Shown here one piece after another: positions 1 through 64,000 of a stretch of 64,000 nt of DNA (position 1 is its first letter; every line of letters begins with the position of its first letter). This DNA comes from Owenweeksia hongkongensis DSM 17368 (GTDB taxonomy: Bacteria > Bacteroidota > Bacteroidia > Flavobacteriales > Schleiferiaceae). The notes beneath the pieces were generated by a model that was given only the letters and a program-made list of their open reading frames with translations, searched no databases and was not told the DNA's origin. The translations under genes and the position numbers were made by a program. The DNA lies in contig NC_016599.1 in the NCBI RefSeq assembly GCF_000236705.1, positions 3,658,001 through 3,722,000 of the forward strand, read 5' to 3'.

Positions 1-98
1 ACCTTCATAAAATCGTATGTGTTTATTTACTTCATACTTGGTTTGAAGTTAATAGGTATAAGATTTTTGATAAATGTCAATTTTAAAAATAAGAGAGG

Positions 99-761
99 AT
101 GAAGAAGTTACTTGCGGTTTTAGCGGTTTTGGTAGTGTTTGCTTTTGCGAATAAAGGTGATGAAATAAAATATCTAGCCTTGGGAGATAGTTACACCATT
201 GGCACCGCCATTGGAAAACAAAATGCCTACCCCGTTCTTCTAGTTGATTCAATGAAAAAAGGGATTCCAAATTTTTATGCAGACCTTGATGTGATTGCTG
301 AAAACGGATGGACCACTCGTGATTTGCTTAATGGAATAGCGAAAGAAAACCCGAAGGGGCCTTATGATATGGTGTCTTTGCTAATTGGAGTAAACAATCA
401 ATATCAGCATTTGAGTAAATCGCAGTATAAAACTGAATTTACCCAGCTATTAGAAAAAAGTATAGCCTTAGCAGGAGGAAAAAAGGAGAATGTATTTGTG
501 ATAAGTATTCCTGATTATGGAGTGTGCACAGTGGCGGTAGAGAACATGAAAAGTATATCTCCCGATATTGATGCTTTTAATGAAATCAACAAATCCGTAG
601 CTGAGGAATATAATGTAAGCTACGTTGACATTACAGAAATCAGTAGAACGGCAAAAGGAAATGAAAGTCTCATTGCTTCAGATGGCCTACATTTTTCTTC
701 AAAAATGCATGAGCTTTGGGTGCGGGAAATAATGAGTGAATATTTGTTGGAGAGATTTTAG
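99..761 (+). CDS. Secreted SGNH/GDSL-type hydrolase
   Basis: A 220-residue lipase/esterase-like protein of the SGNH hydrolase superfamily, which hydrolyses ester bonds on lipids, sugars or acyl groups. A hydrophobic N-terminus (residues 1-18) looks like a signal peptide, so the enzyme probably acts in the periplasm or outside. Block I is GDSYTIG with nucleophile S31. The block III asparagine lies in GVNNQ at about residues 97-101 (the family usually has GxND), and block V DGLH supplies D195 and H198, so the catalytic triad is intact. The ATG at 99 is preceded by AAGAGAGG, one of the few Shine-Dalgarno-like sequences here. It stands alone, convergent with the minus-strand operon that ends at 790. 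The substrate cannot be told from the sequence. Confidence 0.85.
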   Translation: MKKLLAVLAVLVVFAFANKGDEIKYLALGDSYTIGTAIGKQNAYPVLLVDSMKKGIPNFYADLDVIAENGWTTRDLLNGIAKENPKGPYDMVSLLIGVNNQYQHLSKSQYKTEFTQLLEKSIALAGGKKENVFVISIPDYGVCTVAVENMKSISPDIDAFNEINKSVAEEYNVSYVDITEISRTAKGNESLIASDGLHFSSKMHELWVREIMSEYLLERF

Positions 762-789
762 CTTCAACTAGTGAATTGAGTTTTCCTTT

Positions 790-2643
790 TTACTTCAAGC
801 CCACTTTTGCACTAATGTCGGTTTGAAGCTTTTTGAGGTCAACTTTGGTATTTACCTTATCACGCCACTTATATACCCATGATTTTTCCGAATAGGCTCG
901 GTGCTTATTTTTGAGGTATGCCCTGTAGTTGTGAATATCCGTTTTTTGCAGGGCACTTAGTGTGTTTTCTGAAGGGTGTATTTCTTCAAGATTTAATGTG
1001 TCTACCTGACTTATAGAATCGACAAATGCAATGGTTGGGCTTATTACATATTTGATTGATTCAGAATTGAATTTTGCCGTGTCCGAGCCTAAGATGATGA
1101 GGTTTCGTTTTTCAAGAAACTGGAGCATCACATTATAATCTTCGGTAAACTGATAAGGGTTTACTATTTCTGATTTGTTTACAAACCAATGCTTTACCGT
1201 ATCAAAAGCAGGAGGGGCAAAAGTGGAATCACTTACGGCCCAGCGAGCTTCGGAGGTGACCTTTGAATAGTTTTTCTCACTAATTACACTATCCCTTATA
1301 ATTGGGAAAAGCTGATATGTGAAGTAGTTGAACGGAACTTCGGTGGAGTCTTTCATTCTGATATTTAGCTGGCACAGCTTGAAGAGTAAATCCTGAAACT
1401 GGATTTCGTAGGCACTTTTTAAAATTTCCCTCTTTGTGGTGTCTATCTTATGGCGGTACTCTTTTTCTATCACATTAATAAAAGTCATTTCTGCATAATC
1501 GATGATGCCGTCACTGGCTATTTGGTCATAATATTCTTTCTCCAAATCATCATGAAACCGAACCTCCATTACCTCACGATCGAGGATTAGAGAAAAGAAA
1601 CTTTTCATCACTTCCTCGCCATATCGCTGTGCTTCTTCGAGTATTCCAGCTTCCAGAGCCGAAGCTTTCAATTTATCACGGCAGTATGATTTTACTTTTA
1701 CAGCATCCAAAAAATTAGCTTTTCGCCCGGATTGCACGATGTCAAAACCAGGTACAGCTTGCTGCGGGATAAACCAAGGGTTGATATCGTAATTTAAAAT
1801 TGTGGGCGTGACACCAAAAATGTGAAGTATGTTCTTGCTTTCATCAAAGCGAAAGTTCCTCTCGGTAAGTGTGCTAAAATTAAATCCGGCTTTAACCGAT
1901 CCACGCCCAATCATAGCCAACTGCTCGCGGTTTTTTATTTCTTCTTCGGTTATATTGTAGTAGAAGCTGGAGAAATTAGACCTATCGCTAAACCCTTGAT
2001 TTCGGTATATTCTGAATTCACTAGTGTCTAAAGTGGCATGTTTTAGCACAATCTCATCGTAAAGGTTTTCCAGCCGCTTGGTGCGAAATTTTTCTCTCTT
2101 CTTCTCCTTTTTGAATTGATTTAAGTTTTCGGATACTGGTTCACTAATCTCTCTTTCAACGGCAAAAAGGAGAATTATATCAAGGGTGTCGTTGAGAAAT
2201 GTTTCAAACTTACTGCCGCTATATTCCCGGCCATATTCCTCCTCAATTTTTTTGAGTGCATCCCTTCGCCCTTGTCTTTCGGCCTGTTTTCGCTTCCTGT
2301 TGTTTTTGGCTTTGCTTACAGGAATCAGGACAAACTCTTCATAAGATTGGAAAATATCTTCTTTTAACTTTTGGTAGTACAAGTCTCCTTTATCAGCAAG
2401 GTCATCTTCTTTCAATAAGTTTAAACGCGCCTCACCAAGAGAAGCTACCACCTCTCCATAGTATTGAGCAGTTACCAATTCACCGATTTTCTTTACCTCC
2501 ATCACCATGTTGGTGGTGGGTTTAAATTCTATTCCCTTCCCAAACACATTGAACGGATTCCAAATAAAAACTAAAACGATTAGGGCAACAATGAGTATCG
2601 CATCCAGAATGACTTTCCAATATTTAGATATCAGCGTAATCAT
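790..2643 (-). CDS. Membrane-anchored DUF4230-type protein with long insert
   Basis: A 617-residue protein with one N-terminal membrane segment (about residues 8-29) and the rest presumably periplasmic. Residues about 45-70 (IGELVTAQYYGEV) and a later stretch around 245-340 resemble the two halves of the DUF4230 domain seen in the upstream 202-residue lipoprotein, here separated by a charged, probably helical insert of about 150 residues. The C-terminal half has no family I recognise. It is the last gene of a four-gene operon and overlaps the stop of the lipoprotein gene by 4 bases. DUF4230 proteins have no settled function, and the assignment rests on the LVTAxY-like motif and on pairing with a clearer homologue. 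Confidence 0.7.
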   Translation of the reverse strand: MITLISKYWKVILDAILIVALIVLVFIWNPFNVFGKGIEFKPTTNMVMEVKKIGELVTAQYYGEVVASLGEARLNLLKEDDLADKGDLYYQKLKEDIFQSYEEFVLIPVSKAKNNRKRKQAERQGRRDALKKIEEEYGREYSGSKFETFLNDTLDIILLFAVEREISEPVSENLNQFKKEKKREKFRTKRLENLYDEIVLKHATLDTSEFRIYRNQGFSDRSNFSSFYYNITEEEIKNREQLAMIGRGSVKAGFNFSTLTERNFRFDESKNILHIFGVTPTILNYDINPWFIPQQAVPGFDIVQSGRKANFLDAVKVKSYCRDKLKASALEAGILEEAQRYGEEVMKSFFSLILDREVMEVRFHDDLEKEYYDQIASDGIIDYAEMTFINVIEKEYRHKIDTTKREILKSAYEIQFQDLLFKLCQLNIRMKDSTEVPFNYFTYQLFPIIRDSVISEKNYSKVTSEARWAVSDSTFAPPAFDTVKHWFVNKSEIVNPYQFTEDYNVMLQFLEKRNLIILGSDTAKFNSESIKYVISPTIAFVDSISQVDTLNLEEIHPSENTLSALQKTDIHNYRAYLKNKHRAYSEKSWVYKWRDKVNTKVDLKKLQTDISAKVGLK

Positions 2644-3248
2644 AAGGTGGTTTCAAGGTTTACTTCATCCACGATAAGGCTGTCATTCTTAAAGTTGATG
2701 TGAATTTCGTTATAGCCCAACGAGGACAAAAGCCGCGTTAAGAGGATGCGGGTATTTTTTTGTGTAGTTTCTACAATGCCAATGTATTTCAGATTATTTC
2801 TGATGTCTAGCTCGGCTTCCCTAAAAAAGTGCTCCTGTTCTTCAATGGAAATTTTATTCAAAAATTGATTGGGGTCTGATATCAAAGAGTCCAGATAAAA
2901 GCTTTCGGGAGGGTAGGAAAAGTTGACGACTTTAACGGGAGGAAGCATAATACTGATAATGTCGCCATCAATCTCAATATCCTCTTTTCTCAGTCGGCCG
3001 AGCTCAATGCCTGTCTTTATTTTGGCTTGTGAATAAGCTAAAAACCGCGCTTCATTTAGTTTAAAAACCCAGGCTATTTTTTTTGTTTTCGTACCATGTA
3101 CAAGCTTGTTTACGGTAAATTCGGTAGTGGCTAATTCCGATGCTTTTTGAATTTTGCCCACCACCAAGCCTCGCTTATCTTCTTTACAGGAAATGAAAAG
3201 CAGTGAAGAAATTAATATAATCAGATATGGCTTAAGAAAAGCGCTCAT
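2640..3248 (-). CDS. DUF4230 lipoprotein
   Basis: A 202-residue protein with a lipoprotein signal (residues 1-20, lipobox LLFISC, lipidated C21). The body matches the DUF4230 pattern: a GKIQKASELATTEFTV start (about residues 30-46), a middle segment with ARFLAYSQAKIKTGIEL, and an ISIMLPPVKV strand. The role of the family is unknown. The gene overlaps the end of the muramidase gene by 17 bases and the start of the next gene by 4, so the genes are tightly coupled. That two DUF4230-like proteins sit beside a muramidase suggests an envelope role, but this is inference. Confidence 0.8.
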   Translation of the reverse strand: MSAFLKPYLIILISSLLFISCKEDKRGLVVGKIQKASELATTEFTVNKLVHGTKTKKIAWVFKLNEARFLAYSQAKIKTGIELGRLRKEDIEIDGDIISIMLPPVKVVNFSYPPESFYLDSLISDPNQFLNKISIEEQEHFFREAELDIRNNLKYIGIVETTQKNTRILLTRLLSSLGYNEIHINFKNDSLIVDEVNLETTL

Positions 3249-5034
3249 AAGCCCGTTTTAGCTTGGTGTCGTAGTTATTCTCTTTGTAGCCTTTTCCATT
3301 ATAGCCGTAGGCAAATTTGTCCCAGTCAAGCTGTGATGGGTCATTGCCACTCAGGTAATTGACCAGAGGCATAGCCATTCCGTCTTCGTTTTTCACCGTT
3401 TTGGTGGTGATTAAAGCGATGAAGTCCAGCAAATGATAATACTCTGAATTGTCCTGTTTATCATAAAAATCATCCACATCCTTGTAATACAAGTCGGGTG
3501 CTTTTTGATGAAGTTCATTGTTGGGGTCGAATAGGCGCGACTTAATGTAGTGCTCGAGGTTTTCACCAAGAATTTGAAACTTGCCCCAGGAAGCGCTGTA
3601 TATCGCAGCTTTCTTATCAATATTCATTGCTTTCTGTAATCGGTCATATTCGCCTTTCCCGCCTTTGTAGTGGGCACGGGTCCACTTTTCGTAAAGTATG
3701 TCTTCGTTTCCTTTTACGAGGTCAGCAGGGTTTTTTCCTGCCTGCTTTAGCCAATGCCAAAACTTATGTCCTTCAAAAAGGATCTTGGCGCGGCCATCAT
3801 CCAGCAGTCCTGAGCCGCTGGATTCAACTTCTACTACAGCGCGTATCACAGCTTCCTGCACAATGTAGCCTTGCTCTAGCAGAGTGTCCACAGCTTTTGC
3901 AAAATCCTTTTCCGTTAGGGTTTTGCTCATTTCATTATCCATTATCTGTGGATAGTCAGCTTTGAGGGATTCCGCCTGTTTTACTTCAATTTCCTTTGCT
4001 TCAAAGGGATTTGCATTTTGAAGCATACTCTTAAGGGCACTTGGAGCTTCAAAAGATAAATTACCGCTTTGTGGTTCGGCTGGTGCTCCCGATACTGCGG
4101 CAGAGGGCTGCTCATGCATCTCAAAATCCATGTCATCCATTTCTATCTCATCAGGCACGCTGGAAGCTGGTTTTGTGCCACCTCTATTTTGCTGAAAACC
4201 TTCTTCACGGCTGGAGTTCCAGCGCTTGGATAAATAGCGCATACTGCTGTCGCCAAAGTAAAAGGCAATCATCATCAAGAAAGCCGTTTTGAAAAATTCG
4301 TAGTGGTCCCAAAAGAAACTATCAGGATTGATTTCAGCATTTAGGCCCATTCCGGTAACGGTAAGAGCAATGGCACCAAACAAAAGTGTAAAAGCTATCA
4401 TCCCACGAACAGTGCCCGGAGGTAAGCCAAAAGTTTGGCTGCGGTATGGGTTGTTCTTTGGCCCTTGGTCGGAGCCTTCAATAATAGGGATACCTAAAGA
4501 TTTGTCTTGTCTTGCCTTAAAAATACGCCCCCAGTCTTTGTCGGTAAGGCCATAATTAATGTTGTAGAAATAGAGAGCCCACACAAAGTATCGCAGAAAA
4601 ATAACGGACCAAATAATCATAATCATAAGGGCCGTGGCTTTGTGAAGGGAGCCATCATCACCCTCAATTACCATTAGGGTAGCTCCGGCAAAACCTACTA
4701 CTAGAAGTATAACTCCCATCAGGTTTATGCCAACAAAGAAAACTTTACGATAAGGATTTTGACCATTATTAAGGTCTGCATCAGGACTATATTTAAATCG
4801 GTCATACCAGAGCATGATAGCTTTGTAGCAAACCCATGAGAGTACAACAAGTGATACAATTGAAGAGGAAAACTCTAAGAAGTCAAACTTCCATATTAGC
4901 CCTGAGGCAATGATGACGATAAGTAAAATGGCAGTTCCTATCATCCATAGCTTGAGGCGGGATTTAAGCCAGATTACATCTGCTTCTTTTAGTTTATCAA
5001 TATTAGTTGTGCTATTTTTTTGGTCATTGGTCAT
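3232..5034 (-). CDS. Multi-pass membrane protein with C-terminal N-acetylmuramidase domain
   Basis: A 600-residue protein predicted to cleave peptidoglycan. Its first 265 residues hold about six membrane segments (roughly 31-49, 56-75, 98-122, 134-156, 211-230, 245-262). A low-complexity acidic linker follows (about 280-350), then an N-acetylmuramidase domain (DUF3380 family) from about 380 to 600. The family signature is visible as VEVESSGSG followed by ILFEGHKFW, with E404 the likely catalytic acid. Such domains usually occur as soluble phage or secreted lysozymes, so a large membrane anchor is unusual. It overlaps the DUF4230 lipoprotein gene and starts 2 bases after the DUF5675 gene, which indicates one transcript. 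No other phage genes are near. Confidence 0.85.
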   Translation of the reverse strand: MTNDQKNSTTNIDKLKEADVIWLKSRLKLWMIGTAILLIVIIASGLIWKFDFLEFSSSIVSLVVLSWVCYKAIMLWYDRFKYSPDADLNNGQNPYRKVFFVGINLMGVILLVVGFAGATLMVIEGDDGSLHKATALMIMIIWSVIFLRYFVWALYFYNINYGLTDKDWGRIFKARQDKSLGIPIIEGSDQGPKNNPYRSQTFGLPPGTVRGMIAFTLLFGAIALTVTGMGLNAEINPDSFFWDHYEFFKTAFLMMIAFYFGDSSMRYLSKRWNSSREEGFQQNRGGTKPASSVPDEIEMDDMDFEMHEQPSAAVSGAPAEPQSGNLSFEAPSALKSMLQNANPFEAKEIEVKQAESLKADYPQIMDNEMSKTLTEKDFAKAVDTLLEQGYIVQEAVIRAVVEVESSGSGLLDDGRAKILFEGHKFWHWLKQAGKNPADLVKGNEDILYEKWTRAHYKGGKGEYDRLQKAMNIDKKAAIYSASWGKFQILGENLEHYIKSRLFDPNNELHQKAPDLYYKDVDDFYDKQDNSEYYHLLDFIALITTKTVKNEDGMAMPLVNYLSGNDPSQLDWDKFAYGYNGKGYKENNYDTKLKRAYERFS

Positions 5035-5036
5035 GG

Positions 5037-5873
5037 CTAGTCTATTATAAGTGCTTCACTATGTTTTGTGATGGAGGCAATCCAGGTCTCATCTTTTATA
5101 CATATTCGTACTTGCTCTTCGCGGTCAAGTACTTTTTTTATCTGTAAATAAAATCGCTTGTAGGCTTGCTGCGAGTGCGTTACCATTAGCTGGCTATCTT
5201 TTGCTCCAATGCCATCGGCCAGCAGTATGCAGCCATCGGTATCTTTATGGTAGTTGCCTACATGTATGTAAATGCCTTCATAATCAGGCACGTTTTTTAG
5301 ATGCAAATGGTATTCAAACCAAGGATATTTATCGCGGTACTTTTGGGTGAGTCCAGTGAGTGATTTGTTGAACCCTAGTTTGTAAGTACCTTTTGGAATG
5401 CGTGTTTGGCCGGCTATCTTCGTTTCGCGAAAGGTATCTTCTAAAGTATAGCAGTAGAATTTACCATTATAAAAAAGCAAACCTAAGGTGGTGTCACCAT
5501 CATCTACATAGCGTAAAAGCGTGATGGTGGTTCCTTCAAAATCATCAGGTACCTCTTGGGGTGATAATAACTTGCTTTCCAGCTCCGAAATGCGAGCCGT
5601 TAGTTTAGATTTTTCACTTTGCCAGCTTTTTTTTAGGACTGCAAGTTGTTGTGTGTATTCCTTATTGTCCTCTGTTTTTGAATCTTTCTGCTCATCAGGC
5701 TTATTGAAAAGTCCCTTTGCCCAATCGATACCCTTTTTGATAAGCGTTACTATTACACCGGCTAATCCTATTAGCCATAGCCATACTTTTTCAATAACTT
5801 CAGGGTTGAAAATAAATAACAAAACACCTAGTGTTACGAGCGCAACAAGGAGAAGAAATAGGATTCTCTTCAT
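5037..5873 (-). CDS. Membrane-anchored DUF5675 protein
   Basis: A 278-residue protein and the first gene of the minus-strand envelope operon. Two hydrophobic segments (about 4-22 and 30-45) are followed by a charged coiled-coil-like region (60-103) and a DUF5675 domain (about 114-240). DUF5675 is common in phage and phage-derived genes and has no firmly established activity. The segment IYIHVGNYHKDTDGC places H204 and C215 in an arrangement that recalls the His...Gly-Cys active site of YkuD-type L,D-transpeptidases. I infer a possible cell-wall enzyme from that, but homology is not shown. Only 2 bases separate it from the muramidase gene. Confidence 0.75.
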   Translation of the reverse strand: MKRILFLLLVALVTLGVLLFIFNPEVIEKVWLWLIGLAGVIVTLIKKGIDWAKGLFNKPDEQKDSKTEDNKEYTQQLAVLKKSWQSEKSKLTARISELESKLLSPQEVPDDFEGTTITLLRYVDDGDTTLGLLFYNGKFYCYTLEDTFRETKIAGQTRIPKGTYKLGFNKSLTGLTQKYRDKYPWFEYHLHLKNVPDYEGIYIHVGNYHKDTDGCILLADGIGAKDSQLMVTHSQQAYKRFYLQIKKVLDREEQVRICIKDETWIASITKHSEALIID

Positions 5874-5942
5874 GGTGTTTGGTTTTAGGTGGTATGGTTA
5901 GGTTATTAGTAGTTAATCTTCTGGTTGAGATAAACTTAACTA

Positions 5943-5974
5943 CAATTCTAATATCGTTAATTTTTTTTAGACAA
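5943..5974 (-). promoter_or_regulatory. Possible promoter of the muramidase operon
   Basis: Read on the minus strand, TAGAATTG at 5943-5950 is one base off the Bacteroidetes -7 consensus TAnnTTTG. A TTGT lies about 20 bases upstream of it (5971-5974). The position, about 70 bases before the DUF5675 start, is suitable. The match is imperfect, so this is a weak call. Confidence 0.3.
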
Positions 5975-6095
5975 TGGTTTGTGAAAAGTAAAAGCCGTAA
6001 AAGGTTAATATTCCTGTTTTTACAGAATTTTTCTAAGGTGCCTACCCTAGATGATTTTGTATGCGTGCCTAGTAATAATAAGGGTTTCAGGCTTG

Positions 6096-6123
6096 TTGTG
6101 AGTCTTGAATTTTACTAACCTTG
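6096..6123 (+). promoter_or_regulatory. Probable Bacteroidetes-type promoter for the LamG gene
   Basis: TTG at 6096-6098 and TAACCTTG at 6116-6123 are separated by 17 bases. They resemble the Bacteroidetes -33 TTG and -7 TAnnTTTG elements, with one mismatch in the latter. The ATG follows 27 bases downstream. Confidence 0.45.
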
Positions 6124-6150
6124 TAGTATAACTAACTCTTAATACGAATT

Positions 6151-7521
6151 ATGAAAAGAAAATTACTAACACTATTATGCCTCGCAGGCTTGCACTTATC
6201 GGCACAGAATGCTCTGAATTTTGACGGAGTAGACGATTATATTTCGAGCAGTTTTTCAGGTATTTCAGGAACTTCAGCCCGAACTGTGGAAGCCTGGGTA
6301 AGAACCACCGCGAATACGGTTCCTGCGAATGGTGGTAAACAAAAAGTGATACTTGATTGGGGTGCGGCTTCGCCACTTGGTTCCAGATTTACATTTAATG
6401 TATTGTTTAACGGTGCCATTAGGGTAGAAGTTGGAGGGAATGGATTGAGTGGAAACATTGATGTTACCGATGGGCAATGGCATCATGTTGCTGCTGTCTA
6501 CGATCCATCTTCCACCAACCCCCTTAAACTTTACGTAGATGGAGTATTGGATGTTTCGGGAAATTTCACAGGAGTAACGATGAATACTCTTTCTGGGAAT
6601 TTTGCCATAGGGAGACGTGTAGATGGAGTAAATACTTTTGAAGGAGATATTGACGAGGTAAAAGTTTGGAATGTAGCTCGAAGTCTATCCAATATCGTGG
6701 CTGATACTGCTGCCGAATACTGTACACTTCCAACTGACTTGGTGGCTTATTATAGATTTAATGAAGGCACAGCTGGTGGAGCAAACAGTGGGAAAACCAG
6801 TGCTTATGAAGATGTGGCCATGGCTAACGGTGTGTTGCATAATTTTTCACTTAGTGGAAGTTCTTCTAACTGGGTGAATGGTGCAAACATTACTGCTCAG
6901 GGAGCCAGTTTTGTATCCGTTACTGCCAGTGCTTGCAATCAGTATATCAGCCCAACAGGTATGACGTATGACTCGTCAGGTGTATATTTAGATACCTTGC
7001 AAAATGTTTATTCTTGTGATTCGGTAATCGAAACTACACTTACCGTAAAGTATGTGGATGTGAGTGTAACTGCTACTGGTACCGATTTAACAGCCAATCG
7101 AACCAATGCTACCTACAGGTGGATGGATTGTAATGATAATTACAAGTTGGTACCTGGTGGAACTCGTCAAACCTTGACACCTCCAGACCCCAATGGAAGT
7201 TATGCAGTATCTGTGGACTATGGTGGCTGCAAAGACACCTCTGCATGTTATAGTTTAGATGGTGTCGGGCTTTTCGAAAATGAGGTTTCTACTCTAAAAT
7301 TGTTTCCAAATCCAACTAAGGGAATTGTGAAAGTTTCGCACCAATCTATTGGAACCGGTAAGCTGGCGGTGTTTAGCGTAACAGGTCAGATGATTTTAAC
7401 CTTCGAGGATTTAGGTAATGGAGAAACAGAAATTGACCTTTCTTCTCAATCTAAAGGAATTTACTTCATAAAGCTTGAAGCCGAAGGGGAGACTTTCGTG
7501 GAGAGATTGATTTTGGATTAA
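6151..7521 (+). CDS. LamG-domain protein with T9SS type A sorting domain
   Basis: A 456-residue secreted protein. A signal peptide (about residues 1-18, ending LSAQ) leads into a LamG/concanavalin-like lectin domain (about 20-180, beginning ALNFDGVDDYI, with WHHVAAVYD and GDIDEVKVWN), a jelly-roll fold that usually binds carbohydrate. A spacer with several cysteines follows. The last 75 residues (LFPNPTKGIVKV ... ERLILD) are a type A T9SS C-terminal sorting domain, so the protein should cross the outer membrane by T9SS and be attached to the surface or released. The gene is monocistronic and ends in a strong hairpin. The ligand is unknown. Confidence 0.88.
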   Translation: MKRKLLTLLCLAGLHLSAQNALNFDGVDDYISSSFSGISGTSARTVEAWVRTTANTVPANGGKQKVILDWGAASPLGSRFTFNVLFNGAIRVEVGGNGLSGNIDVTDGQWHHVAAVYDPSSTNPLKLYVDGVLDVSGNFTGVTMNTLSGNFAIGRRVDGVNTFEGDIDEVKVWNVARSLSNIVADTAAEYCTLPTDLVAYYRFNEGTAGGANSGKTSAYEDVAMANGVLHNFSLSGSSSNWVNGANITAQGASFVSVTASACNQYISPTGMTYDSSGVYLDTLQNVYSCDSVIETTLTVKYVDVSVTATGTDLTANRTNATYRWMDCNDNYKLVPGGTRQTLTPPDPNGSYAVSVDYGGCKDTSACYSLDGVGLFENEVSTLKLFPNPTKGIVKVSHQSIGTGKLAVFSVTGQMILTFEDLGNGETEIDLSSQSKGIYFIKLEAEGETFVERLILD

Positions 7522-7542
7522 ACCAAAGCATATTTTAATAAT

Positions 7543-7580
7543 AAAGGGCTGCCTCAATTAGAAGCAGCCCTTTCTATTTT
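7543..7580 (+). terminator. Rho-independent terminator
   Basis: A perfect 10-bp stem (AAAGGGCTGC at 7543-7552 with GCAGCCCTTT at 7564-7573, 11-base loop) is followed by CTATTTTT. It lies 21 bases after the LamG gene and may also insulate the convergent operon ending at 7591. Confidence 0.85.
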
Positions 7581-7590
7581 TGGATAAAAT

Positions 7591-7881
7591 TCACTTCTCA
7601 ATAGCTACATGTGAAGATGAAGCCAACTGAAAAGTTTCTGGCTTTGAAGCGTCCATTTCCAACCCCCATCTTTTTAGCATTGGAGCTTCCAATTCCTTCT
7701 GGCGATAATCATCAGGCGTCATTATTGGAATACTATAAATAATAGGGTAATAGCGCTTGCAATCCGGACAAGTCATCATTCCCTCTAGCACTTCACCAGT
7801 TTCATCTTCCTTGTAAATCTCAATGTGCAGCTCGCTTTTGTCCATCGGGCAGCACAGTTTGTTTAACATTAATTTTTGCAT
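7591..7881 (-). CDS. Trm112-like zinc-binding protein
   Basis: A 96-residue protein resembling the Trm112p family: KLCCPMDKSEL near the start, then MTCPDCKRYYPI and a SIPIMTP strand. Cysteines 10, 11, 38 and 41 could bind one zinc ion, but the usual CPxC motif reads CCPMD, so the ligand pattern is shifted. In eukaryotes and archaea Trm112 is an obligate partner that stabilises several class I methyltransferases. Bacterial family members often sit beside unrelated enzymes. Here it is the last gene of an operon whose first gene is a class I methyltransferase, so partnership is plausible but inferred. Four bases separate it from the ThiE-like gene. Confidence 0.8.
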   Translation of the reverse strand: MQKLMLNKLCCPMDKSELHIEIYKEDETGEVLEGMMTCPDCKRYYPIIYSIPIMTPDDYRQKELEAPMLKRWGLEMDASKPETFQLASSSHVAIEK

Positions 7882-7885
7882 AATT

Positions 7886-8530
7886 CTATTTCTTTATTTC
7901 CGCCAAAGCGGTTTTATATTCTTTTACTTTTTTCGCGGGATTATCGGCACTCATTATTCCTGAGATGATAGCCACCCCCTGAAAGTCTAAAAGTCCCAAG
8001 CTTTGTAAATTTTCGGGATTTATACCTCCTGATAAAAACAGGGGAAGTGTAGTGATTTGTCGAGCCAGCAACACCGTGCTTGGTTTTACTATTTCGCAGC
8101 TTATCGCTGAAGAAGAAGGAAACATGGCACAAAATGATAGATAGTCGATTTCATTTTCGTTAGCCCATCGTATTCGTTCTAGATCGTTGCCTGCCGTAAA
8201 ACCTATTATTTTTTCTTTGGGAATAGTATTTCTTACTTCAGTCCAGTTTTCAGGAATTATATCAAAATGAACTCCATCAAGATTAGTTTCTTTCAGTAAT
8301 TGCCATTCCTCATTTATAAGAACGGGAACATTTTTAGCGGCAGCTGTTGCTGTAATTTTATCAATCAAATACAGCTTGTCTTCATGCTTAGCTTCCTTCG
8401 CCCAATGATTCCATATTTGTAAAATATCAATCCCTCCGTCAATTGCGCTTTCTAGCTTGTGCAAAAGTTTACCTTCTTCCATCGAAGGATCTATTACCAG
8501 ATATATTCCTTCAAGCTTTCTCATTTCCAA
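7886..8530 (-). CDS. ThiE/TenI-like TIM-barrel protein
   Basis: A 214-residue protein of the thiamine phosphate synthase/TenI superfamily. The barrel pattern is clear: GGIDILQIW, VPVLINEEW, LDGVHFDIIPEN, KIIGFTAGN, IDYLSFCAMFPSSSA, LPLFLSGGI, GVAIISGIM. True ThiE enzymes couple HMP-pyrophosphate to thiazole phosphate and carry QxRxK, INDR, HLGQ and a TTK-type loop. Here these read QIWNH, INEE, HFDI and SSSA, so the canonical pyrophosphate- and substrate-binding residues are largely gone. It may therefore be TenI-like or do something else. It lies in a TPP-riboswitch operon, overlaps the upstream gene by 10 bases, and is followed by the Trm112-like gene. Confidence 0.8.
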   Translation of the reverse strand: MEMRKLEGIYLVIDPSMEEGKLLHKLESAIDGGIDILQIWNHWAKEAKHEDKLYLIDKITATAAAKNVPVLINEEWQLLKETNLDGVHFDIIPENWTEVRNTIPKEKIIGFTAGNDLERIRWANENEIDYLSFCAMFPSSSAISCEIVKPSTVLLARQITTLPLFLSGGINPENLQSLGLLDFQGVAIISGIMSADNPAKKVKEYKTALAEIKK

Positions 8531-9585
8531 CCTGCATTAAAGGCTTTGAAAAATGCTTCCCAATAAGGGTCCGTTCCATTAAAGGAAAATGTTTTTTCCT
8601 CTCCGTTTTCTATCAGCTGTTGGCCTTTATCCCTTTCGGTAAAATGTCCCACCACAGTAGCTTCAATGTTTTCAGCTTTCAGGGTAGAAATCAAACGTTC
8701 TTCATTTCCTGGTTTTACCGACATAATCATAGATCCTGCTCCAATAGAAAACCTTGGATCAATTTCAAAAAGGTCTGCCACTTCCTGCACTTCTTGATGA
8801 ATAGGAAGAGAATCGTTATTTACACTAAAACCACAATCTGAAGCTTGAGCCATTTCGCTAATGGCGCCCAACACACCGCCTTCGGTTACATCATGCATAG
8901 CATGTATTTCCTTATTGGGGATTAGGGTTTTGGCAGCAATCATGGCTTCTTTTAGCACCGAAATACTCCAAAAGTTATTTGCTGCCTTTTGCTGAATTTC
9001 TGCCCCTAACTTTTCCTTCACCGTTTCAGGGAAGGCCATGGCCAAAATAGCCGTGGACGAAAGTGCGGCACTCTTGCTTACTATAATCGCATCACCCGAT
9101 TGAGCATTATTGCTGCTTAGCAAGCTTTCTTTTGGAGCAGTTAAAAACATAGTTCCACCACCCGAAATCGTAGAATTTTGACCTTCTACTTGGCCGGTGT
9201 GCCCGCCAGTGATGGCTATGCCCAATTGCTCACATTGCTGGTGAATGTGCTGCCAATATTCCGCGAAGTCTTTCCGTGAAAGAGAAGTAGGTAGATTGAG
9301 TACAACCTGAGCATACTTTGGTGCATAGCCCGTGGTAGCCATATCATTTGCCGGAAGGTGAACCGAAAGCCAGGCCGAAGCCTTCATTCCCAAAGAAGGA
9401 ATGAGCGACAAAGGATCGCTGCACACGGCCATCGCCAATCCGTTTTTTAAATCAATGATAGAAGTATCCACCCCAAACTTTGGCCCACACAAAACTTCTT
9501 TGCGCAGCGCACCCGAAAAGGGGAGAAGCTCTTCTTTGAAAACGGCTGAATTTACCTTTCCGCTATTGTTTTCAAAGGCGCTCAT
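8521..9585 (-). CDS. AIR-synthase-related (PurM/HypE/ThiL superfamily) protein
   Basis: A 354-residue protein with the two-domain architecture of the PurM superfamily of ATP-dependent enzymes, which includes PurM, PurL, HypE, SelD and ThiL. Visible motifs are an acidic SDPLSLIPSLG near the N-terminus, HLPANDMATTGYAPKY, ITGGHTGQVEG, and HDVTEGGVLGAISEMA, the last closest to the HypE signature. No hydrogenase genes are near, so HypE function is unlikely. Because the operon has a TPP riboswitch, a ThiL-like phosphorylation step in thiamine metabolism is an attractive but unproven guess. It overlaps the methyltransferase gene by 4 bases (ATGA) and the ThiE-like gene by 10. Confidence 0.8.
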   Translation of the reverse strand: MSAFENNSGKVNSAVFKEELLPFSGALRKEVLCGPKFGVDTSIIDLKNGLAMAVCSDPLSLIPSLGMKASAWLSVHLPANDMATTGYAPKYAQVVLNLPTSLSRKDFAEYWQHIHQQCEQLGIAITGGHTGQVEGQNSTISGGGTMFLTAPKESLLSSNNAQSGDAIIVSKSAALSSTAILAMAFPETVKEKLGAEIQQKAANNFWSISVLKEAMIAAKTLIPNKEIHAMHDVTEGGVLGAISEMAQASDCGFSVNNDSLPIHQEVQEVADLFEIDPRFSIGAGSMIMSVKPGNEERLISTLKAENIEATVVGHFTERDKGQQLIENGEEKTFSFNGTDPYWEAFFKAFNAGWK

Positions 9586-10310
9586 TCTACATCATTTAGC
9601 TGTACATGAAAACCAAAAAAGTCGCCATAGGGCTGATGCCATTGCTGCACAGGAAACCATTTGGGCAAACCGGTAGCATTCCAGGTGATGGTATAATCAC
9701 GGTCAGGAAGCGCCTCGGCAATTAGTGCTTTTAGAGTTTTTGGGGTGTAAAAGTTTGCGGTAACGTAGTAATTATTTCTACCCACCGATTGCTGTACGCG
9801 CCTGCGAATAAGCTTTGGCGTATTGCGATTCATCATGCCAAAAATGATCCCGTATTTCCCTACTCGTACCGCTTCACGTATTACTTTCACAGGATCTTTG
9901 TAGTACTCAAAAGTGGTGACGAAAGCCAGTGCATCAAAGCTATGATCTTTGAAAGGCATGTGATGGGAATCGGCCAGCACAAGATCGCCATCAAAAAGAT
10001 GAACGCCCTGGCCAAGCATAAATGGTGAGATATCTCCACCGGTGGCATTAATACCTATTTCGTGCCACCAGCGGGTAAAGCGCGTGGTGCCGCATCCAAA
10101 TTCCAAAAGGTTTTTTACGCGAGTATCTTTCTTTATAAGACCTTCAAGGGTTTTCTTTTGCCAAATTTCTTGGCGCTTGTATGGCCCTTCATAATACATT
10201 TCATAGTGGTCGGTATCATCACGATTGAAGAACCATTCCTTACGGCCCTGCCAGTTGCGAAGCTCTCCGGTGGCGAGGTCAAACTTTTGCTTTTTTTCAA
10301 TATTGCTCAT
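9582..10310 (-). CDS. Class I SAM-dependent methyltransferase
   Basis: A 242-residue methyltransferase and the first gene of the TPP-riboswitch operon. SAM-binding motif I is LLEFGCGTTRFTRWW (about residues 68-82). Motif II follows as GGDISPFML, then ADSHHMPFKDHSFDALAFVTTFEYYKDP, typical of the methyltransferase domain 11/25 group. The substrate is unknown. The start is the ATG at 10310, 82 bases after the riboswitch P1 stem. The downstream Trm112-like protein could be its partner. No standard thiamine pathway uses a class I methyltransferase at this position, which makes the gene interesting. Confidence 0.85.
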   Translation of the reverse strand: MSNIEKKQKFDLATGELRNWQGRKEWFFNRDDTDHYEMYYEGPYKRQEIWQKKTLEGLIKKDTRVKNLLEFGCGTTRFTRWWHEIGINATGGDISPFMLGQGVHLFDGDLVLADSHHMPFKDHSFDALAFVTTFEYYKDPVKVIREAVRVGKYGIIFGMMNRNTPKLIRRRVQQSVGRNNYYVTANFYTPKTLKALIAEALPDRDYTITWNATGLPKWFPVQQWHQPYGDFFGFHVQLNDVE

Positions 10311-10369
10311 CTATCAACTTTGTATGTTGACCTGATGAATGCCCAAATCATGGAAGGAAAAATTGGATA

Positions 10370-10391
10370 CAAAAAGCCAGAAAGCCTTTTG
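10370..10391 (-). promoter_or_regulatory. Candidate expression-platform hairpin of the TPP riboswitch
   Basis: On the minus strand a 9-bp hairpin (7 Watson-Crick and 2 G-U pairs, loop TTCT) begins one base after the riboswitch P1 stem and ends in a run of five Ts. It could be an intrinsic-terminator-like platform. No antiterminator strand was identified with confidence. Confidence 0.5.
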
Positions 10392-10392
10392 C

Positions 10393-10484
10393 TACAATCC
10401 CTACGCTGGCATTATCCAGATCAGGTTGCGGGTATTTTCTCAGTCTTCGCTCCTTGTAATAATAAGGATAGACACCCCGTTGTA
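10393..10484 (-). promoter_or_regulatory. TPP (thiamine pyrophosphate) riboswitch
   Basis: Read on the minus strand, the region contains the conserved TPP aptamer blocks in order: GGGGTG at the 5' side (about 10473-10478), CTGAGA (10438-10443), ATACCC, AACCTGATCTGGATAATG, then CCAGCGTAGGGA. P1 closes through TACAA (10480-10484) with TTGTA (10393-10397). It lies in the leader of the methyltransferase/AIR-synthase-like/ThiE-like/Trm112-like operon. TPP binding by this class normally represses expression, so the operon should be expressed when thiamine is scarce. Confidence 0.95.
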
Positions 10485-10567
10485 AAATATTAATGCGGCA
10501 AAGGTAGGGGAATGGCAGTGAATTAGGTACTTAAAACTAATTTCTACTTATTTGGTTAGTTAAAGTG

Positions 10568-10597
10568 TTGTAAAATAAGTCTTACGGTGTACTTTTG
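10568..10597 (+). promoter_or_regulatory. Bacteroidetes-type promoter
   Basis: TTG at 10568-10570 and TACTTTTG at 10590-10597 (a full match to TAnnTTTG) are spaced by 19 bases. The ATG of the small exporter gene follows 18 bases later. Confidence 0.7.
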
Positions 10598-10614
10598 CAC
10601 ACCTTTTTAAAAAT

Positions 10615-11079
10615 ATGATAGCAGAGCTTGTACATACTTTTCTTCTTAGCATATCCCCTTTTGGTGAGGCCAGGGTAGGGATACCTTATGGAATTGTAAG
10701 TGGGCTCAACCCTTTTTTAGTATTTGTGGTAGGGCTTGGAGCCAACCTATTGGTGTATCCTATTTTTAAGTTTTTGCTAGATAATTTTGACGTAAAACTT
10801 TGGAAGTACCGCCCTTATAAAAAGCAAAGTGTGCGGATGGCTCGTAGAGCAAAATCTGGTGTTGGGAAGAGTATTAAGAAATATGGTTTTTGGGGACTAA
10901 TGGTTTTTGTGATGATCCCTTTACCCATTACCGGAGCTTACATGGGCACCATAGCTTCTCACATTTTTAAGATCAAAAGGAGAAAAGCATTTTTGGCTAT
11001 CAGCCTTGGTGTTACTATTTCTTGCACATTGATGGCAGCTGGTACCTACCTTAGTAAAATGGGCATTGAGCTCATTTGA
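10615..11079 (+). CDS. Small multi-drug export family membrane protein
   Basis: A 154-residue integral membrane protein resembling the small multi-drug export family (COG2426). Hydrophobic segments lie near residues 1-22, 28-55, 96-112 and 122-145. The early motif SPFGEARVGIPYG and the later MIPLPITGAYMGTIAS are the family hallmarks. A basic loop (about 58-88) lies between them. The transport substrate of the family is not well established despite its name. It has its own promoter and is followed 14 bases later by the 2H phosphoesterase gene, probably on the same transcript. Confidence 0.8.
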   Translation: MIAELVHTFLLSISPFGEARVGIPYGIVSGLNPFLVFVVGLGANLLVYPIFKFLLDNFDVKLWKYRPYKKQSVRMARRAKSGVGKSIKKYGFWGLMVFVMIPLPITGAYMGTIASHIFKIKRRKAFLAISLGVTISCTLMAAGTYLSKMGIELI

Positions 11080-11093
11080 TTTACTTTTGCTGA

Positions 11094-11648
11094 ATGCCTC
11101 AAAAACAGCATCCTCTTTACTTTATCGCCATTATTCCTACTTCTTCCGTCAGGGAGGAATTACAAGGTTTGAAGGAACTTTTTAGAGACAAATACTCGAG
11201 TAAAGCTTCGCTCAATTCCCCACCGCACATTACACTTCATATGCCTTTCAAATTTTCTGATAAGAAGAAGGAAAGGATGTTAAAAAGTCTGACCAATGTG
11301 GCTGCTCATCAAGAGCGATTTGAAGTGGAGTTGAAAAACTTTTCGGCATTTACTCCTCGGGTGATTTATGCCGATATAGTGGAGAATGAAGCATTAAAAG
11401 AATTGCAACGTTCAATTGTAGAGATGTGTCGTGTAGATTTAAAACTATTGAATGCCAATTATAAAAATCAGGCTTATCACCCGCATATTACCTTGGCCTT
11501 TCGAGATTTGAAGAAACCTGCTTTTGCAGAAGCCTGGAAAGAGTTCGAAAATAAGAAATATAATGCTCGATTTTTGGTGAATAGCTTTTCCTTATTAAAG
11601 CATGACGGCTCAAAATGGTCAGTAGATACTGAGTTTTCTATAGCTTAA
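11094..11648 (+). CDS. 2'-5' RNA ligase/2H phosphoesterase family protein
   Basis: A 184-residue member of the 2H phosphoesterase superfamily, whose members act on 2',3'-cyclic or 2'-5' phosphodiester bonds in RNA or nucleotides. The two catalytic HxT motifs are present: PHITLHMPF (H45, T47) and PHITLAF (H131, T133). Length and spacing fit LigT/ThpR-type proteins. It lies 14 bases downstream of the exporter gene. The in vivo substrate cannot be inferred. Confidence 0.85.
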   Translation: MPQKQHPLYFIAIIPTSSVREELQGLKELFRDKYSSKASLNSPPHITLHMPFKFSDKKKERMLKSLTNVAAHQERFEVELKNFSAFTPRVIYADIVENEALKELQRSIVEMCRVDLKLLNANYKNQAYHPHITLAFRDLKKPAFAEAWKEFENKKYNARFLVNSFSLLKHDGSKWSVDTEFSIA

Positions 11649-11716
11649 AATTTTATTTTTCCTGTGTTAGGTGTGCCAACTTTAGGCATACATTCACCTG
11701 ATATTTAAACCCTTTT

Positions 11717-12325
11717 TTGAGAAAATCACCCTACCAAAAGGCAAAAGCTGTGGAGAAACTTTTTAGCCATCTTGATGCTGACATTCAGAAATTTTATAGT
11801 AAATCGTCAATGCGCTGTCTTGCAGGCTGTGGAAAGTGTTGCACAAAACCCAATATTGATGCAACCGTATTAGAATTTTTGCCCTTGGCCATGCATTATT
11901 ACATGACGGGCCAGGCGGAGCAAAAGCTTGAAGATTTACAAGTGAAAAATTCCCTGTGTCATAATTTTAGTCTCACTTCCGAAGAGGTGGGAAGCGGTTT
12001 TTGCCAAAACTACAATTATCGAGGTTTGATATGCAGGCTATTTGGTGCTTCTGCTGCAGAAGCAAAAGGGAATAAACTGAAAATCTATACTTGTAATATC
12101 ATAAAGGAATCACAGCCTGAAGCTTTTCAAAAGACAACCGCAGAAATTAATGAGGAAAACTTTGCTCCAGTTGTTTCTCATTATTATCGTCAGCTGGCCA
12201 ATATTGACCCAGACTTAGCACGAAATTATTACCCTATTAATGAGGCCACAAAAAAAGCTCTAGAATTTATTTTGCACTACTATGCCTATCGCAAGCCGCC
12301 AAAAGGATTTAAGAAAGCTGCTTGA
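11717..12325 (+). CDS. YkgJ family cysteine cluster protein
   Basis: A 202-residue protein of the YkgJ/CxxCxxCC family (Fe-S or zinc cluster proteins of unclear role). The N-terminal cluster is CLAGCGKCC (C34, C38, C41, C42). Further cysteines lie in SLCHNF, GFCQNY, LICRLFG and YTCNI. The only sensible start is TTG at 11717, giving MRKSPYQKAK; the next in-frame ATG would fall right before the cysteine cluster. It ends 2 bases before the end of the convergent histidine kinase gene. Confidence 0.8.
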   Translation: MRKSPYQKAKAVEKLFSHLDADIQKFYSKSSMRCLAGCGKCCTKPNIDATVLEFLPLAMHYYMTGQAEQKLEDLQVKNSLCHNFSLTSEEVGSGFCQNYNYRGLICRLFGASAAEAKGNKLKIYTCNIIKESQPEAFQKTTAEINEENFAPVVSHYYRQLANIDPDLARNYYPINEATKKALEFILHYYAYRKPPKGFKKAA

Positions 12326-12327
12326 TT

Positions 12328-13629
12328 TTAACCTTTATTGAGGGTCACTGAAAATGTAGATCCTTCATTTTCGATACTCTCAAAGTTGATAGAGCCGTCC
12401 ATAGCGCTTACAAACTCTTTGCAAAGCACTAAGCCAAGTCCAATACCGGATTCGTGAGCAGTACCTTTTGTTGATTTGGCCTGAGAAGTAAAAATATCAG
12501 GCTGTCTATTTTTAGGAATTCCGGTGCCATTATCCTGTATAAACATAGTTACTGATTTGCCGTTGGCTTCACACCAAAGATTTACTTTTCCTTTCTCTGG
12601 GGTGAATTTTACTGCATTACTAAGGATATTTCGTATTACTAATTGAATCATATCCCGTTCTGCCTTTACTACCAACTCCTCCTTAGGTACAGCACAGCTT
12701 ATTTCAACACTTTTTTTGTAAGCCTGCGGTTGAATAAGATCAACAACTTCCATGGTGGCCTCCTTTAAATCTAGTGAGTCAAGTTTGAGTTTATCACCCG
12801 TTTTGGAAGACCAAAGTAAGAGGTTATTTAAAAGATGAGAGGTATTGGTAGTAAGGTCATAGAGCTGATGTTGAATTTCATTTCTATCTTCAACTGAGAG
12901 ATCTGTAGCATTTAATATTTCCAAGTACCCTTGAATAGAATTAAGCGGGCTGCGAAGGTCATGACCAATAATTGAAAACAAACGATCCTTTTCCTTATTG
13001 GTAAACTCCAATTCTTGCTTTTGCTGATTGATCGCTGTTAGGCGTTCGTCTGCTAATTTTTTCTCGGAATTGTAGCTTTTTCTTAGAAAAATACCTGCGA
13101 TATACATGAATAGCAAAACGGGAACATAAGTTAAAATATGATCAGCCATTTGAGCATAGGTATCATTGTACTGATATGTAATTACACTGGGGTTGGAAGC
13201 TTCAAATATGTATAAACCTAATACGGAAATTACATGTAGTGAAAACCAAAGAATATGGGTTTTGGGAGGGGTGATTAAAATGATTATCAGAAAGGTAAGT
13301 AGAAAACCATAAACCGTTGGTCCATTGATACCTGAATTTAACAGATAGTTGCCCATCATCATAACATAGCTAAGAGAGGCAAACAAGAAACTGGCTAGTG
13401 CAAATCGATCTGCAAAACGAGCAAGATAGTAGACAAAGGCTAGCAAGGGTACCATTAAGAGCGTCCAGTTACCAACTTTGGGTAATCCAAGAGCATAATT
13501 TGCTAGTCCAATTATGATTAGAGTAAAAAAACAAATGAGGCTTACCACATTAAACATGCGATGCTCCATTTGAGAATGCTGCTCAAATCCGGAAAGATAA
13601 ATCCACCACTTTTTGAAAGATGTAATCAT
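12328..13629 (-). CDS. Membrane sensor histidine kinase
   Basis: A 433-residue kinase with about six N-terminal membrane segments (residues 25-180), no recognisable periplasmic sensor domain, a short coiled coil (185-215), a HisKA domain with phospho-acceptor H223 in IIGHDLRSPLNSI, and a HATPase domain (N box NILSNAVKFTP, G1 DNGTGIP, G2 GIGLGLVLCKEF). It should autophosphorylate and pass phosphate to a response regulator, but none is adjacent, so it is an orphan. The signal is unknown; a sensor made only of membrane helices suggests sensing within or at the membrane. Confidence 0.9.
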   Translation of the reverse strand: MITSFKKWWIYLSGFEQHSQMEHRMFNVVSLICFFTLIIIGLANYALGLPKVGNWTLLMVPLLAFVYYLARFADRFALASFLFASLSYVMMMGNYLLNSGINGPTVYGFLLTFLIIILITPPKTHILWFSLHVISVLGLYIFEASNPSVITYQYNDTYAQMADHILTYVPVLLFMYIAGIFLRKSYNSEKKLADERLTAINQQKQELEFTNKEKDRLFSIIGHDLRSPLNSIQGYLEILNATDLSVEDRNEIQHQLYDLTTNTSHLLNNLLLWSSKTGDKLKLDSLDLKEATMEVVDLIQPQAYKKSVEISCAVPKEELVVKAERDMIQLVIRNILSNAVKFTPEKGKVNLWCEANGKSVTMFIQDNGTGIPKNRQPDIFTSQAKSTKGTAHESGIGLGLVLCKEFVSAMDGSINFESIENEGSTFSVTLNKG

Positions 13630-13659
13630 TTAATTGATTAGTCTTGAGGTTAAGTTCAA

Positions 13660-13681
13660 ATCACTTTACTTCCAAAGTGAT
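13660..13681. promoter_or_regulatory. Inverted repeat upstream of the kinase gene
   Basis: Perfect 8-bp arms ATCACTTT (13660-13667) and AAAGTGAT (13674-13681) with a 6-base spacer lie 31 bases upstream of the kinase start. This could be an operator for a dimeric regulator, but no regulator is known. Confidence 0.35.
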
Positions 13682-13765
13682 ATCCAGTAAAATTCAAAAG
13701 TGAGTAGTTTTTCAAACCTGCAAGATTAATGTAAAAATAGTTTGGCATCAAATTAAGTTTCTGAA

Positions 13766-13806
13766 TTTTAAAGCCCCCGCTTGTTCCGAAGAACTCCGCG
13801 GGGGCT
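13766..13806 (-). terminator. Terminator-like hairpin with UUCG loop
   Basis: On the minus strand a 9-bp GC-rich stem (AGCCCCCGC/GCGGGGGCT, 13772-13806) encloses an inner GTTC/GAAC stem closed by a TTCG tetraloop and is followed by TTTAAAATT. It is the second of two hairpins after the PorP gene. Confidence 0.7.
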
Positions 13807-13875
13807 CATCACTCCAACCAACTCATCTTACTTGTTGTTATCAGTGAGCGATATATTTAAAAAATATGAGGTGAT

Positions 13876-13911
13876 AAAGCCCTCGCTTCGCCTAAGCTAG
13901 TCAAGGGCTTT
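13876..13911 (-). terminator. Hairpin downstream of PorP gene
   Basis: An 8-bp stem AAAGCCCT/AGGGCTTT (13876-13883 with 13904-13911) starts 23 bases after the PorP stop. It lacks a long T tract, so it may be a transcript-end stabiliser or a weak terminator paired with the hairpin at 13766-13806. Both are preceded, on the minus strand, by the same TTGGTTGGAGTGA sequence. Confidence 0.55.
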
Positions 13912-13933
13912 TCACTCCAACCAAAATCATTGT

Positions 13934-15061
13934 CTATGGATTCCACAGGTATAAATCTTTAAAATTTGAATCAACATTATCCATCAGCATAAAACAGTTA
14001 TCAGCTGATTTTTTTCCTTTTCCTTTTTTGCCTCCACCACACAGCCCAAAACCGCTAAAGTTGTAGGCAATACCGATTTCATGAGTTCCAAAAGTGTTGT
14101 GCGGTCCGAGCTTAGAAATAGTAATATCATAGCTGTAGCCGAGTGTGAGGCCGCCAAAACTTACCAGCCCTTGAAGGATAACTGCATCTACATTTCGGTC
14201 AACGAGTAGAAAATTTTGCCTACGAAATCCCATGCTTACTTTTCCCCAGTGCTGCACATCTTTGGCCATCATGAAGGTGTTGGTGCGTAAGTTTTGCTGA
14301 TTGTCAGAAATCATTCCCACACTAAGAAAGTTGGGTTTATTGGTAAACTTTTTGGTTTGTAGATATGTGAAAAAATGAAAGGTGTAGCGCGGTGGTAAGC
14401 GGTTATCGCTATCGTAAAAAGTTTCTACAGGTTTGTTGAGGTGAAAGATGGCTCCACCAAATGAAACGTAAGACCCCTTCCTGTTTATTTCGGCTTGCAT
14501 GCGTAAGCCAGCACTAAGGTCAAATATGGTGTTTGAAGCTTCTGAATAACCATGAGCAGCGGATGGTTGTCCCGAAAAACCTTGGTAAGCGCTATACTGA
14601 TCACTAAAAGTAAGTTTGTCCCAATCCAAAGTTTTTTGACCAACACCTAGGGAAATACCTCCTGACATAATGTATTTCTGTCTGCGCAGCTTGCGTCCAA
14701 ACATTCTTCCCAATTTACCGGGAAGGTTTACTGACATTTGTACTGCTGCATTTTGAGAGTGTAAATAACCTTCACCCTCTACGTGATCATAGCCGGTAAG
14801 GGCGAGTCCAAATCTACCAGCCCCACAGCCAATGTTTGCATTAAAAGTGTTGGTGCTAAACTTTCCGGGAATATTGTTCCATTGCATCCTTGAGTTTACT
14901 CCAAGGCTTAAATCCCCAGAATAACCTGCATAGGCTGGGTTTAGGTAATTTTTGTTGAGGTTAAATTGCGAAAACACTGGATCCTGCGCCTGCATCAGCA
15001 TGGCACAACAAAGCAGTATTAGCGTAAGCCAAGCTCTAGCGTATGAGTGTAACTGTACCAT
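13934..15061 (-). CDS. PorP/SprF family type IX secretion membrane protein
   Basis: A 375-residue outer membrane protein of the PorP/SprF family, which assists export and surface attachment of T9SS cargo carrying type B C-terminal domains. The hallmark N-terminus is present after a signal peptide ending QAQ: DPVFSQFNLNKNYLNPAYAGYSG. The remainder is beta-rich and should form a barrel. I choose the ATG at 15061 (MVQLHSYARAWL) because it begins a proper signal peptide; a longer reading frame to 15109 would add 16 residues before it. The start lies inside the last codons of the 3800-residue PKD gene (26-base overlap), so the two are translationally coupled, as expected for a giant adhesin and its dedicated partner. 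Confidence 0.9.
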   Translation of the reverse strand: MVQLHSYARAWLTLILLCCAMLMQAQDPVFSQFNLNKNYLNPAYAGYSGDLSLGVNSRMQWNNIPGKFSTNTFNANIGCGAGRFGLALTGYDHVEGEGYLHSQNAAVQMSVNLPGKLGRMFGRKLRRQKYIMSGGISLGVGQKTLDWDKLTFSDQYSAYQGFSGQPSAAHGYSEASNTIFDLSAGLRMQAEINRKGSYVSFGGAIFHLNKPVETFYDSDNRLPPRYTFHFFTYLQTKKFTNKPNFLSVGMISDNQQNLRTNTFMMAKDVQHWGKVSMGFRRQNFLLVDRNVDAVILQGLVSFGGLTLGYSYDITISKLGPHNTFGTHEIGIAYNFSGFGLCGGGKKGKGKKSADNCFMLMDNVDSNFKDLYLWNP

Positions 15062-18000
15062 AGTTTTTACGTTTCTTTCCGTACGAATGTCCTTCCCAAA
15101 TAGTACCATCGGTAAACACCGCGTCTATTTTCCACACGTAAGCCCCAAGGGGTAATTCAGTGCCGGTTTCCATGTGTTTTCCGTCCCATGGTTCATTCGG
15201 TATTCCGCTTTCATCAAGCGAGGTCGATTCAAAAATTATATTACCCCACTCATCAAAAATGTAGAGGTGATAGGTTTTCATACTATGGCCAGCTGGCAAG
15301 AAATACTGAGCGGCACCGGCTCCAGCCAAATCGGGGGCAAAAGCGTTTGGTGTAAAGAGGTCATAGCCGGTAAGTTTTATAGGCGTACAAATAGTATCTC
15401 CACAGCCTTCGGCATTTGCTGTTTTTAGGCAAACTTCAAATTCATAATCGTTGCCTAATAGGTTTACGTTGTATCTGTGCTCTGGCTCAAATTCGGTACT
15501 TGTGTTGCCATCACCAAAATCCCATTCAAAGGTGGTACTGCCGTTTATGAACTTTGTCTGATTTTTAAACTTGTAGGTTTTAGCATCTATTTTTTGAGCA
15601 TCAAAGCCAGCATAAGGTGTGGCTAATACATCAATATAATTGTTGAGTAAAATTGTGTCGATACATCCGCCATCATTTTCTACCAAAAGGCTTACAGCGT
15701 AATTTCCGGGTACGGTGTAAGTGTGAGTTACATTTGGTGTACCGCTCGCAGTAGTGCCGTCACCAAAGTCCCAAACCCAATCTACAATACCACCTTGGGC
15801 AAAGTTGTAAACTGTGGTGTCGGTGAAATCCACGGTAAGCGGAGCACAACCTTCAAAGTTGTTTCCTCTAAAACCAGCTTTTGGGAATGGACGAATTATA
15901 ACGTCTTTGGTCATCGTGTCCGAGCAACCGTTGGTATTGGTGGCGATTAGCATCACTGTGTATACACCTTCTTGCTGGAAGATAAATCCAGGATTGGTTA
16001 GGGTGCTGGTATTCTGTCCTCGGTTTCCATTGTAGTCAAAATCCCAATAGTAGCCAGCTGCATTGGTAGATAGGTTGGTGAAGCCAAAACTTTGGGGAGC
16101 ACCGCATGCTTTACCAAATGATCGGCCTGGCTCAAAATCGGCTGTAGCTGTAGGGAATACATTTACCACTTGAGTGCTACTGTCAATACACCCGTACGAA
16201 GAACCATGAATTAATGTTACAGTGTACATACCTGGGTTGGCGTAGGTATGAATTGGGTTAGCGCTTACAGAAGTGTTTCCATCACCGAATTTCCACAGTG
16301 TGCTGATGATTTGGCCATGAGCCACACTTGATGAATCAAAGAAGGTGATAGGTTGCTCATTCAGACATTCGTTGGTACCAGAGAATTTCACTTCTGGTTT
16401 TGCATAAATGGTTACCGTTTTACAAACCGAATCCATACATCCCCCGGCAGTCATTACCACCATGCAGGCCGTAAAGGTTCCGGATGAGGTGTATTGATGT
16501 ACTGGATTTTGAAGGAAAGAGGTGTGTCCATCGCCAAAATCCCAAACATAGCCGCTGATGCCAGAGCTGTTTGTAGTGCTCTGGTCAGTAAAGAATACAG
16601 TGCCATCTTCACAAGCGGGAGTAGTGTGCACAAAAGCTGCAGTAGGTGAGGGGTAAACTGTAATAATCTTGAAAGCTGTATCGAGGCTACACCCGTCATT
16701 TACAAACTGAGCTACCACATAAGTTCCCGGAGTGTTATACGTGTAAACGATAGAGTCGCCAAGAGCTGTAGGTTGATTACAAGTTCCGGTGGCGGTGTCG
16801 TAATCCAAACACCATGAGGTGTTGATTCCTCCGTATGAGGCATCTTTTAGGGTAACCGTAAGCGGTGCACAACCTTGAGCAGGACTTGCATTGATGAAAG
16901 CCTGAGCATTAGTTGGGTAAACCAAAATATCAGCAGTTACAGTGCTGTCACCGCACTTATTTACTGTAGTAAGTTTTACGGTATACGTGGTGTCTTGCAC
17001 ATTTGGATTACGGAAAGTATGACTTGGTTGACCCCACACCCAAACGGTGTCGCCAACTGTGTTTATTTGGTAAAACTGATAAAGCGTATCCACATTTCCA
17101 TCGCCATAATCTATAATTAAATACTCCGGCTGACCGCTCACTGGGCCATCCAATTGGAAGTTCACGGTTAGAGGATTACAACCTTGAGTAACCGAAGGAA
17201 TCATACTCGCAATTGGGATAGAAGTAAGCACCAAGGAATCGGTATGTGTATAGCTTCCGCAGCAATTGCTCACGGTATAGCTGATATAATAGGTAGTGTC
17301 AGCGGTAAACTTTGGCAGGAATGTAGGCAGCGTTCCCGGGTTTACTTGGTAACTGGTGAAAATTGTGGTTTTGGCACCAGAAGGATTTTTGGTATAAACT
17401 TCCCAGTAATGGGTGTCAATATTTCCAAAACTGCTATCGGTAACCGTGGTAGTAACGGGGCCGCAACCTGTAGCACTATCAATTGTAAAATAGGCAACAG
17501 GAATTTCATTCACTTCTACCGTGCGCAATATCGTGTCGGTACATCCATATTGAGAAGTTACTATCAGGCGGATTGGATAATTGCCGATAGCTGTAAAAGT
17601 GTGCAGCGGATTTTGAGTGGTGTACTCAATGGTCCCATCGGCATCAATATCCCAGCTCCAGGCGGTGATGCTTCCTCCTAAAGTGGCGATAGTGGAAGAG
17701 TCTTGAAGTGTAAAGCTTTGATCTTTACAAAGGGTATCATTTCCACAAGCCGAGTTGGCTACAAAGTTGGCTACCGGACGTGGGTAAATAGTTACAGTAT
17801 CAATCTGACCAGCAACGCATCCATGAACGTTGGTAGCGCTCATATTTACAATGTAAACTCCAGGGTTTGCATAGCGGTGGCTTGGGCTTTCAGTTGAATC
17901 TGTTTGTCCATCGCCAAAATCCCAGCTCCAATTAATGATTGTATCAATGCTTTGTGTGGTATTGGTAAAGTATGTGGTGTCGCCTTTACAATTTGGAGCC

Positions 18001-21000
18001 ACATTAAAACTGGGAACCATTTGCGCAAAAACCGTAATGTATTGTGTAACGGTATCCGTACACCCAAGGCCGGTGGTGGCAATCATTTGTACTTTATAAG
18101 TACTATCAGCTGTGGTGCTGGTATTGGTAAAAGTGTACGTTGGATTTTGAATACTTGAAACCAATTGACCATCAACCAACCATGACCAAGTGTTGAATCC
18201 GGGAACGGTATCGGTAAAGTTCACGGTAAGTGGGCTACAGCCGTCATAAGCACTGGCTACAAAACCCGGAAGACTATTTCCTAAAGCAAAAAGTAGAGTT
18301 TCTACGGTATCAATTTTACAACCGTAAGGACTGTAAGCCACGGTGCGCAAAATGATAGAATCTCCCGGCAAGGCTAGTGCGTAGTTTATGGAATCGCTAT
18401 TGCTGAATGACTGAACAACCAGACCAGTGTTTACATCTACAAAATCCCAAGTGTAACCGCTGTTGGCCGCTCCATGATGAGTGTGAGTAATAACCGTGGT
18501 GTCAATTTCAAATGGAGCACAATCAGATGCGGTGGTCAAAGTGTAGCTTACGATAGGATCTGGGTGCACCGTAATACTATCCGAAATGGTGTCGCTACAT
18601 CCCCAAGCATTGGTGGCAATAAGCTGTACAAAGTAAGTTGAGTCCTGAAGACCAATATTATTATAAACAACGGTCGGAACAGAATCCGTTGAAGTTTGTC
18701 CGTTTCCAAAATCCCAGAAGAAACTCATGTCCGCTCTGGTCATGCCTGCTTGGTTTGGCGATGAGGTGTTGGCAAAACTTACCGTAAATGGTCCACAAGA
18801 ATCATTGTTGCTTGGTGTAAAACCAGCCATTGGTTTTGGATAAACCGTATAATATTTTGTGATAGAATCAACACAACCATTGGTATCGGTCAAAGCCAAA
18901 TGAATGGTGTATTGCACGGAGTCATTTGTGCTCAATGGCAAGTCAAACTGAGGAGTGGAAGTATTCAATCCGGTAGCCATTACAGAAGGAGTAATGCTCC
19001 AATTGTAATTGATATTGTTACCAGAAGAAAGATCAGTTGGACTCAATATTTCTGGCGAGCAGGCATTTGCCGGAAGGCTAAAATCAGCCACTGGGCGAGC
19101 AAAAATGGTTACATCATTTGCGATTGTATCCGAACATCCATCAGCAGTGTAGGTAATCAAAGTGATGGTGTACGTACTGTCAAACCCGCTTTGATTATCA
19201 GGAAAACCAAAAGAAGGATTAAGCGCAGCAGTATCTGAAACCCAAACAGCTGAAGAGCTAATTGTCCAGCTGTAGCTCAATGGTGCTTTCCCGGTTGAAG
19301 CATTTGTGGCAACTAAAGTATCGCCTGGACAACTATTAGCAGCAATGCTGAAATCAGCAATTGGTTTTGGATAAATAGTTACTCTCTGTTCTACAGAATC
19401 TTTACAACCGGTACCTGCTTCTACCACCACTTTTATGCTGATGATGCTATCCTGAGTAATACTATTATTCACAAAATTGAAAACAGGATTATTGCCACTG
19501 GCATAGAAAAGCCCATTCACATACCAAGACTTGTTAGCTCCGGTAGAGGAAGAATCCAATACGCTAACCGTAACTGGTGAACAAGCTTGAGCCGGAACAG
19601 GAGTGAACTTAGCAACCGGATTTTCTATGGTATAAAAAACTTGGGTCGCAGTATCGGTTTTGCAACCAAAAGGACTCACTGCAGTAAGCTCCAAAATAAC
19701 GGTGTCGGCAGGAGCGGTGATGATGTGAGAAACATTGTTCAGTCCGCTAAAAGTGCTGATTACGTTTCCTTGTGTATCTAATATTCTCCAGTTATACTGG
19801 CTGTTTGCTGAGCTGTAGCTGATGGCATTCACCACCGAGCTATCAATTACAAATGGCGCACACGAAACCGTAGAGCTGAAGTTGATATCAGCCACCGGAT
19901 CTGGGTGGATGGTGATGCTATCCGAAATAGTATCGCTACATCCAAAGGCATTTGTTACCGTAAGGGTAATGTAATAAGTGGTGTCCGTGTTTCCGGCATT
20001 GGTGTACGCTGTCGTGGGAATAGAATCAGTGCTGGTTTGGCCATTTCCTAAATCCCAAGTGAAAGTCATAGTGCCTGGACCCATTCCACTTTGGTTGGTT
20101 AAAGAAGTGTTGCTGAAGTTGGCATTGTAAGGACTACAAGTATCAGCGGTTGAAAGCGTAAATCCTGCCGTTGGCTTCGGGTAAACTGTATAATATTTTG
20201 TGATAGAATCAACACAACCATTGGTGTCGGTCAAGGCCAAGTGAATAGTGTATTGCACGGAATCGTTCGTGCTCAATGGCAACTCAAACTGCGGAGTGGA
20301 AGTATTCAGTCCGGTAGCTATTACAGAAGGAGTAATGGTCCAATTGTAATTGATATTGTTGCCAGAAGAAAGATCAGTTGGACTCAATATTTCAGGAGAG
20401 CAGGCATTTGCCGGAAGGCTAAAATCAGCCACAGGGCGAGCAAAAATGGTTACATCATTTGTTGTGGTGTCAGAGCATCCATCAGCGGTGTAGGTAATCA
20501 AAGTGATGGTGTACGTGCTGTCAAACCCACTTTGGTTATCTGGGAAACCAAAAGAAGGATTAAGCGCAGCAGTATCCGAAACCCAAACAGCCGAAGAGCT
20601 AATTGTCCAGATGTATCTCAATGGTGCTCTCCCGGTTGAAGCATTGGTGGCAACTAAAGTATCGCCCGGGCAACTGTTTGCTGCAATGCTAAAATCAGCA
20701 ATTGGTTTTGGATAAATAGTTACTTGATGTTCTACTGAATCTTTACAACCAGTACCTGCTTCTACTACCACTTTTATGGTAATGATGCTATCCTGAATAA
20801 TGCTATTATTCACAAAATTGAAAACAGGATTATTGCCACTGGCAAAGAACTGCCCATTCACATACCAAGACTTATTGGCGCCAACCGAGGAGGAATCTAA
20901 AACAGTAACGGTAGCAGGGGAGCATGCTTGAGCCGGAACAGGAATGAACTTGGCAACCGGGTTTTCTATAGTATAGAAAAGCTTGGTTGCGGTATCTGTG

Positions 21001-24000
21001 CTACATCCAAATGGGCTCACAGCGGTTAATTCCAAAATTACCGTATCAGCAGCAGCTGTAATAGTGTGGTTCACGGCATTTATTCCGCTAAAAGTGCTAA
21101 TTACATTTCCTTTGGTATCAAGTACTCTCCAGTTATATTGGCTGTTTGCTGAGCTATAACTCACGGCATTCACCACAGTGCTATCAATTACAAATGGCGC
21201 ACACGAAACCGTAGAGTTGAAATTGATATCCGCCACCGGATCCGGATGAATGGTGATGCTATCTTCATAAAGGTCATCGCAGCCAAAGGCATTTACCACG
21301 TATAATGAAATGTAGTAGGTGGTGTCTTTGGTTCCGTTATTAGAGTAGGTGGTGCTTGGAATAGAGTCCGTGCTTCCTTGACCATTTCCAAAATTCCAGT
21401 AAAAGTTCATGCTGCTTCTATCCATTCCCGCTTGGTTTGGTGTAGAAGTATTGGTGAACTTAATAGCATGTGGTCCGCAGGTATCAGCTACTGTCATAGT
21501 AAAGCCAGATGTAGAAACCGGGTGTACAGTGTATTTATGACTGATGGTGTCAGTACATCCATTGGCATCGGTCAAGCTTAAGCTAATGGTGTATTGTACC
21601 GAATCATTGGTGGTGATCGGTAAGTTGAAGCTAGGTGAAGCTGTAGCTAAATTGCTTCCGGGTACACTTGGAGAAATACTCCACGAGTAGGAAACATTAT
21701 TTCCTGTAGAGCTGTCAGTAGGGTTTAATGTAAACGGTGCACAGGCGGCTGCCGGCAAATTGAAATTAGCCACTGGGCGGGCAAAAATCGTTACGTTTTG
21801 CGTGGTGGTATCCGTGCATCCATCTTCGCTGGTGCTAATTAAAGTGATGGTGTAAACTGAGTCAGTTCCGCTTTGGTTATCCGGGAAACCGAAAGAGGGT
21901 GTACTGTCAGATGGATTTGAAACCCAAACGGCTGATGAGTTTACCGACCAGCTGTAGCTTAAAGTTCCTTTGCCAATAGTATTGTTGGTGGCGGTCAAGG
22001 TATCAGCAGGACAACTATTTGCAGCAATGCTAAAGTTAGCCAATGGTCTTGGGTGAATGGTTACATATTCTGTAGCTGAATCTATACACCCAGTACCGGA
22101 CATGATTACCAACTTTATTTCAGCAATAGAATCCTGAGTGTGGCTATTATTCACCAAAGTGAGACTTGGGCTTATAGCTTGACTAAACAAGTTTCCATTT
22201 ATAAACCAATCATGTAAAACTCCAGTAGTTGATGAGTCAGACATTGTGATGGTAAGAGGACTACAGCCACTATCAGGCAACAAAGCAAAGTTTGCTGTTG
22301 GGTTTTGGATGGTGTAGAACATCGCGTCAAGCGTGTCATTCAAACACCCATAAGGACTGGTGGTAATCAACCTTAGGTTTACCGAATCACCATCTGTTGC
22401 AAGAATATAGCTCAGGCTATAAAGTCCGGTATCTGTTTTTAAGAGATTGCCGCTCATATCGGTAACTATCCAGATGTAGTTGAGGTTGGCATTGGGCGAA
22501 CTCACAGCTGTTACTGCAGAAGTATCAATTGAAAATGGAGCACAGCCAGCCCAGTATTTTGCAGAGATTCCGGCAAATGGATCTGGGTGAACGGTGATGG
22601 TGTCGATTAGTACATCGGTACATCCAAATTGATTGGTTACCGTAAGTGTAACTACATAATTGGTATCGTTTACGCCATTATTCAAAAAGGTAACAACAGG
22701 TAGTGAATCGTTTGAAGTTTGTCCGTTTCCAAAATCCCAGTCAATGCTAAGGTCTTTCAAAAACTGGCTGCTAATATTGGAAGTTGACCAGTTGTGAAAA
22801 TTAACCACCATCGGTCCACAACTATCATTTACTGAAGTAGTGTAATCAGCTGTTGGAAGGGGATAAACCGTATAAGTTTTGGAAGTAGTATTAATACAAC
22901 CGTTATCATCAGAAATATAAAGATCGATGGTATAAACTGCAGAATCAGTTGCTACTGCTGGAAAGTTGAAAGTAGGGTTTGCACTGTTTGCTCCGGTAAT
23001 GGTTACGCTTGGGCTTACCGTCCAGTTGTAGTTCAGTCCACTTCCTAAAGAAGCGTTGATTGGGTTAATACCGATAGGAGCACAGGCATTTGCCGGAAGG
23101 CCAAAATCAGCAACGGGGCGAGAGTAAATAATGATGTTTTGCTGAATGGTGTCGGTACATCTATCAATTGAAGTTACAATAAGGCCGATGGTGTAAACCG
23201 AGTCAATTCCACTTTGATTATCAGGGAAACCAAAGTAAGGCGCAGCAATGGTATCATTGGAAATGCTCACATTTCCCGGTGCATACCACTCATATTTTGC
23301 AGTTCCTTTAAATACGCTTCCGCTGGAAATTTGCACGCTATCATTGGCGCAAATACTAGCTGGTGTGTTAATTACGGCTTGTGGATTTGGGTAAACCGTC
23401 ACCGTTTTTTGAATAGAATCTTTACAACCTGTACCAGCAGTGATAATCAGTTTTATGGTTACAATTCTGTCGGTAGTGTTTGAATTATTTATCAAGCTAA
23501 AAAATGGGGCTGCTTGATTTGAAGTGAGCACACCATCTACATACCAAAAGTGGGAAACACCAACTGTAGAAGAATCATAAACCTGAGTTTCTAAAATAGA
23601 ACATCCGGCAAATTGGCTTAAGCTAAAGTTGGCCTCAGGAATAGAAATCACGGTGATTTCAAGACTGTCGAGGTAAGCACAACCACCTGCGTCTATATAA
23701 TTGTAATATAATTTGTGTGTACCTAGTCCGGCAGCGATTGGGTCAAAGTTTCCTGCACTTACTCCTGGTCCGTTCCATACTCCACCATTGTGGCTTTGGC
23801 TGGTAAGCGGGTACAAAATGCTATCATGGCACAGTGTGAAATCAGGGCCAGCGTCCAAATCAATTAGAGGTGTAACATTTATAATTACCTGATCGGTAGC
23901 GGTACATCCTTTGGCATCGGTAATGGTTACTGTATAAGCTACAGTAGAATCTAATGGTGTGCGAAATGGACTTTGCAGGGTGCTATCGTTTAACCCAATA

Positions 24001-26438
24001 TTGGGCGACCAGGCATAAGTATAAGGAGCAGTTCCTCCTGTAGGAGTGGCCGAAAGAAATGCGGTGTCGGTATAACAAATAGTTTGGTCTGGCCCAGCGT
24101 TTACTGAAAGGGGAGGTGTTACTGTAATTTCAAAATCGGTAGTGTCCGAACAACCAGCTGAATCAGTAACAATTACTGAAACAGTGGTGGTCGTGGTAAT
24201 TCCCGTAAGGGAAAGAGAATCAGTGGTTCCTTGTACACCGGCTGATCCTGAAGTAAACCACTCCCAGCTATAAGGTGTATTTCCACCTTGCACAGTAGCT
24301 CTTACTCCAAAATCACTATTGTAGCAAATTAGTGTGTCGGGGATGAGATCTAATGTTGGTATTTCCCAAAAGGAAAGCTCCATCGTGTCGGTATCTGTCC
24401 CACATCGGTTCGTAATTGTGTATACCAATTGATAGGTTCCGTAAGCAGTAAAGTCTATTTCTGGAAACTCAGAGCTTACGTTGGTTCCATTTATAAATGT
24501 CCAACCGGTATTTGGGTAAATGTCCCATTGATGCGAGAGCAGCGGGGCAAGGCTATCATATTTTGTAGGTGCAAATAGTGGATTGGAAATATCGATGGTT
24601 TGGAGTCCACAAAAATCCTGTTCGGGCTCCATAACTAATGATGGAGCGTTGCCCACATTTATTATTCTGGAAAATGATGCCGAGCCGCACATATTATTGG
24701 CGGTAACGGTGATGGAGTAGTTTCCCGCTTCATAAAAGTAAGCTTCAAATATGGAGTCAGTGGGAGAGGAAAGTAGGGTGTGCCCAGTGGCTGGCGAGAT
24801 GTCCCATTGCAAATCGGAGGTGTCGCATAAGCTAATGAGGTGATTCAAATAATGCCCTTTGACCGTATCGGGGACGCAGAGGGTATCTGCTATAAGCTCA
24901 AAATCAGGATCAGGAATAGAATCTACACAAATCACCATTTCCATAGTGTCTACCTCGCATCCTGCCTGGTTTCCCACATATTGTTTTACGGTATAATACC
25001 CTTTGCGCTGAAAAAGCACTTCCAATTGTTCAGAACCCGGAATCCAGTTTCCTGGGTAGGGATCATTAAAGGTTGCTCCCAAATTACCATTTTGAAGAGT
25101 GAAGGTGGAAGGTGAGATTTCCCAAACTAAAAGTACGTTGGTGTCGCAGCCTGTCAGTGCATTTTGGCTACCCCAAGATGCATCATTAATAAGGGCAACA
25201 TTTCCAATACAAATTCTTTCTGGAGCTTCAAAAGCAGCAGTGGGAGGATCAGAAATATAAATAGGCTCAACCGTAGCAGCAGAGTGTGGCTGACATGGGG
25301 TTTGGGCCGTGATTTTTACCATAAAGGCATCATTAAAACTCACACTTTGATAGCCGCAACTGGGCTCAAAAAATGTGTGTCCGATACTATCTGGTGGCGG
25401 GTGATTATAATACTGGGGTGGCGAACCATCGTTTACTTCTACTACATAAATAGTTCCCGGAGGATTGGACTGGTAGCCTGTTACCGGAAACCAAAAGGTA
25501 ATTCCTGTACTGTCGCGAGGTAAGCACTTAATATTGTTTCCCTGAGTACTCAATCCTACACTGGGGTTAGAACCATAAAACACCAATACCGTATCATGAC
25601 TAGGGCAGCCATTGGCACCAAAAAGAGTAAGAACAACTTCGTATTGCCCAATATTTGGGAAAGCGTGAGCCATGGCTGGTGAAGGAAAGGTAGTTCCGGT
25701 TTGAACAGCACTGCCATCGCCAAAATCTATAGAGTAGGATGTGTAGGTAGATGAATTAGTGGTGGTGTAAAAGTTAAAAGTTGAATTAGCAGGAACACAG
25801 CGAGAGTAGGTGAGCTTGCCATCAAAAACGATGGGCGATCCTTGGGCGGCCAGATTAGTGGTGGGTGTACCCATTACAACAAAATCTTGGGTGGCCGAAT
25901 CAAGGCAACTACCATTTTGGTAATAATAGGTTATAGTATGAGTTCCGGTTTCTGCTGCGGCAGGGTCAAATGAATTACCCGATATTCCGGAGCCAGTGAA
26001 ATAGCCGCCACCAGGAAAAGCTCCATCTATTATATAAGGAGCATCGCTATCACAAAATAAAGTATCGGAGGGTGATAGCGCCACTGCGGTTGGGCTTCCC
26101 ACTATCACTGTAATTTGACGGCCATCTAAATTAGGGTCTGAGGGCGAATTTATGGTAGCAGTGTATGTGCCAGCGCTAGAGTAAGTTATGCTGTGCGAAC
26201 CAGCTCCACTTGCCGTTGCCGGGCTACCACCGCTAAATGTCCATGAATAAGAACCACTGCCATTGCTCACCGAAAAGGCGGCAACATTATCTGTGGGGTG
26301 GCAAAGTAGCACAGTGTCATTATTAGCAGCAGGGCTTATAACTAATGAAGATTGACCAAAGCTTACTGCGCAGAGTAAAATTTGAATACTGGTTAAAAAG
26401 AGCTTTCCCAGGTAGATTTGTGGTTTAGTATCTCTCAT
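15036..26438 (-). CDS. Giant PKD-repeat adhesin with T9SS type B C-terminal domain
   Basis: A 3800-residue cell-surface protein. A signal peptide (about residues 1-29, ending SFGQ) is followed by dozens of PKD/immunoglobulin-like domains, many with paired cysteines and the WDFGDG or WxVxxS signature. The last 100 residues (FTPNAFAPDLAG ... YGTVTLIR) are the gliding-motility-associated type B T9SS sorting domain. The middle contains four tandem copies of a five-PKD cassette of about 446 residues; the C-terminal third has more classical FGDG PKD repeats. Such proteins act in adhesion, gliding or predation on surfaces. It is the first gene before PorP/SprF, with overlapping ends. No catalytic domain was recognised. 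Confidence 0.92.
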   Translation of the reverse strand: MRDTKPQIYLGKLFLTSIQILLCAVSFGQSSLVISPAANNDTVLLCHPTDNVAAFSVSNGSGSYSWTFSGGSPATASGAGSHSITYSSAGTYTATINSPSDPNLDGRQITVIVGSPTAVALSPSDTLFCDSDAPYIIDGAFPGGGYFTGSGISGNSFDPAAAETGTHTITYYYQNGSCLDSATQDFVVMGTPTTNLAAQGSPIVFDGKLTYSRCVPANSTFNFYTTTNSSTYTSYSIDFGDGSAVQTGTTFPSPAMAHAFPNIGQYEVVLTLFGANGCPSHDTVLVFYGSNPSVGLSTQGNNIKCLPRDSTGITFWFPVTGYQSNPPGTIYVVEVNDGSPPQYYNHPPPDSIGHTFFEPSCGYQSVSFNDAFMVKITAQTPCQPHSAATVEPIYISDPPTAAFEAPERICIGNVALINDASWGSQNALTGCDTNVLLVWEISPSTFTLQNGNLGATFNDPYPGNWIPGSEQLEVLFQRKGYYTVKQYVGNQAGCEVDTMEMVICVDSIPDPDFELIADTLCVPDTVKGHYLNHLISLCDTSDLQWDISPATGHTLLSSPTDSIFEAYFYEAGNYSITVTANNMCGSASFSRIINVGNAPSLVMEPEQDFCGLQTIDISNPLFAPTKYDSLAPLLSHQWDIYPNTGWTFINGTNVSSEFPEIDFTAYGTYQLVYTITNRCGTDTDTMELSFWEIPTLDLIPDTLICYNSDFGVRATVQGGNTPYSWEWFTSGSAGVQGTTDSLSLTGITTTTTVSVIVTDSAGCSDTTDFEITVTPPLSVNAGPDQTICYTDTAFLSATPTGGTAPYTYAWSPNIGLNDSTLQSPFRTPLDSTVAYTVTITDAKGCTATDQVIINVTPLIDLDAGPDFTLCHDSILYPLTSQSHNGGVWNGPGVSAGNFDPIAAGLGTHKLYYNYIDAGGCAYLDSLEITVISIPEANFSLSQFAGCSILETQVYDSSTVGVSHFWYVDGVLTSNQAAPFFSLINNSNTTDRIVTIKLIITAGTGCKDSIQKTVTVYPNPQAVINTPASICANDSVQISSGSVFKGTAKYEWYAPGNVSISNDTIAAPYFGFPDNQSGIDSVYTIGLIVTSIDRCTDTIQQNIIIYSRPVADFGLPANACAPIGINPINASLGSGLNYNWTVSPSVTITGANSANPTFNFPAVATDSAVYTIDLYISDDNGCINTTSKTYTVYPLPTADYTTSVNDSCGPMVVNFHNWSTSNISSQFLKDLSIDWDFGNGQTSNDSLPVVTFLNNGVNDTNYVVTLTVTNQFGCTDVLIDTITVHPDPFAGISAKYWAGCAPFSIDTSAVTAVSSPNANLNYIWIVTDMSGNLLKTDTGLYSLSYILATDGDSVNLRLITTSPYGCLNDTLDAMFYTIQNPTANFALLPDSGCSPLTITMSDSSTTGVLHDWFINGNLFSQAISPSLTLVNNSHTQDSIAEIKLVIMSGTGCIDSATEYVTIHPRPLANFSIAANSCPADTLTATNNTIGKGTLSYSWSVNSSAVWVSNPSDSTPSFGFPDNQSGTDSVYTITLISTSEDGCTDTTTQNVTIFARPVANFNLPAAACAPFTLNPTDSSTGNNVSYSWSISPSVPGSNLATASPSFNLPITTNDSVQYTISLSLTDANGCTDTISHKYTVHPVSTSGFTMTVADTCGPHAIKFTNTSTPNQAGMDRSSMNFYWNFGNGQGSTDSIPSTTYSNNGTKDTTYYISLYVVNAFGCDDLYEDSITIHPDPVADINFNSTVSCAPFVIDSTVVNAVSYSSANSQYNWRVLDTKGNVISTFSGINAVNHTITAAADTVILELTAVSPFGCSTDTATKLFYTIENPVAKFIPVPAQACSPATVTVLDSSSVGANKSWYVNGQFFASGNNPVFNFVNNSIIQDSIITIKVVVEAGTGCKDSVEHQVTIYPKPIADFSIAANSCPGDTLVATNASTGRAPLRYIWTISSSAVWVSDTAALNPSFGFPDNQSGFDSTYTITLITYTADGCSDTTTNDVTIFARPVADFSLPANACSPEILSPTDLSSGNNINYNWTITPSVIATGLNTSTPQFELPLSTNDSVQYTIHLALTDTNGCVDSITKYYTVYPKPTAGFTLSTADTCSPYNANFSNTSLTNQSGMGPGTMTFTWDLGNGQTSTDSIPTTAYTNAGNTDTTYYITLTVTNAFGCSDTISDSITIHPDPVADINFSSTVSCAPFVIDSSVVNAISYSSANSQYNWRILDTQGNVISTFSGLNNVSHIITAPADTVILELTAVSPFGCKTDTATQVFYTIENPVAKFTPVPAQACSPVTVSVLDSSSTGANKSWYVNGLFYASGNNPVFNFVNNSITQDSIISIKVVVEAGTGCKDSVEQRVTIYPKPIADFSIAANSCPGDTLVATNASTGKAPLSYSWTISSSAVWVSDTAALNPSFGFPDNQSGFDSTYTITLITYTADGCSDTIANDVTIFARPVADFSLPANACSPEILSPTDLSSGNNINYNWSITPSVMATGLNTSTPQFDLPLSTNDSVQYTIHLALTDTNGCVDSITKYYTVYPKPMAGFTPSNNDSCGPFTVSFANTSSPNQAGMTRADMSFFWDFGNGQTSTDSVPTVVYNNIGLQDSTYFVQLIATNAWGCSDTISDSITVHPDPIVSYTLTTASDCAPFEIDTTVITHTHHGAANSGYTWDFVDVNTGLVVQSFSNSDSINYALALPGDSIILRTVAYSPYGCKIDTVETLLFALGNSLPGFVASAYDGCSPLTVNFTDTVPGFNTWSWLVDGQLVSSIQNPTYTFTNTSTTADSTYKVQMIATTGLGCTDTVTQYITVFAQMVPSFNVAPNCKGDTTYFTNTTQSIDTIINWSWDFGDGQTDSTESPSHRYANPGVYIVNMSATNVHGCVAGQIDTVTIYPRPVANFVANSACGNDTLCKDQSFTLQDSSTIATLGGSITAWSWDIDADGTIEYTTQNPLHTFTAIGNYPIRLIVTSQYGCTDTILRTVEVNEIPVAYFTIDSATGCGPVTTTVTDSSFGNIDTHYWEVYTKNPSGAKTTIFTSYQVNPGTLPTFLPKFTADTTYYISYTVSNCCGSYTHTDSLVLTSIPIASMIPSVTQGCNPLTVNFQLDGPVSGQPEYLIIDYGDGNVDTLYQFYQINTVGDTVWVWGQPSHTFRNPNVQDTTYTVKLTTVNKCGDSTVTADILVYPTNAQAFINASPAQGCAPLTVTLKDASYGGINTSWCLDYDTATGTCNQPTALGDSIVYTYNTPGTYVVAQFVNDGCSLDTAFKIITVYPSPTAAFVHTTPACEDGTVFFTDQSTTNSSGISGYVWDFGDGHTSFLQNPVHQYTSSGTFTACMVVMTAGGCMDSVCKTVTIYAKPEVKFSGTNECLNEQPITFFDSSSVAHGQIISTLWKFGDGNTSVSANPIHTYANPGMYTVTLIHGSSYGCIDSSTQVVNVFPTATADFEPGRSFGKACGAPQSFGFTNLSTNAAGYYWDFDYNGNRGQNTSTLTNPGFIFQQEGVYTVMLIATNTNGCSDTMTKDVIIRPFPKAGFRGNNFEGCAPLTVDFTDTTVYNFAQGGIVDWVWDFGDGTTASGTPNVTHTYTVPGNYAVSLLVENDGGCIDTILLNNYIDVLATPYAGFDAQKIDAKTYKFKNQTKFINGSTTFEWDFGDGNTSTEFEPEHRYNVNLLGNDYEFEVCLKTANAEGCGDTICTPIKLTGYDLFTPNAFAPDLAGAGAAQYFLPAGHSMKTYHLYIFDEWGNIIFESTSLDESGIPNEPWDGKHMETGTELPLGAYVWKIDAVFTDGTIWEGHSYGKKRKNYGTVTLIR
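18279..19622 (-). repeat. Five-PKD cassette, copy 4
   Basis: The last complete copy of a roughly 1340-bp unit encoding five PKD domains, starting at the VAKFTPVPAQACSP domain. Much of it is nearly identical to copy 3 at DNA level (offset 1341 bases, exactly 447 codons). Its last domains have diverged, and a partial extra first-domain copy (GFVASAYDGCSP) follows. Confidence 0.85.
19623..20962 (-). repeat. Five-PKD cassette, copy 3
   Basis: Starts at VAKFIPVPAQACSP. Domain order is the same as in the other copies: AQACSP-type, IAANSCPGD-type with FGFPDNQSG, LPANACSP-type, DTCSP-type, and SSTVSCAP-type. Near-identical to copy 4 over long stretches. Confidence 0.85.
20963..22301 (-). repeat. Five-PKD cassette, copy 2
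   Basis: Starts at TANFALLPDSGCSP. Same five-domain order, with more substitutions than copies 3 and 4, but the fourth and fifth domains (DTCGP and SSTVSCAP types) are very close to copy 3. Confidence 0.8.
22302..23640 (-). repeat. Five-PKD cassette, copy 1
   Basis: Starts at EANFSLSQFAGCS. The most diverged copy, but domain order and length are kept (FGFPDNQSG in the second domain, LPANACAP in the third, NDSCGP in the fourth, WAGCAP in the fifth). Confidence 0.75.
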
Positions 26439-27192
26439 GGTTTCTCGGTGAGTTTTGGTTCTTTTTTATGAACCAATCAAACTTTTATAAGCAAAAGCTT
26501 CATTTTTTTGGTTGGAGAGAAGATGAGTGAAAGTAGGGGAGTGAGTAATTTCATGACATAGAATTTTAACGATTTCTAATACGGTCAAATTTAACTGAAA
26601 CAAGACATGGAATCCTAATAATTAGGTAGTTACAATGTTGTTTGTAAGCATATTCTTTCAATAGTTACAAAGTGGTATTATGCAGATGGATTTGGTAGTG
26701 AACCTGTAGTACTATAATTTTTTCAACATAATTTTTTTGAAAAAAAGATGTTGAAGCTTGATTTTATTCTTGATAAGTGAATTCCCCAAATTGTGGAATT
26801 TGTGGAAAATCTACATCTCTAACTATGTCAATATCACTTAAAAACCTTAGGTGTGTTTCTAACTTTGTATGTATTGTATTTACTAGTCCGAAAAGCGGTG
26901 TTTTCGACCTATTTTTTCCTATTTGTGACTTTTTTCTACAATTTCCGCATCATGGGGTCAAATCCCTTGTGAAATAGGGCTTTGGCAACTTTTTTATATT
27001 TTTTTTAAACTTTTTTGTTGATAAAATGTAATAACGCATTTTTCATTGTCTATAAAGGTTTCTTTTGGGGTGTTTGCAGAAAAAGTTATAATGTAACTCA
27101 ATGTTCGTTTTTGTGATTTTTGTGTTTTAATAGTTTGGTTGTCAATCTTTTATATATTTGACGCGTCACAAAAACTCAAAATTCACTCATTT
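26439..27192. other. Long AT-rich divergent intergenic region
   Basis: About 750 bases between the two divergent giant surface-protein genes (with a small peptide gene at its right end). It is strongly AT-rich with many T tracts. On the minus strand TAAATTTG (26586-26593) matches the -7 consensus but lacks an evident -33 element; on the plus strand TAACTTTG (26860-26867) matches as well. No convincing gene or structured RNA was found. Confidence 0.5.
27134..27160 (+). promoter_or_regulatory. Bacteroidetes-type promoter
   Basis: TTTG at 27134-27137 and TATATTTG at 27153-27160 (a full TAnnTTTG match) are separated by 15 bases, slightly short. The spot lies 33 bases before a small peptide ATG, and it may also drive the SprB-repeat giant. 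Confidence 0.6.
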
Positions 27193-27357
27193 ATGAAACG
27201 TTACTCCACACTTCTTTTATTGGCTTGTTGGTTGGTATTGCTATATGTAGTTAGCACCATTACTTTTGCGACCCTTGAATCGGTAAAATCTGATTCGCCA
27301 AAATCGCTCACATCTCAAAACTCACAGATATTACATAAGCCGGGTGGCAATTTTTAA
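27193..27357 (+). CDS. Small exported or membrane peptide (54 aa)
   Basis: A short reading frame starting MKRYSTLLLLACWLVLLYVV: a basic N-terminus, a hydrophobic core of about 18 residues, then a polar tail ending HKPGGNF. This is the layout of a signal peptide or single membrane anchor. It has a good promoter 33 bases upstream and lies 165 bases before the SprB-repeat giant. I do not recognise a family. It could be a real small protein or a chance frame in a long leader; the promoter and the signal-like start favour the former. Confidence 0.45.
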   Translation: MKRYSTLLLLACWLVLLYVVSTITFATLESVKSDSPKSLTSQNSQILHKPGGNF

Positions 27358-27522
27358 TTGCTAGCATGTAATCCTTTTTTGGAAAATTGATTTGAAAACT
27401 CATTTCCAAGTTTGTGAATTGCATATACCTGTCCTGCTAGATGTTGGTTAAAACTTTCGACACATAATGAAACATTAAAAAGATACTTATGTATCCACAC
27501 AACTCTATTTGCCAAGTCGCTC

Positions 27523-30500
27523 ATGAAGAGAATTGAAACATCTTCGAAACAGATACTACTTACTATTGTTACTCTATTCTTAAGCACGGTAACTTTTGCC
27601 TCACATATTGTTGGTGGAGAAATGTCATACAAATGTTTGGGAAATGATTATTACCAAATCACGCTTAGGTATTATCGTGACTGTGGTGGAGTAGTTATGC
27701 CACCATCTACGGATATTGAAATAGCAAACCCCTCAGGCACCATCATTCAAACCCACAATGTTCCAAAAGGACCATCTTCGTTTTTAAATGTAAATCAGCC
27801 GGGATGTGGACAGCCAACCCCTGCTATTTGTATTGAAACTGCGGAGTACGTGGTGGACAGTGCGTATCTACCTGGTGGTTTAGCTTCTTATACTATATAT
27901 AATCAGGAATGCTGTAGAAATAACAATGTAGACAATATTGCAAACGCCTGGAAAACAGGAGCTACATTTCCGGCCTATTTATATCCTTCTTCTACGCTAG
28001 GGTGTAATAGCAGTCCTACCTTTGGAGCGTATCCACCAGTAGCTATTCCTGTAAATGTTCCATTAAGCGTTCCTATAAATGCGTCTGACGTTGATGGGGA
28101 TTCCCTGTTTTTTCAATTATGCTCCCCTTTGAATGATGCTACACCTTCGTCCCCTTTTAGCAGTGTTTCTTTTGCACCAGGATATTCTTCAAATAATATG
28201 GTGCCTTCAAGCCCGGCATTTAGCATAGACCCAGCTACGGGAATTCTATCGGGTACACCTAACCAGCTTGGAAAATTTGCGATTGGGATTTGTGTAAATG
28301 AATATAGAAATGGAGTTCTGATTGGCAAAGTGCGTAGAGATTATCAATTTACAGTAATCACACCTTGGTCTTTATTTGGAACTATTACCGCCCAAACTGA
28401 TGCTGGCTGTGGTAGTGGAGGATCGGCTACCGTTACCGCTGCAGGAGCTTCTGGCCCATATACTTATAACTGGTCAAATAATGCTACTACTGCCACTGCT
28501 AATAACCTTTCCGTAGGAACGCATACAGTTATTGTTTCCAATGGAAGTTGCAGTGATACTGCCTCTGTGGTAATAAAAGGAGGAGCATCATTTACTACGA
28601 ACGTTACTAACCAGACAACATTAGCTTGTGGGGCTACCACAGGTGCTTCTGCTACAATTTCAATAAATGGAGGTGTGCCACCTTACAATGTTGTATGGCC
28701 AAGTGGCCCTGGGGGTTTGACCAACAATCAACTCAACTTGGGTGCAAATAAGGTGGCTGTAACGGATAATGCAAATTGTACGGATACAGTGACAATCATG
28801 ATTACTCAGGGTGGAGCCGGAGTGACAGTCAGCGTTGACTCTATAAAAGCGACTAGCTGTGCTACTGCTGCCAATGGTTACGTTTCCTTATTGGGAAATG
28901 GAGGTGCCGCACCTTATACTTTTACATGGAGCGATTCAACCACCGCTTCTACCAGAACAAATCTGCTTCCTGGGAATTATGGCGTGAAAGTGACTGATGC
29001 TAATGGATGCTCAGATAGTGTTTCCATAAGTGTACCTGCTGGAGCAGGTCTTACACTTAGTTGGGACTCCATTCAAAGTATTAGTTGTCCTGGGGGATCA
29101 AACGGATACTTGAAACCATTAGTTTCAGGAGGGGCAGCTCCCTACAGTTTTTTATGGAATACAAATGCTTCTACTTCCGCTTTGGGAGGCTTATCATCCG
29201 GCACATATATTCTTACTGTAACCGATGTCTTTGGGTGTGTTGAAAGCATAGCTCATGATTTTCTAGACCCCGATAGTTTGACTTTAAGCTTGAATCATAT
29301 TGAAGATCCTTCTTGTCATAACGCATTTGATGGAGCAATACATGTTGGTATCTCCGGGGGAACAGCCCCTTATAATATCCTCTGGAATACCAGCAATACG
29401 AGCTCTACTCTGAACAACCTCCCTAGCGGAAACTACAGCGTCACTGTGACCGATAGTCGAGGTTGTTCTCTTTCTGCAAATTATATGCTTGCCAATCCAG
29501 ATAGTTTGTGGTTGAGCTTTAAAACCATACAAACTATTTCATGTAATGGAGGTATTGATGCAGCAGTAGAAGTGGAAGTGAATGGCGGATCAACACCATA
29601 TGTGTATAGTTGGAGTAATAGCGTTCAATCCGCATTAAACAATAATTTAAGTGCAGGTACTTACTCTGTGTCAGTAACAGATAGTGCAGGTTGTATAGCG
29701 TCAGCTCAATATATAGTAACTGAACCTTCAGCTTTGAGTATCCATTTAGATAGTGTAGAGGTAGCATCCTGCGGTTTACCAAATGGGGCAGCATCTATTA
29801 CTGTAACTGGAGGAACTGCTCCATATGCCGTTGTTTGGAGTAACTCTATGATGGGATCTTCGATAGCTGGAGTAGCCAGCGGTAACTATACAGCAGTTGT
29901 AACAGATGCACTTGGCTGTCAAGATAGCCTACAGGTATTTGTTCCAAGTACTTCAAACGTTGCCCTTAGAGTGGATAGCGTTTTCCAACCATCATGTGGG
30001 GTGCCTAACGGATATGTTGGAGTTTCAGTTGGTGGTGGAGTGGCACCATACAGCTACACATGGAGCAATGGAGGAAGCTCCACTTCGTCATCAGGACTTT
30101 CTTCAGGTACTTATACCATTATTGTAAAGGACTCTAAAGATTGTGAAGACAGTGTATCCGTGAATTTAGTGGCTACAACGACACCATCCATTTCTTTTCA
30201 AACAACAAAAGATCCCACTTGCAATGGTAACAATGGCGAATTGTCAATTGCGATTTTGGGAGGCCAAGCTCCGTATACAGTTTTGTGGAATACAAATGAT
30301 ACGAGTAGAGCTCTTAGTAACCTAGCAGCTGGTACTTATGGAGTGACAGTTACAGATGGCAATGGATGTATGGTTGCTTCGCAGTATACTTTGGTTACAC
30401 CAACTCCACTCGTGCTAAACTTAGATACTTTGGCCGCAGCCACTTGTGGCAATCAGAATGGAATGGCCTCAATTTCTGTTTCAGGAGGTACGGCTCCATA

Positions 30501-33500
30501 TTACGTAACATGGAGTAATAGCCAACAAGGAAGTCAAATTTCAGGGTTAGCCGCGGGAACCTACACCGCTTATGTTACCGATTCAATAGGTTGCATAGAT
30601 AGTATTTCTGTTGAGGTACAAAATCTATCTGGCTTTTCAGCTTCTTTAGATACCACTGTTTTACCATCTTGTTTTGGTGGGAGTGATGGCTTTGCAAAAG
30701 TACTGCCTCAAGGGGGGCAGGCACCGTACACATTTATCTGGAGCAATGGCTCCACTTCGGATACGGCCATGGGTTTAGCTGCTGGAAACTATCACGTAAT
30801 TGTACAAGATGCTATAGGGTGTGGGGATAGCATCAATTTTCTATTATATTCGCCAAATCAATTGCAGGTAGCTGTAGATACAATTCAAAACCCATCTTGT
30901 TTTGGTGGTAATGACGGAATACTTTCAATTGACATTTCGGGTGGAAACGCCCCTTATAATATTCTCTGGAGTACCAGCGATACGGTCTCTACTCTGAACA
31001 ACCTCGGTAGCGGAAGCTATGGAGTAACGGTTACCGACAGCCGGGGTTGTTCTACTACAGCAAGCTTTACTTTATCTAATCCTGATAGCTTACAGATTGT
31101 TCTCAAAAATCAGCAAAATGTAAGTTGCCATGGTGGAAATGACGGTGCAATCGATGTTTCTGTAAAAGGCGGAACAGCTCCTTATTCACTATTATGGAAT
31201 AACAGTCAAGTGGATAGCTCTCTAGCCAATCTTACAACTGGAACATACACGCTGGTTTTGACTGATGCCAATGGATGCTCAAGTCAGGCAAGCTTTATTA
31301 TCACTGAACCACAAGCTCTGTCAGTAGTGGTGGATAGTGTTTCATCAGAAACCTGTGGTCAGCAAAATGGAAGGGCATCTATATCTGTAAATGGAGGCAC
31401 AGCTCCCTATTCCATCCTCTGGAACACCAAGCAATCTGCACCTTCCATTCAAGGCTTATCAGCAGGTACTTATAATGCTGTAGTTACCGATGCTAATGGT
31501 TGCTCGGATAGTGTTCAAGTGATGGTACAGGGCGCTACAAACGTAGCTCTTAGTTTGGATAGTGTTTTCCAACCCTCATGTGGAGCTCCCAATGGATATA
31601 TTGAGGTTTCAGTTGGTGGTGGAGTAGCGCCATACAGTTACACTTGGAGCAATGGAGGAATCACCGCTTCGTCATCAGGGCTAGGTGCAGGTAACTATTT
31701 AATTAGAGTGCAAGATGCCAACGGTTGTGAGGATAGTGTTATGGTAAATTTAGCATCAGCTACTGCTCCGGCATTAGCATTTCAAACCACTACTCACCCT
31801 ACATGTGGAGGTGCTGATGGCGAATTGTCAATTGCAATTTCAGGAGGGCAAGCTCCGTATACAATTTTGTGGAATACAAATGATACGAGTAGAGCTCTTA
31901 GTAACCTAGCAGCTGGTACTTATGGAGTGACAGTTACAGATGGCAATGGATGTATGGTTGCTTCGCAGTATACTTTGGTTACACCAACTCCACTCGTGCT
32001 AAACTTAGATACTTTGGCCGCAGCCACTTGTGGCAATCAAAATGGAATGGCCTCAGTTTCTGTTTCAGGAGGTACGGCTCCATATTCCGTAACATGGAGT
32101 AATAGCCAATTGGGGAGTCAAATTACTGGATTAGCAGCAGGAACCTACACCGCTTATGTTTCCGACTCTATAGGTTGCACAGATAGTATTTCTGTTCAGG
32201 TACAAAACTTATCTGGCTTTTCGGCTTCTTTAGATACCACTGTTTTACCATCTTGTTTTGGTGGGAGTGATGGTTTTGCAAAAGTGCTGCCTCAAGGTGG
32301 AAATGCACCGTATACATTTACCTGGAGCAATGGCTCCATTTCGGATACGACCATGGGTCTGGCTGCTGGAAACTATTACGTAATTGTACAAGATGCTATA
32401 GGATGTGAGGATAGTATAAATTTTCTATTGACATCACCAGCACCACTGCAGGTAAGTAGTGATAGCCTTCAAAACCCATCTTGTTTTGGTGGTAATGATG
32501 GAATACTTTCAATTGACATTTCGGGTGGAAACGCCCCTTATAATATTCTCTGGAGTACCAGCGATACGGTCTCTACTCTGAACAACCTCGGTAGCGGAAG
32601 CTATGGAGTAACGGTTACCGACAGCCGGGGTTGTTCTACTACAGCAAGCTTTACTTTATCTAATCCTGATAGCTTACAGATTGTTCTCAAAAATCAGCAA
32701 AGTGTAAGTTGCCATGGTGGAAATGACGGTGCAATCGATGTTTCTGTAAAAGGCGGAACAGCTCCTTATTCACTATTATGGAATAACAGTCAAGTGGATA
32801 GCTCTCTAGCCAATCTTACAGCAGGAACATACACGCTGGTTTTGACTGATGCCAATGGATGCTCAAGTCAGGCAAGCTTTATTATCACTGAACCACAAGC
32901 TCTGTCAGTAGTGGTGGATAGTGTTTCATCAGAAACCTGTGGCCAGCAAAATGGAACAGCATCAATATCTGTAAGTGGTGGAACAGCTCCTTATTCAATT
33001 CTTTGGAACACCAATCAAGTTACACCTTCAGTCCAAGGATTATCTGCTGGAACTTATAATGCTGTAGTTACCGATGCTAATGGTTGCTCGGATAGTGTTC
33101 AAGTTTCTGTAGCAGGGGGTGGTAATTTTAGCTTAAGCTTAGACTCTTCTTCAGCTCCGCTTTGCGCAGGTACTAATACAGGTTTTGCAAAGGTTGATAT
33201 TACTGGAGGTACAGCGCCTTTTAGTTATAACTGGAGTAACGGATCTACCTCTGATACTGCTCATGGTCTTTCTGGTGGTTTCAATTATGTTTTAGTTTCT
33301 GATGCTTTGGGATGCAATGACAGCCTTGCGGTAAACCTTTCAAGCCCTGACTCATTAGAAATTGAATTACAAAGTATTGATCATGCTTTATGCAATGGTC
33401 TTTCCGGGAGTATTTCAATAAACGTAAAAGGAGGCGAGGCCCCATATTCCATTAATTGGAGCAATAATGTTAGTGGACAGACCTTATTAAACGTAAAACC

Positions 33501-34527
33501 TGGAATTTATTCGGTAAATGTCACGGATGGTAAGGGCTGCAGCGCAACAGCGACTTATACTATCACTGAGCCTGATTCATTCATTGTGGTTGTTGATAGC
33601 ATCAAGCACCCCACTTGCGCGGGCGAAGGAGACGGTGAAGTCTTTTTAAGAGCCTCAGGAAATACAGGTATTAGCAGTATAGTAGTAAATCATGGAAAGG
33701 TAACCTCTGCGGGTGTAACTGACCTGCATGCTGGTAAATACTCTGTTTATGTGCTTGACTCAGCCGGATGTGGCACGAGCGTAGCTTTCGAAATAAAAGA
33801 CCCACAGCCTTTGGTAGTGGAAGATGTAAATGTAATTGCTCCCGGTTGTGATCCAACAGACTTTGGGTTTATTGAGTTAGCAGTATCGGGAGGCTTAGCC
33901 CCATATACATATAAATGGCAGGATGGAACTACCACTCTCAATCATTATAATGTTGATAACGGATCATACCGGCTAGTGGTAACCGATGCTGGTGGATGTT
34001 CTACCACGCGTACTTTTGAATTTATGAATAAGGATATGCGACTTTTTGTAAGTATGGAGGAACTTACTTGTGCATCTTACGCTGATGCGGAAATTCAAAT
34101 AGCAGTAAGTGGTGCCGTAGCACCTTTTCACTTATCGTTAAATGGACAAGAAGTGTATGAGGGTAAAATGAACCTGCAATCTGCAAACTACGTATTGAGC
34201 TTAACGGATGCAGAAGGGTGTATAGTTACCGAGGAGTTTGTAATCTCTGAGCAAGTGGAGGTTAAGGCATTTTTCGCCACAGCTTTTACTCCTGATGGTG
34301 ATGGAATCAACGACACTTATACCATAAAAGGAAGTGAAGAGTGCTTTACCAATGCCACGATGGAAGTATTTAATAGATGGGGAGCCAAGGTGTTTGAAAC
34401 CAATCAGCCCTTTAAAGAAGCATGGGATGGCACGGTTAATGGATACATAGCAAAGTCTGATGTTTACTTATATTCCTTTAAGTCAGATCAATTGACTGAG
34501 ACGGGACATTTTAATATCCTCAGATAA
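27523..34527 (+). CDS. Giant SprB-repeat surface protein with T9SS type B C-terminal domain
   Basis: A 2334-residue adhesin. A signal peptide (about residues 1-26, ending TFAS) leads into an N-terminal domain beginning HIVGGEMSYKCLG with an RYYRDCGG motif, widespread in Bacteroidetes surface proteins (to about 285). About 26 SprB-type repeats follow (about 285-2240; each near 75 residues, with GGxAPYxxxWSN, LSAGTYxVxVTDxxGC). The last 85 residues (FFATAFTPDGDGINDTY ... TGHFNILR) are the type B T9SS sorting domain. SprB in Flavobacterium johnsoniae is the mobile gliding adhesin, so a gliding or attachment role is likely but inferred. Two blocks of seven repeats are near-identical duplicates. 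No PorP gene is adjacent; the one at 13934 could serve it. Confidence 0.92.
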   Translation: MKRIETSSKQILLTIVTLFLSTVTFASHIVGGEMSYKCLGNDYYQITLRYYRDCGGVVMPPSTDIEIANPSGTIIQTHNVPKGPSSFLNVNQPGCGQPTPAICIETAEYVVDSAYLPGGLASYTIYNQECCRNNNVDNIANAWKTGATFPAYLYPSSTLGCNSSPTFGAYPPVAIPVNVPLSVPINASDVDGDSLFFQLCSPLNDATPSSPFSSVSFAPGYSSNNMVPSSPAFSIDPATGILSGTPNQLGKFAIGICVNEYRNGVLIGKVRRDYQFTVITPWSLFGTITAQTDAGCGSGGSATVTAAGASGPYTYNWSNNATTATANNLSVGTHTVIVSNGSCSDTASVVIKGGASFTTNVTNQTTLACGATTGASATISINGGVPPYNVVWPSGPGGLTNNQLNLGANKVAVTDNANCTDTVTIMITQGGAGVTVSVDSIKATSCATAANGYVSLLGNGGAAPYTFTWSDSTTASTRTNLLPGNYGVKVTDANGCSDSVSISVPAGAGLTLSWDSIQSISCPGGSNGYLKPLVSGGAAPYSFLWNTNASTSALGGLSSGTYILTVTDVFGCVESIAHDFLDPDSLTLSLNHIEDPSCHNAFDGAIHVGISGGTAPYNILWNTSNTSSTLNNLPSGNYSVTVTDSRGCSLSANYMLANPDSLWLSFKTIQTISCNGGIDAAVEVEVNGGSTPYVYSWSNSVQSALNNNLSAGTYSVSVTDSAGCIASAQYIVTEPSALSIHLDSVEVASCGLPNGAASITVTGGTAPYAVVWSNSMMGSSIAGVASGNYTAVVTDALGCQDSLQVFVPSTSNVALRVDSVFQPSCGVPNGYVGVSVGGGVAPYSYTWSNGGSSTSSSGLSSGTYTIIVKDSKDCEDSVSVNLVATTTPSISFQTTKDPTCNGNNGELSIAILGGQAPYTVLWNTNDTSRALSNLAAGTYGVTVTDGNGCMVASQYTLVTPTPLVLNLDTLAAATCGNQNGMASISVSGGTAPYYVTWSNSQQGSQISGLAAGTYTAYVTDSIGCIDSISVEVQNLSGFSASLDTTVLPSCFGGSDGFAKVLPQGGQAPYTFIWSNGSTSDTAMGLAAGNYHVIVQDAIGCGDSINFLLYSPNQLQVAVDTIQNPSCFGGNDGILSIDISGGNAPYNILWSTSDTVSTLNNLGSGSYGVTVTDSRGCSTTASFTLSNPDSLQIVLKNQQNVSCHGGNDGAIDVSVKGGTAPYSLLWNNSQVDSSLANLTTGTYTLVLTDANGCSSQASFIITEPQALSVVVDSVSSETCGQQNGRASISVNGGTAPYSILWNTKQSAPSIQGLSAGTYNAVVTDANGCSDSVQVMVQGATNVALSLDSVFQPSCGAPNGYIEVSVGGGVAPYSYTWSNGGITASSSGLGAGNYLIRVQDANGCEDSVMVNLASATAPALAFQTTTHPTCGGADGELSIAISGGQAPYTILWNTNDTSRALSNLAAGTYGVTVTDGNGCMVASQYTLVTPTPLVLNLDTLAAATCGNQNGMASVSVSGGTAPYSVTWSNSQLGSQITGLAAGTYTAYVSDSIGCTDSISVQVQNLSGFSASLDTTVLPSCFGGSDGFAKVLPQGGNAPYTFTWSNGSISDTTMGLAAGNYYVIVQDAIGCEDSINFLLTSPAPLQVSSDSLQNPSCFGGNDGILSIDISGGNAPYNILWSTSDTVSTLNNLGSGSYGVTVTDSRGCSTTASFTLSNPDSLQIVLKNQQSVSCHGGNDGAIDVSVKGGTAPYSLLWNNSQVDSSLANLTAGTYTLVLTDANGCSSQASFIITEPQALSVVVDSVSSETCGQQNGTASISVSGGTAPYSILWNTNQVTPSVQGLSAGTYNAVVTDANGCSDSVQVSVAGGGNFSLSLDSSSAPLCAGTNTGFAKVDITGGTAPFSYNWSNGSTSDTAHGLSGGFNYVLVSDALGCNDSLAVNLSSPDSLEIELQSIDHALCNGLSGSISINVKGGEAPYSINWSNNVSGQTLLNVKPGIYSVNVTDGKGCSATATYTITEPDSFIVVVDSIKHPTCAGEGDGEVFLRASGNTGISSIVVNHGKVTSAGVTDLHAGKYSVYVLDSAGCGTSVAFEIKDPQPLVVEDVNVIAPGCDPTDFGFIELAVSGGLAPYTYKWQDGTTTLNHYNVDNGSYRLVVTDAGGCSTTRTFEFMNKDMRLFVSMEELTCASYADAEIQIAVSGAVAPFHLSLNGQEVYEGKMNLQSANYVLSLTDAEGCIVTEEFVISEQVEVKAFFATAFTPDGDGINDTYTIKGSEECFTNATMEVFNRWGAKVFETNQPFKEAWDGTVNGYIAKSDVYLYSFKSDQLTETGHFNILR
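29950..31535 (+). repeat. Seven-SprB-repeat block, copy 1
   Basis: Encodes SprB repeats 8-14, from the VFQPSCGVPNGY repeat to the SVSSETCGQQNG repeat. It recurs 1584 bases downstream, and the offset stays constant wherever I checked it. Confidence 0.85.
31536..33110 (+). repeat. Seven-SprB-repeat block, copy 2
   Basis: Encodes repeats 15-21 in the same order as copy 1. A stretch of several hundred bases (about 32480-32905 against 30896-31321) is almost identical, which points to recent duplication or gene conversion. Confidence 0.85.
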
Positions 34528-34590
34528 AGAAATTAATCCTGCTGTTTTCCGCTTTTAATGCAAGATATTCAACAGGCTATCGCTAATCAA

Positions 34591-34624
34591 AAAGGGCCGC
34601 TCCGAAATATTTCGGGCGGCCCTA
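34591..34624. terminator. Bidirectional terminator between convergent genes
   Basis: A 7-bp stem GGGCCGC (34594-34600) with GCGGCCC (34616-34622) continues into a CCGAAA/TTTCGG inner stem. On the minus strand it is followed by TTTTTGATT, so it best serves the gene ending at 34649, but it can also stop transcription from the SprB-repeat gene. Confidence 0.85.
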
Positions 34625-34648
34625 TAGTATTGTAATAGTGAGTTAATC

Positions 34649-35830
34649 TTACCTAATCAGGGTAAGAGTTCCTCGCTTTATCAAAGTTTGTGTACTGCGG
34701 TATACCTGAAATTGATATTCGATAGTATAGGTATATATTCCTCCTCCATCTACATTACTTCCATCCCAACTTACGGTAGGGTCAATAGATTCAAATACTT
34801 TTTGTCCCCAGCGATCAAAAATGCTAATGTGAAATGATCTAAAGTAATCTTCGGTAGGTGTGTTTGCACAACTTGGTGTTACTACAAATTCGTCATTAAT
34901 ACCGTCACCATTTGGAGTAAAAGCATTAGCTGCATACATTTTACAGTCTACGCAATTTGTAGGCTCCACCACTATGGTATCAGTGTATGAGCAAGCAGGA
35001 TCGCTTATGCGAGCATAATATGTACCAGGTTCGGTGATCAGAAAGTTAGGACCTGTGCTACCATCGCTCCAGCTAATGTTTACATCCGGGGCGTCAAGGC
35101 GCAGGTCGATGCGCTCCTCAATACAAATAATAGTGTCCTCAGGGAGCTGCGGCATATCATTTTCCAATACTTCCACAAAGTCAAATAGGTAATATGCTCT
35201 TTGAGGGTTTAATGCGTTGGTAAGTGGTATAACGGTGGTTTCGCTGTCGCGGAAAAAATTTCCAAGAGTGATATACTTTTCGCCACCTTTTGCCTTATAA
35301 ATACCACAAATAGAGGTCCAGTAGCTTTCTGCTACAATCGGATTGTTAGCTTTTACTTGTGGTTCTACATCATAAAAACTCTCCGCAGGAACTGAATCTA
35401 AAGGTTGTTTGCTAAGAAACATGCCGATATTGTCGATACCATAGCTGGTACCATTTACATCATTGTTTACTGGTTTTACATAAAATGTAATTCTGTAAAA
35501 TTGATCTTTTACCAAAGACTCGTTTAGCTCACCATGTATATATTCACGTTCGTAGGCACCGGTGTCTCCATATACCGCCAAACCTATAAAACCGGATCCG
35601 TCAAACGGTTGAGCTAAATTAGTTTGCGTAGCTGAACCCGGGTTCCCACAGTTCATGTGAAAATAGTCGGGCGTACCAAAATAGTGCGTCCAAGGATCAG
35701 TAATGTCTTCTAAATCCGTAGCAATAATCGGACATTCATCCGTATTTTCGATGCTTGGGTTTTTTACAAGATTCTGACCGTAAGTCATATAGCTTACAAT
35801 GGTCAAAAGTAATATAGTAGCTCTTTTCAT
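34649..35830 (-). CDS. T9SS type B C-terminal domain protein with jelly-roll-like N-terminus
   Basis: A 393-residue secreted protein. The signal peptide ends at about residue 18 (MTYGQ). The N-terminal domain starts NLVKNPSIENTDECP and continues to about 230; this beginning is typical of beta-sandwich, possibly carbohydrate-binding, modules found before OmpA-like or type B domains in Bacteroidetes. A short Ig-like linker (ISWSDGSTGPNFLITEPGTYY) follows, and residues about 300-393 (NAFTPNGDGINDEF ... RGTLTLIR) form the T9SS type B sorting domain. It stands alone on the minus strand, divergent from the WlbB-like gene. The ligand is unknown. Confidence 0.88.
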   Translation of the reverse strand: MKRATILLLTIVSYMTYGQNLVKNPSIENTDECPIIATDLEDITDPWTHYFGTPDYFHMNCGNPGSATQTNLAQPFDGSGFIGLAVYGDTGAYEREYIHGELNESLVKDQFYRITFYVKPVNNDVNGTSYGIDNIGMFLSKQPLDSVPAESFYDVEPQVKANNPIVAESYWTSICGIYKAKGGEKYITLGNFFRDSETTVIPLTNALNPQRAYYLFDFVEVLENDMPQLPEDTIICIEERIDLRLDAPDVNISWSDGSTGPNFLITEPGTYYARISDPACSYTDTIVVEPTNCVDCKMYAANAFTPNGDGINDEFVVTPSCANTPTEDYFRSFHISIFDRWGQKVFESIDPTVSWDGSNVDGGGIYTYTIEYQFQVYRSTQTLIKRGTLTLIR

Positions 35831-35929
35831 GTGTATTCTAAACTAGGCGCAAGATGTGAAATATCGTGATGCTAAAAAAGTCCCAATGAGCAAACATGTC
35901 TTTTAATTAAGTTAAACATCAGCGAAGTT

Positions 35930-35937
35930 TATATTTG
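35930..35937 (+). promoter_or_regulatory. -7 promoter element TATATTTG
   Basis: TATATTTG matches TAnnTTTG exactly and lies 16 bases before the ATG of the WlbB-like gene. No clear -33 TTG was found. It overlaps a possible upstream TTG start codon (35935), which argues against that start. Confidence 0.55.
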
Positions 35938-35952
35938 TCCAAAATAAGAATA

Positions 35953-36534
35953 ATGTCCGAAACAAAATTCTTTTCTCATCCAACGGCAGTAATTGACGAT
36001 AATTGCACCATTGGTGATGGAACCAAAATTTGGCACTTTAGCCATATTATGACCAATTGTACCATTGGAAAAAAATGTAACCTCGGCCAAAATGTGGTAG
36101 TTAGTCCAGAGGTTATTTTAGGTAATAATGTAAAAGTGCAAAACAACGTTTCCATCTACACTGGGGTAAAATGTGAAGATGATGTCTTTCTGGGGCCGTC
36201 AATGGTGTTTACTAATATCATAAACCCAAGAAGTGCTATTGTAAGAAAGGATCAATATGTGGAAACTTTGGTAGAAAAAGGAGCCTCCATTGGCGCTAAT
36301 GCAACAATAGTTTGTGGAAACACCATCGGAAAATATGCGATGATTGGTGCGGGAGCAGTGGTTACAAAAGACGTTCCAGCCTATGCCTTGCTAGTTGGAA
36401 ACCCGGCTCATCAAATTGGCTTTGTGAGCGAATATGGACATCGATTGGAATTTAACGAAAGTGGGAACGCCACTTGCCCGGAATCTCAACAACAATATAA
36501 ATTGTCTGGCGACAAGGTGAGCCGGATTTATTAA
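35953..36534 (+). CDS. WlbB/WbpD-like UDP-sugar N-acetyltransferase
   Basis: A 193-residue left-handed beta-helix acetyltransferase. Hexapeptide repeats run through most of the protein (NCTIGDGTKIWHFSHI, GKKCNLGQNVVVS, GNNVKVQNNVSIYTGV, GASIGANATIVCGNTIGKYAMIGAGAVV) and end in VGNPAHQIGFVS. The pattern and length match WlbB/WbpD, which acetylate the 3-amino group of UDP-2-acetamido-3-amino-glucuronate in the UDP-diNAc-uronic acid pathway. The ATG at 35953 is preferred over an upstream TTG that lies inside the promoter -7 box. The WlbA-like gene follows after 10 bases. Confidence 0.82.
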   Translation: MSETKFFSHPTAVIDDNCTIGDGTKIWHFSHIMTNCTIGKKCNLGQNVVVSPEVILGNNVKVQNNVSIYTGVKCEDDVFLGPSMVFTNIINPRSAIVRKDQYVETLVEKGASIGANATIVCGNTIGKYAMIGAGAVVTKDVPAYALLVGNPAHQIGFVSEYGHRLEFNESGNATCPESQQQYKLSGDKVSRIY

Positions 36535-36544
36535 CAATAAAACT

Positions 36545-37567
36545 ATGCCTCAAGCAGAGATAAACTTCGGAATAATAGGCCTTGGCCATATTGGCAAGCG
36601 CCACTCAGAAATGATTGAGCGACACCCCGAAGCCAAATTATCCGCTATTTGTGATATCAAGAACCCTGAAAATTTAGGGGCAGAAATTGCAAGTACTCCT
36701 TATTATAATAACATTGATGAGATGCTTTCTCAGGAAAATGAGTTGGATGCGGTGGTAGTGGCTTCTCCAAACGGCCTTCATGCCGAACATGCTCTGAAAT
36801 GCCTGGATGCAAAAAAGCATGTAGTGGTGGAAAAACCGATGACCTTAACCAAAGCTGATGCCGAGAAGGTGATTTATAAAGCCCTTAATGTACACAAGCA
36901 GTTGTTTGTGGTAATGCAAAATCGCTATTCACCACCCAATATTTGGCTAAAGGAATTGATAGAAAGTGGTAAACTTGGCCGCATTTTCATGGTTCAGATA
37001 AATTGCTACTGGAATCGTGATGGGCGATATTACACAGGCGACAATTGGCATGGGAGTAAAGATTTGGACGGAGGAACATTGTTCACCCAGTTCTCTCATT
37101 TTATTGATATTATGTATTGGCTATTTGGCGATATTACTAATATCGAAGGTCGCTTAGCTGATTTCAACCACAAAGATCTTACTACTTTTGAAGATAGTGG
37201 AGTGGTGAGTTTTGAGTTTGTAAATGGAGGTTTGGGAAGCATCAATTATTCTACAGCAGTGTATGAGAAAAACCTAGAAAGCAGCATGACCATAATTGCC
37301 GAAAACGGAAGCGTAAAAGTAGGAGGGCAGTATATGGACAAAATTGAAGCTTGCCATATTAAGGATTATGTGATGCCCAAATTGCCCCCTACCAATCCAG
37401 GAAATGATTACGGTGCTTATAAAGGTTCAGCAGCTAATCACAGTTATATTATCGAAAATGTAGTGAATGTTTTAAAGGGTCGTGACTCAATTACCACGAA
37501 TGCATTGGAAGGACTTAAAGTAGTGGATATCATCGAGAAAATCTACCGGAAATCTAAAAGTCTATAA
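36545..37567 (+). CDS. WlbA/WbpB-like Gfo/Idh/MocA oxidoreductase
   Basis: A 340-residue NAD(P)-dependent dehydrogenase. The Rossmann motif FGIIGLGHIGKRHSEM is at the N-terminus, the family EKPM motif (VVVEKPMTL) near residue 97, and GGTLFTQFSHFIDIMYWLFGD carries the likely active-site His region. The sequence and its neighbour fit WlbA/WbpB, which oxidises C3 of UDP-GlcNAcA so an aminotransferase can install the 3-amino group. Together with the upstream acetyltransferase it implies a diacetamido-uronic acid. The matching WbpE-type aminotransferase was not firmly found in the window. Confidence 0.82.
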   Translation: MPQAEINFGIIGLGHIGKRHSEMIERHPEAKLSAICDIKNPENLGAEIASTPYYNNIDEMLSQENELDAVVVASPNGLHAEHALKCLDAKKHVVVEKPMTLTKADAEKVIYKALNVHKQLFVVMQNRYSPPNIWLKELIESGKLGRIFMVQINCYWNRDGRYYTGDNWHGSKDLDGGTLFTQFSHFIDIMYWLFGDITNIEGRLADFNHKDLTTFEDSGVVSFEFVNGGLGSINYSTAVYEKNLESSMTIIAENGSVKVGGQYMDKIEACHIKDYVMPKLPPTNPGNDYGAYKGSAANHSYIIENVVNVLKGRDSITTNALEGLKVVDIIEKIYRKSKSL

Positions 37568-37584
37568 AATCAATAGACTTTTAG
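37554..37584 (+). terminator. 12-bp perfect hairpin overlapping stop codon and next promoter
   Basis: CTAAAAGTCTAT (37554-37565) pairs exactly with ATAGACTTTTAG (37573-37584) across a 7-base loop. It overlaps the stop codon of the WlbA-like gene and directly abuts a -7 box. It may end the upstream transcript or act as an operator for the sulfate operon; it has no T tract after the stem. Confidence 0.5.
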
Positions 37585-37592
37585 TAAGTTTG
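37585..37592 (+). promoter_or_regulatory. -7 promoter element TAAGTTTG of the sulfate operon
   Basis: An exact TAnnTTTG match starting the base after the inverted repeat and 20 bases before the TTG start of the permease. No -33 TTG was found; the hairpin occupies the region just upstream of the -7 box. Confidence 0.55.
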
Positions 37593-37611
37593 CTACGAAA
37601 TTGAAAACTCA

Positions 37612-39390
37612 TTGATACCACAGAACTTACAAATCGCATTTGTGCTCTCTACTATATTGCTGCTTATCGCAGTGCTGGTATGGGATCGCATTAAAACCTC
37701 CTGGGCTTTTTTGGCGGCAGTAGGATTGCTGGCTGTTGGTGGCTCCATCGAGGTAGAGCGTTTTGTTGCAGGTATTAGCAACCCATCTATTCTCACCATT
37801 TTCATACTTATTATTATTACTGCTGGTATCAATGATTTCTTTGATTTAGCAGCTTATTTTGAGCGCATTTTTGGCAAAGCGGGTAATCAGCGATCCTTTA
37901 TATTAAGGATGGGAATTTCGGTTTCGGCTGTTTCATCTGTAATGAATAACACGCCCGTTGTGGCTATGATGATGCCTTATGTTTATCAATGGGGGCGCAA
38001 ACATGGAATTAATCCATCACGTTTACTTATTCCACTTTCGTATAGTGCTATTTTGGGGGGTGTGATTACGCTTATTGGTACATCTACCAACTTGGTTTTA
38101 AATGGCCTTTTAAGTGAAAACGGTCATCCATTATTAGGTTTTGGAGACTTTTTTGTTCCCGGAGTTTTGGTGACTTTAGGCTGTCTTTTCTTTTTATATC
38201 TAGCAGGGCCTTGGCTCTTGCGCGACAAAAAGGAAATCTTAAAATCGCTGGAGGAAAATGCACGTGAGTATTTAGTGGAAAGTTCGGTTGTGATTGGCTC
38301 TCCGCTTATTGATAAATCGGTAGAAGAAGCCGGTTTAAGGAATTTGGAAAGTGTGTTTCTTTCAGAAATAATTCGTGACAACGTAAGGATAAGCCCGGTA
38401 AAGCCTACCGAAATTTTGAAGGAGGAAGATGTATTGCTTTTTGGAGGTGAAACAAAATCCACTTTAGAGTTTATTAAAAAGACCATTGGTCTAGAGCTTC
38501 ACAAAAAAGAAGAGCTGCAGATAAAGGACAATGCCGAAATTATTGAAGCTATTGTGACCCAAAACAGTATGCTCGATCGTCAATCGGTAAAGCAAATTGG
38601 TTTTCGCGAAAAGTACGATGCGGCTATTATAGGAGTTCACCGTTCGGGTGAAAATGTGGGAGGGCGGATCGGAGCAATGCAGCTTCGCACAGGTGATTTA
38701 TTATTGCTCACTACAGGAACTGAGTTTAGAAGTAGAAATAAGCGATCTAATGATCTTTTGATTATAAACTCTTTGGAGCGAAAGGAAGAACTGTCTCCCA
38801 AAAAGAAATTGATCTTTTTTAGCTCATTGATAGTAGCGTCTGGCTTAGCCATCTTTAATATATTAAGCCTTTTCAATGCCTTGCTGATCATCCTTTTTAC
38901 TCAGCTTGTGATAAGAATGACCAATGTGGAGAATATCAAGAAGAACATCAGTTTTGACTTATTAATTATATTGATTTCAGCTTTGTCAATTGGTGATGCC
39001 TTGCTGAATTCTGGAGCGGCAGATTATATTACAAATTTACTTTTTAGCAATGCTGCAAGCTGGAGTCCGTTGGGTGTGGTTATAGGTGTTTTTGTAACTA
39101 CATTGGTACTTACCTCTATGATAACCAATGTGGCAGCTATCACCATTATTTTTCCTATAGTGCTCAGTTTGTCAGCGGTATCACCCGTTTCGGAGCATGT
39201 ATTGTTTTTGACTGCCGCTTATGCCGCATCTTGTTGTTTTATTACCCCATTTGCTTATCAAACCAACCTTATGGTAATGGAGGCGGGTAATTATAATTTC
39301 AACGATTTTTTGCGTGTAGGGATTCCTGTCAGTATTGTTTATGCTCTTATTTTTCTAATTTTTGCAACCTTAAAATTTAATCTCTTATGA
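37612..39390 (+). CDS. SLC13-family permease with TrkA-C domains (probable sulfate transporter)
   Basis: A 592-residue inner-membrane transporter of the DASS/SLC13 type. Membrane segments fill residues 1-205 and 390-592; between them lie two RCK/TrkA-C-like domains (about 210-380, e.g. SSVVIGSPLIDKSVEEAGLR). Transporter signatures are SSVMNNTPVVAMMMP and GTSTNLVLNG in the first half and a related SMITNVAAITIIFP in the second. Because it overlaps cysC by 4 bases and lies before cysD/cysN, sulfate uptake is the likely job. The start is TTG; no suitable ATG is nearby, and the -7 box fits this position. Confidence 0.82.
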   Translation: MIPQNLQIAFVLSTILLLIAVLVWDRIKTSWAFLAAVGLLAVGGSIEVERFVAGISNPSILTIFILIIITAGINDFFDLAAYFERIFGKAGNQRSFILRMGISVSAVSSVMNNTPVVAMMMPYVYQWGRKHGINPSRLLIPLSYSAILGGVITLIGTSTNLVLNGLLSENGHPLLGFGDFFVPGVLVTLGCLFFLYLAGPWLLRDKKEILKSLEENAREYLVESSVVIGSPLIDKSVEEAGLRNLESVFLSEIIRDNVRISPVKPTEILKEEDVLLFGGETKSTLEFIKKTIGLELHKKEELQIKDNAEIIEAIVTQNSMLDRQSVKQIGFREKYDAAIIGVHRSGENVGGRIGAMQLRTGDLLLLTTGTEFRSRNKRSNDLLIINSLERKEELSPKKKLIFFSSLIVASGLAIFNILSLFNALLIILFTQLVIRMTNVENIKKNISFDLLIILISALSIGDALLNSGAADYITNLLFSNAASWSPLGVVIGVFVTTLVLTSMITNVAAITIIFPIVLSLSAVSPVSEHVLFLTAAYAASCCFITPFAYQTNLMVMEAGNYNFNDFLRVGIPVSIVYALIFLIFATLKFNLL

Positions 39391-40004
39391 GTGAAAAGCT
39401 TCATATCATTCCTCATAATCATCAGATTACGGCCGATGATCGCCATCGAATGAAGGGGCATGACTCTTTTGTGATTTGGTTTATTGGTCTAAGCGGTTCC
39501 GGTAAGTCTACCTTGGCCAGTGCTCTCGAAAAAGAGCTTTATCAAAAAGGAATACACACATATATATTAGATGGTGATAATGTACGAAGTGGCCTCAACA
39601 AGGATCTCGACTTCTCGGAAACTTCCCGTAAGGAAAACATAAGACGAATAGGAGAGGTGGCAAAGCTTATGGTAGATGCAGGTGTGCTTACCATCACAGC
39701 GTTTATTTCTCCTTTTGAAGAAGAAAGACAATTGGTGAAAAATATGCTTGGCGCAAATCGCTATGTAGAAGTGTATGTAGACTGCCCGCTGGAAGAATGC
39801 GAAAAACGCGATGTGAAAGGTCTTTACCAAAAAGCTCGGAATGGTGAGATTTCCAACTTTACAGGAATATCATCTCCCTTTGAAATACCTAAAAACCCTG
39901 ATGTATCCGTACCCACGCACCAAGTGAGTATTGAAGAAGGCGTTGCCATGATAATGAAAACCATTGAACAAAAATTAAACTCCAAACATATTTCCCCCTC
40001 TTGA
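39387..40004 (+). CDS. cysC: Adenylylsulfate (APS) kinase
   Basis: A 205-residue kinase converting APS and ATP to PAPS, the universal sulfuryl donor. The Walker A motif GLSGSGKST (about residues 33-41) is followed by DGDNVRSGLNKDLDFS and RRIGEVAKLMVDAGVL, and the family core FISPFEEER and KGLYQKARNGEI is intact. The ATGA overlap with the permease gene shows tight coupling. The stop codon lies inside a REP-like palindrome, so the last few residues are encoded by the repeat. Confidence 0.95.
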   Translation: MSEKLHIIPHNHQITADDRHRMKGHDSFVIWFIGLSGSGKSTLASALEKELYQKGIHTYILDGDNVRSGLNKDLDFSETSRKENIRRIGEVAKLMVDAGVLTITAFISPFEEERQLVKNMLGANRYVEVYVDCPLEECEKRDVKGLYQKARNGEISNFTGISSPFEIPKNPDVSVPTHQVSIEEGVAMIMKTIEQKLNSKHISPS

Positions 40005-40030
40005 GGGGGTGGCCGCAGGCCGGGGGAGGA
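39993..40030. repeat. REP-like palindromic element
   Basis: CCCCCTC-TTGA-GGGGG followed by a GGCCGCAGGCC palindrome and GGGGGAGG. The same two-palindrome layout appears repeatedly between 42.3 and 43.9 kb. This copy overlaps the cysC stop codon. Confidence 0.75.
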
Positions 40031-40063
40031 CTAATCCCAAATCAAAAATCTTAAATAGAAAAA

Positions 40064-40966
40064 ATGCGCTATACATTAACCCACCTAAAAGAACTCGAAG
40101 CAGAAGCGATATTCGTGATGCGCGAGGTTTACGCACAATTTGAAAATCCTGCTATTCTGTTTTCAGGAGGTAAGGATTCGATTGTGCTTGTACACTTAGC
40201 TAAGAAGGCTTTTTGGCCAGCTAAAATTCCATTTCCATTAGTACACATTGACACAGGTCACAACTTCCCGGAAACAATGGAATTCAGAGATAACCTGGTA
40301 AAAGACCTGGGTGTAAAACTGATTGTAGGAAGTGTTCAGCAATCAATTGATGATGGTAAGGTTCGTGAAGAGTCTGGTAAAAATGCAAGTAGAAATGCTT
40401 TGCAAACCACCACACTTTTGGATACCATAGAAAGCAACAATTTTGATGCTTGTATGGGTGGTGCCAGACGGGATGAAGAAAAAGCTCGTGCCAAGGAGCG
40501 TTTCTTTTCGCACCGCGATGATTTCGGTCAATGGGATCCAAAAAACCAACGTCCTGAACTGTGGAACCTTTTTAATGGTCGCAAAAATATGGGAGAGCAC
40601 TTCCGCGTATTCCCTATTAGCAACTGGACAGAGATGGATGTGTGGCAGTACATTTTGCATGAAAATATTGCTATCCCTTCTTTATATATCGCTCATGAGC
40701 GTGAAGTAATTTGGAGAAACAATTCATGGTTGCCAGTTTCTGAGCACATTGAGCTTGGGCCAAATGATAAGCCAGAAATGAAGCAAATTCGTTTCCGTAC
40801 CCTAGGTGATATTACCATCACTGGAGGTGTAGAGTCTGATGCAGATGACTTAGCTAAAATAGTAGAAGAAGTGGCTGCTGCACGCCAAACAGAACGTGGT
40901 AACCGTGCCGATGATAAGCGTGGTGAAACAGCAATGGAAGATCGTAAGAAACAAGGATATTTTTAA
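40064..40966 (+). CDS. cysD: Sulfate adenylyltransferase subunit 2
   Basis: A 300-residue catalytic subunit of ATP sulfurylase (ATP + sulfate to APS). The PP-loop motif is FSGGKDSIVLVHLA (about residues 33-46). Further conserved blocks are PLVHIDTGHNFPE, GGARRDEEKARAKERFFS and the C-terminal AMEDRKKQGYF. It works as a heterodimer with CysN, whose gene follows after an 88-base spacer. With CysC it makes PAPS. Confidence 0.96.
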   Translation: MRYTLTHLKELEAEAIFVMREVYAQFENPAILFSGGKDSIVLVHLAKKAFWPAKIPFPLVHIDTGHNFPETMEFRDNLVKDLGVKLIVGSVQQSIDDGKVREESGKNASRNALQTTTLLDTIESNNFDACMGGARRDEEKARAKERFFSHRDDFGQWDPKNQRPELWNLFNGRKNMGEHFRVFPISNWTEMDVWQYILHENIAIPSLYIAHEREVIWRNNSWLPVSEHIELGPNDKPEMKQIRFRTLGDITITGGVESDADDLAKIVEEVAAARQTERGNRADDKRGETAMEDRKKQGYF

Positions 40967-40989
40967 GGGGTACAAAGTATCAGGTATTG

Positions 40990-41048
40990 AGTATTAAGAC
41001 TCGATATCTAACATAATACTAAGTACTCACTACTAAATACTTAATACT
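40990..41048. repeat. Inverted repeat in the cysD-cysN spacer
   Basis: AGTATTAAG (40990-40998) and its complement CTTAATACT (41040-41048) flank an AT-rich stretch with further degenerate AGTACT/AATACT units. Such runs occur in spacers of Bacteroidetes genomes. The function is unknown. Confidence 0.5.
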
Positions 41049-41054
41049 AAAAAA

Positions 41055-42347
41055 ATGTCAACAAACAATATACAACCCAAAGAATCCAACTCTTACCTGG
41101 ACATGCAGCTCCTTCGCTTTACCACCGCTGGTAGTGTAGATGATGGTAAAAGTACCCTAATAGGAAGACTGCTTTTTGATTCAAAATCAATTTTCCAAGA
41201 TCAGATGGATGCTGTGGAAAGTAGCAGTACTAAGAGAGGGTTAGATCATGTAGATCTTTCTCTCCTTACCGATGGTCTTAAAGATGAGCGCGAACAAGGA
41301 ATCACCATTGATGTAGCCTACCGCTACTTTGCAACCCCAAAGCGTAAGTTTATTATTGCTGATACCCCGGGACACATTCAGTATACCCGAAACATGGTTA
41401 CTGGTGCTTCTACCGCAAATCTTGCTTTGCTTTTGGTAGATGCGCGTCATGGTGTGATTGAGCAAACCTGTCGTCACTCGTTCATCGCTTCACTTTTACA
41501 AATCCCTCATGTGGTGGTTTGTATCAATAAGATGGACCTTGTAGATTATAGCGAAGAAGCTTATGAAAAAGTAGTTGCAGAATACAAAGACTTTGCCTCT
41601 AAGCTTGATGTGAAGGATATCCGTTTTATTCCTATCAGTGCTTTGCATGGTGATAATGTGGTAAACCGTTCTGAAAACATGGACTGGTACCAGGGAGAAA
41701 CTCTTCTTCATACTTTGGAGACTATCCATATTGGCAGCGACCAAAATCATATTGACTGTCGTTTTCCGGTACAAACTGTGATCCGTCCACATTCAGATGA
41801 ATATCACGATTACCGTGGATATGCAGGACGCATCGCTGGAGGTGTGTTTAAGCCAGGTGACGATGTGATGGTTTTGCCTTCAGGGTTTACCAGCAAGATC
41901 AAATCTGTGGATACGCTTGATGGACCATTAGAAGAAGCTTACGCACCAATGTCGGTTACCATGACTTTGGAAGATGATATTGACATCAGTCGTGGTGATA
42001 TGATTGTACGCCCAAATAATCAACCAGAGGCCAAGCAGGATATAGATGTAATGCTTTGCTGGTTGAACCAAAAAGGACCGGTGCCACGCGCCAAATATGT
42101 TATTCGTCATACGACTAATGAGGCGCGTTGTATGTTTAAGGATATTCGCTATAAAGTGGATATTAATACACTTCACCGATTGGAAGATGATAAAAACATC
42201 GGTGCGAATGACATCGCGCGTGTACAATTGCGCACTACTAAGCCCTTGCTAGTAGATGCTTACGATCAAAATAGGAATACCGGTAGCATCATTTTGGTAG
42301 ACGAAGCCACAAATGAAACTGTTGCAGCCGGAATGATTATAGATTAA
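41055..42347 (+). CDS. cysN: Sulfate adenylyltransferase subunit 1 (GTPase)
   Basis: A 430-residue GTPase that drives APS synthesis by CysD. G1 is AGSVDDGKSTLIGRLL (about residues 16-31). G3 is DTPGHIQYTRNM, G4 NKMDL, and the switch region has EREQGITIDVAYRYF. C-terminal EF-Tu-like barrel domains follow. Length fits a standalone CysN without a fused APS kinase, in keeping with the separate cysC. A terminator hairpin lies at 42537. Confidence 0.96.
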   Translation: MSTNNIQPKESNSYLDMQLLRFTTAGSVDDGKSTLIGRLLFDSKSIFQDQMDAVESSSTKRGLDHVDLSLLTDGLKDEREQGITIDVAYRYFATPKRKFIIADTPGHIQYTRNMVTGASTANLALLLVDARHGVIEQTCRHSFIASLLQIPHVVVCINKMDLVDYSEEAYEKVVAEYKDFASKLDVKDIRFIPISALHGDNVVNRSENMDWYQGETLLHTLETIHIGSDQNHIDCRFPVQTVIRPHSDEYHDYRGYAGRIAGGVFKPGDDVMVLPSGFTSKIKSVDTLDGPLEEAYAPMSVTMTLEDDIDISRGDMIVRPNNQPEAKQDIDVMLCWLNQKGPVPRAKYVIRHTTNEARCMFKDIRYKVDINTLHRLEDDKNIGANDIARVQLRTTKPLLVDAYDQNRNTGSIILVDEATNETVAAGMIID

Positions 42348-42348
42348 T

Positions 42349-42513
42349 TCCCCTTCTTTTAGAAGTGCCTGTCCCGCTTATAGCGAGAGGTGGCACGCGA
42401 AGCGTGACGGGGTTGTAATTCTCCACACTCTGGTTGGGGTGCCCCGAAAGCGTTCGTGACGGGGTAGCCTTTTGTGTCTCCCGCTGGCGGGAGTGCCTGA
42501 AAGGCGAGGGTGG
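42349..42513. repeat. Cluster of three degenerate REP-like units
   Basis: Three neighbouring units (about 42349-42413, 42432-42468, 42476-42513), each with a C-rich left part and a GTGCC...GGGGT or GTGCC...GAGGGTGG right part (e.g. GGGGTGCCCCGAAAGCG then GACGGGGTAG). The units differ in their inner stems. Confidence 0.65.
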
Positions 42514-42536
42514 ATCCCTTGCTGTATATTACAACA

Positions 42537-42566
42537 AAAAGCTTCGGAACACCACCGGAGCTTTTT
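42537..42566 (+). terminator. Rho-independent terminator after cysN
   Basis: AAAAGCTTCGG pairs with CCGGAGCTTTT (one G-U) over a 7-base loop and runs into a T tract. It lies downstream of the REP-like cluster and likely ends the permease-cysC-cysD-cysN transcript. Confidence 0.8.
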
Positions 42567-42570
42567 CAAT

Positions 42571-42610
42571 TCCCCTTCTTTTAGAAGGGGTGCCCGTAGG
42601 GCGGGGTAGT
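42571..42610. repeat. REP-like palindromic element (best-formed copy)
   Basis: CCCCTTCT-TT-AGAAGGGG followed by GTGCCCGTAGGGC and GGGGTAG. This is the clearest copy of the two-palindrome unit. Confidence 0.75.
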
Positions 42611-42686
42611 TTATTCCCCACTCCCCAATTCCTCAAATATTTCGTTATTTCGTGCCAAGAGTACAACTACCCTAAAAATTCCCCTC

Positions 42687-43769
42687 ATGATAAATATTGA
42701 CATAATAGCTGGTGCACGTCCTAATTTTATGAAAGTAGCTCCGATAATTGAGGCCATTTCAGCACGTGATGATATGGACTTTCGTCTGATACATACCGGT
42801 CAGCATTATGATAAGAATATGAGCGGGAGCTTTTTTGAGCAACTAAATATTCCGGAACCAGACGTAAACCTTGGAGCTGGGGGTGGAACTCAAGCCGAGC
42901 AAACAGCAGCCATTATGATTGGTTATGAAAAACTTTTGATGCAGCAGCCTAGCGATTTGTGCTTAGTAGTGGGAGATGTTACATCTACGATGGCTTGTGC
43001 TATTACTGCTCAAAAATTGCACATAAAAGTTGCCCATGTAGAAGGGGGTATTCGTTCCGGAGACTGGACTATGCCTGAGGAAATCAATCGTTTGGTAACA
43101 GATAGTATCACTAATTATTTCTTCACTACTTCGGCTACAGCTAATGAAACCTTAGCAGCATCAGGTGTTTCTAAAGATAGAATTCATTTTGTAGGAAACA
43201 CTATGATTGATACTCTCCTCAAAAACAAAAGCCGATTGATGAAACCTGCCGTTTGGGATGAGAAAAATTTGAAAGAAGGGGAGTATATAGTAATGACTTT
43301 GCACCGCCCGGCTAATGTGGATGAGGAGGATACTTTGAAGTCTATGATGAGTGAATTGGTGAATAATAGTAATGGGCTACCATTGGTTTTTCCAGTTCAT
43401 CCGCGCACAGCAAAAATCTTAAAGGATCTAGGTATTGAAGCCGATAACCTAATTTACACCGAACCTTTGTCTTATTTGGAGTTCAACTATTTGGTGAGCA
43501 AAGCAAAGGCTGTGGTTACCGATTCTGGTGGTATTACTGAGGAAACAACCGTTATGGGAATTCCTTGTATGACCTTGAGAAATAATACAGAGCGCCCCGA
43601 AACTATTACTCAAGGCACAAATGAACTTTTGGGGGTAAATCCCAAAGCCATTGCTCCAGCCATGAAAAAACTCTTTAGTGGCGATTGGAAAAAGGGGAGT
43701 ATCCCTGAACTATGGGACGGCAAAACCGGTGAACGTATCGCTACGATTCTAGCAAAAGAACTCGCTTAG
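42687..43769 (+). CDS. wecB: UDP-N-acetylglucosamine 2-epimerase (non-hydrolysing)
   Basis: A 360-residue cytosolic epimerase interconverting UDP-GlcNAc and UDP-ManNAc (or a related UDP-2-acetamido sugar, as in WbpI). Family motifs are GARPNFMKVAPI at the N-terminus, IHTGQHYD, VVGDVTSTMACA, HVEGGIRSGDWTMPEEINR, MTLHRPANVD, and TDSGGITEETT near the C-terminus. It has REP-like clusters on both sides and is probably its own transcript. Given the WlbA/WlbB-like pair upstream, a WbpI-type role on a diacetamido-uronate is also possible; motifs do not separate the two. Confidence 0.9.
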   Translation: MINIDIIAGARPNFMKVAPIIEAISARDDMDFRLIHTGQHYDKNMSGSFFEQLNIPEPDVNLGAGGGTQAEQTAAIMIGYEKLLMQQPSDLCLVVGDVTSTMACAITAQKLHIKVAHVEGGIRSGDWTMPEEINRLVTDSITNYFFTTSATANETLAASGVSKDRIHFVGNTMIDTLLKNKSRLMKPAVWDEKNLKEGEYIVMTLHRPANVDEEDTLKSMMSELVNNSNGLPLVFPVHPRTAKILKDLGIEADNLIYTEPLSYLEFNYLVSKAKAVVTDSGGITEETTVMGIPCMTLRNNTERPETITQGTNELLGVNPKAIAPAMKKLFSGDWKKGSIPELWDGKTGERIATILAKELA

Positions 43770-43772
43770 TTA

Positions 43773-43932
43773 TTCCCCTCTCTTCAGGAGAGGGGTGCCC
43801 CGAAGCTTTGGGGGTGTGGTGTGGAATTTCCCTTCTTGGCGAGGAACCTGCTCCGATTAATATCGAAGGATGCCCTTAGGATGGGGTAGTTTAGACCTTC
43901 TTTGGAGGAGATGACGAGGAACGAGGCGGAGT
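43773..43932. repeat. Cluster of REP-like units
   Basis: Three units: 43773-43820 (CCCCTCTCTTCAGGAGAGGGG, GTGCCCCGAAGC, GGGGGTG), 43827-43892 (a unit interrupted by about 30 extra bases, ending ATGGGGTAG), and 43895-43932 (CTTCTTTGGAGGAG then GACGAGGAACGAGGCGG). Confidence 0.65.
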
Positions 43933-44386
43933 AGAAATCTATTCTAAAAAATACTCGAAGGAAACCGAGAGTTTGGTACTATAGGATTGGCCTATTGGAT
44001 TTTTACGTCAAAACCAACTGAAACGTAACGTAGAAAAATAAGCAGTCGCAGGCCTATTATTTTTCAGTGAAGTAGAAGGTAGGTTTTTAGTGAAAATACA
44101 AGTAGCCTAGACCTTTTATTCACTTGTTATTACTGTTTTAAGTGTTCATGAGCTCCCTCTGGTCGGTTGGTTCATTTTGCGGACACCTGACCCCGAAGGC
44201 TTTCGAGGGAAAGCATAAGCACTTGTGCGCATAATGCCAAAGTGAAATAAAAGCAATCTAGCTAAATCACGGTCAGGGTCTAAGGCCACTTACAGGATTT
44301 GCAATTAAGAAATGCCCAATCTAAAACTTACCAATTACTAACTCTAAAAAGAGTCAACCCTTACCCTCCCTACTTACATTTTTAAC

Positions 44387-44394
44387 TACATTTG
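44387..44394 (+). promoter_or_regulatory. -7 promoter element TACATTTG of the polysaccharide operon
   Basis: An exact match to TAnnTTTG, 27 bases before the ATG of the Wza-like gene. No clear TTG at -33. It is the most likely start of the long plus-strand operon. Confidence 0.55.
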
Positions 44395-44421
44395 CCGACT
44401 TAAATTGAATTGACCCTCTCC

Positions 44422-45210
44422 ATGCGAAAAGTCTTAGTACTGACACTCTTAGCTTTAGTGGCAGTTTCCTGTGTTTCCAAAAAGAGATTGACTTACCTAC
44501 AGCAGTCAGAAGAAAATGCGGATTCCACCGTGTATCAACTTCAGCGAAATAAATACAATGTACAACCCAATGATATCTTGAATATCAATGTGCGTTCATT
44601 TGATAAAGAGACATCTGAGCTTTTTAATTCATCACAAACTCAGGTTACAAACTTGAATGCTGGGGATTTAGTTTTCTATTTAACAGGTTATACGGTAGAC
44701 CTTAATGGAGACATTGATATGCCAATCTTGGGAAAAATTAATGTTGCAGGTAATAATACTACTGAGATAAAAACCCTTGTGGAAACTCAGTTAAATAATT
44801 TCTTTAGAGATAATGCAGTCTATGTTACCGTTCAGCTGGCAGGGGTGCGCTATAGCGTAATTGGTGATGCTGCGCGACCTGGGAAATATGTGATTTATCA
44901 AAATCAGGTAAACATCTTTGAAGCTTTGGCAATGGCCGGGGATATTACCATGGTAGGGGATAGAAGAGAGATTGAAATTGTGAGGCAAAAAGGAACAGGT
45001 GTAGAAATACTTCAACTTGATTTAACCGACAGCCAGGTGCTCTCCAATCCTGATTTTTTCATACAACCCAATGATATTATCAATGTAAAGCCTCTGGGTG
45101 TTAAATCTTTCGGTATAGGAACCACGGGTTTCCAAAGTTTTGCAGCTGTTCTTGGAGTATTGGCCTCTACAGCAACTTTGATTTTCACACTTTCTCAACT
45201 TAGTAAATAG
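44422..45210 (+). CDS. Wza-like polysaccharide export lipoprotein
   Basis: A 262-residue outer-membrane-directed lipoprotein of the polysaccharide biosynthesis/export family. The signal ends in the lipobox VAVSC with lipidated C17. The export domain (YNVQPNDILNINVRSFD and GYTVDLNGDIDMPILGKINV) is followed by an SLBB-like domain (YSVIGDAARPGKYVIY) and a C-terminal hydrophobic helix (about 235-258). It should form the export channel with the Wzc-like kinase encoded 11 bases downstream. I use the ATG at 44422 because it begins a proper lipoprotein signal; a TTG at 44410 would only add MTLS. Confidence 0.92.
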   Translation: MRKVLVLTLLALVAVSCVSKKRLTYLQQSEENADSTVYQLQRNKYNVQPNDILNINVRSFDKETSELFNSSQTQVTNLNAGDLVFYLTGYTVDLNGDIDMPILGKINVAGNNTTEIKTLVETQLNNFFRDNAVYVTVQLAGVRYSVIGDAARPGKYVIYQNQVNIFEALAMAGDITMVGDRREIEIVRQKGTGVEILQLDLTDSQVLSNPDFFIQPNDIINVKPLGVKSFGIGTTGFQSFAAVLGVLASTATLIFTLSQLSK

Positions 45211-45220
45211 TTCTGGTCTA

Positions 45221-47653
45221 ATGCAAAATCAGCATAACAATATTCAAAATCAGGAAGAGGAAAGTATAGACATCAAAAAACTAATCTATAAATTTCTCAA
45301 TGCCTGGCCCATCTTTGCTATCTGTGTGATAACAGCGATTCTAGTTGCTTTTTTGGTAAACAGATACAGCACTCGAATCTATAATGTGCAAAGTACCATT
45401 ATGGTGGGGTCCAATGATAAAGGAAGTATAGGTATGGAGTCTATAATGACCGCCATTGGCTATTATAACCCTCGGTTGAGCTTTGAAAATGAAGTGGTAA
45501 TACTGAAGTCGTATGGTCTTACCGAAAGAGTTGTAAAAAGCCTTCCTTTTGAAGTTAGTTATTTCGGTGAGGGGCGTCTTAAATCTTCAGAATTATATAA
45601 GGATGCTCCATTTCATATTGAGTTTGACCCATCTCATGTTCAGTTGATCAATGGTGATTTCGTTGTTAGTGCAAACGAGAACGGTGCTTTTCAAATTCGA
45701 TTTCCAGAGGAGGCTACACCTTACTTATATGACTCTAGCGCATTTGCCACAGAGTTAAATATGGAAATATCGGATAAAGGAGAGAAGGAACAGATACTTA
45801 CTGTAAAGGAAGGTGAGTGGCTTACTTCAGAAACATATAGCTTCCGTGTGGTTGATGTCAATCATGACGTGTTTAGAGATAACCGGTACCGTTTTCGGTT
45901 TACAGATTATAAAACCTTGGTAATGCAATACAACGAAGCGTTGGAAGTATCGCCAAGTGCAGAAGGGAGTTCGGCTATTTTGTTGGAAATTCAGGGAGCT
46001 CAACCTTATAAAGTAAGGGATTACCTTGATGCCTTGCATATGGAATATTTGAAATTTGGCCTAGAGGCTAAAAATGAAATTGCGGTAAACACACTTACGT
46101 TTATTTCTCAGGAGTTAAAGCAAATTGAAGATTCTCTTAGTCAAGTTGAGTTGATTCTGCAAAACTTTAGGAGCGACAATAAAATTATCGACATGAGCTC
46201 TAAGGGAGAAGAAGTGTTTAACCGTCTCTATGAGCTTGAAACAGAGTATTCAGAACAGCTTACTAGAAACAAATACTACGAATACCTTTATGCCTACTTA
46301 AAAGAGGATAGGGACATGGAAGCCATTGTGGCACCATCATCCATGGGGGTTGCAGATCCACTATTGATTCAACTGATAGCTAACCTCAGTGAACTATACG
46401 TTCAACGTAATTCTCTTGGAGTGGGTATCAGAGATAATAACCCACGAGTTAGAGAAATAGATGCACAGATAGCATCTGAAAGGAAAGTGCTTAGAGAAAA
46501 CCTTAAAAATATTATCGGAAGCTCAGATATATCGCTAAAGGACTATCGCTCGCGAATTGCCAAATTAGAAAGAGAGATTTCTAGTTTTCCGAAAACAGAG
46601 CGTGAGTTGATTAACATTCAAAGGAAGTTTGATCTTAACGAGGACTTGTATACCTTTTTGATGCAACGGAAAGCAGAAGCGGGGATTGCAATGGCGAGTA
46701 ACTTGCCTGACAATAAGGTGATTGATGATGCCCGCATTTTAGACGATCCAATTAAGCCAAAAGGGCTATTGAATTACGCCATTGCTTTGATATTAGGTTT
46801 AATATTTCCTGCAGGTTTTGTATTAGGACGGGACTTTTTTGATAATAAAATTAGAGGTAAAGAAGATGTAGAATCCGTTACCAAGATGCCAATTGCCGCC
46901 ATGATTGGCCACAGCTCAAAGGCTACTAATACCATTGTATTAGATAGTCCAAAATCTTCTTTGGCCGAATCATTCAGGGCGTGGCGTGCCAATCTTAAGT
47001 TTTTAGCAAAAGACCAAGCTGAACCAAAAGTGATTTCTGTAACATCCTCTATTGGCGGTGAAGGAAAAACATTCTCATCTATCAACTTAGCTAGTGTACT
47101 TGCTTTAAGTAAAAAGAAAACTCTGTTAGTCGGTGTTGATTTGCGTAAACCTAAGATTTATAATGATTTTGGTTTGAAGAATGATGTTGGTCTTTCGTCC
47201 TATTTAAGTGGTCAAAGCGAATTACAAGAAGTAATTCAACACACGCAGGAGCCACACTTAGATTTAATCTCTGCCGGGCCTATTCCCCCCAATCCTTCAG
47301 AGCTAATTATGGGAGATCGCTTTTGGGGAATGCTCGATAAGTTAAGAGAGCAATACGATCACATAGTGTTAGATACACCTCCAATTGGCCTAGTAGCCGA
47401 TACTTTGGAGATAATGAATCACACTGATTTTAATTTTTATGTGGTGCGACATAGATACACAGACAAAAACCTTTTGAGTTTTGCTAACGAACGTTACGTA
47501 TCCGGAAACCTTAAGAATATTGCTATCATTATTAATGACTTTCAGTTAGAGTCGGGCTATGGTTATGGCTATGGCTACGGTTATGGCTATGGTTATGGCT
47601 ATTATGATGAAGAAAATAAAAAGAGCTTTTTCAATAAATACTTTTCAAGATAA
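45221..47653 (+). CDS. Wzc-like polysaccharide co-polymerase/tyrosine autokinase
   Basis: An 810-residue inner-membrane protein controlling polymer length and export. A Wzz domain is flanked by membrane segments (about 27-46 and 510-530), with long coiled-coil and GNVR-like segments between (SFPKTERELINIQRKFDLNEDLYTFLMQ). The cytoplasmic BY-kinase domain has Walker A in SIGGEGKTFSSINLA (about 608-622), Walker A' VGVDLRKPK, and Walker B HIVLDTPPIG. The C-terminus carries a run of alternating Gly-Tyr (about 775-797) that supplies the tyrosines usually phosphorylated in this family. It follows the Wza-like gene by 10 bases. Confidence 0.93.
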   Translation: MQNQHNNIQNQEEESIDIKKLIYKFLNAWPIFAICVITAILVAFLVNRYSTRIYNVQSTIMVGSNDKGSIGMESIMTAIGYYNPRLSFENEVVILKSYGLTERVVKSLPFEVSYFGEGRLKSSELYKDAPFHIEFDPSHVQLINGDFVVSANENGAFQIRFPEEATPYLYDSSAFATELNMEISDKGEKEQILTVKEGEWLTSETYSFRVVDVNHDVFRDNRYRFRFTDYKTLVMQYNEALEVSPSAEGSSAILLEIQGAQPYKVRDYLDALHMEYLKFGLEAKNEIAVNTLTFISQELKQIEDSLSQVELILQNFRSDNKIIDMSSKGEEVFNRLYELETEYSEQLTRNKYYEYLYAYLKEDRDMEAIVAPSSMGVADPLLIQLIANLSELYVQRNSLGVGIRDNNPRVREIDAQIASERKVLRENLKNIIGSSDISLKDYRSRIAKLEREISSFPKTERELINIQRKFDLNEDLYTFLMQRKAEAGIAMASNLPDNKVIDDARILDDPIKPKGLLNYAIALILGLIFPAGFVLGRDFFDNKIRGKEDVESVTKMPIAAMIGHSSKATNTIVLDSPKSSLAESFRAWRANLKFLAKDQAEPKVISVTSSIGGEGKTFSSINLASVLALSKKKTLLVGVDLRKPKIYNDFGLKNDVGLSSYLSGQSELQEVIQHTQEPHLDLISAGPIPPNPSELIMGDRFWGMLDKLREQYDHIVLDTPPIGLVADTLEIMNHTDFNFYVVRHRYTDKNLLSFANERYVSGNLKNIAIIINDFQLESGYGYGYGYGYGYGYGYYDEENKKSFFNKYFSR
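47550..47614 (+). repeat. Tandem GGYTAY repeat encoding a Gly-Tyr tail
   Basis: About nine tandem hexamers GGCTATGGTTAT-like, encoding alternating Gly and Tyr near the C-terminus of the Wzc-like kinase. The in-frame 6-base unit can vary in copy number without frameshift. Confidence 0.8.
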
Positions 47654-47675
47654 TACTATCCTAAACTATAATTAG

Positions 47676-48980
47676 ATGAATCTTTCGGATAAAAAAATTG
47701 CAGTAATTGGCTTAGGCTATGTCGGACTCCCTTTAGCAGTGGAGTTTGGTAAAAAATTTCCAACTGTAGGTTTTGATATTAATACTGTAAGAATTGATCA
47801 GCTTCAAAAAGGTGAAGATGTCACTTTGGAGGTGGAAAATGAATATCTTAAATCCGTTGTTGTGGATAACCCCATGGCTATAAACAACAGAGGACTGTAC
47901 TGTACATCTTCTATAGGTGACATGTCAGATTGCAATGTTTTTATAGTTACAGTGCCTACGCCAACTGATAAATATAATCGTCCAGTATTGACACCTTTGG
48001 TTAAGTCTAGCGAAACCGTGGCAGCGGTATTGAAAAAAGGAGATATAGTAATTTACGAATCAACTGTATATCCAGGGGTTACTGAGGATGAATGTGTTCC
48101 GGTATTAGAGGCCAATTCGGGATTAAAATATAACGAAGATTTTTTTGTAGGCTACTCTCCTGAAAGAATTAATCCGGGAGATAAGGAGCATACGGTAACT
48201 AAAATATTAAAAGTTACTTCCGGAAGTACTCCTGAAATTGCAGATGTAGTAGATGCTATTTATCGCGAAGTAATTATTGCTGGTACGCATAAGGCGCCAA
48301 GTATAAAAGTAGCTGAAGCAGCTAAGGTAATTGAGAATAGTCAGCGAGATATTAACATTGCCTTTGTAAATGAATTAAGCAAAATATTTAACCGCTTGGG
48401 TATTGATACCTTAGAGGTATTGGAGGCAGCTGGTACGAAGTGGAACTTTCTTCCATTTAAACCAGGTCTTGTAGGTGGTCATTGTATTGGTGTGGATCCT
48501 TATTATTTGGCACAAAAGGCTCAAGAGGTGGGGTATCACCCTGAGATTATTTTAGCTGGTCGTAGACTGAATGATGGAATGGGAGCCTATGTGGCCACTG
48601 AAGTGGTTAAGTGTATGCTAAAGAAAGACATTGCCATTACCAGTTCTAAAGTATTAATGCTCGGAATCACATTCAAAGAAAACTGCCCTGATATTAGAAA
48701 CTCCAGAGCTATTGACATTATCAATGAGTTGAAGACTTATGATATACAAGTAGACGTGTTTGACCCTTGGGCTAATGAGGAAGAAGTGAAGCACGAATAT
48801 GGAATTGATTTGATTACAAGTTTCGAAGCTTTGGATAAAGCTTCTTATGATGGAGTTGTGTTAGGTGTAGCCCATAACTCTTATTTGGAGCTGGATATTG
48901 CAGGACTTAGAAAGGAGAACAGCGTAATGTATGATGTAAAGGGCATTTGGCCCAAAGATCAGATAGACGCAAGATTATAA
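47676..48980 (+). CDS. TviB/WbpA-like UDP-N-acetylglucosamine 6-dehydrogenase
   Basis: A 434-residue NAD-dependent nucleotide-sugar dehydrogenase that oxidises C6 of a UDP-HexNAc to the uronic acid. Rossmann motif [16 protein letters not shown] (residues 10-25), [30 protein letters not shown], and [12 protein letters not shown] with the catalytic cysteine at about residue 271. Length and the adjacent TviC/WbpP-type epimerase favour UDP-GlcNAc as substrate (UDP-GlcNAcA product), which can feed both the epimerase and the WlbA/WlbB route. Confidence 0.9.
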
Positions 48981-49000
48981 CAAGACGTAATAGATAGGAT

Positions 49001-49993
49001 ATGTTTGACCAACCGTATCACGAGGGTTCATTAGCAGATAAATCATTTTTAATTACCGGAGGAGCTGGATTTATAGGCTCCAATATAGTAGAGTATTTGC
49101 TAAAATACGGAGCTTCAAAAGTGAGGGTGCTTGATAATTTATCGAATGGTTACTATACCAACATCGAGGAATTTGAAACTAACCCGGCATTTGAATTTGT
49201 AGAAGGAGATATCCGAGATTTAGAAACCTGTAAAAAAGCCTTGGTTGGGATTGATTATGTTTCTCATCAAGCCGCATTGGGTTCTGTTCCGCGTTCAATT
49301 GAAGATCCAATCAATACTAATTCGGTAAACATTGATGGCTTTCTTAATATGCTAACGGCTGTTAAGGATAGTGATGGGATCAAGCGAATGGTATATGCAG
49401 CCAGTTCATCTAGCTATGGTGATAGCCCTGCCTTGCCAAAGGTAGAGGGAAATGAAGGTAACCCACTTTCGCCCTATGCGGTTACTAAATGGGTTAATGA
49501 ATTATACGCTGATGTATATAGCAAGGTATATGGACTCCATACTGTAGGTCTTAGATACTTCAATATTTTTGGTCCCCGTCAAAACCCAGATAATCCTTAT
49601 GCGGCTGTAATTCCACTGTTTATGAAAGCTGCTATAGATGGTGTAGCCCCAAAGATGAATGGTGACGGTGAAACTTCACGAGACTTTACTTTTGTTGAAA
49701 ATGCTGTGCAAGCTAATGTAAAAGCAATGCTGAACACGGAGAACTTGGATCAGCATGAAGCTTGTAATATTGCGGTTGGAGATAGAACTACACTCAATCA
49801 ACTTTGGGATGGAATTGCCAAGGCGGCAGATACTGACCTGAGCCCAGTGTATGGCCCTGAGCGCCCTGGAGATGTAAAGCATAGCCTGGCCGATATATCC
49901 AAGGCAAAAACCATTTTAGGTTATAATCCAAAGTTTAGAATTGATGATGGTCTCAAAATAGCTTTTGATTATTACAAACAGAACTTTGGCTAA
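49001..49993 (+). CDS. TviC/WbpP-like UDP-GlcNAc(A) 4-epimerase
   Basis: A 330-residue extended short-chain dehydrogenase/reductase. NAD-binding GGAGFIGSN (about residues 20-28), DNLSNGYYTNI, HQAALGSVPRSIEDP, the serine-rich AASSSSYGDSPALPK, and YAVTK (Y and K catalytic, about 159-163) are the hallmarks of the WbpP/TviC group that epimerises UDP-GlcNAc or UDP-GlcNAcA at C4. With the upstream dehydrogenase it should make UDP-GalNAcA, as in Vi antigen synthesis. Confidence 0.9.
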   Translation: MFDQPYHEGSLADKSFLITGGAGFIGSNIVEYLLKYGASKVRVLDNLSNGYYTNIEEFETNPAFEFVEGDIRDLETCKKALVGIDYVSHQAALGSVPRSIEDPINTNSVNIDGFLNMLTAVKDSDGIKRMVYAASSSSYGDSPALPKVEGNEGNPLSPYAVTKWVNELYADVYSKVYGLHTVGLRYFNIFGPRQNPDNPYAAVIPLFMKAAIDGVAPKMNGDGETSRDFTFVENAVQANVKAMLNTENLDQHEACNIAVGDRTTLNQLWDGIAKAADTDLSPVYGPERPGDVKHSLADISKAKTILGYNPKFRIDDGLKIAFDYYKQNFG

Positions 49994-50083
49994 AACAGCC
50001 GCCTAAGTCGATATTCTACCATAGGGCGACCATACTCGTAATTACAAGGAGCTATTAAACTTAGCCATGCAGAGATATTTTAA

Positions 50084-51532
50084 ATGAGCACGATTAAAAA
50101 TCAAGCCATATCAGGTGTCTTCTGGTCTCTGCTTCAAAATGTGGGAGGTAAGGGAATTACTTTTTTGGTAACACTTCTTTTAGCTCGATTACTTACACCA
50201 TCAGCTTTTGGTCTTATAGGTATGCTGGCTGTAGTTATCCAGCTTAGTCAAGTAATGGTCAATGCTGGATTCAGTCAGGCATTGATTCAGCGAAAAGAAA
50301 TATCTAATGAAGATTACTCCTCAGTATTCTTCTTAAATCTTATGGTAAGTATCTTTTTATATACACTGCTGTTTTTTGGAGCCCCATATATAGCTGATTT
50401 TTATCACCAGCCACAATTAGTTGATTTAACCAGGGTGCTCACATTGATTTTTGTGATTAATGCTTTTTCCTTTGTTCAAGAAGCCAAACTTACCCGTGAA
50501 TTAAAGTTCAAGAAGTTGATGATGATAAACCTGCCTTCGACAATTGCAGGTGGAGTTATCAGTATAATTATGGCTTATATGGGCTTTGGGGTTTGGAGTA
50601 TAGTAGCTTTGCAAATATCCACTCGTATACTCTATGCTCTCCAAATTTGGTTATACGCTAGGTGGAGACCACAGCTTTTAATGCAATGGGATAGGCTTAA
50701 AGAGTTATTCTCATTTGGTGGAAAGATTATGCTATCTAGCATGATTCAGGCAGTGTATCAAAATATATACTTAATTGTGCTGGGGCGTTATTTTGCTGTT
50801 ACCAGTGTGGGATATTATCAAAATGCCAATAACCTCGTGCAAACGCCAAGTGCTACTATCAGTGGAGCTATCAGTAAGGTATCTTTTTCAGTTTTTTCAT
50901 CTATCCAGGATGATAACGAGGGGTTAAGGAGCGGTTATAAAAAAATTGTTCAGCAACTTATGTTTTGGTTGTGCCCAGCTTTTGTCTTTGCAGCAATCCT
51001 GGCCGAGCCACTTTTTGAGTTTCTATTTACAGCCAAGTGGCTACCAGCTGTACCATACTTTCAGGTACTCTGCGTGGTGGGTATACTTTTTCCGCTAAAT
51101 GCTTTTAACCTTAATATGGTAAACGTAAAAGGTAGAAGTGATCTGTATTTGAAATTGGAAATCATAAAAAAGTTAATAATCACAGTTGGAGTAATTATTT
51201 GTATTCCATTTGGAATTAAGGCTTTACTCTATTTTCAAGCTTTTAACTCGGTGCTCTCTTATATAATCAATAGCTTTTACTCTGGGCGGTTTATTTCCTA
51301 CGGCCTTTTCAGCCAGCTAAAAGATATTACACCCATTGTATTGCTAACTATTAGCACCGGTTTTTTAATTTTTTTAGTAAATCAGTTTCTTACGGTTGAT
51401 TCAAATGTGATACGCCTCACAATAGGCTTGTTCACTGGATATTCAACTTATTGGATTGCAGCTTATTTAACTAAATTAGCACCTTTTTTAGACTTCACAA
51501 ATCTTGTAAGAAATAGATTAGTAAAATCCTGA
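50084..51532 (+). CDS. Wzx-like polysaccharide flippase (MOP superfamily)
   Basis: A 482-residue membrane protein with about 12-14 hydrophobic segments. The N-terminus (SGVFWSLLQNVGGKGITFLVTLLLARLLTPSAFG is the region at residues 10-43) is characteristic of lipopolysaccharide biosynthesis flippases of the WzxC type. It should move the undecaprenyl-linked repeat unit across the inner membrane for polymerisation by the Wzy-like protein at 56904. A 90-base spacer precedes it, otherwise the genes run in one direction. Confidence 0.9.
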   Translation: MSTIKNQAISGVFWSLLQNVGGKGITFLVTLLLARLLTPSAFGLIGMLAVVIQLSQVMVNAGFSQALIQRKEISNEDYSSVFFLNLMVSIFLYTLLFFGAPYIADFYHQPQLVDLTRVLTLIFVINAFSFVQEAKLTRELKFKKLMMINLPSTIAGGVISIIMAYMGFGVWSIVALQISTRILYALQIWLYARWRPQLLMQWDRLKELFSFGGKIMLSSMIQAVYQNIYLIVLGRYFAVTSVGYYQNANNLVQTPSATISGAISKVSFSVFSSIQDDNEGLRSGYKKIVQQLMFWLCPAFVFAAILAEPLFEFLFTAKWLPAVPYFQVLCVVGILFPLNAFNLNMVNVKGRSDLYLKLEIIKKLIITVGVIICIPFGIKALLYFQAFNSVLSYIINSFYSGRFISYGLFSQLKDITPIVLLTISTGFLIFLVNQFLTVDSNVIRLTIGLFTGYSTYWIAAYLTKLAPFLDFTNLVRNRLVKS

Positions 51533-51536
51533 TTTT

Positions 51537-52619
51537 ATGATACCAGTAACAAAACCGTTTTTACCACCTAAGGAAGATTATGATAAGTTTCTGTACGGTA
51601 TTTGGAAAAGACAATGGCTTACCAATATGGGCCCATTGGCTAGTGAGTTAGAACTTGAAATTAAGGATTTCCTAAAGGTTAAACACCTTTTATTTGTAAC
51701 CAATGGAACGGTGGCTTTGCAAATGGCCATTAAAGCATTGGGGTTAAAAGGAGATATAATTACCACCCCATTTTCATTTATTGCTACTACCAGCGCAATT
51801 GTATGGGAAGGTTGCAACCCTGTATTTGTGGATATTGATAGAGAAAACCTAAATATAGACCCATACAAAATAGAGGCTGCGATTACTGAGAATACCACCG
51901 CCATATTGGCTACACATGTATATGGAAACCCATGTAATGTAGAGGAGATTCAAAAAATTGCAGATAAGCATAATCTAAAAGTGATATATGATGCTGCACA
52001 TGCCTTTGGTGTAAAAGTGAATGGAAAATCTGTATTTGACTATGGAGATATATCTATCTGTAGTCTTCATGCTACCAAGCTTTACCATTCTGGCGAAGGC
52101 GGTTTAATATTTACTAAAGACCCCGACCTTCTGAAAAAACTTGCCTACATCCGCAACTTTGGTTTTGATGGGCCAGAGGCCTTTGCAGAACTGGGTATTA
52201 ATGGAAAAAATTCAGAATTTCATGCGGCCATGGGCTTGGCAAACCTGGCCTACGTGCCAGAGATAATTGAGAAAAGAAGATTGCTCACGGAGAGGTATAA
52301 TGAAAAGTTAAAAAACTTTAAAGGAGTAAGGCCACTGTGGCACACCGGAGGTACAAATAATTATGCCTATTACCCAATTGTACTCGAAAGTGAGGAATTA
52401 CTAGTGGAAGTACAAGAGGCTTTGAAGAAAAAAGAAATTTTTGTTCGTAGATATTTCTACCCATCCTTGGCTACCACCGTACCCTATTTGCCAAATACAC
52501 CGCTCAAAATTACAGACGATGTGGCCAAGCGAGTTTTATGCTTGCCACTATACTTTGACCTTGACTTACTGGAGGTGGATTTGATTTGTAGGCTAATGTT
52601 AAGGGTTCAAAATAATTAG
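51537..52619 (+). CDS. DegT/DnrJ/EryC1 aminotransferase (4-amino-sugar type)
   Basis: A 360-residue PLP enzyme making an amino sugar nucleotide. The N-terminal substrate-gripping WLTNMGPLASELE, VTNGTVALQMAIKAL (cofactor phosphate site), YDAAHAFG, and SLHATKLYHSGEGG with the PLP lysine K181 are visible. The LHATKLYH context is more like VioA-type dTDP- or UDP-4-keto-6-deoxyhexose transaminases than WbpE, so I do not place it in the WlbA/WlbB route. Four bases after the flippase gene; the sulfotransferase follows 3 bases later. Confidence 0.87.
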   Translation: MIPVTKPFLPPKEDYDKFLYGIWKRQWLTNMGPLASELELEIKDFLKVKHLLFVTNGTVALQMAIKALGLKGDIITTPFSFIATTSAIVWEGCNPVFVDIDRENLNIDPYKIEAAITENTTAILATHVYGNPCNVEEIQKIADKHNLKVIYDAAHAFGVKVNGKSVFDYGDISICSLHATKLYHSGEGGLIFTKDPDLLKKLAYIRNFGFDGPEAFAELGINGKNSEFHAAMGLANLAYVPEIIEKRRLLTERYNEKLKNFKGVRPLWHTGGTNNYAYYPIVLESEELLVEVQEALKKKEIFVRRYFYPSLATTVPYLPNTPLKITDDVAKRVLCLPLYFDLDLLEVDLICRLMLRVQNN

Positions 52620-52622
52620 TAA

Positions 52623-53510
52623 ATGCAAGATTATACCAAGCCTTTTTTCATAATTGGTAACCCGAGGTCAGGTACCTCCCTTTTTAGATTAATGCTTTCC
52701 AACCACCCAAGAATGATAGTGCCACCAGAAAGTGGATTTATGCAGTGGTGGTATCCCACATATCACAACTGGACAGCAGAAGATACGGCCAATGAAGCCT
52801 ATTTAAATCAATTTATAAAAGACCTTAGTAGTTCAAAAAAAATAGAAACTTGGAAGATTGATTTTGATAGTCTAAAACTCAGAATCCAGAAGGTAATTCC
52901 CAAAAATTATGCTCAACTCATTGCCCAGGTATATTTGCAGTATACTGCGGATAATGGAAATAAGAATATAGAAAGGTGGGGAGATAAGAATAATTATTTT
53001 ATTGAGCATCTGGACTTATTACATGAAATCTATCCTCAAGCTCAATTTTTATTTATTGTAAGAGACGGGAGAGATGTGGCTTGCTCATATAAGGCTATCA
53101 AAAATTTAAAAACAGAATCTGCTTATAAGCCCAAGCTTCCCTATGACATAAAAGATATAGCCAATGAGTGGGTTGAAAATCATCAAACCATTTTGAAGTT
53201 TAGTAGAGCACTTGAGCCAAGCCAATGTCACTTTTTAAAGTATGAAGATTTGGTATTTAACCCAAAAGCTGTACTCAAGGAGGTAACAGATTTTCTTAAA
53301 ATGGAATTTTCGATCGAAATGCTTAACTATCCTGACACCAATAGAAGCAACAAAACCGAACCTTTGGAAATGATGGATTGGAAAAAGAAAACCTTAAGTG
53401 AGCCCGATTCAAGCGAATTAGGTAAGTATAAAAAAATATTAAGTACTAGAGAAATTCAAGAGTTCAATAAAATTGCCAAGCCAATCTTAAATCACTTTGG
53501 ATATGAATAA
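52623..53510 (+). CDS. PAPS-dependent sulfotransferase
   Basis: A 295-residue sulfotransferase-family protein. The 5'-phosphosulfate-binding loop is GNPRSGTSLFRLML (residues 12-25) and the 3'-phosphate-binding motif is IVRDGRDVACSYKA (about 145-158), both as in Stf0/sulfotransferase family enzymes. It probably transfers sulfate from PAPS to a sugar of the repeat unit. The PAPS-making cysC/cysD/cysN genes lie about 12 kb upstream. It is tightly packed between aminotransferase and glycosyltransferase genes, so a role in the polysaccharide is likely. Confidence 0.88.
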   Translation: MQDYTKPFFIIGNPRSGTSLFRLMLSNHPRMIVPPESGFMQWWYPTYHNWTAEDTANEAYLNQFIKDLSSSKKIETWKIDFDSLKLRIQKVIPKNYAQLIAQVYLQYTADNGNKNIERWGDKNNYFIEHLDLLHEIYPQAQFLFIVRDGRDVACSYKAIKNLKTESAYKPKLPYDIKDIANEWVENHQTILKFSRALEPSQCHFLKYEDLVFNPKAVLKEVTDFLKMEFSIEMLNYPDTNRSNKTEPLEMMDWKKKTLSEPDSSELGKYKKILSTREIQEFNKIAKPILNHFGYE

Positions 53511-54438
53511 GAGTATGGATTATATGGTGAGTGTGCGATTAATGGCTTATAACCATGGCGAGTATATTGCACAGGCAATTCAGAGTATTTTAGATCAAGT
53601 GGTGAATTTTAAAGTAGAGTTGGTAATTGGTGACGACTTTTCTAGTGATAACACACTTGAAGTAGCAAAATCATTTGAATCAACTGATAATGTAAGCATA
53701 AAGGTATTAGATAGACAAGTTGGAGACTCATACTGGACGAAAAGGCAAAAGCTAGGGCGCTTGTACAATTTTAGTAATACAATAGAAAATTGTTCTGGAA
53801 AATACGTGGCTCTGCTTGATGGTGATGATTATTGGATAGACCCTTATAAGTTGCAAACGCAAGTGGATTTTATGGAGGCAAATCCTGAGTATAGTTTTTC
53901 TATGGGCAGAGTAAATATGCTTATAGAGGAAACTGGAGCGATAAAAAAAAGGAATGAAGATGTAAACCCAAGTGTGTCAGAAAAATATACCCTTACAGAT
54001 TACTTAAAAAAACCATTTTCTCAAACTTCATCATTTTTCTTTAAAAATTCAACGGAGCCTTTTCCTGATTGGTTTTATAAAGTGCATGCCGGAGATCAAT
54101 CATGCGTAGTTATAAAAACAGCAGATGGTGGCCTCATAAAATATCACGATAAAACATTTTCTGTATATAGGGTAAATGAGAAAAGCATATCCCATCAGGC
54201 AAGTTTTAATGTCTATGAAAAATTTATTGACACCCTTGATTACTGGAAGAGTCATTTAAATAAGTCATATTCGCAGATATTGACCATAAATCAAAAGAAG
54301 TATAAGCAAAAATCTCTTTTCCAATTGTGTAAAACTAAGCTTTGTAAAGTGTATTATTTACTTAGAGTTAAGCTCCTGGAGATGAGAATCAGAAATTTGG
54401 AGCTTCTTATTCCAATATGTTTACTATATACTAAATAA
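53497..54438 (+). CDS. Glycosyltransferase family 2
   Basis: A 313-residue GT-A fold enzyme. The N-terminal VSVRLMAYNHGEYIAQAIQS, VIGDDFSSDNT (nucleotide site) and LLDGDDYWIDPYKLQ (DxD-type metal site) are typical of family 2. It adds one sugar to the lipid-linked repeat unit; donor and acceptor are unknown. It overlaps the sulfotransferase gene by 14 bases, and a start at 53503 (MNKSM) would also work. Confidence 0.87.
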   Translation: MDMNKSMDYMVSVRLMAYNHGEYIAQAIQSILDQVVNFKVELVIGDDFSSDNTLEVAKSFESTDNVSIKVLDRQVGDSYWTKRQKLGRLYNFSNTIENCSGKYVALLDGDDYWIDPYKLQTQVDFMEANPEYSFSMGRVNMLIEETGAIKKRNEDVNPSVSEKYTLTDYLKKPFSQTSSFFFKNSTEPFPDWFYKVHAGDQSCVVIKTADGGLIKYHDKTFSVYRVNEKSISHQASFNVYEKFIDTLDYWKSHLNKSYSQILTINQKKYKQKSLFQLCKTKLCKVYYLLRVKLLEMRIRNLELLIPICLLYTK

Positions 54439-54440
54439 CT

Positions 54441-56258
54441 ATGTGCGGTATATATATGACCAACCTGCCGGTAACTGAAGAAAATGTGAGAGGCAGGATG
54501 AAGGAGATAGATTTTAGAGGACCAGATAATTTAGGTTATCAGAAGGTAAACTCTATAACTATGTCTCACCTCAGGCTTTCAATTTTAGATTTGGAAAGTA
54601 GATCCAATCAGCCTTTCCGGTATGAGCATCTTCATATTGTTTTTAATGGTGAGATTTACAATTTTTTGGATATAAAGGAAGAGCTTATTGCTAAGGGTTA
54701 CACCTTTGACACAACAAGTGACACTGAGGTATTGATAAAAGGATATGATGCTTGGGGAAAAGATTTGCTCCCGCGCCTCAATGGAATGTTTGCCTTTAGT
54801 ATATATGACGAAAGTAAAAACGAGATTTTTAGTGCCCGGGATAGGTTAGGGGTAAAACCGTTTTTTTACTATTGGAACAAAGGTAACTTCGAAATATGTA
54901 GCCAGCTTAGACCTTTGATAAAAGCAGATAGTAAAATATCTGAAGAGGCCGTTTCAATTTATCTGGATTGTGGATATGTGCCCAGCCCATTATCAATTAT
55001 AGAGAATGTGTACAAGCTAAGGCCCGGTAATTTTATGATTATCAACCTTAATACAGGTGAAAAAAGCATTAAAGAATACTGGGGACTTGAGCCTGTAGTA
55101 GAGCGAAATGTTTCTTATGAAGATGCTCGTGAAGAAATACATCAATTGCTAAATGACGCGGTAAAAATAAGGCTCCACGCGGATGTTTCTTTGGGTTCAT
55201 TTTTATCAGGTGGAGTGGACTCAGCTTTGGTAACCGCTATTGCAGCAAAAAATAGCCCTACTAAAATCAAAACTTTTTCAATTGGTTTTGATGATCCGCG
55301 TTATGATGAAAGCCAGGCTGCAGCAGAATATGCCAAAATTTTAGGTACGGAACACACGGAAATAATGTGTAGCCCTAAGGATGCGCTGGAAATGCTACCA
55401 CTTTTAATAAAAGCTTATGATGAACCCTTTGCTGACAGCTCTGCTCTTCCTTCCCTATTACTTAATAAAGTTACAAAGCAACATGTAACTGTAGCTCTAT
55501 CAGGTGATGGTGGAGACGAAAGTTTTTTGGGATATAATAATTTTTATGCTTTGGAGAGGTTTAATCGGATTAGCCGTATCCCATCGGCTTTACGAAAGAT
55601 TGCATTTGGAATTTTATCTAGACTACCCGGTAAAGCTTCTCTTAAAAATAAATTCAAAATATTAGGAATTACCGATTCAGATGAATTTACACTAAAACGC
55701 TTTATTGGATATAATTCTATTCAGAGGAAAAGAAAACTCACTTGGGTGAATAAATTTTACTCGGAGTATAAAGAAAACTCATCCAATTCTTTGCAACGAA
55801 TGGCTGACCTAAATATTAAGCTTTGGCTTGAAAATGATAGCAATACAAAGGTAGATAGGGCAAGTATGGCAAGTTCGGTTGAAGTAAGAAGTCCATTCTT
55901 AGATTATCGTATAATTGAAGCGGCTAGAGAGCTACCTGTGTCATATAGATATGGAAATGGACAAAGAAAGAAAATATTAAAAGATATTCTTGAGGACTAT
56001 ATTCCTAAGGAAGTTTTTACAAGACCTAAAAAAGGGTTTTCAATACCTCTTAGTAAATGGATTCAACAGGATCTGAAGCAAGAGTTTTATGAGGCTTTGA
56101 CAGATTCTTTTTTTGAAAGTATTCCTAATTTAAATGTAAAGAAAGCCAGAGCATATTTAGAAGATCATATGAGTGGTAAAGATGACCATTCTTTTAATTT
56201 ATGGAAGCTTTTTGTGCTGTCAAAATGGATGAAGGAATTTGGTTTTCACAATAAATAG
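54441..56258 (+). CDS. Asparagine-synthase-like glutamine amidotransferase
   Basis: A 605-residue AsnB-type protein. The N-terminal glutaminase domain begins MCGIYMTN with the nucleophile C2; the RGPD and VFNGEIYNF motifs are present. The synthetase domain has the PP-loop SFLSGGVDSALV (about residues 253-264) and the YDEPFADSSALPS block. In polysaccharide clusters such enzymes often amidate uronic acid sugars (for example WbpS) rather than make asparagine. Neighbours that make UDP-HexNAcA support this, as inference. Only 2 bases separate it from the GT2 gene. Confidence 0.9.
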   Translation: MCGIYMTNLPVTEENVRGRMKEIDFRGPDNLGYQKVNSITMSHLRLSILDLESRSNQPFRYEHLHIVFNGEIYNFLDIKEELIAKGYTFDTTSDTEVLIKGYDAWGKDLLPRLNGMFAFSIYDESKNEIFSARDRLGVKPFFYYWNKGNFEICSQLRPLIKADSKISEEAVSIYLDCGYVPSPLSIIENVYKLRPGNFMIINLNTGEKSIKEYWGLEPVVERNVSYEDAREEIHQLLNDAVKIRLHADVSLGSFLSGGVDSALVTAIAAKNSPTKIKTFSIGFDDPRYDESQAAAEYAKILGTEHTEIMCSPKDALEMLPLLIKAYDEPFADSSALPSLLLNKVTKQHVTVALSGDGGDESFLGYNNFYALERFNRISRIPSALRKIAFGILSRLPGKASLKNKFKILGITDSDEFTLKRFIGYNSIQRKRKLTWVNKFYSEYKENSSNSLQRMADLNIKLWLENDSNTKVDRASMASSVEVRSPFLDYRIIEAARELPVSYRYGNGQRKKILKDILEDYIPKEVFTRPKKGFSIPLSKWIQQDLKQEFYEALTDSFFESIPNLNVKKARAYLEDHMSGKDDHSFNLWKLFVLSKWMKEFGFHNK

Positions 56259-56263
56259 TTGAT

Positions 56264-56779
56264 ATGTTTAAAAGGGTGAGAAATTTATTTCGTTGGTATT
56301 TTATGGCACCGGAGAAATATGCGCGTCACGTTGGTGTCAAGATGGGTGAGAGATGTAGAATAGCTACCAAATATTGGGGCTCTGAGCCATATCTTATTGA
56401 GATTGGTAATCATGTGCAAGTAACTGAAGGCGTAAAGTTTTTCAATCATGGAGGAGGTTGGGTATTTAGAGAGAAGCATCCTAAATTGGACACATTCGGT
56501 AAAATCAGAGTAGGCAATAATGTTTACATCGGTAACAATGCAATAATATTACCTGGTGTCAGTATTTCAGATAATGTAATAGTAGGGGCAGGGGCAGTTG
56601 TTACAAAAAGTATACTAGAAGGTGATATTGTAGCAGGAAACCCCGCAAAGGTTGTGGGTACGGTTAGAGAATTAGAATCAAAGATCTTGAAGTATAATGT
56701 AAATACTAAGGGTTTAACCCCAGATCAGAAAAAAGCGCACCTTCTATCGTTAGATAATGAATGGTTCTTAAAAAAGTAA
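56264..56779 (+). CDS. Hexapeptide-repeat O-acetyltransferase
   Basis: A 171-residue left-handed beta-helix acyltransferase of the WbbJ/serine-acetyltransferase-like group. Hexapeptide strands are visible from about residue 40 (LIEIGNHVQVTEGVKF) through IRVGNNVYIGNNAIILPGVSISDNVIVGAGAVV and GNPAKVVG; H58 in FNHGGG may be part of the active site. It probably O-acetylates a sugar of the repeat unit. It starts 5 bases after the amidotransferase gene. Confidence 0.85.
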   Translation: MFKRVRNLFRWYFMAPEKYARHVGVKMGERCRIATKYWGSEPYLIEIGNHVQVTEGVKFFNHGGGWVFREKHPKLDTFGKIRVGNNVYIGNNAIILPGVSISDNVIVGAGAVVTKSILEGDIVAGNPAKVVGTVRELESKILKYNVNTKGLTPDQKKAHLLSLDNEWFLKK

Positions 56780-56903
56780 ACTTCCATTAGCTATTGATTT
56801 CATCATATATTATTGGGAAGTTTCATATTGAACTTGGAATAGTTAGCTGATATGAAAGCGTTAAATGTTATTTAAAACCAAATATTTATAAAGACTCATT
56901 AAA

Positions 56904-58376
56904 TTGGTTAGAACCTACTTAATCTTGTTTTTCGAAATTTTAATTGCGATCCTGCTCGCTTTGGAATTAGTTTATGTTCCTACCGTTCTCAGTTCGGATT
57001 TTTTGGGGAGAGTACTTGTATACGTTTCTGTAGCCAGTGGTCTGTTTTTTCTGAGAAAAGAGAATCAGTATGCTTTAAAAAGACAGTATTTAAAGATTTC
57101 TAACCTTTTCTTGATTGGGTTTATTATTGTCCATTTTCAAATTTATCTAGACTATGTACTAGGCGGATACCCTGATTTTGGTTTTGATGTTATGATAAAT
57201 GACAGGTTGGTGCCTAAGGCGAGCTTGATTTCAGCTTTGGCTCTGGTTTCTTATTATATAGGATATCTTTTTGCTTCTTACTTTAAAACAGGAACTAACC
57301 ATATACAGGTCAACCGTATTTCTACCGTAATACACTCTAACAAAGGAGTACTGTTGCTGATGGTTGTTTTTCTCTTATTGTTTTTGTTTTCAGCAAACTG
57401 GGATTATTTTAATGGCAACTATGGAAGTGTGTCAGTGGGTTCATTGGCTGATTATGCCCAGGAAAGTCTGCTCCTAAGCATGATAGGTTATGTGTTGTTA
57501 TTTGTGAGGAACGAACGCCTAATAGGACGTATGTATGGTAATTTTATTTTTTATATAAAGTCACTGGGAAGCACTTTCCTAGTTATTTGCGGAATTTACC
57601 TTTTTTTGGTTTTGATATCTGGAGACCGCGGACCTATTCTACAGTTCGGAATAAGTTTGTTTGGAGGGTATGTACTGCTCGCTAAGCGGAAAATGAAATT
57701 TACCGTGGTGCTATTATTCATATTTGCTGGAGCTACCTTTATATCTCTTTTAGGTTTTGTAAGAGAAATTGGTAATGGAACTGATTTTTGGGGTAGGGTT
57801 GATAAAGCCTACACACTCCGGGAGACAAGTAGTATTCAGTCAAGTATTTCACCCAGCACATTGGAGTTAGCAGGTTCTGTGAGAACGATGCATGCTGCTG
57901 TTGATTATGCAGAAAGTCGAGGCCATACGAATGGTCTGTTTCAGGTGTTTCAGGTTATATCCATTGTACCAGGAGCTGGTACGGTTGTAAAATATTTTAC
58001 AGGTATGGAAAACACCGATTTTAAGTCAAGCGCATTTCTTACTAGGCATATACTTGGGGCAAACCCAGATAGAGGTCTTGGAACTACTGTTGTAGCCGAT
58101 ATATTTTTAGATTTTGGGACAATGGGTGCTGTGGTGATTTTCTTTCTATTTGCTTGGTTTATCCGTTATCTGGAGGTGAATGTATATTCTGCTCAGTTCT
58201 TTAGGTTATCCACCTTAGCTTTGTTTTTTATTTTTCTTTCGCAGGCTCTTTACATCGGTCGCTCTACAATATTGGTGCTATTCAATGAGGTGGTATTTCT
58301 ATATGTTTTACTGAAGGTTGGTTTATTTGTAAACTCTTTTTTAGGTTATAAAAAAGTAAAAGTCTCTGATAAATGA
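56904..58376 (+). CDS. Wzy-like oligosaccharide repeat unit polymerase
   Basis: A 490-residue membrane protein with about 12 hydrophobic segments and a large loop around residues 290-390 (GFVREIGNG ... DRGLGTTVVADIFLDFG). It looks like an O-antigen polymerase, which joins lipid-linked units in the periplasm; family members vary so much that the call rests on topology and context. The start is TTG at 56904 (MVRTYLILFFEIL); no ATG lies nearby in frame. A 124-base gap precedes it, and the next gene overlaps its stop by 4 bases. Confidence 0.8.
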   Translation: MVRTYLILFFEILIAILLALELVYVPTVLSSDFLGRVLVYVSVASGLFFLRKENQYALKRQYLKISNLFLIGFIIVHFQIYLDYVLGGYPDFGFDVMINDRLVPKASLISALALVSYYIGYLFASYFKTGTNHIQVNRISTVIHSNKGVLLLMVVFLLLFLFSANWDYFNGNYGSVSVGSLADYAQESLLLSMIGYVLLFVRNERLIGRMYGNFIFYIKSLGSTFLVICGIYLFLVLISGDRGPILQFGISLFGGYVLLAKRKMKFTVVLLFIFAGATFISLLGFVREIGNGTDFWGRVDKAYTLRETSSIQSSISPSTLELAGSVRTMHAAVDYAESRGHTNGLFQVFQVISIVPGAGTVVKYFTGMENTDFKSSAFLTRHILGANPDRGLGTTVVADIFLDFGTMGAVVIFFLFAWFIRYLEVNVYSAQFFRLSTLALFFIFLSQALYIGRSTILVLFNEVVFLYVLLKVGLFVNSFLGYKKVKVSDK

Positions 58377-59470
58377 AGGCATTGAAATCTATTGTGTTGG
58401 TCGTAGGTCAGCTGGGTAACGGAGGTCTTGAGCGTCAATTGGCCTTCTTACTTCCTGAGCTACAAAACAAAGGGGTTATTGTGCGATGTGTGGTGTGGAA
58501 TTACGAAGAAGATGATATTTACACAAAACCTATCAGAAAACTTTTAGGTAAGAACTTGGTGGGATTACCCTCAAAAAAAGGAAGTATCTCTAAGATATTG
58601 GCATTAAGAAAATTACTACGAGAATTCAGACCTGATTTAGTTTTATCATTTTCCACTTTTATAAATATGCCTGTATATGTAAGTGCCTTAGGTATATGTA
58701 ACAGTATAGGTTCATTGCGAACTTCGGCCAAGTTATATGCTAAAGTAGGTGGAGTAAAGGCGAAGCTTAATCTACGTTATCCTCAAGAAATTCTTGCAAA
58801 TAGTAAAAAAGCTATTCTAGAACTTAATCAAATATATCCAGGGCAAAAAGCAGCGTATCTGAAAAATGCTATCGATGTGCAAAAGTTCAGAAGACTAAAT
58901 AGTTCTAATTCTAAGCATGAGGGCACTTCTATTTCGGTAGGTAATGTACGTAACGTAAAACGATTGGATAGGATGCTGCTTTTGTTTGACGCCCTTAAAA
59001 AGCAGGGCCACCAAGCACGGCATATTCATATAGGAGGAGGGCAGGATTTGAATGCCTTGAAGGCAAAGGCTACCGAAATGGGTTTGGATGACATAATTAC
59101 TTTTGCAGGACCACAGGCTAACGTGGCCGAAATTTTAAGCAATCATAATTTGTTTTTGCATTTTGCTGAATATGAGGGGTCTCCCAATGTGATAATGGAG
59201 GCTATGGCAGCAGGATTGGCGATAATAACTACAGATTGTGGCGATGTAAAAACGTATATAAAAGAAAGGATAAACGGATATGTTATCCACCCTTTTAGTT
59301 TAGATGAATATGCGGCACGGTATGTAGAATTAATTGAAACCCCGGAGCTAAGGGAGGCTATGGTGAGAAACAGTTTAGAGATGATATCCAAAAGTGATAT
59401 TTCCTTTGTGGGTAGTTTTTTCTTGGAAGGAATAAATGCTTTGGGCTATAAATACCATTACCCTTTATAG
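58373..59470 (+). CDS. Glycosyltransferase family 4/1
   Basis: A 365-residue GT-B fold enzyme. The N-terminal GQLGNGGLERQLAFLLPEL is the acceptor-side signature, and FAEYEGSPNVIMEAMAAGLAIITTDCGDV contains the Ex7E donor-binding motif. It should add a sugar to the repeat unit on the cytoplasmic face. The ATGA overlap with the polymerase gene implies coupled expression. Confidence 0.88.
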   Translation: MKALKSIVLVVGQLGNGGLERQLAFLLPELQNKGVIVRCVVWNYEEDDIYTKPIRKLLGKNLVGLPSKKGSISKILALRKLLREFRPDLVLSFSTFINMPVYVSALGICNSIGSLRTSAKLYAKVGGVKAKLNLRYPQEILANSKKAILELNQIYPGQKAAYLKNAIDVQKFRRLNSSNSKHEGTSISVGNVRNVKRLDRMLLLFDALKKQGHQARHIHIGGGQDLNALKAKATEMGLDDIITFAGPQANVAEILSNHNLFLHFAEYEGSPNVIMEAMAAGLAIITTDCGDVKTYIKERINGYVIHPFSLDEYAARYVELIETPELREAMVRNSLEMISKSDISFVGSFFLEGINALGYKYHYPL

Positions 59471-59481
59471 GTACTATTTCT

Positions 59482-60537
59482 ATGAAAAATCATGATTCTG
59501 GTAAGACATTAGTGTTGGGATATTTCGGGTATAGAACAAATCAGCTGGATGGTCAAACCATAAAAACTCGTAATGTTTATGAAATGTTGAGATTGGCACC
59601 ATATTGTGATGAGGTCGGGTTCTTTGATACCGAAAGTTTTAAAGAAAGCAAATGGAACATCTTAAACATGTTTTTGACTGTGTGGAAAGCCCAAAAGTTG
59701 ATATACATTCCAGCACACAACAACCTAAAGTTTTTCTTTCCACTAATATTTTTACTTACAAAAATTAAAAGAATACCTATAGCTTACGTGGTGGTAGGCG
59801 GCTGGTTGGCTGATTTTATTAAGACCAAAAAACTATTAACAAAACTCTTGGCAAAGGTTGATATAATCTTACCTCAAACGGAGGATTTAACTGAGCGTCT
59901 TCAAACAGAATATGGGTTCAAGAACGTAATGACATTTCCTAATTTCAGGATCCACGACTTTGAGCCACATGAGACAGAGGTTACCAATAGGAATTTAAGG
60001 CTTGTGTTTATGGCTCGTGTCCGAAAAATGAAAGGTGTGGATGTAGTTTTTGAAACAATAAGGGCAATGAAACTTAAGTATGGTAAAGTTTTAAGTATTG
60101 ATTTCTACGGGCCAGTGTTTGAAGAGGATAGAGAGTATTTTGAGGCGCAAATAGAAGCGATAGACGAGGCCACTTATAAAGGAGAGCTGGATCCTTCGGT
60201 TATATACAAAACTCTTTCAAACTATGATATCTTGGTGTTACCTACCAAGTATTTTACTGAAGGTTTCCCGGGGTCAGTCTTGGATGCTTATATCTCGGGA
60301 ATACCTGTAATAGTAAGTGATTGGAAATATGCAAAAGAGTTTGTCGAACATGAGGTTTCAGGTTTGATATTCAAGTGGGATAATCAATCAGATTTTGCTC
60401 TCCAGTTGGAGAGGGTACATCTTGATAGAGAATTATTGCAAAACATGAAGACGGGCGCGCGTAGACATAGCAAAAAGTATTCTGTGAACAAGGCTATGAA
60501 CCTTTTGGAATCATTTTTCACAGATAAAAGCAACTGA
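59482..60537 (+). CDS. Glycosyltransferase family 4/1
   Basis: A 351-residue GT-B enzyme. The C-terminal domain has VFMARVRKMKGVDVVFETI, then LPTKYFTEGFPGSVLDAYISGIPVIVSDW, a variant of the Ex7E motif where the second acidic position is shifted or replaced by D. The N-terminal domain is less conserved, as usual. It adds another residue to the unit. It lies 11 bases after the previous GT gene and 7 before the next. Confidence 0.85.
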   Translation: MKNHDSGKTLVLGYFGYRTNQLDGQTIKTRNVYEMLRLAPYCDEVGFFDTESFKESKWNILNMFLTVWKAQKLIYIPAHNNLKFFFPLIFLLTKIKRIPIAYVVVGGWLADFIKTKKLLTKLLAKVDIILPQTEDLTERLQTEYGFKNVMTFPNFRIHDFEPHETEVTNRNLRLVFMARVRKMKGVDVVFETIRAMKLKYGKVLSIDFYGPVFEEDREYFEAQIEAIDEATYKGELDPSVIYKTLSNYDILVLPTKYFTEGFPGSVLDAYISGIPVIVSDWKYAKEFVEHEVSGLIFKWDNQSDFALQLERVHLDRELLQNMKTGARRHSKKYSVNKAMNLLESFFTDKSN

Positions 60538-60544
60538 AAATCAA

Positions 60545-61294
60545 ATGAGCAAGGTTTCAATAGTATGTGCAGCGTACAACTGTGCAGGGTATCTTCCCAA
60601 AACAATTGAGTCTGTAATTAATCAGGCTTATCCAGATTGGGAGCTTTTGATAGTTAATGATTGCTCTACGGATAATACCGCTGAGGTAACAGAGTCTTAT
60701 GCACAAGCGGACGATCGGATTAAACTTTTAAATAATATCAAAAACGTAGGGCCAGCCAAGACCCGGAATAATGGAATTGAGGCTGCTCAAGGGAAGTACC
60801 TAGCTTTTCTTGATGGCGATGATTTTTGGGAGCCTGATTTTATTAGCACATCCAGGGACTACTTGAAAAGAACAGGAGAAGTATTTTGCTTTTCTTCTTA
60901 TTATAGAGTGGATGAGGATCTCAATCCATTATACGATCCGTTTATTGTGCCTGAAAAGGTGAACTATGAAAGTATCTTAAGAACCTGTCCCATTTCATGC
61001 CTCACAGCTTTTATTGATATTGAGCAAATAGGGAAGTATTATATGCCAAATATTGAGAAGCGTCAGGATTATGGTTTATGGTTAAACATTCTAAAAGATG
61101 TGAACTTTGCCTACGGGATTGAAAAACCTCTAGCAACTTATCGGATAAGAAAAGGTTCGGTATCCCGGAATAAATGGAAGGCGATGTATTATGTATGGAA
61201 AGTGTATCGGGATGTAGAGAAAATCAACCTGTTTAAGTCTATGTATTTATTGGTAGTATATGCCTTAAATGGCATGAAAAAATATTCAAGATGA
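60545..61294 (+). CDS. Glycosyltransferase family 2
   Basis: A 249-residue GT-A enzyme. VSIVCAAYNCAGYLPKTIES, LLIVNDCSTDNT, GPAKTRNNGIEAAQG and FLDGDDFWEPDF are textbook family-2 motifs. The second half has RQDYGLWLNIL, close to the catalytic base region (QxDY/ED). It is short, without a membrane segment. It overlaps the epimerase gene by 4 bases. Confidence 0.88.
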   Translation: MSKVSIVCAAYNCAGYLPKTIESVINQAYPDWELLIVNDCSTDNTAEVTESYAQADDRIKLLNNIKNVGPAKTRNNGIEAAQGKYLAFLDGDDFWEPDFISTSRDYLKRTGEVFCFSSYYRVDEDLNPLYDPFIVPEKVNYESILRTCPISCLTAFIDIEQIGKYYMPNIEKRQDYGLWLNILKDVNFAYGIEKPLATYRIRKGSVSRNKWKAMYYVWKVYRDVEKINLFKSMYLLVVYALNGMKKYSR

Positions 61295-62208
61295 GTACAG
61301 TATTGATATCAGGCTCCTCAGGGTTTGTTGGTCAAAATCTAATTCATTTCCTTAACAAGAAGGCTGTTCATACCCACACTTTAGGCCGTGCGAATGCAGA
61401 TTACTTATGGTCAAATCTATCGGGCATTACCGATGATATTGAAGCTTACATCCATCTAGCCGGCAAAGCTCATGATGTGAGTAATACTTCGGGAGCAGAT
61501 GAATACTTTAAGGTAAACACGGATTTGACTATTCGCTTGTTTGAACATTTCCTTCAAAGTAAAGCCGAAGTGTTTATATACATGAGTAGTGTAAAAGCGG
61601 CTGCCGATACGGTGGAGGGAATACTTACTGAAGAGCTTAGCCCAAACCCTAAAACCCCTTATGGGCAATCAAAGAGGAAAGCCGAAGAGTATATTCTAAA
61701 CGCAAATCTCCCGGAAGGTAAAAGAGCCATTATTTTGAGGCCTTGTATGATTCATGGCCCGGGTAATAAAGGAAATTTGAACTTGCTCTATAAATTTGTT
61801 CAAAAAGGTATTCCTTACCCTTTGGCAGCATTTGAAAATAGAAGGTCTTTTCTCTCTATTGCAAATCTCAATTTTGTGATTGCTGGTATTATTGAAAATA
61901 AAAATATAAGCTCTGGTATATACCAAGTGGCTGACGATGAATCTTTGTCAACCAATGAACTTGTGAAGCTAATTGCCAAATGTATTTCGAAGAAACCTAG
62001 TCTTTTAAAAATCCCGGTTTCTATGATGTCAGGTCTGGCCAAAATTGGAGGAGCTCTAAAATTGCCATTAAATCCGGATCGCTTAAAAAAACTTACCGAA
62101 AGTTATGTGGTGTCTAATAACAAGGTAAAGCAAGCCTTAAATATTGGTACAATGCCTGTTTCGGCAAAGGATGGATTGCGAGAAACTATAAAGAGCTTTA
62201 ATAAATGA
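61291..62208 (+). CDS. NAD-dependent epimerase/reductase (WbpV/WbpK-like)
   Basis: A 305-residue extended SDR protein. Nucleotide-binding GSSGFVGQNL (about 7-16), HLAGKAHDVSN, YMSSVKAA and YGQSKRKAEEY (Y and K catalytic) match the group that includes WbpV/WbpK and related UDP-4-keto-hexosamine reductases, which usually precede a WbpL-type transferase gene, as here. It probably makes a 6-deoxy-HexNAc such as UDP-QuiNAc or FucNAc for the initiating transferase. That substrate is inferred from context. Confidence 0.82.
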   Translation: MSTVLISGSSGFVGQNLIHFLNKKAVHTHTLGRANADYLWSNLSGITDDIEAYIHLAGKAHDVSNTSGADEYFKVNTDLTIRLFEHFLQSKAEVFIYMSSVKAAADTVEGILTEELSPNPKTPYGQSKRKAEEYILNANLPEGKRAIILRPCMIHGPGNKGNLNLLYKFVQKGIPYPLAAFENRRSFLSIANLNFVIAGIIENKNISSGIYQVADDESLSTNELVKLIAKCISKKPSLLKIPVSMMSGLAKIGGALKLPLNPDRLKKLTESYVVSNNKVKQALNIGTMPVSAKDGLRETIKSFNK

Positions 62209-63155
62209 TTTATACTGTTGTATCTGTACTTTTAGTAGTCGCTATTTTACTCTACTTCCGTATTGCCGATCGCTACAATATTATTGACAAGCCCAACGAG
62301 CGTAGCTCACATAGCTCTGTTACCATTCGCGGTGGAGGTATCATTTTTCCCATTGCTATTTTATTGTGGTTTTTGTTTTTCGGATTTCAATATCCCTGGT
62401 TCACATTGGGCGTATTACTTATTTCTGTTATTAGTTTTTTAGATGATATTTTAACGCTTTCCACCAAACCACGATTGGCCATTCACCTACTGAGCGTTGC
62501 CCTTTTGATGTACGATCTTGGTATTTATAGTTTTCCTGCTTATTGGTGGATTATAGCTTTTGTACTCATCATCGGTTGGATCAATGCCTTCAATTTTATG
62601 GATGGGATTAACGGAATAACGGCTTTTTATGCCATATCGGTTTTAATACCCGTTGGGGTATATAACATGATGCAGGAGGTATTGCCACTATCTCTTATTT
62701 TGATAAGTGCTATATCCGCTGTGATTTTTGCCTTTTTCAACGCACGTAAAAAAGCAAAAACCTTTGCAGGTGATGTGGGTAGTGTGAGTATGGCATTTAT
62801 AATTGCTTTTTTATTAATCACAATTATTCTTGCTACTGGTAGGTGGGAGTTTATATGTTTTGTAGCTGTCTATGGTGTGGATGCCGTGCTTACGATTATA
62901 CATCGCTTAAGCAAAAAGGAAAATATATTTAAGCCTCATCGCTCACATCTTTATCAGTACTTGGCAAATGAGATGAAAGTCCCGCATATTGGCGTTGCCG
63001 CTCTTTATGCATTTCTGCAATTGATGATAAGCTTTGTTGTTATTAAGCTAATAGATTCGCAACTACTTCCTCTTGTGGCTTTTAGTATTTTGGTAGTTCT
63101 TAGCGTAATCTACACTTTTGCAAAGTCGCGCATACTGAGGACTATTAAGGCATAA
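62205..63155 (+). CDS. WecA/WbpL-type undecaprenyl-phosphate sugar-1-phosphate transferase
   Basis: A 316-residue membrane enzyme of the MraY/WecA family with about 10 membrane segments. Motifs are the N-terminal DKPNERSSHSSVTIRGGG, ISFLDDILTL (Asp pair for Mg2+), INAFNFMDGINGI, TFAGDVGSVSM, and the HRSHLYQYLAN loop. It starts repeat-unit synthesis by moving a HexNAc-1-phosphate to undecaprenyl phosphate. It overlaps the epimerase gene by 4 bases. A second initiating enzyme follows at 63205. Confidence 0.9.
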   Translation: MIYTVVSVLLVVAILLYFRIADRYNIIDKPNERSSHSSVTIRGGGIIFPIAILLWFLFFGFQYPWFTLGVLLISVISFLDDILTLSTKPRLAIHLLSVALLMYDLGIYSFPAYWWIIAFVLIIGWINAFNFMDGINGITAFYAISVLIPVGVYNMMQEVLPLSLILISAISAVIFAFFNARKKAKTFAGDVGSVSMAFIIAFLLITIILATGRWEFICFVAVYGVDAVLTIIHRLSKKENIFKPHRSHLYQYLANEMKVPHIGVAALYAFLQLMISFVVIKLIDSQLLPLVAFSILVVLSVIYTFAKSRILRTIKA

Positions 63156-63204
63156 ACAACAGCTTGCTTTTCATTATTAGGAATCGTAGCTCGTTTTACA
63201 GAAA

Positions 63205-63747
63205 ATGTATATGAGTAGATTTTTGGCATTTATTCTTCTTATGATTCTCAGTCTGCTGTTGTTGTTACTTTCAATGGTTCAACTGATAGTATATAGAAAT
63301 GTGTTTTTTAAGCAAAAGCGTAGTGGACTAAATGGCATTAGCTTTATCCTTTATAAGTTCCAAAGTATGGGACAAGGTAATGGCGAGATCTCGCCTTGGG
63401 GTAAATTCTTAAGAAGAACCTCGCTCGATGAGTTACCTCAATTGATAAACATAGTAAAAGGTGATATGAACTTTATCGGACCACGACCTTTGCTACCGGA
63501 GTATCTGGAACTTTATACCGAAGAGCAGTATAAAAGACATAGTGTAAAACCAGGACTCACCGGTTGGGCACAGGTAAATGGACGGAATGCTATTTCGTGG
63601 GAGCGCCAGTTTGAGATGGATTTGTACTATGTTCAGCATCAAAGCATATATTTGGATTTAAAAGTATTGGCAAAGACTTTTTTAAAAGTTTTTACTTCAT
63701 CAAGGTCGGAAGTTGACATTCGCAAACCATTTAACGGGAAGAATTAG
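63205..63747 (+). CDS. PglC-like sugar phosphotransferase with shortened loop
   Basis: A 180-residue monotopic phosphoglycosyl transferase. A single hydrophobic re-entrant helix (about 5-29) is followed by FFKQKRSGLNG, the catalytic RRTSLDELPQL (D75, E76), GDMNFIGPRPLL and KPGLTGWAQVNGRN. Compared with usual family members the region between KFxxM (here KFQSM, with Q where R is normal) and the GKFLRRTSLDE motif is short: the D..G..LPD..R stretch is missing. It may still be active, but this merits a check. The N-terminal KRxFD motif is also absent. It begins 49 bases after the WecA-type gene. Confidence 0.85.
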   Translation: MYMSRFLAFILLMILSLLLLLLSMVQLIVYRNVFFKQKRSGLNGISFILYKFQSMGQGNGEISPWGKFLRRTSLDELPQLINIVKGDMNFIGPRPLLPEYLELYTEEQYKRHSVKPGLTGWAQVNGRNAISWERQFEMDLYYVQHQSIYLDLKVLAKTFLKVFTSSRSEVDIRKPFNGKN

Positions 63748-63801
63748 TTGTTGACTAATCCGATTATATTTAGCAACAATTCTAAAGACAGTAATGAATA
63801 A

Positions 63802-64000
63802 ATGGCACAGACAGTTGTAATAATAGGTGCGGGAGGTTTGGGGCGTGAGGTTGCTGCTACCATACAATATTACCTTGCTGACTCCTTTTCGCTACAGGGT
63901 TTTGTGGACGATGGACTCCCTCATGGTGAGTATGTGAATGACCTAAAAGTACTAGGAGGCATTGATTGGTTGATTAATTCTGATGAGGACTTTTATGTGG
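63802..64000 (+). CDS. PglD/NeuD-like sugar acetyltransferase (5' part, cut by window end)
   Basis: An open frame from ATG at 63802 runs off the window. The 66 residues visible begin MAQTVVIIGAGGLGREVAAT and continue with GFVDDGLPHGEY and VLGGIDWLI. This is the UDP-sugar-binding N-terminal domain of the PglD/NeuD family of acetyltransferases, whose hexapeptide C-terminal domain would lie beyond the edge. It typically follows a PglC-type gene and acetylates a 4-amino sugar, which would fit the aminotransferase in this cluster. Confidence 0.82.
   Translation, partial: MAQTVVIIGAGGLGREVAATIQYYLADSFSLQGFVDDGLPHGEYVNDLKVLGGIDWLINSDEDFYV

Follow-up and report, generated by a model that had tools for sequence, protein, structure and literature searches.

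The canonical thi operon of Bacteroidota comprises thiS, thiC, thiD, thiE, thiG, thiH, thiF, and tenI. The operon described here resembles it in having a TPP aptamer and a member of the TMP-TENI family, but it shares no other gene with it, being without ThiC, ThiG, ThiS, ThiH, ThiF, and ThiD. The canonical operon is the alternative state in a congener, G002, whose TPP-controlled locus reads thiS-thiC-tenI-thiD-thiE-thiG-thiH-thiF. In gut Bacteroidetes, TPP-controlled OMthi-pnuT-tnr3 operons import thiamine and use TPK, encoded by tnr3 (PMC5613172). The genome that holds our window (i.e., the whole 64-kb stretch of DNA analyzed) is similar in its TPP control and in having a TonB receptor and a PnuC/PnuT-type transporter behind further TPP aptamers, but no member of the TPK family turned up there. 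Genome surveys sort organisms by ThiC, ThiE, ThiG, and ThiL, and missing assembly genes are read as auxotrophy; one survey class, "thiL-others", is defined by thiL without all of ThiC, ThiE, and ThiG (PMC11346370). Carriers of the present operon fall into this class, yet they keep a conserved, TPP-controlled gene set that includes a ThiE-fold protein. A search of the open-access literature for earlier descriptions of this gene set or for non-canonical thiamine routes found nothing relevant.

A preliminary description of the locus had recognized a TPP aptamer in a minus-strand leader and, beneath it, four partly overlapping genes with none of thiC, thiG, thiS, thiM, or thiD among them. Each of these points was confirmed (Table 1). 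The covariance search with the Rfam TPP family placed the leader above its gathering threshold, with a match that spans the full model (1-105; E = 2.3e-10), heads the four tightly packed genes, and is the only Rfam match within the window. The domains of the operon proteins exceed the Pfam cut-offs. ATGA overlaps join the methyltransferase (MT) gene to the AIRS gene and the AIRS gene to the TenI-like gene, and 4 nt separate the latter from the Trm112-like gene. For the TenI-like protein, an upstream TTG at 8530 was judged the less likely start.

Table 1. Positions in the window of the operon genes and of the elements in their leader
Feature	Position	Strand	Evidence
Class I SAM methyltransferase (MT)	9582..10310	-	Pfam Methyltransf_11, 6.7e-16
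AIRS/PurM-superfamily protein	8521..9585	-	Pfam AIRS and AIRS_C
TenI-like protein with thiamin phosphate synthase fold	7886..8524	-	Pfam TMP-TENI, 3.5e-29
Trm112-like zinc protein	7591..7881	-	Pfam Trm112p, 1.6e-9
TPP riboswitch aptamer (RF00059)	10381-10489	-	Rfam, 64.5 bits; gathering threshold 54.3
Putative -7 promoter motif TAnnTTTG, Bacteroidota-type (TACCTTTG)	10499..10506	-	Direct sequence, just upstream of aptamer
Putative expression platform: hairpin GCAAAAGGCUUUCUGGCUUUUUGU and second hairpin near start codon	10311..10380	-	Folding z -1.81

Among 82 distinct loci from two related phyla, Bacteroidota and Balneolota, 76 carry the aptamer, 75 of them directly before the MT gene. The window's aptamer scores 78.2 bits against the family model R1, and compensatory changes occur in 6 of 15 base pairs across the 42 leaders compared. 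No Rfam TPP match was found in the remaining six loci (L017, L018, L020, L023, L024, and L030), where the family model gave nothing but a chance-level 14.6 bits far upstream in L018. The preliminary description had named two observations that would speak against it, namely homologous operons that mostly lack the riboswitch and a leader that fails the covariance search. Since the aptamer is real and the TPP control predicted from it is conserved, neither test refutes it. The TAnnTTTG motif, whose promoter role we infer from the known Bacteroidota consensus, precedes the aptamer by 10-23 nt in 36 of 57 relatives; its background frequency is 2.1%. A terminator scan of the expression platform detected no clear intrinsic terminator on the minus strand.

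The order and strand of the four genes (MT, AIRS, TenI-like, Trm112-like) were identical in every one of the 80 loci that contain the whole set; four further loci run into contig ends and were left out of this count. This constancy rules out the Trm112-like and MT genes as chance neighbors. Carriers include Algoriphagus, Pontibacter, and Runella zeae. The distances of the four proteins correlate with one another (r = 0.60-0.82). We found no fifth conserved gene around the operon loci, no common open reading frame in the intergenic gaps of L044, L045, L055, and L065, and, by tblastn with the MT, no plasmid-borne copy. In L012 (Ekhidna), the aptamer is followed by a TonB receptor gene that opens the operon and then by the four genes; this TPP-controlled receptor shares 53% identity with the receptor that, in the window's genome, follows another TPP aptamer. 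In L045, from a Balneolales MAG, ThiL is encoded 23 nt downstream of the operon. Each of these two linkages was seen at one locus.

The TenI-like protein had been called degenerate, a view that did not hold, since 80 relatives preserve the altered motifs. Its predicted model (pLDDT 96.8) has the TIM-barrel fold of thiamin phosphate synthase (TPS) and matches B. subtilis TPS (3o15) with a Z of 25.8 and an rmsd of 2.4 over 210 residues, at 21% identity. Like ThiE (2tps, 3o15), it keeps the pyrimidine-side glutamine (Q57), the GG of the thiazole-phosphate site, and S209 in an 80-sequence alignment. Unlike ThiE, it lacks the pyrophosphate-binding residues: R59 of the B. subtilis enzyme is replaced by W (or Y or F), K61 by H or N (or G or R), D112 mostly by P, and K159 by A or V in most members (otherwise S, T, or N). 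An alanine at the last position is also the change in 3o16, the K159A mutant of TPS. Four new residues (S130, F131, C132, and C143 in the window's numbering) are invariant in the family. Against the NCBIfam thiE model (TIGR00693) the protein scores 103.5 bits, below the equivalog cut-off of 145.1, and the highest score among the operon proteins of 37 genomes was 118.2 bits. By score it is also closer to ThiE than to the thiazole tautomerase TenI (99.8 bits for TPS, 52.9 for TenI, 1yad), and in the tree, too, the operon group falls on ThiE's side. The protein forms a separate clade in which the ligand side has been kept and the pyrophosphate side consistently replaced.

The AIRS protein is presumably an ATP-dependent enzyme of the HypE/ThiL/SelD type. 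Its predicted model (pLDDT 92.2) resembles HypE (3vys, Z 34.6) and ThiL (3c9u, Z 29.1), and the aspartates of the presumed nucleotide site are kept (D40, D57, D81, and D232). However, it stays below all NCBIfam cut-offs (hypE, TIGR02124, 90.6 bits against 251.6; thiL, TIGR01379, 82.4 bits against 184.15), has GGHTG in place of the GGDT of ThiL, and carries a C-terminal DPYWEAF motif of its own. A role as replacement for ThiL is ruled out, since a true ThiL was present in every genome searched (56/56 above the cut-off, every operon genome included).

The MT is the most conserved subunit, with a median identity of 74% in the family. Its profile matches include 1vlm, BUD23, and chain A of 6f5z (20.2 bits), and the Trm112-like protein matches chain C of the same entry; the latter scores 56.2 bits against Trm112_arch (cut-off 77). 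The pair thus resembles the MT-Trm112 holoenzymes of archaea and eukaryotes (6f5z; BUD23-TRM112), but the MT is only weakly similar, has its own N- and C-terminal motifs, and is encoded beside thiamine-type proteins. An MT and a Trm112-type protein are encoded together in 80 of 80 complete loci. The Trm112-like protein is likely the partner and activator of the MT.

Family searches showed that 36 of the 37 operon genomes are without ThiC, ThiG, full-length ThiD, and canonical ThiE; ThiC occurs in one, and ThiM in none of the 37. Genome-wide searches of the window's genome (G000) likewise found no ThiC, ThiD, ThiM, or canonical ThiE, and for ThiG only partial TIM-barrel matches, while a true ThiL (325.9 bits) is encoded outside the operon. 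Since the standard assembly genes are absent and the last one, ThiL, is kept, and since a TPP switch heads genes for proteins that are akin to known B1 enzymes without matching them, the operon probably makes or recovers vitamin B1 by a route so far undescribed. It is not the sole source of thiamin monophosphate (TMP), as Bacteroidota genomes that have neither ThiC nor the operon manage with ThiL alone as well.

Tentatively, and with somewhat less than even confidence, we read the operon as a TPP-repressed source of TMP for ThiL in cells that lack the usual assembly enzymes. The starting compound may be an imported breakdown product or analogue of thiamine. The MT and Trm112-like protein would form one methyltransferase, the AIRS protein would spend ATP to phosphorylate or activate the substrate, and the TenI-like protein would bind the aminopyrimidine and thiazole phosphate and join or exchange them, possibly via an invariant cysteine; the leaving group would not be pyrophosphate. 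Base exchange via this cysteine and sulfonium-type leaving groups were among the chemistries considered. The salvage or repair at low TPP proposed earlier fits the absence of assembly enzymes, the retention of ThiL, and the TonB receptor and ThiL in two relatives' operons; the degradation proposed alongside is unlikely, since the module lies behind a TPP aptamer and is kept in genomes without standard thiamine-making genes. Counting against TMP supply are the lack of an obvious place for a methyltransferase in salvage of thiamine or its halves, the six loci without the aptamer, the genomes that manage with neither ThiC nor the operon, and the single occurrence of each linkage. If the operon does yield TMP, the vitamin exchange predicted for marine and soil communities changes, and a novel reaction that joins or recovers the rings, with a methyltransferase taking part, becomes amenable to direct testing.

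Alternatively, though this seems unlikely, the operon and housekeeping enzymes could build TMP out of common metabolites with no need for ThiC, ThiG, ThiD, or ThiE, so that its owners would be prototrophs misread as auxotrophs. The operon and the ThiC cluster do substitute for each other between congeners (G330 versus G041 and G054; G000 versus G002), and ThiC occurs in 0 of 11 operon genomes but in 98 of the full set of 296 (Fisher p = 0.011); however, part of this anti-correlation is base rate, since ThiC is commonly absent in the phylum (198/296). Moreover, a contrast between auxotrophs and prototrophs gives mutual exclusion too, the operon has neither a sulfur-inserting nor a radical enzyme nor a fifth conserved gene, and G000 has TPP-controlled uptake genes. 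Slightly less likely still is the fuller version, in which a complete non-canonical route, independent of ThiC, ThiG, ThiD, and ThiE, has the operon at its core and couples the two rings via a methylation-made leaving group, so that many counted auxotrophs of Bacteroidota and Balneolota make the vitamin.

Equally unlikely as such biosynthesis from ordinary metabolites is that the operon serves to mend damaged thiamine or TPP, or to remove an analogue of thiamine, with no building of TMP from parts. Retention of both ligand sides and loss of the pyrophosphate side in the TenI-like protein would suit this, and AIRS and MT proteins are typical modifying enzymes; however, damage repair would be expected alongside ThiC too, which only 1 of 37 operon genomes has, and shut-off by TPP is not expected of detoxification. 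It is improbable that a macromolecule or other target is modified in response to low TPP, without any thiamine pathway. The nearest solved MT-Trm112 pairs do act on tRNA, rRNA, or a release factor, but the invariant companion here is a TPS-fold protein nearest to ThiE in both fold and sequence. Finally, the idea of an ordinary thi operon in decay, which the loss of the ThiE catalytic residues might suggest, can be rejected with near certainty, since it is contradicted by open reading frames, a gene order invariant in 80 loci of two phyla, and the conservation of the new motifs.

The preliminary description had placed a TPP riboswitch over a non-textbook operon, and its facts are right, since the Rfam aptamer, the gene calls and the Pfam and NCBIfam results agree. 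The aptamer is the sole Rfam match within the 64-kb window and is followed by genes for a class I methyltransferase (MT), an AIRS-fold protein, a TenI-like protein of the ThiE/TenI fold and a Trm112-like zinc protein, with ATGA overlaps at the MT/AIRS and AIRS/TenI-like junctions and a 4-nt gap before the Trm112-like gene. The best-fitting NCBIfam models (hypE, thiL, selD, thiE and Trm112_arch) each scored below their own cut-offs. The divergent neighbour, a membrane protein of the Sm_multidrug_ex family (10615-11079, plus strand), is not kept next to the operon elsewhere. The individual folds and TPP-controlled thiamine operons are already known; no earlier description of this TPP-controlled gene set was found in the open-access literature searched, within which it is undescribed, and a categorically new route, though less probable than a variant of the known operons, is conceivable.

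Features of the TPP-controlled operon in the window
Feature	Position	Strand	Support
-7 motif TAnnTTTG	10499-10506		upstream of aptamer
TPP aptamer	10381-10489	-	Rfam 64.5 bits (gathering 54.3), full-length
MT	9582-10310	-	gene call; Pfam domain above cut-off
AIRS	8521-9585	-	gene call; Pfam domain above cut-off
TenI-like	7886-8524	-	gene call; Pfam domain above cut-off
Trm112-like	7591-7881	-	gene call; Pfam domain above cut-off

Searching a single genome of each species for the MT yielded 226 relatives, and all 80 of these loci that were examined belong, by record titles, to Bacteroidota or Balneolota. The order MT-AIRS-TenI-Trm112 on a single strand was seen in 80/80 loci with all four genes visible, whole-genome relatives included (79 distinct, L006 and L013 being the same place; 4 further loci, which end at contig ends, stand outside this count). 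No further gene recurring widely beside the four was found in these neighbourhoods. Pairwise distances in each of the four proteins follow those in the others (r 0.60-0.82, against at most 0.14 under permutation), therefore the proteins travel together; median identity within the family is highest for MT (74%), followed by AIRS (52%), Trm112 (50%) and TenI-like (42%). The operon is rare and patchy, occurring in 11/296 sampled genomes of the phylum. In two Flavobacteriales MAGs (L039:4191-4466 and L043:12410-12682), the Trm112-like protein has lost most or all zinc cysteines and kept its remaining sequence.

A covariance model made from 42 leaders of the operon family found the aptamer in 77/83 operon loci (76/82 distinct), directly 5' of MT in 75 and, in Ekhidna, 5' of the receptor gene that opens the operon; since this model derives from the same family's leaders, Rfam scores are the independent test. 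At 6 loci the aptamer was found by neither. Compensatory changes occur at 6/15 consensus pairs, and the Bacteroidota -7 motif lies 10-23 nt 5' of the aptamer in 36/57 loci versus 2.1% by chance. The expression platform contains a hairpin, a clear terminator was not found in that of the window, and TPP would presumably repress the operon. In Christiangramia, immediately beyond the 3' end of the operon, the opposite strand carries a second, weaker TPP-like element (L079:12819-12896, minus strand; 42.3 bits) with no obvious gene behind it.

The predicted structure of the TenI-like protein (pLDDT 96.8) is closest to thiamin phosphate synthase (TPS) of B. subtilis (3o15; Z 25.8, rmsd 2.4, 210 residues), with TenI behind (Z 21.6). 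The K159A mutant 3o16, whose sequence differs from 1g67 at that Lys, served as the anchor for numbering, and residues are assigned the roles that their counterparts have in TPS. Q57 is invariant in 80 TenI-like sequences, and the phosphate-site GG and Ser are retained. R59 is W in 77/80, K61 is H or N in 77/80, D112 is P in 74/80, S130 is T in 80/80 and K159 is never K, being mostly V or A. New invariant residues include S130, F131, C132 and C143 (window numbering), and a quick tree with long branches sets the operon proteins apart from ThiE and TenI as a single group (support 96). Since the altered and new residues are conserved and the group is separate, the protein is, judged by its sequence, a repurposed enzyme rather than one in decay. 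For the AIRS protein, the predicted structure (pLDDT 92.2) comes closest to HypE (3vys, Z 34.6), then to ThiL and SelD (Z 28-29); the presumed nucleotide-site Asp residues are conserved, and GGDT of ThiL is replaced by GGHTG. MT and Trm112 profiles each match a chain of 6f5z, an archaeal MT-Trm112 complex, and these matches support a predicted MT-Trm112 holoenzyme.

ThiC, ThiG, full-length ThiD and canonical ThiE were not found in 36 of the 37 operon genomes searched, short partial ThiG and ThiD matches to other TIM-barrel and sugar-kinase-like proteins being left uncounted. ThiM was found in none of the operon genomes searched and TPK was not found in most, the window's genome included; ThiL was found in 56/56 genomes. 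Mangrovivirga halotolerans (L069), the sole genome of the 37 with both the operon and ThiC/ThiD/ThiE/ThiG, is a useful test strain. ThiC occurs in 98/296 genomes of the phylum sample and 0/11 operon genomes (Fisher p 0.011), an anti-correlation that is suggestive only, since related genomes are not independent. Congeners swap the two: genome G330 has the operon, whereas G041 and G054 have a ThiC cluster. Likewise, where the window's genome carries the operon, G002 has a TPP-controlled thiS-thiC-tenI-thiD-thiE-thiG-thiH-thiF cluster (gene names from sequence reading and ThiC, ThiE, ThiG and ThiD searches).

Two single cases extend the operon. In Ekhidna lutea a TonB receptor stands between aptamer and MT-AIRS-TenI-like-Trm112; it shares 53% identity with the receptor under TPP control in the window's genome and points to import of the starting compound. 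In one MAG of the Balneolales, Trm112 is followed after 23 nt by a true ThiL (290.7 bits, cut-off 184), which suggests thiamin monophosphate (TMP) as the product. The aptamer, the gene set, what the genomes contain and the linkages are observed; from these we tentatively propose, as the likeliest reading though at somewhat less than even odds, that the module provides ThiL with TMP. A thiamine-related compound would be imported, pyrimidine and thiazole parts would be joined or exchanged with something other than pyrophosphate as the leaving group, the AIRS enzyme would spend ATP, the MT-Trm112 pair would modify a substrate, and the resulting TMP would be handed to ThiL; here we infer the substrate, the step order and what methylation does. 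That the operon encodes a complete non-canonical biosynthesis is unlikely, and repair or detoxification is unlikely to the same degree. That the operon serves a non-thiamine target is more doubtful still, and that it is a relic is extremely improbable.

Three TPP aptamers, the operon's own among them, lie in the window's genome, a single contig of 4.0 Mb; the other two (48.8 and 47 bits, both below the Rfam gathering score) precede a PnuC/PnuT-type transporter and a TonB receptor. At the first of these places (L144:7996-9731; C1, ~562.0-563.7 kb), the transporter is overlapped by a flavoprotein-like gene resembling acyl-CoA dehydrogenase/FMN monooxygenases (SfnB/HsaA-like), which one would not usually expect next to a thiamine transporter. 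At the second (L145:5272-8977), genes for a PnuC-type transporter and for a NadR-like kinase lie just 5' of the aptamer and receptor. Since this genome has ThiL but yielded no TPK, the kinase is, speculatively, a candidate thiamine kinase; it may instead serve NAD salvage.
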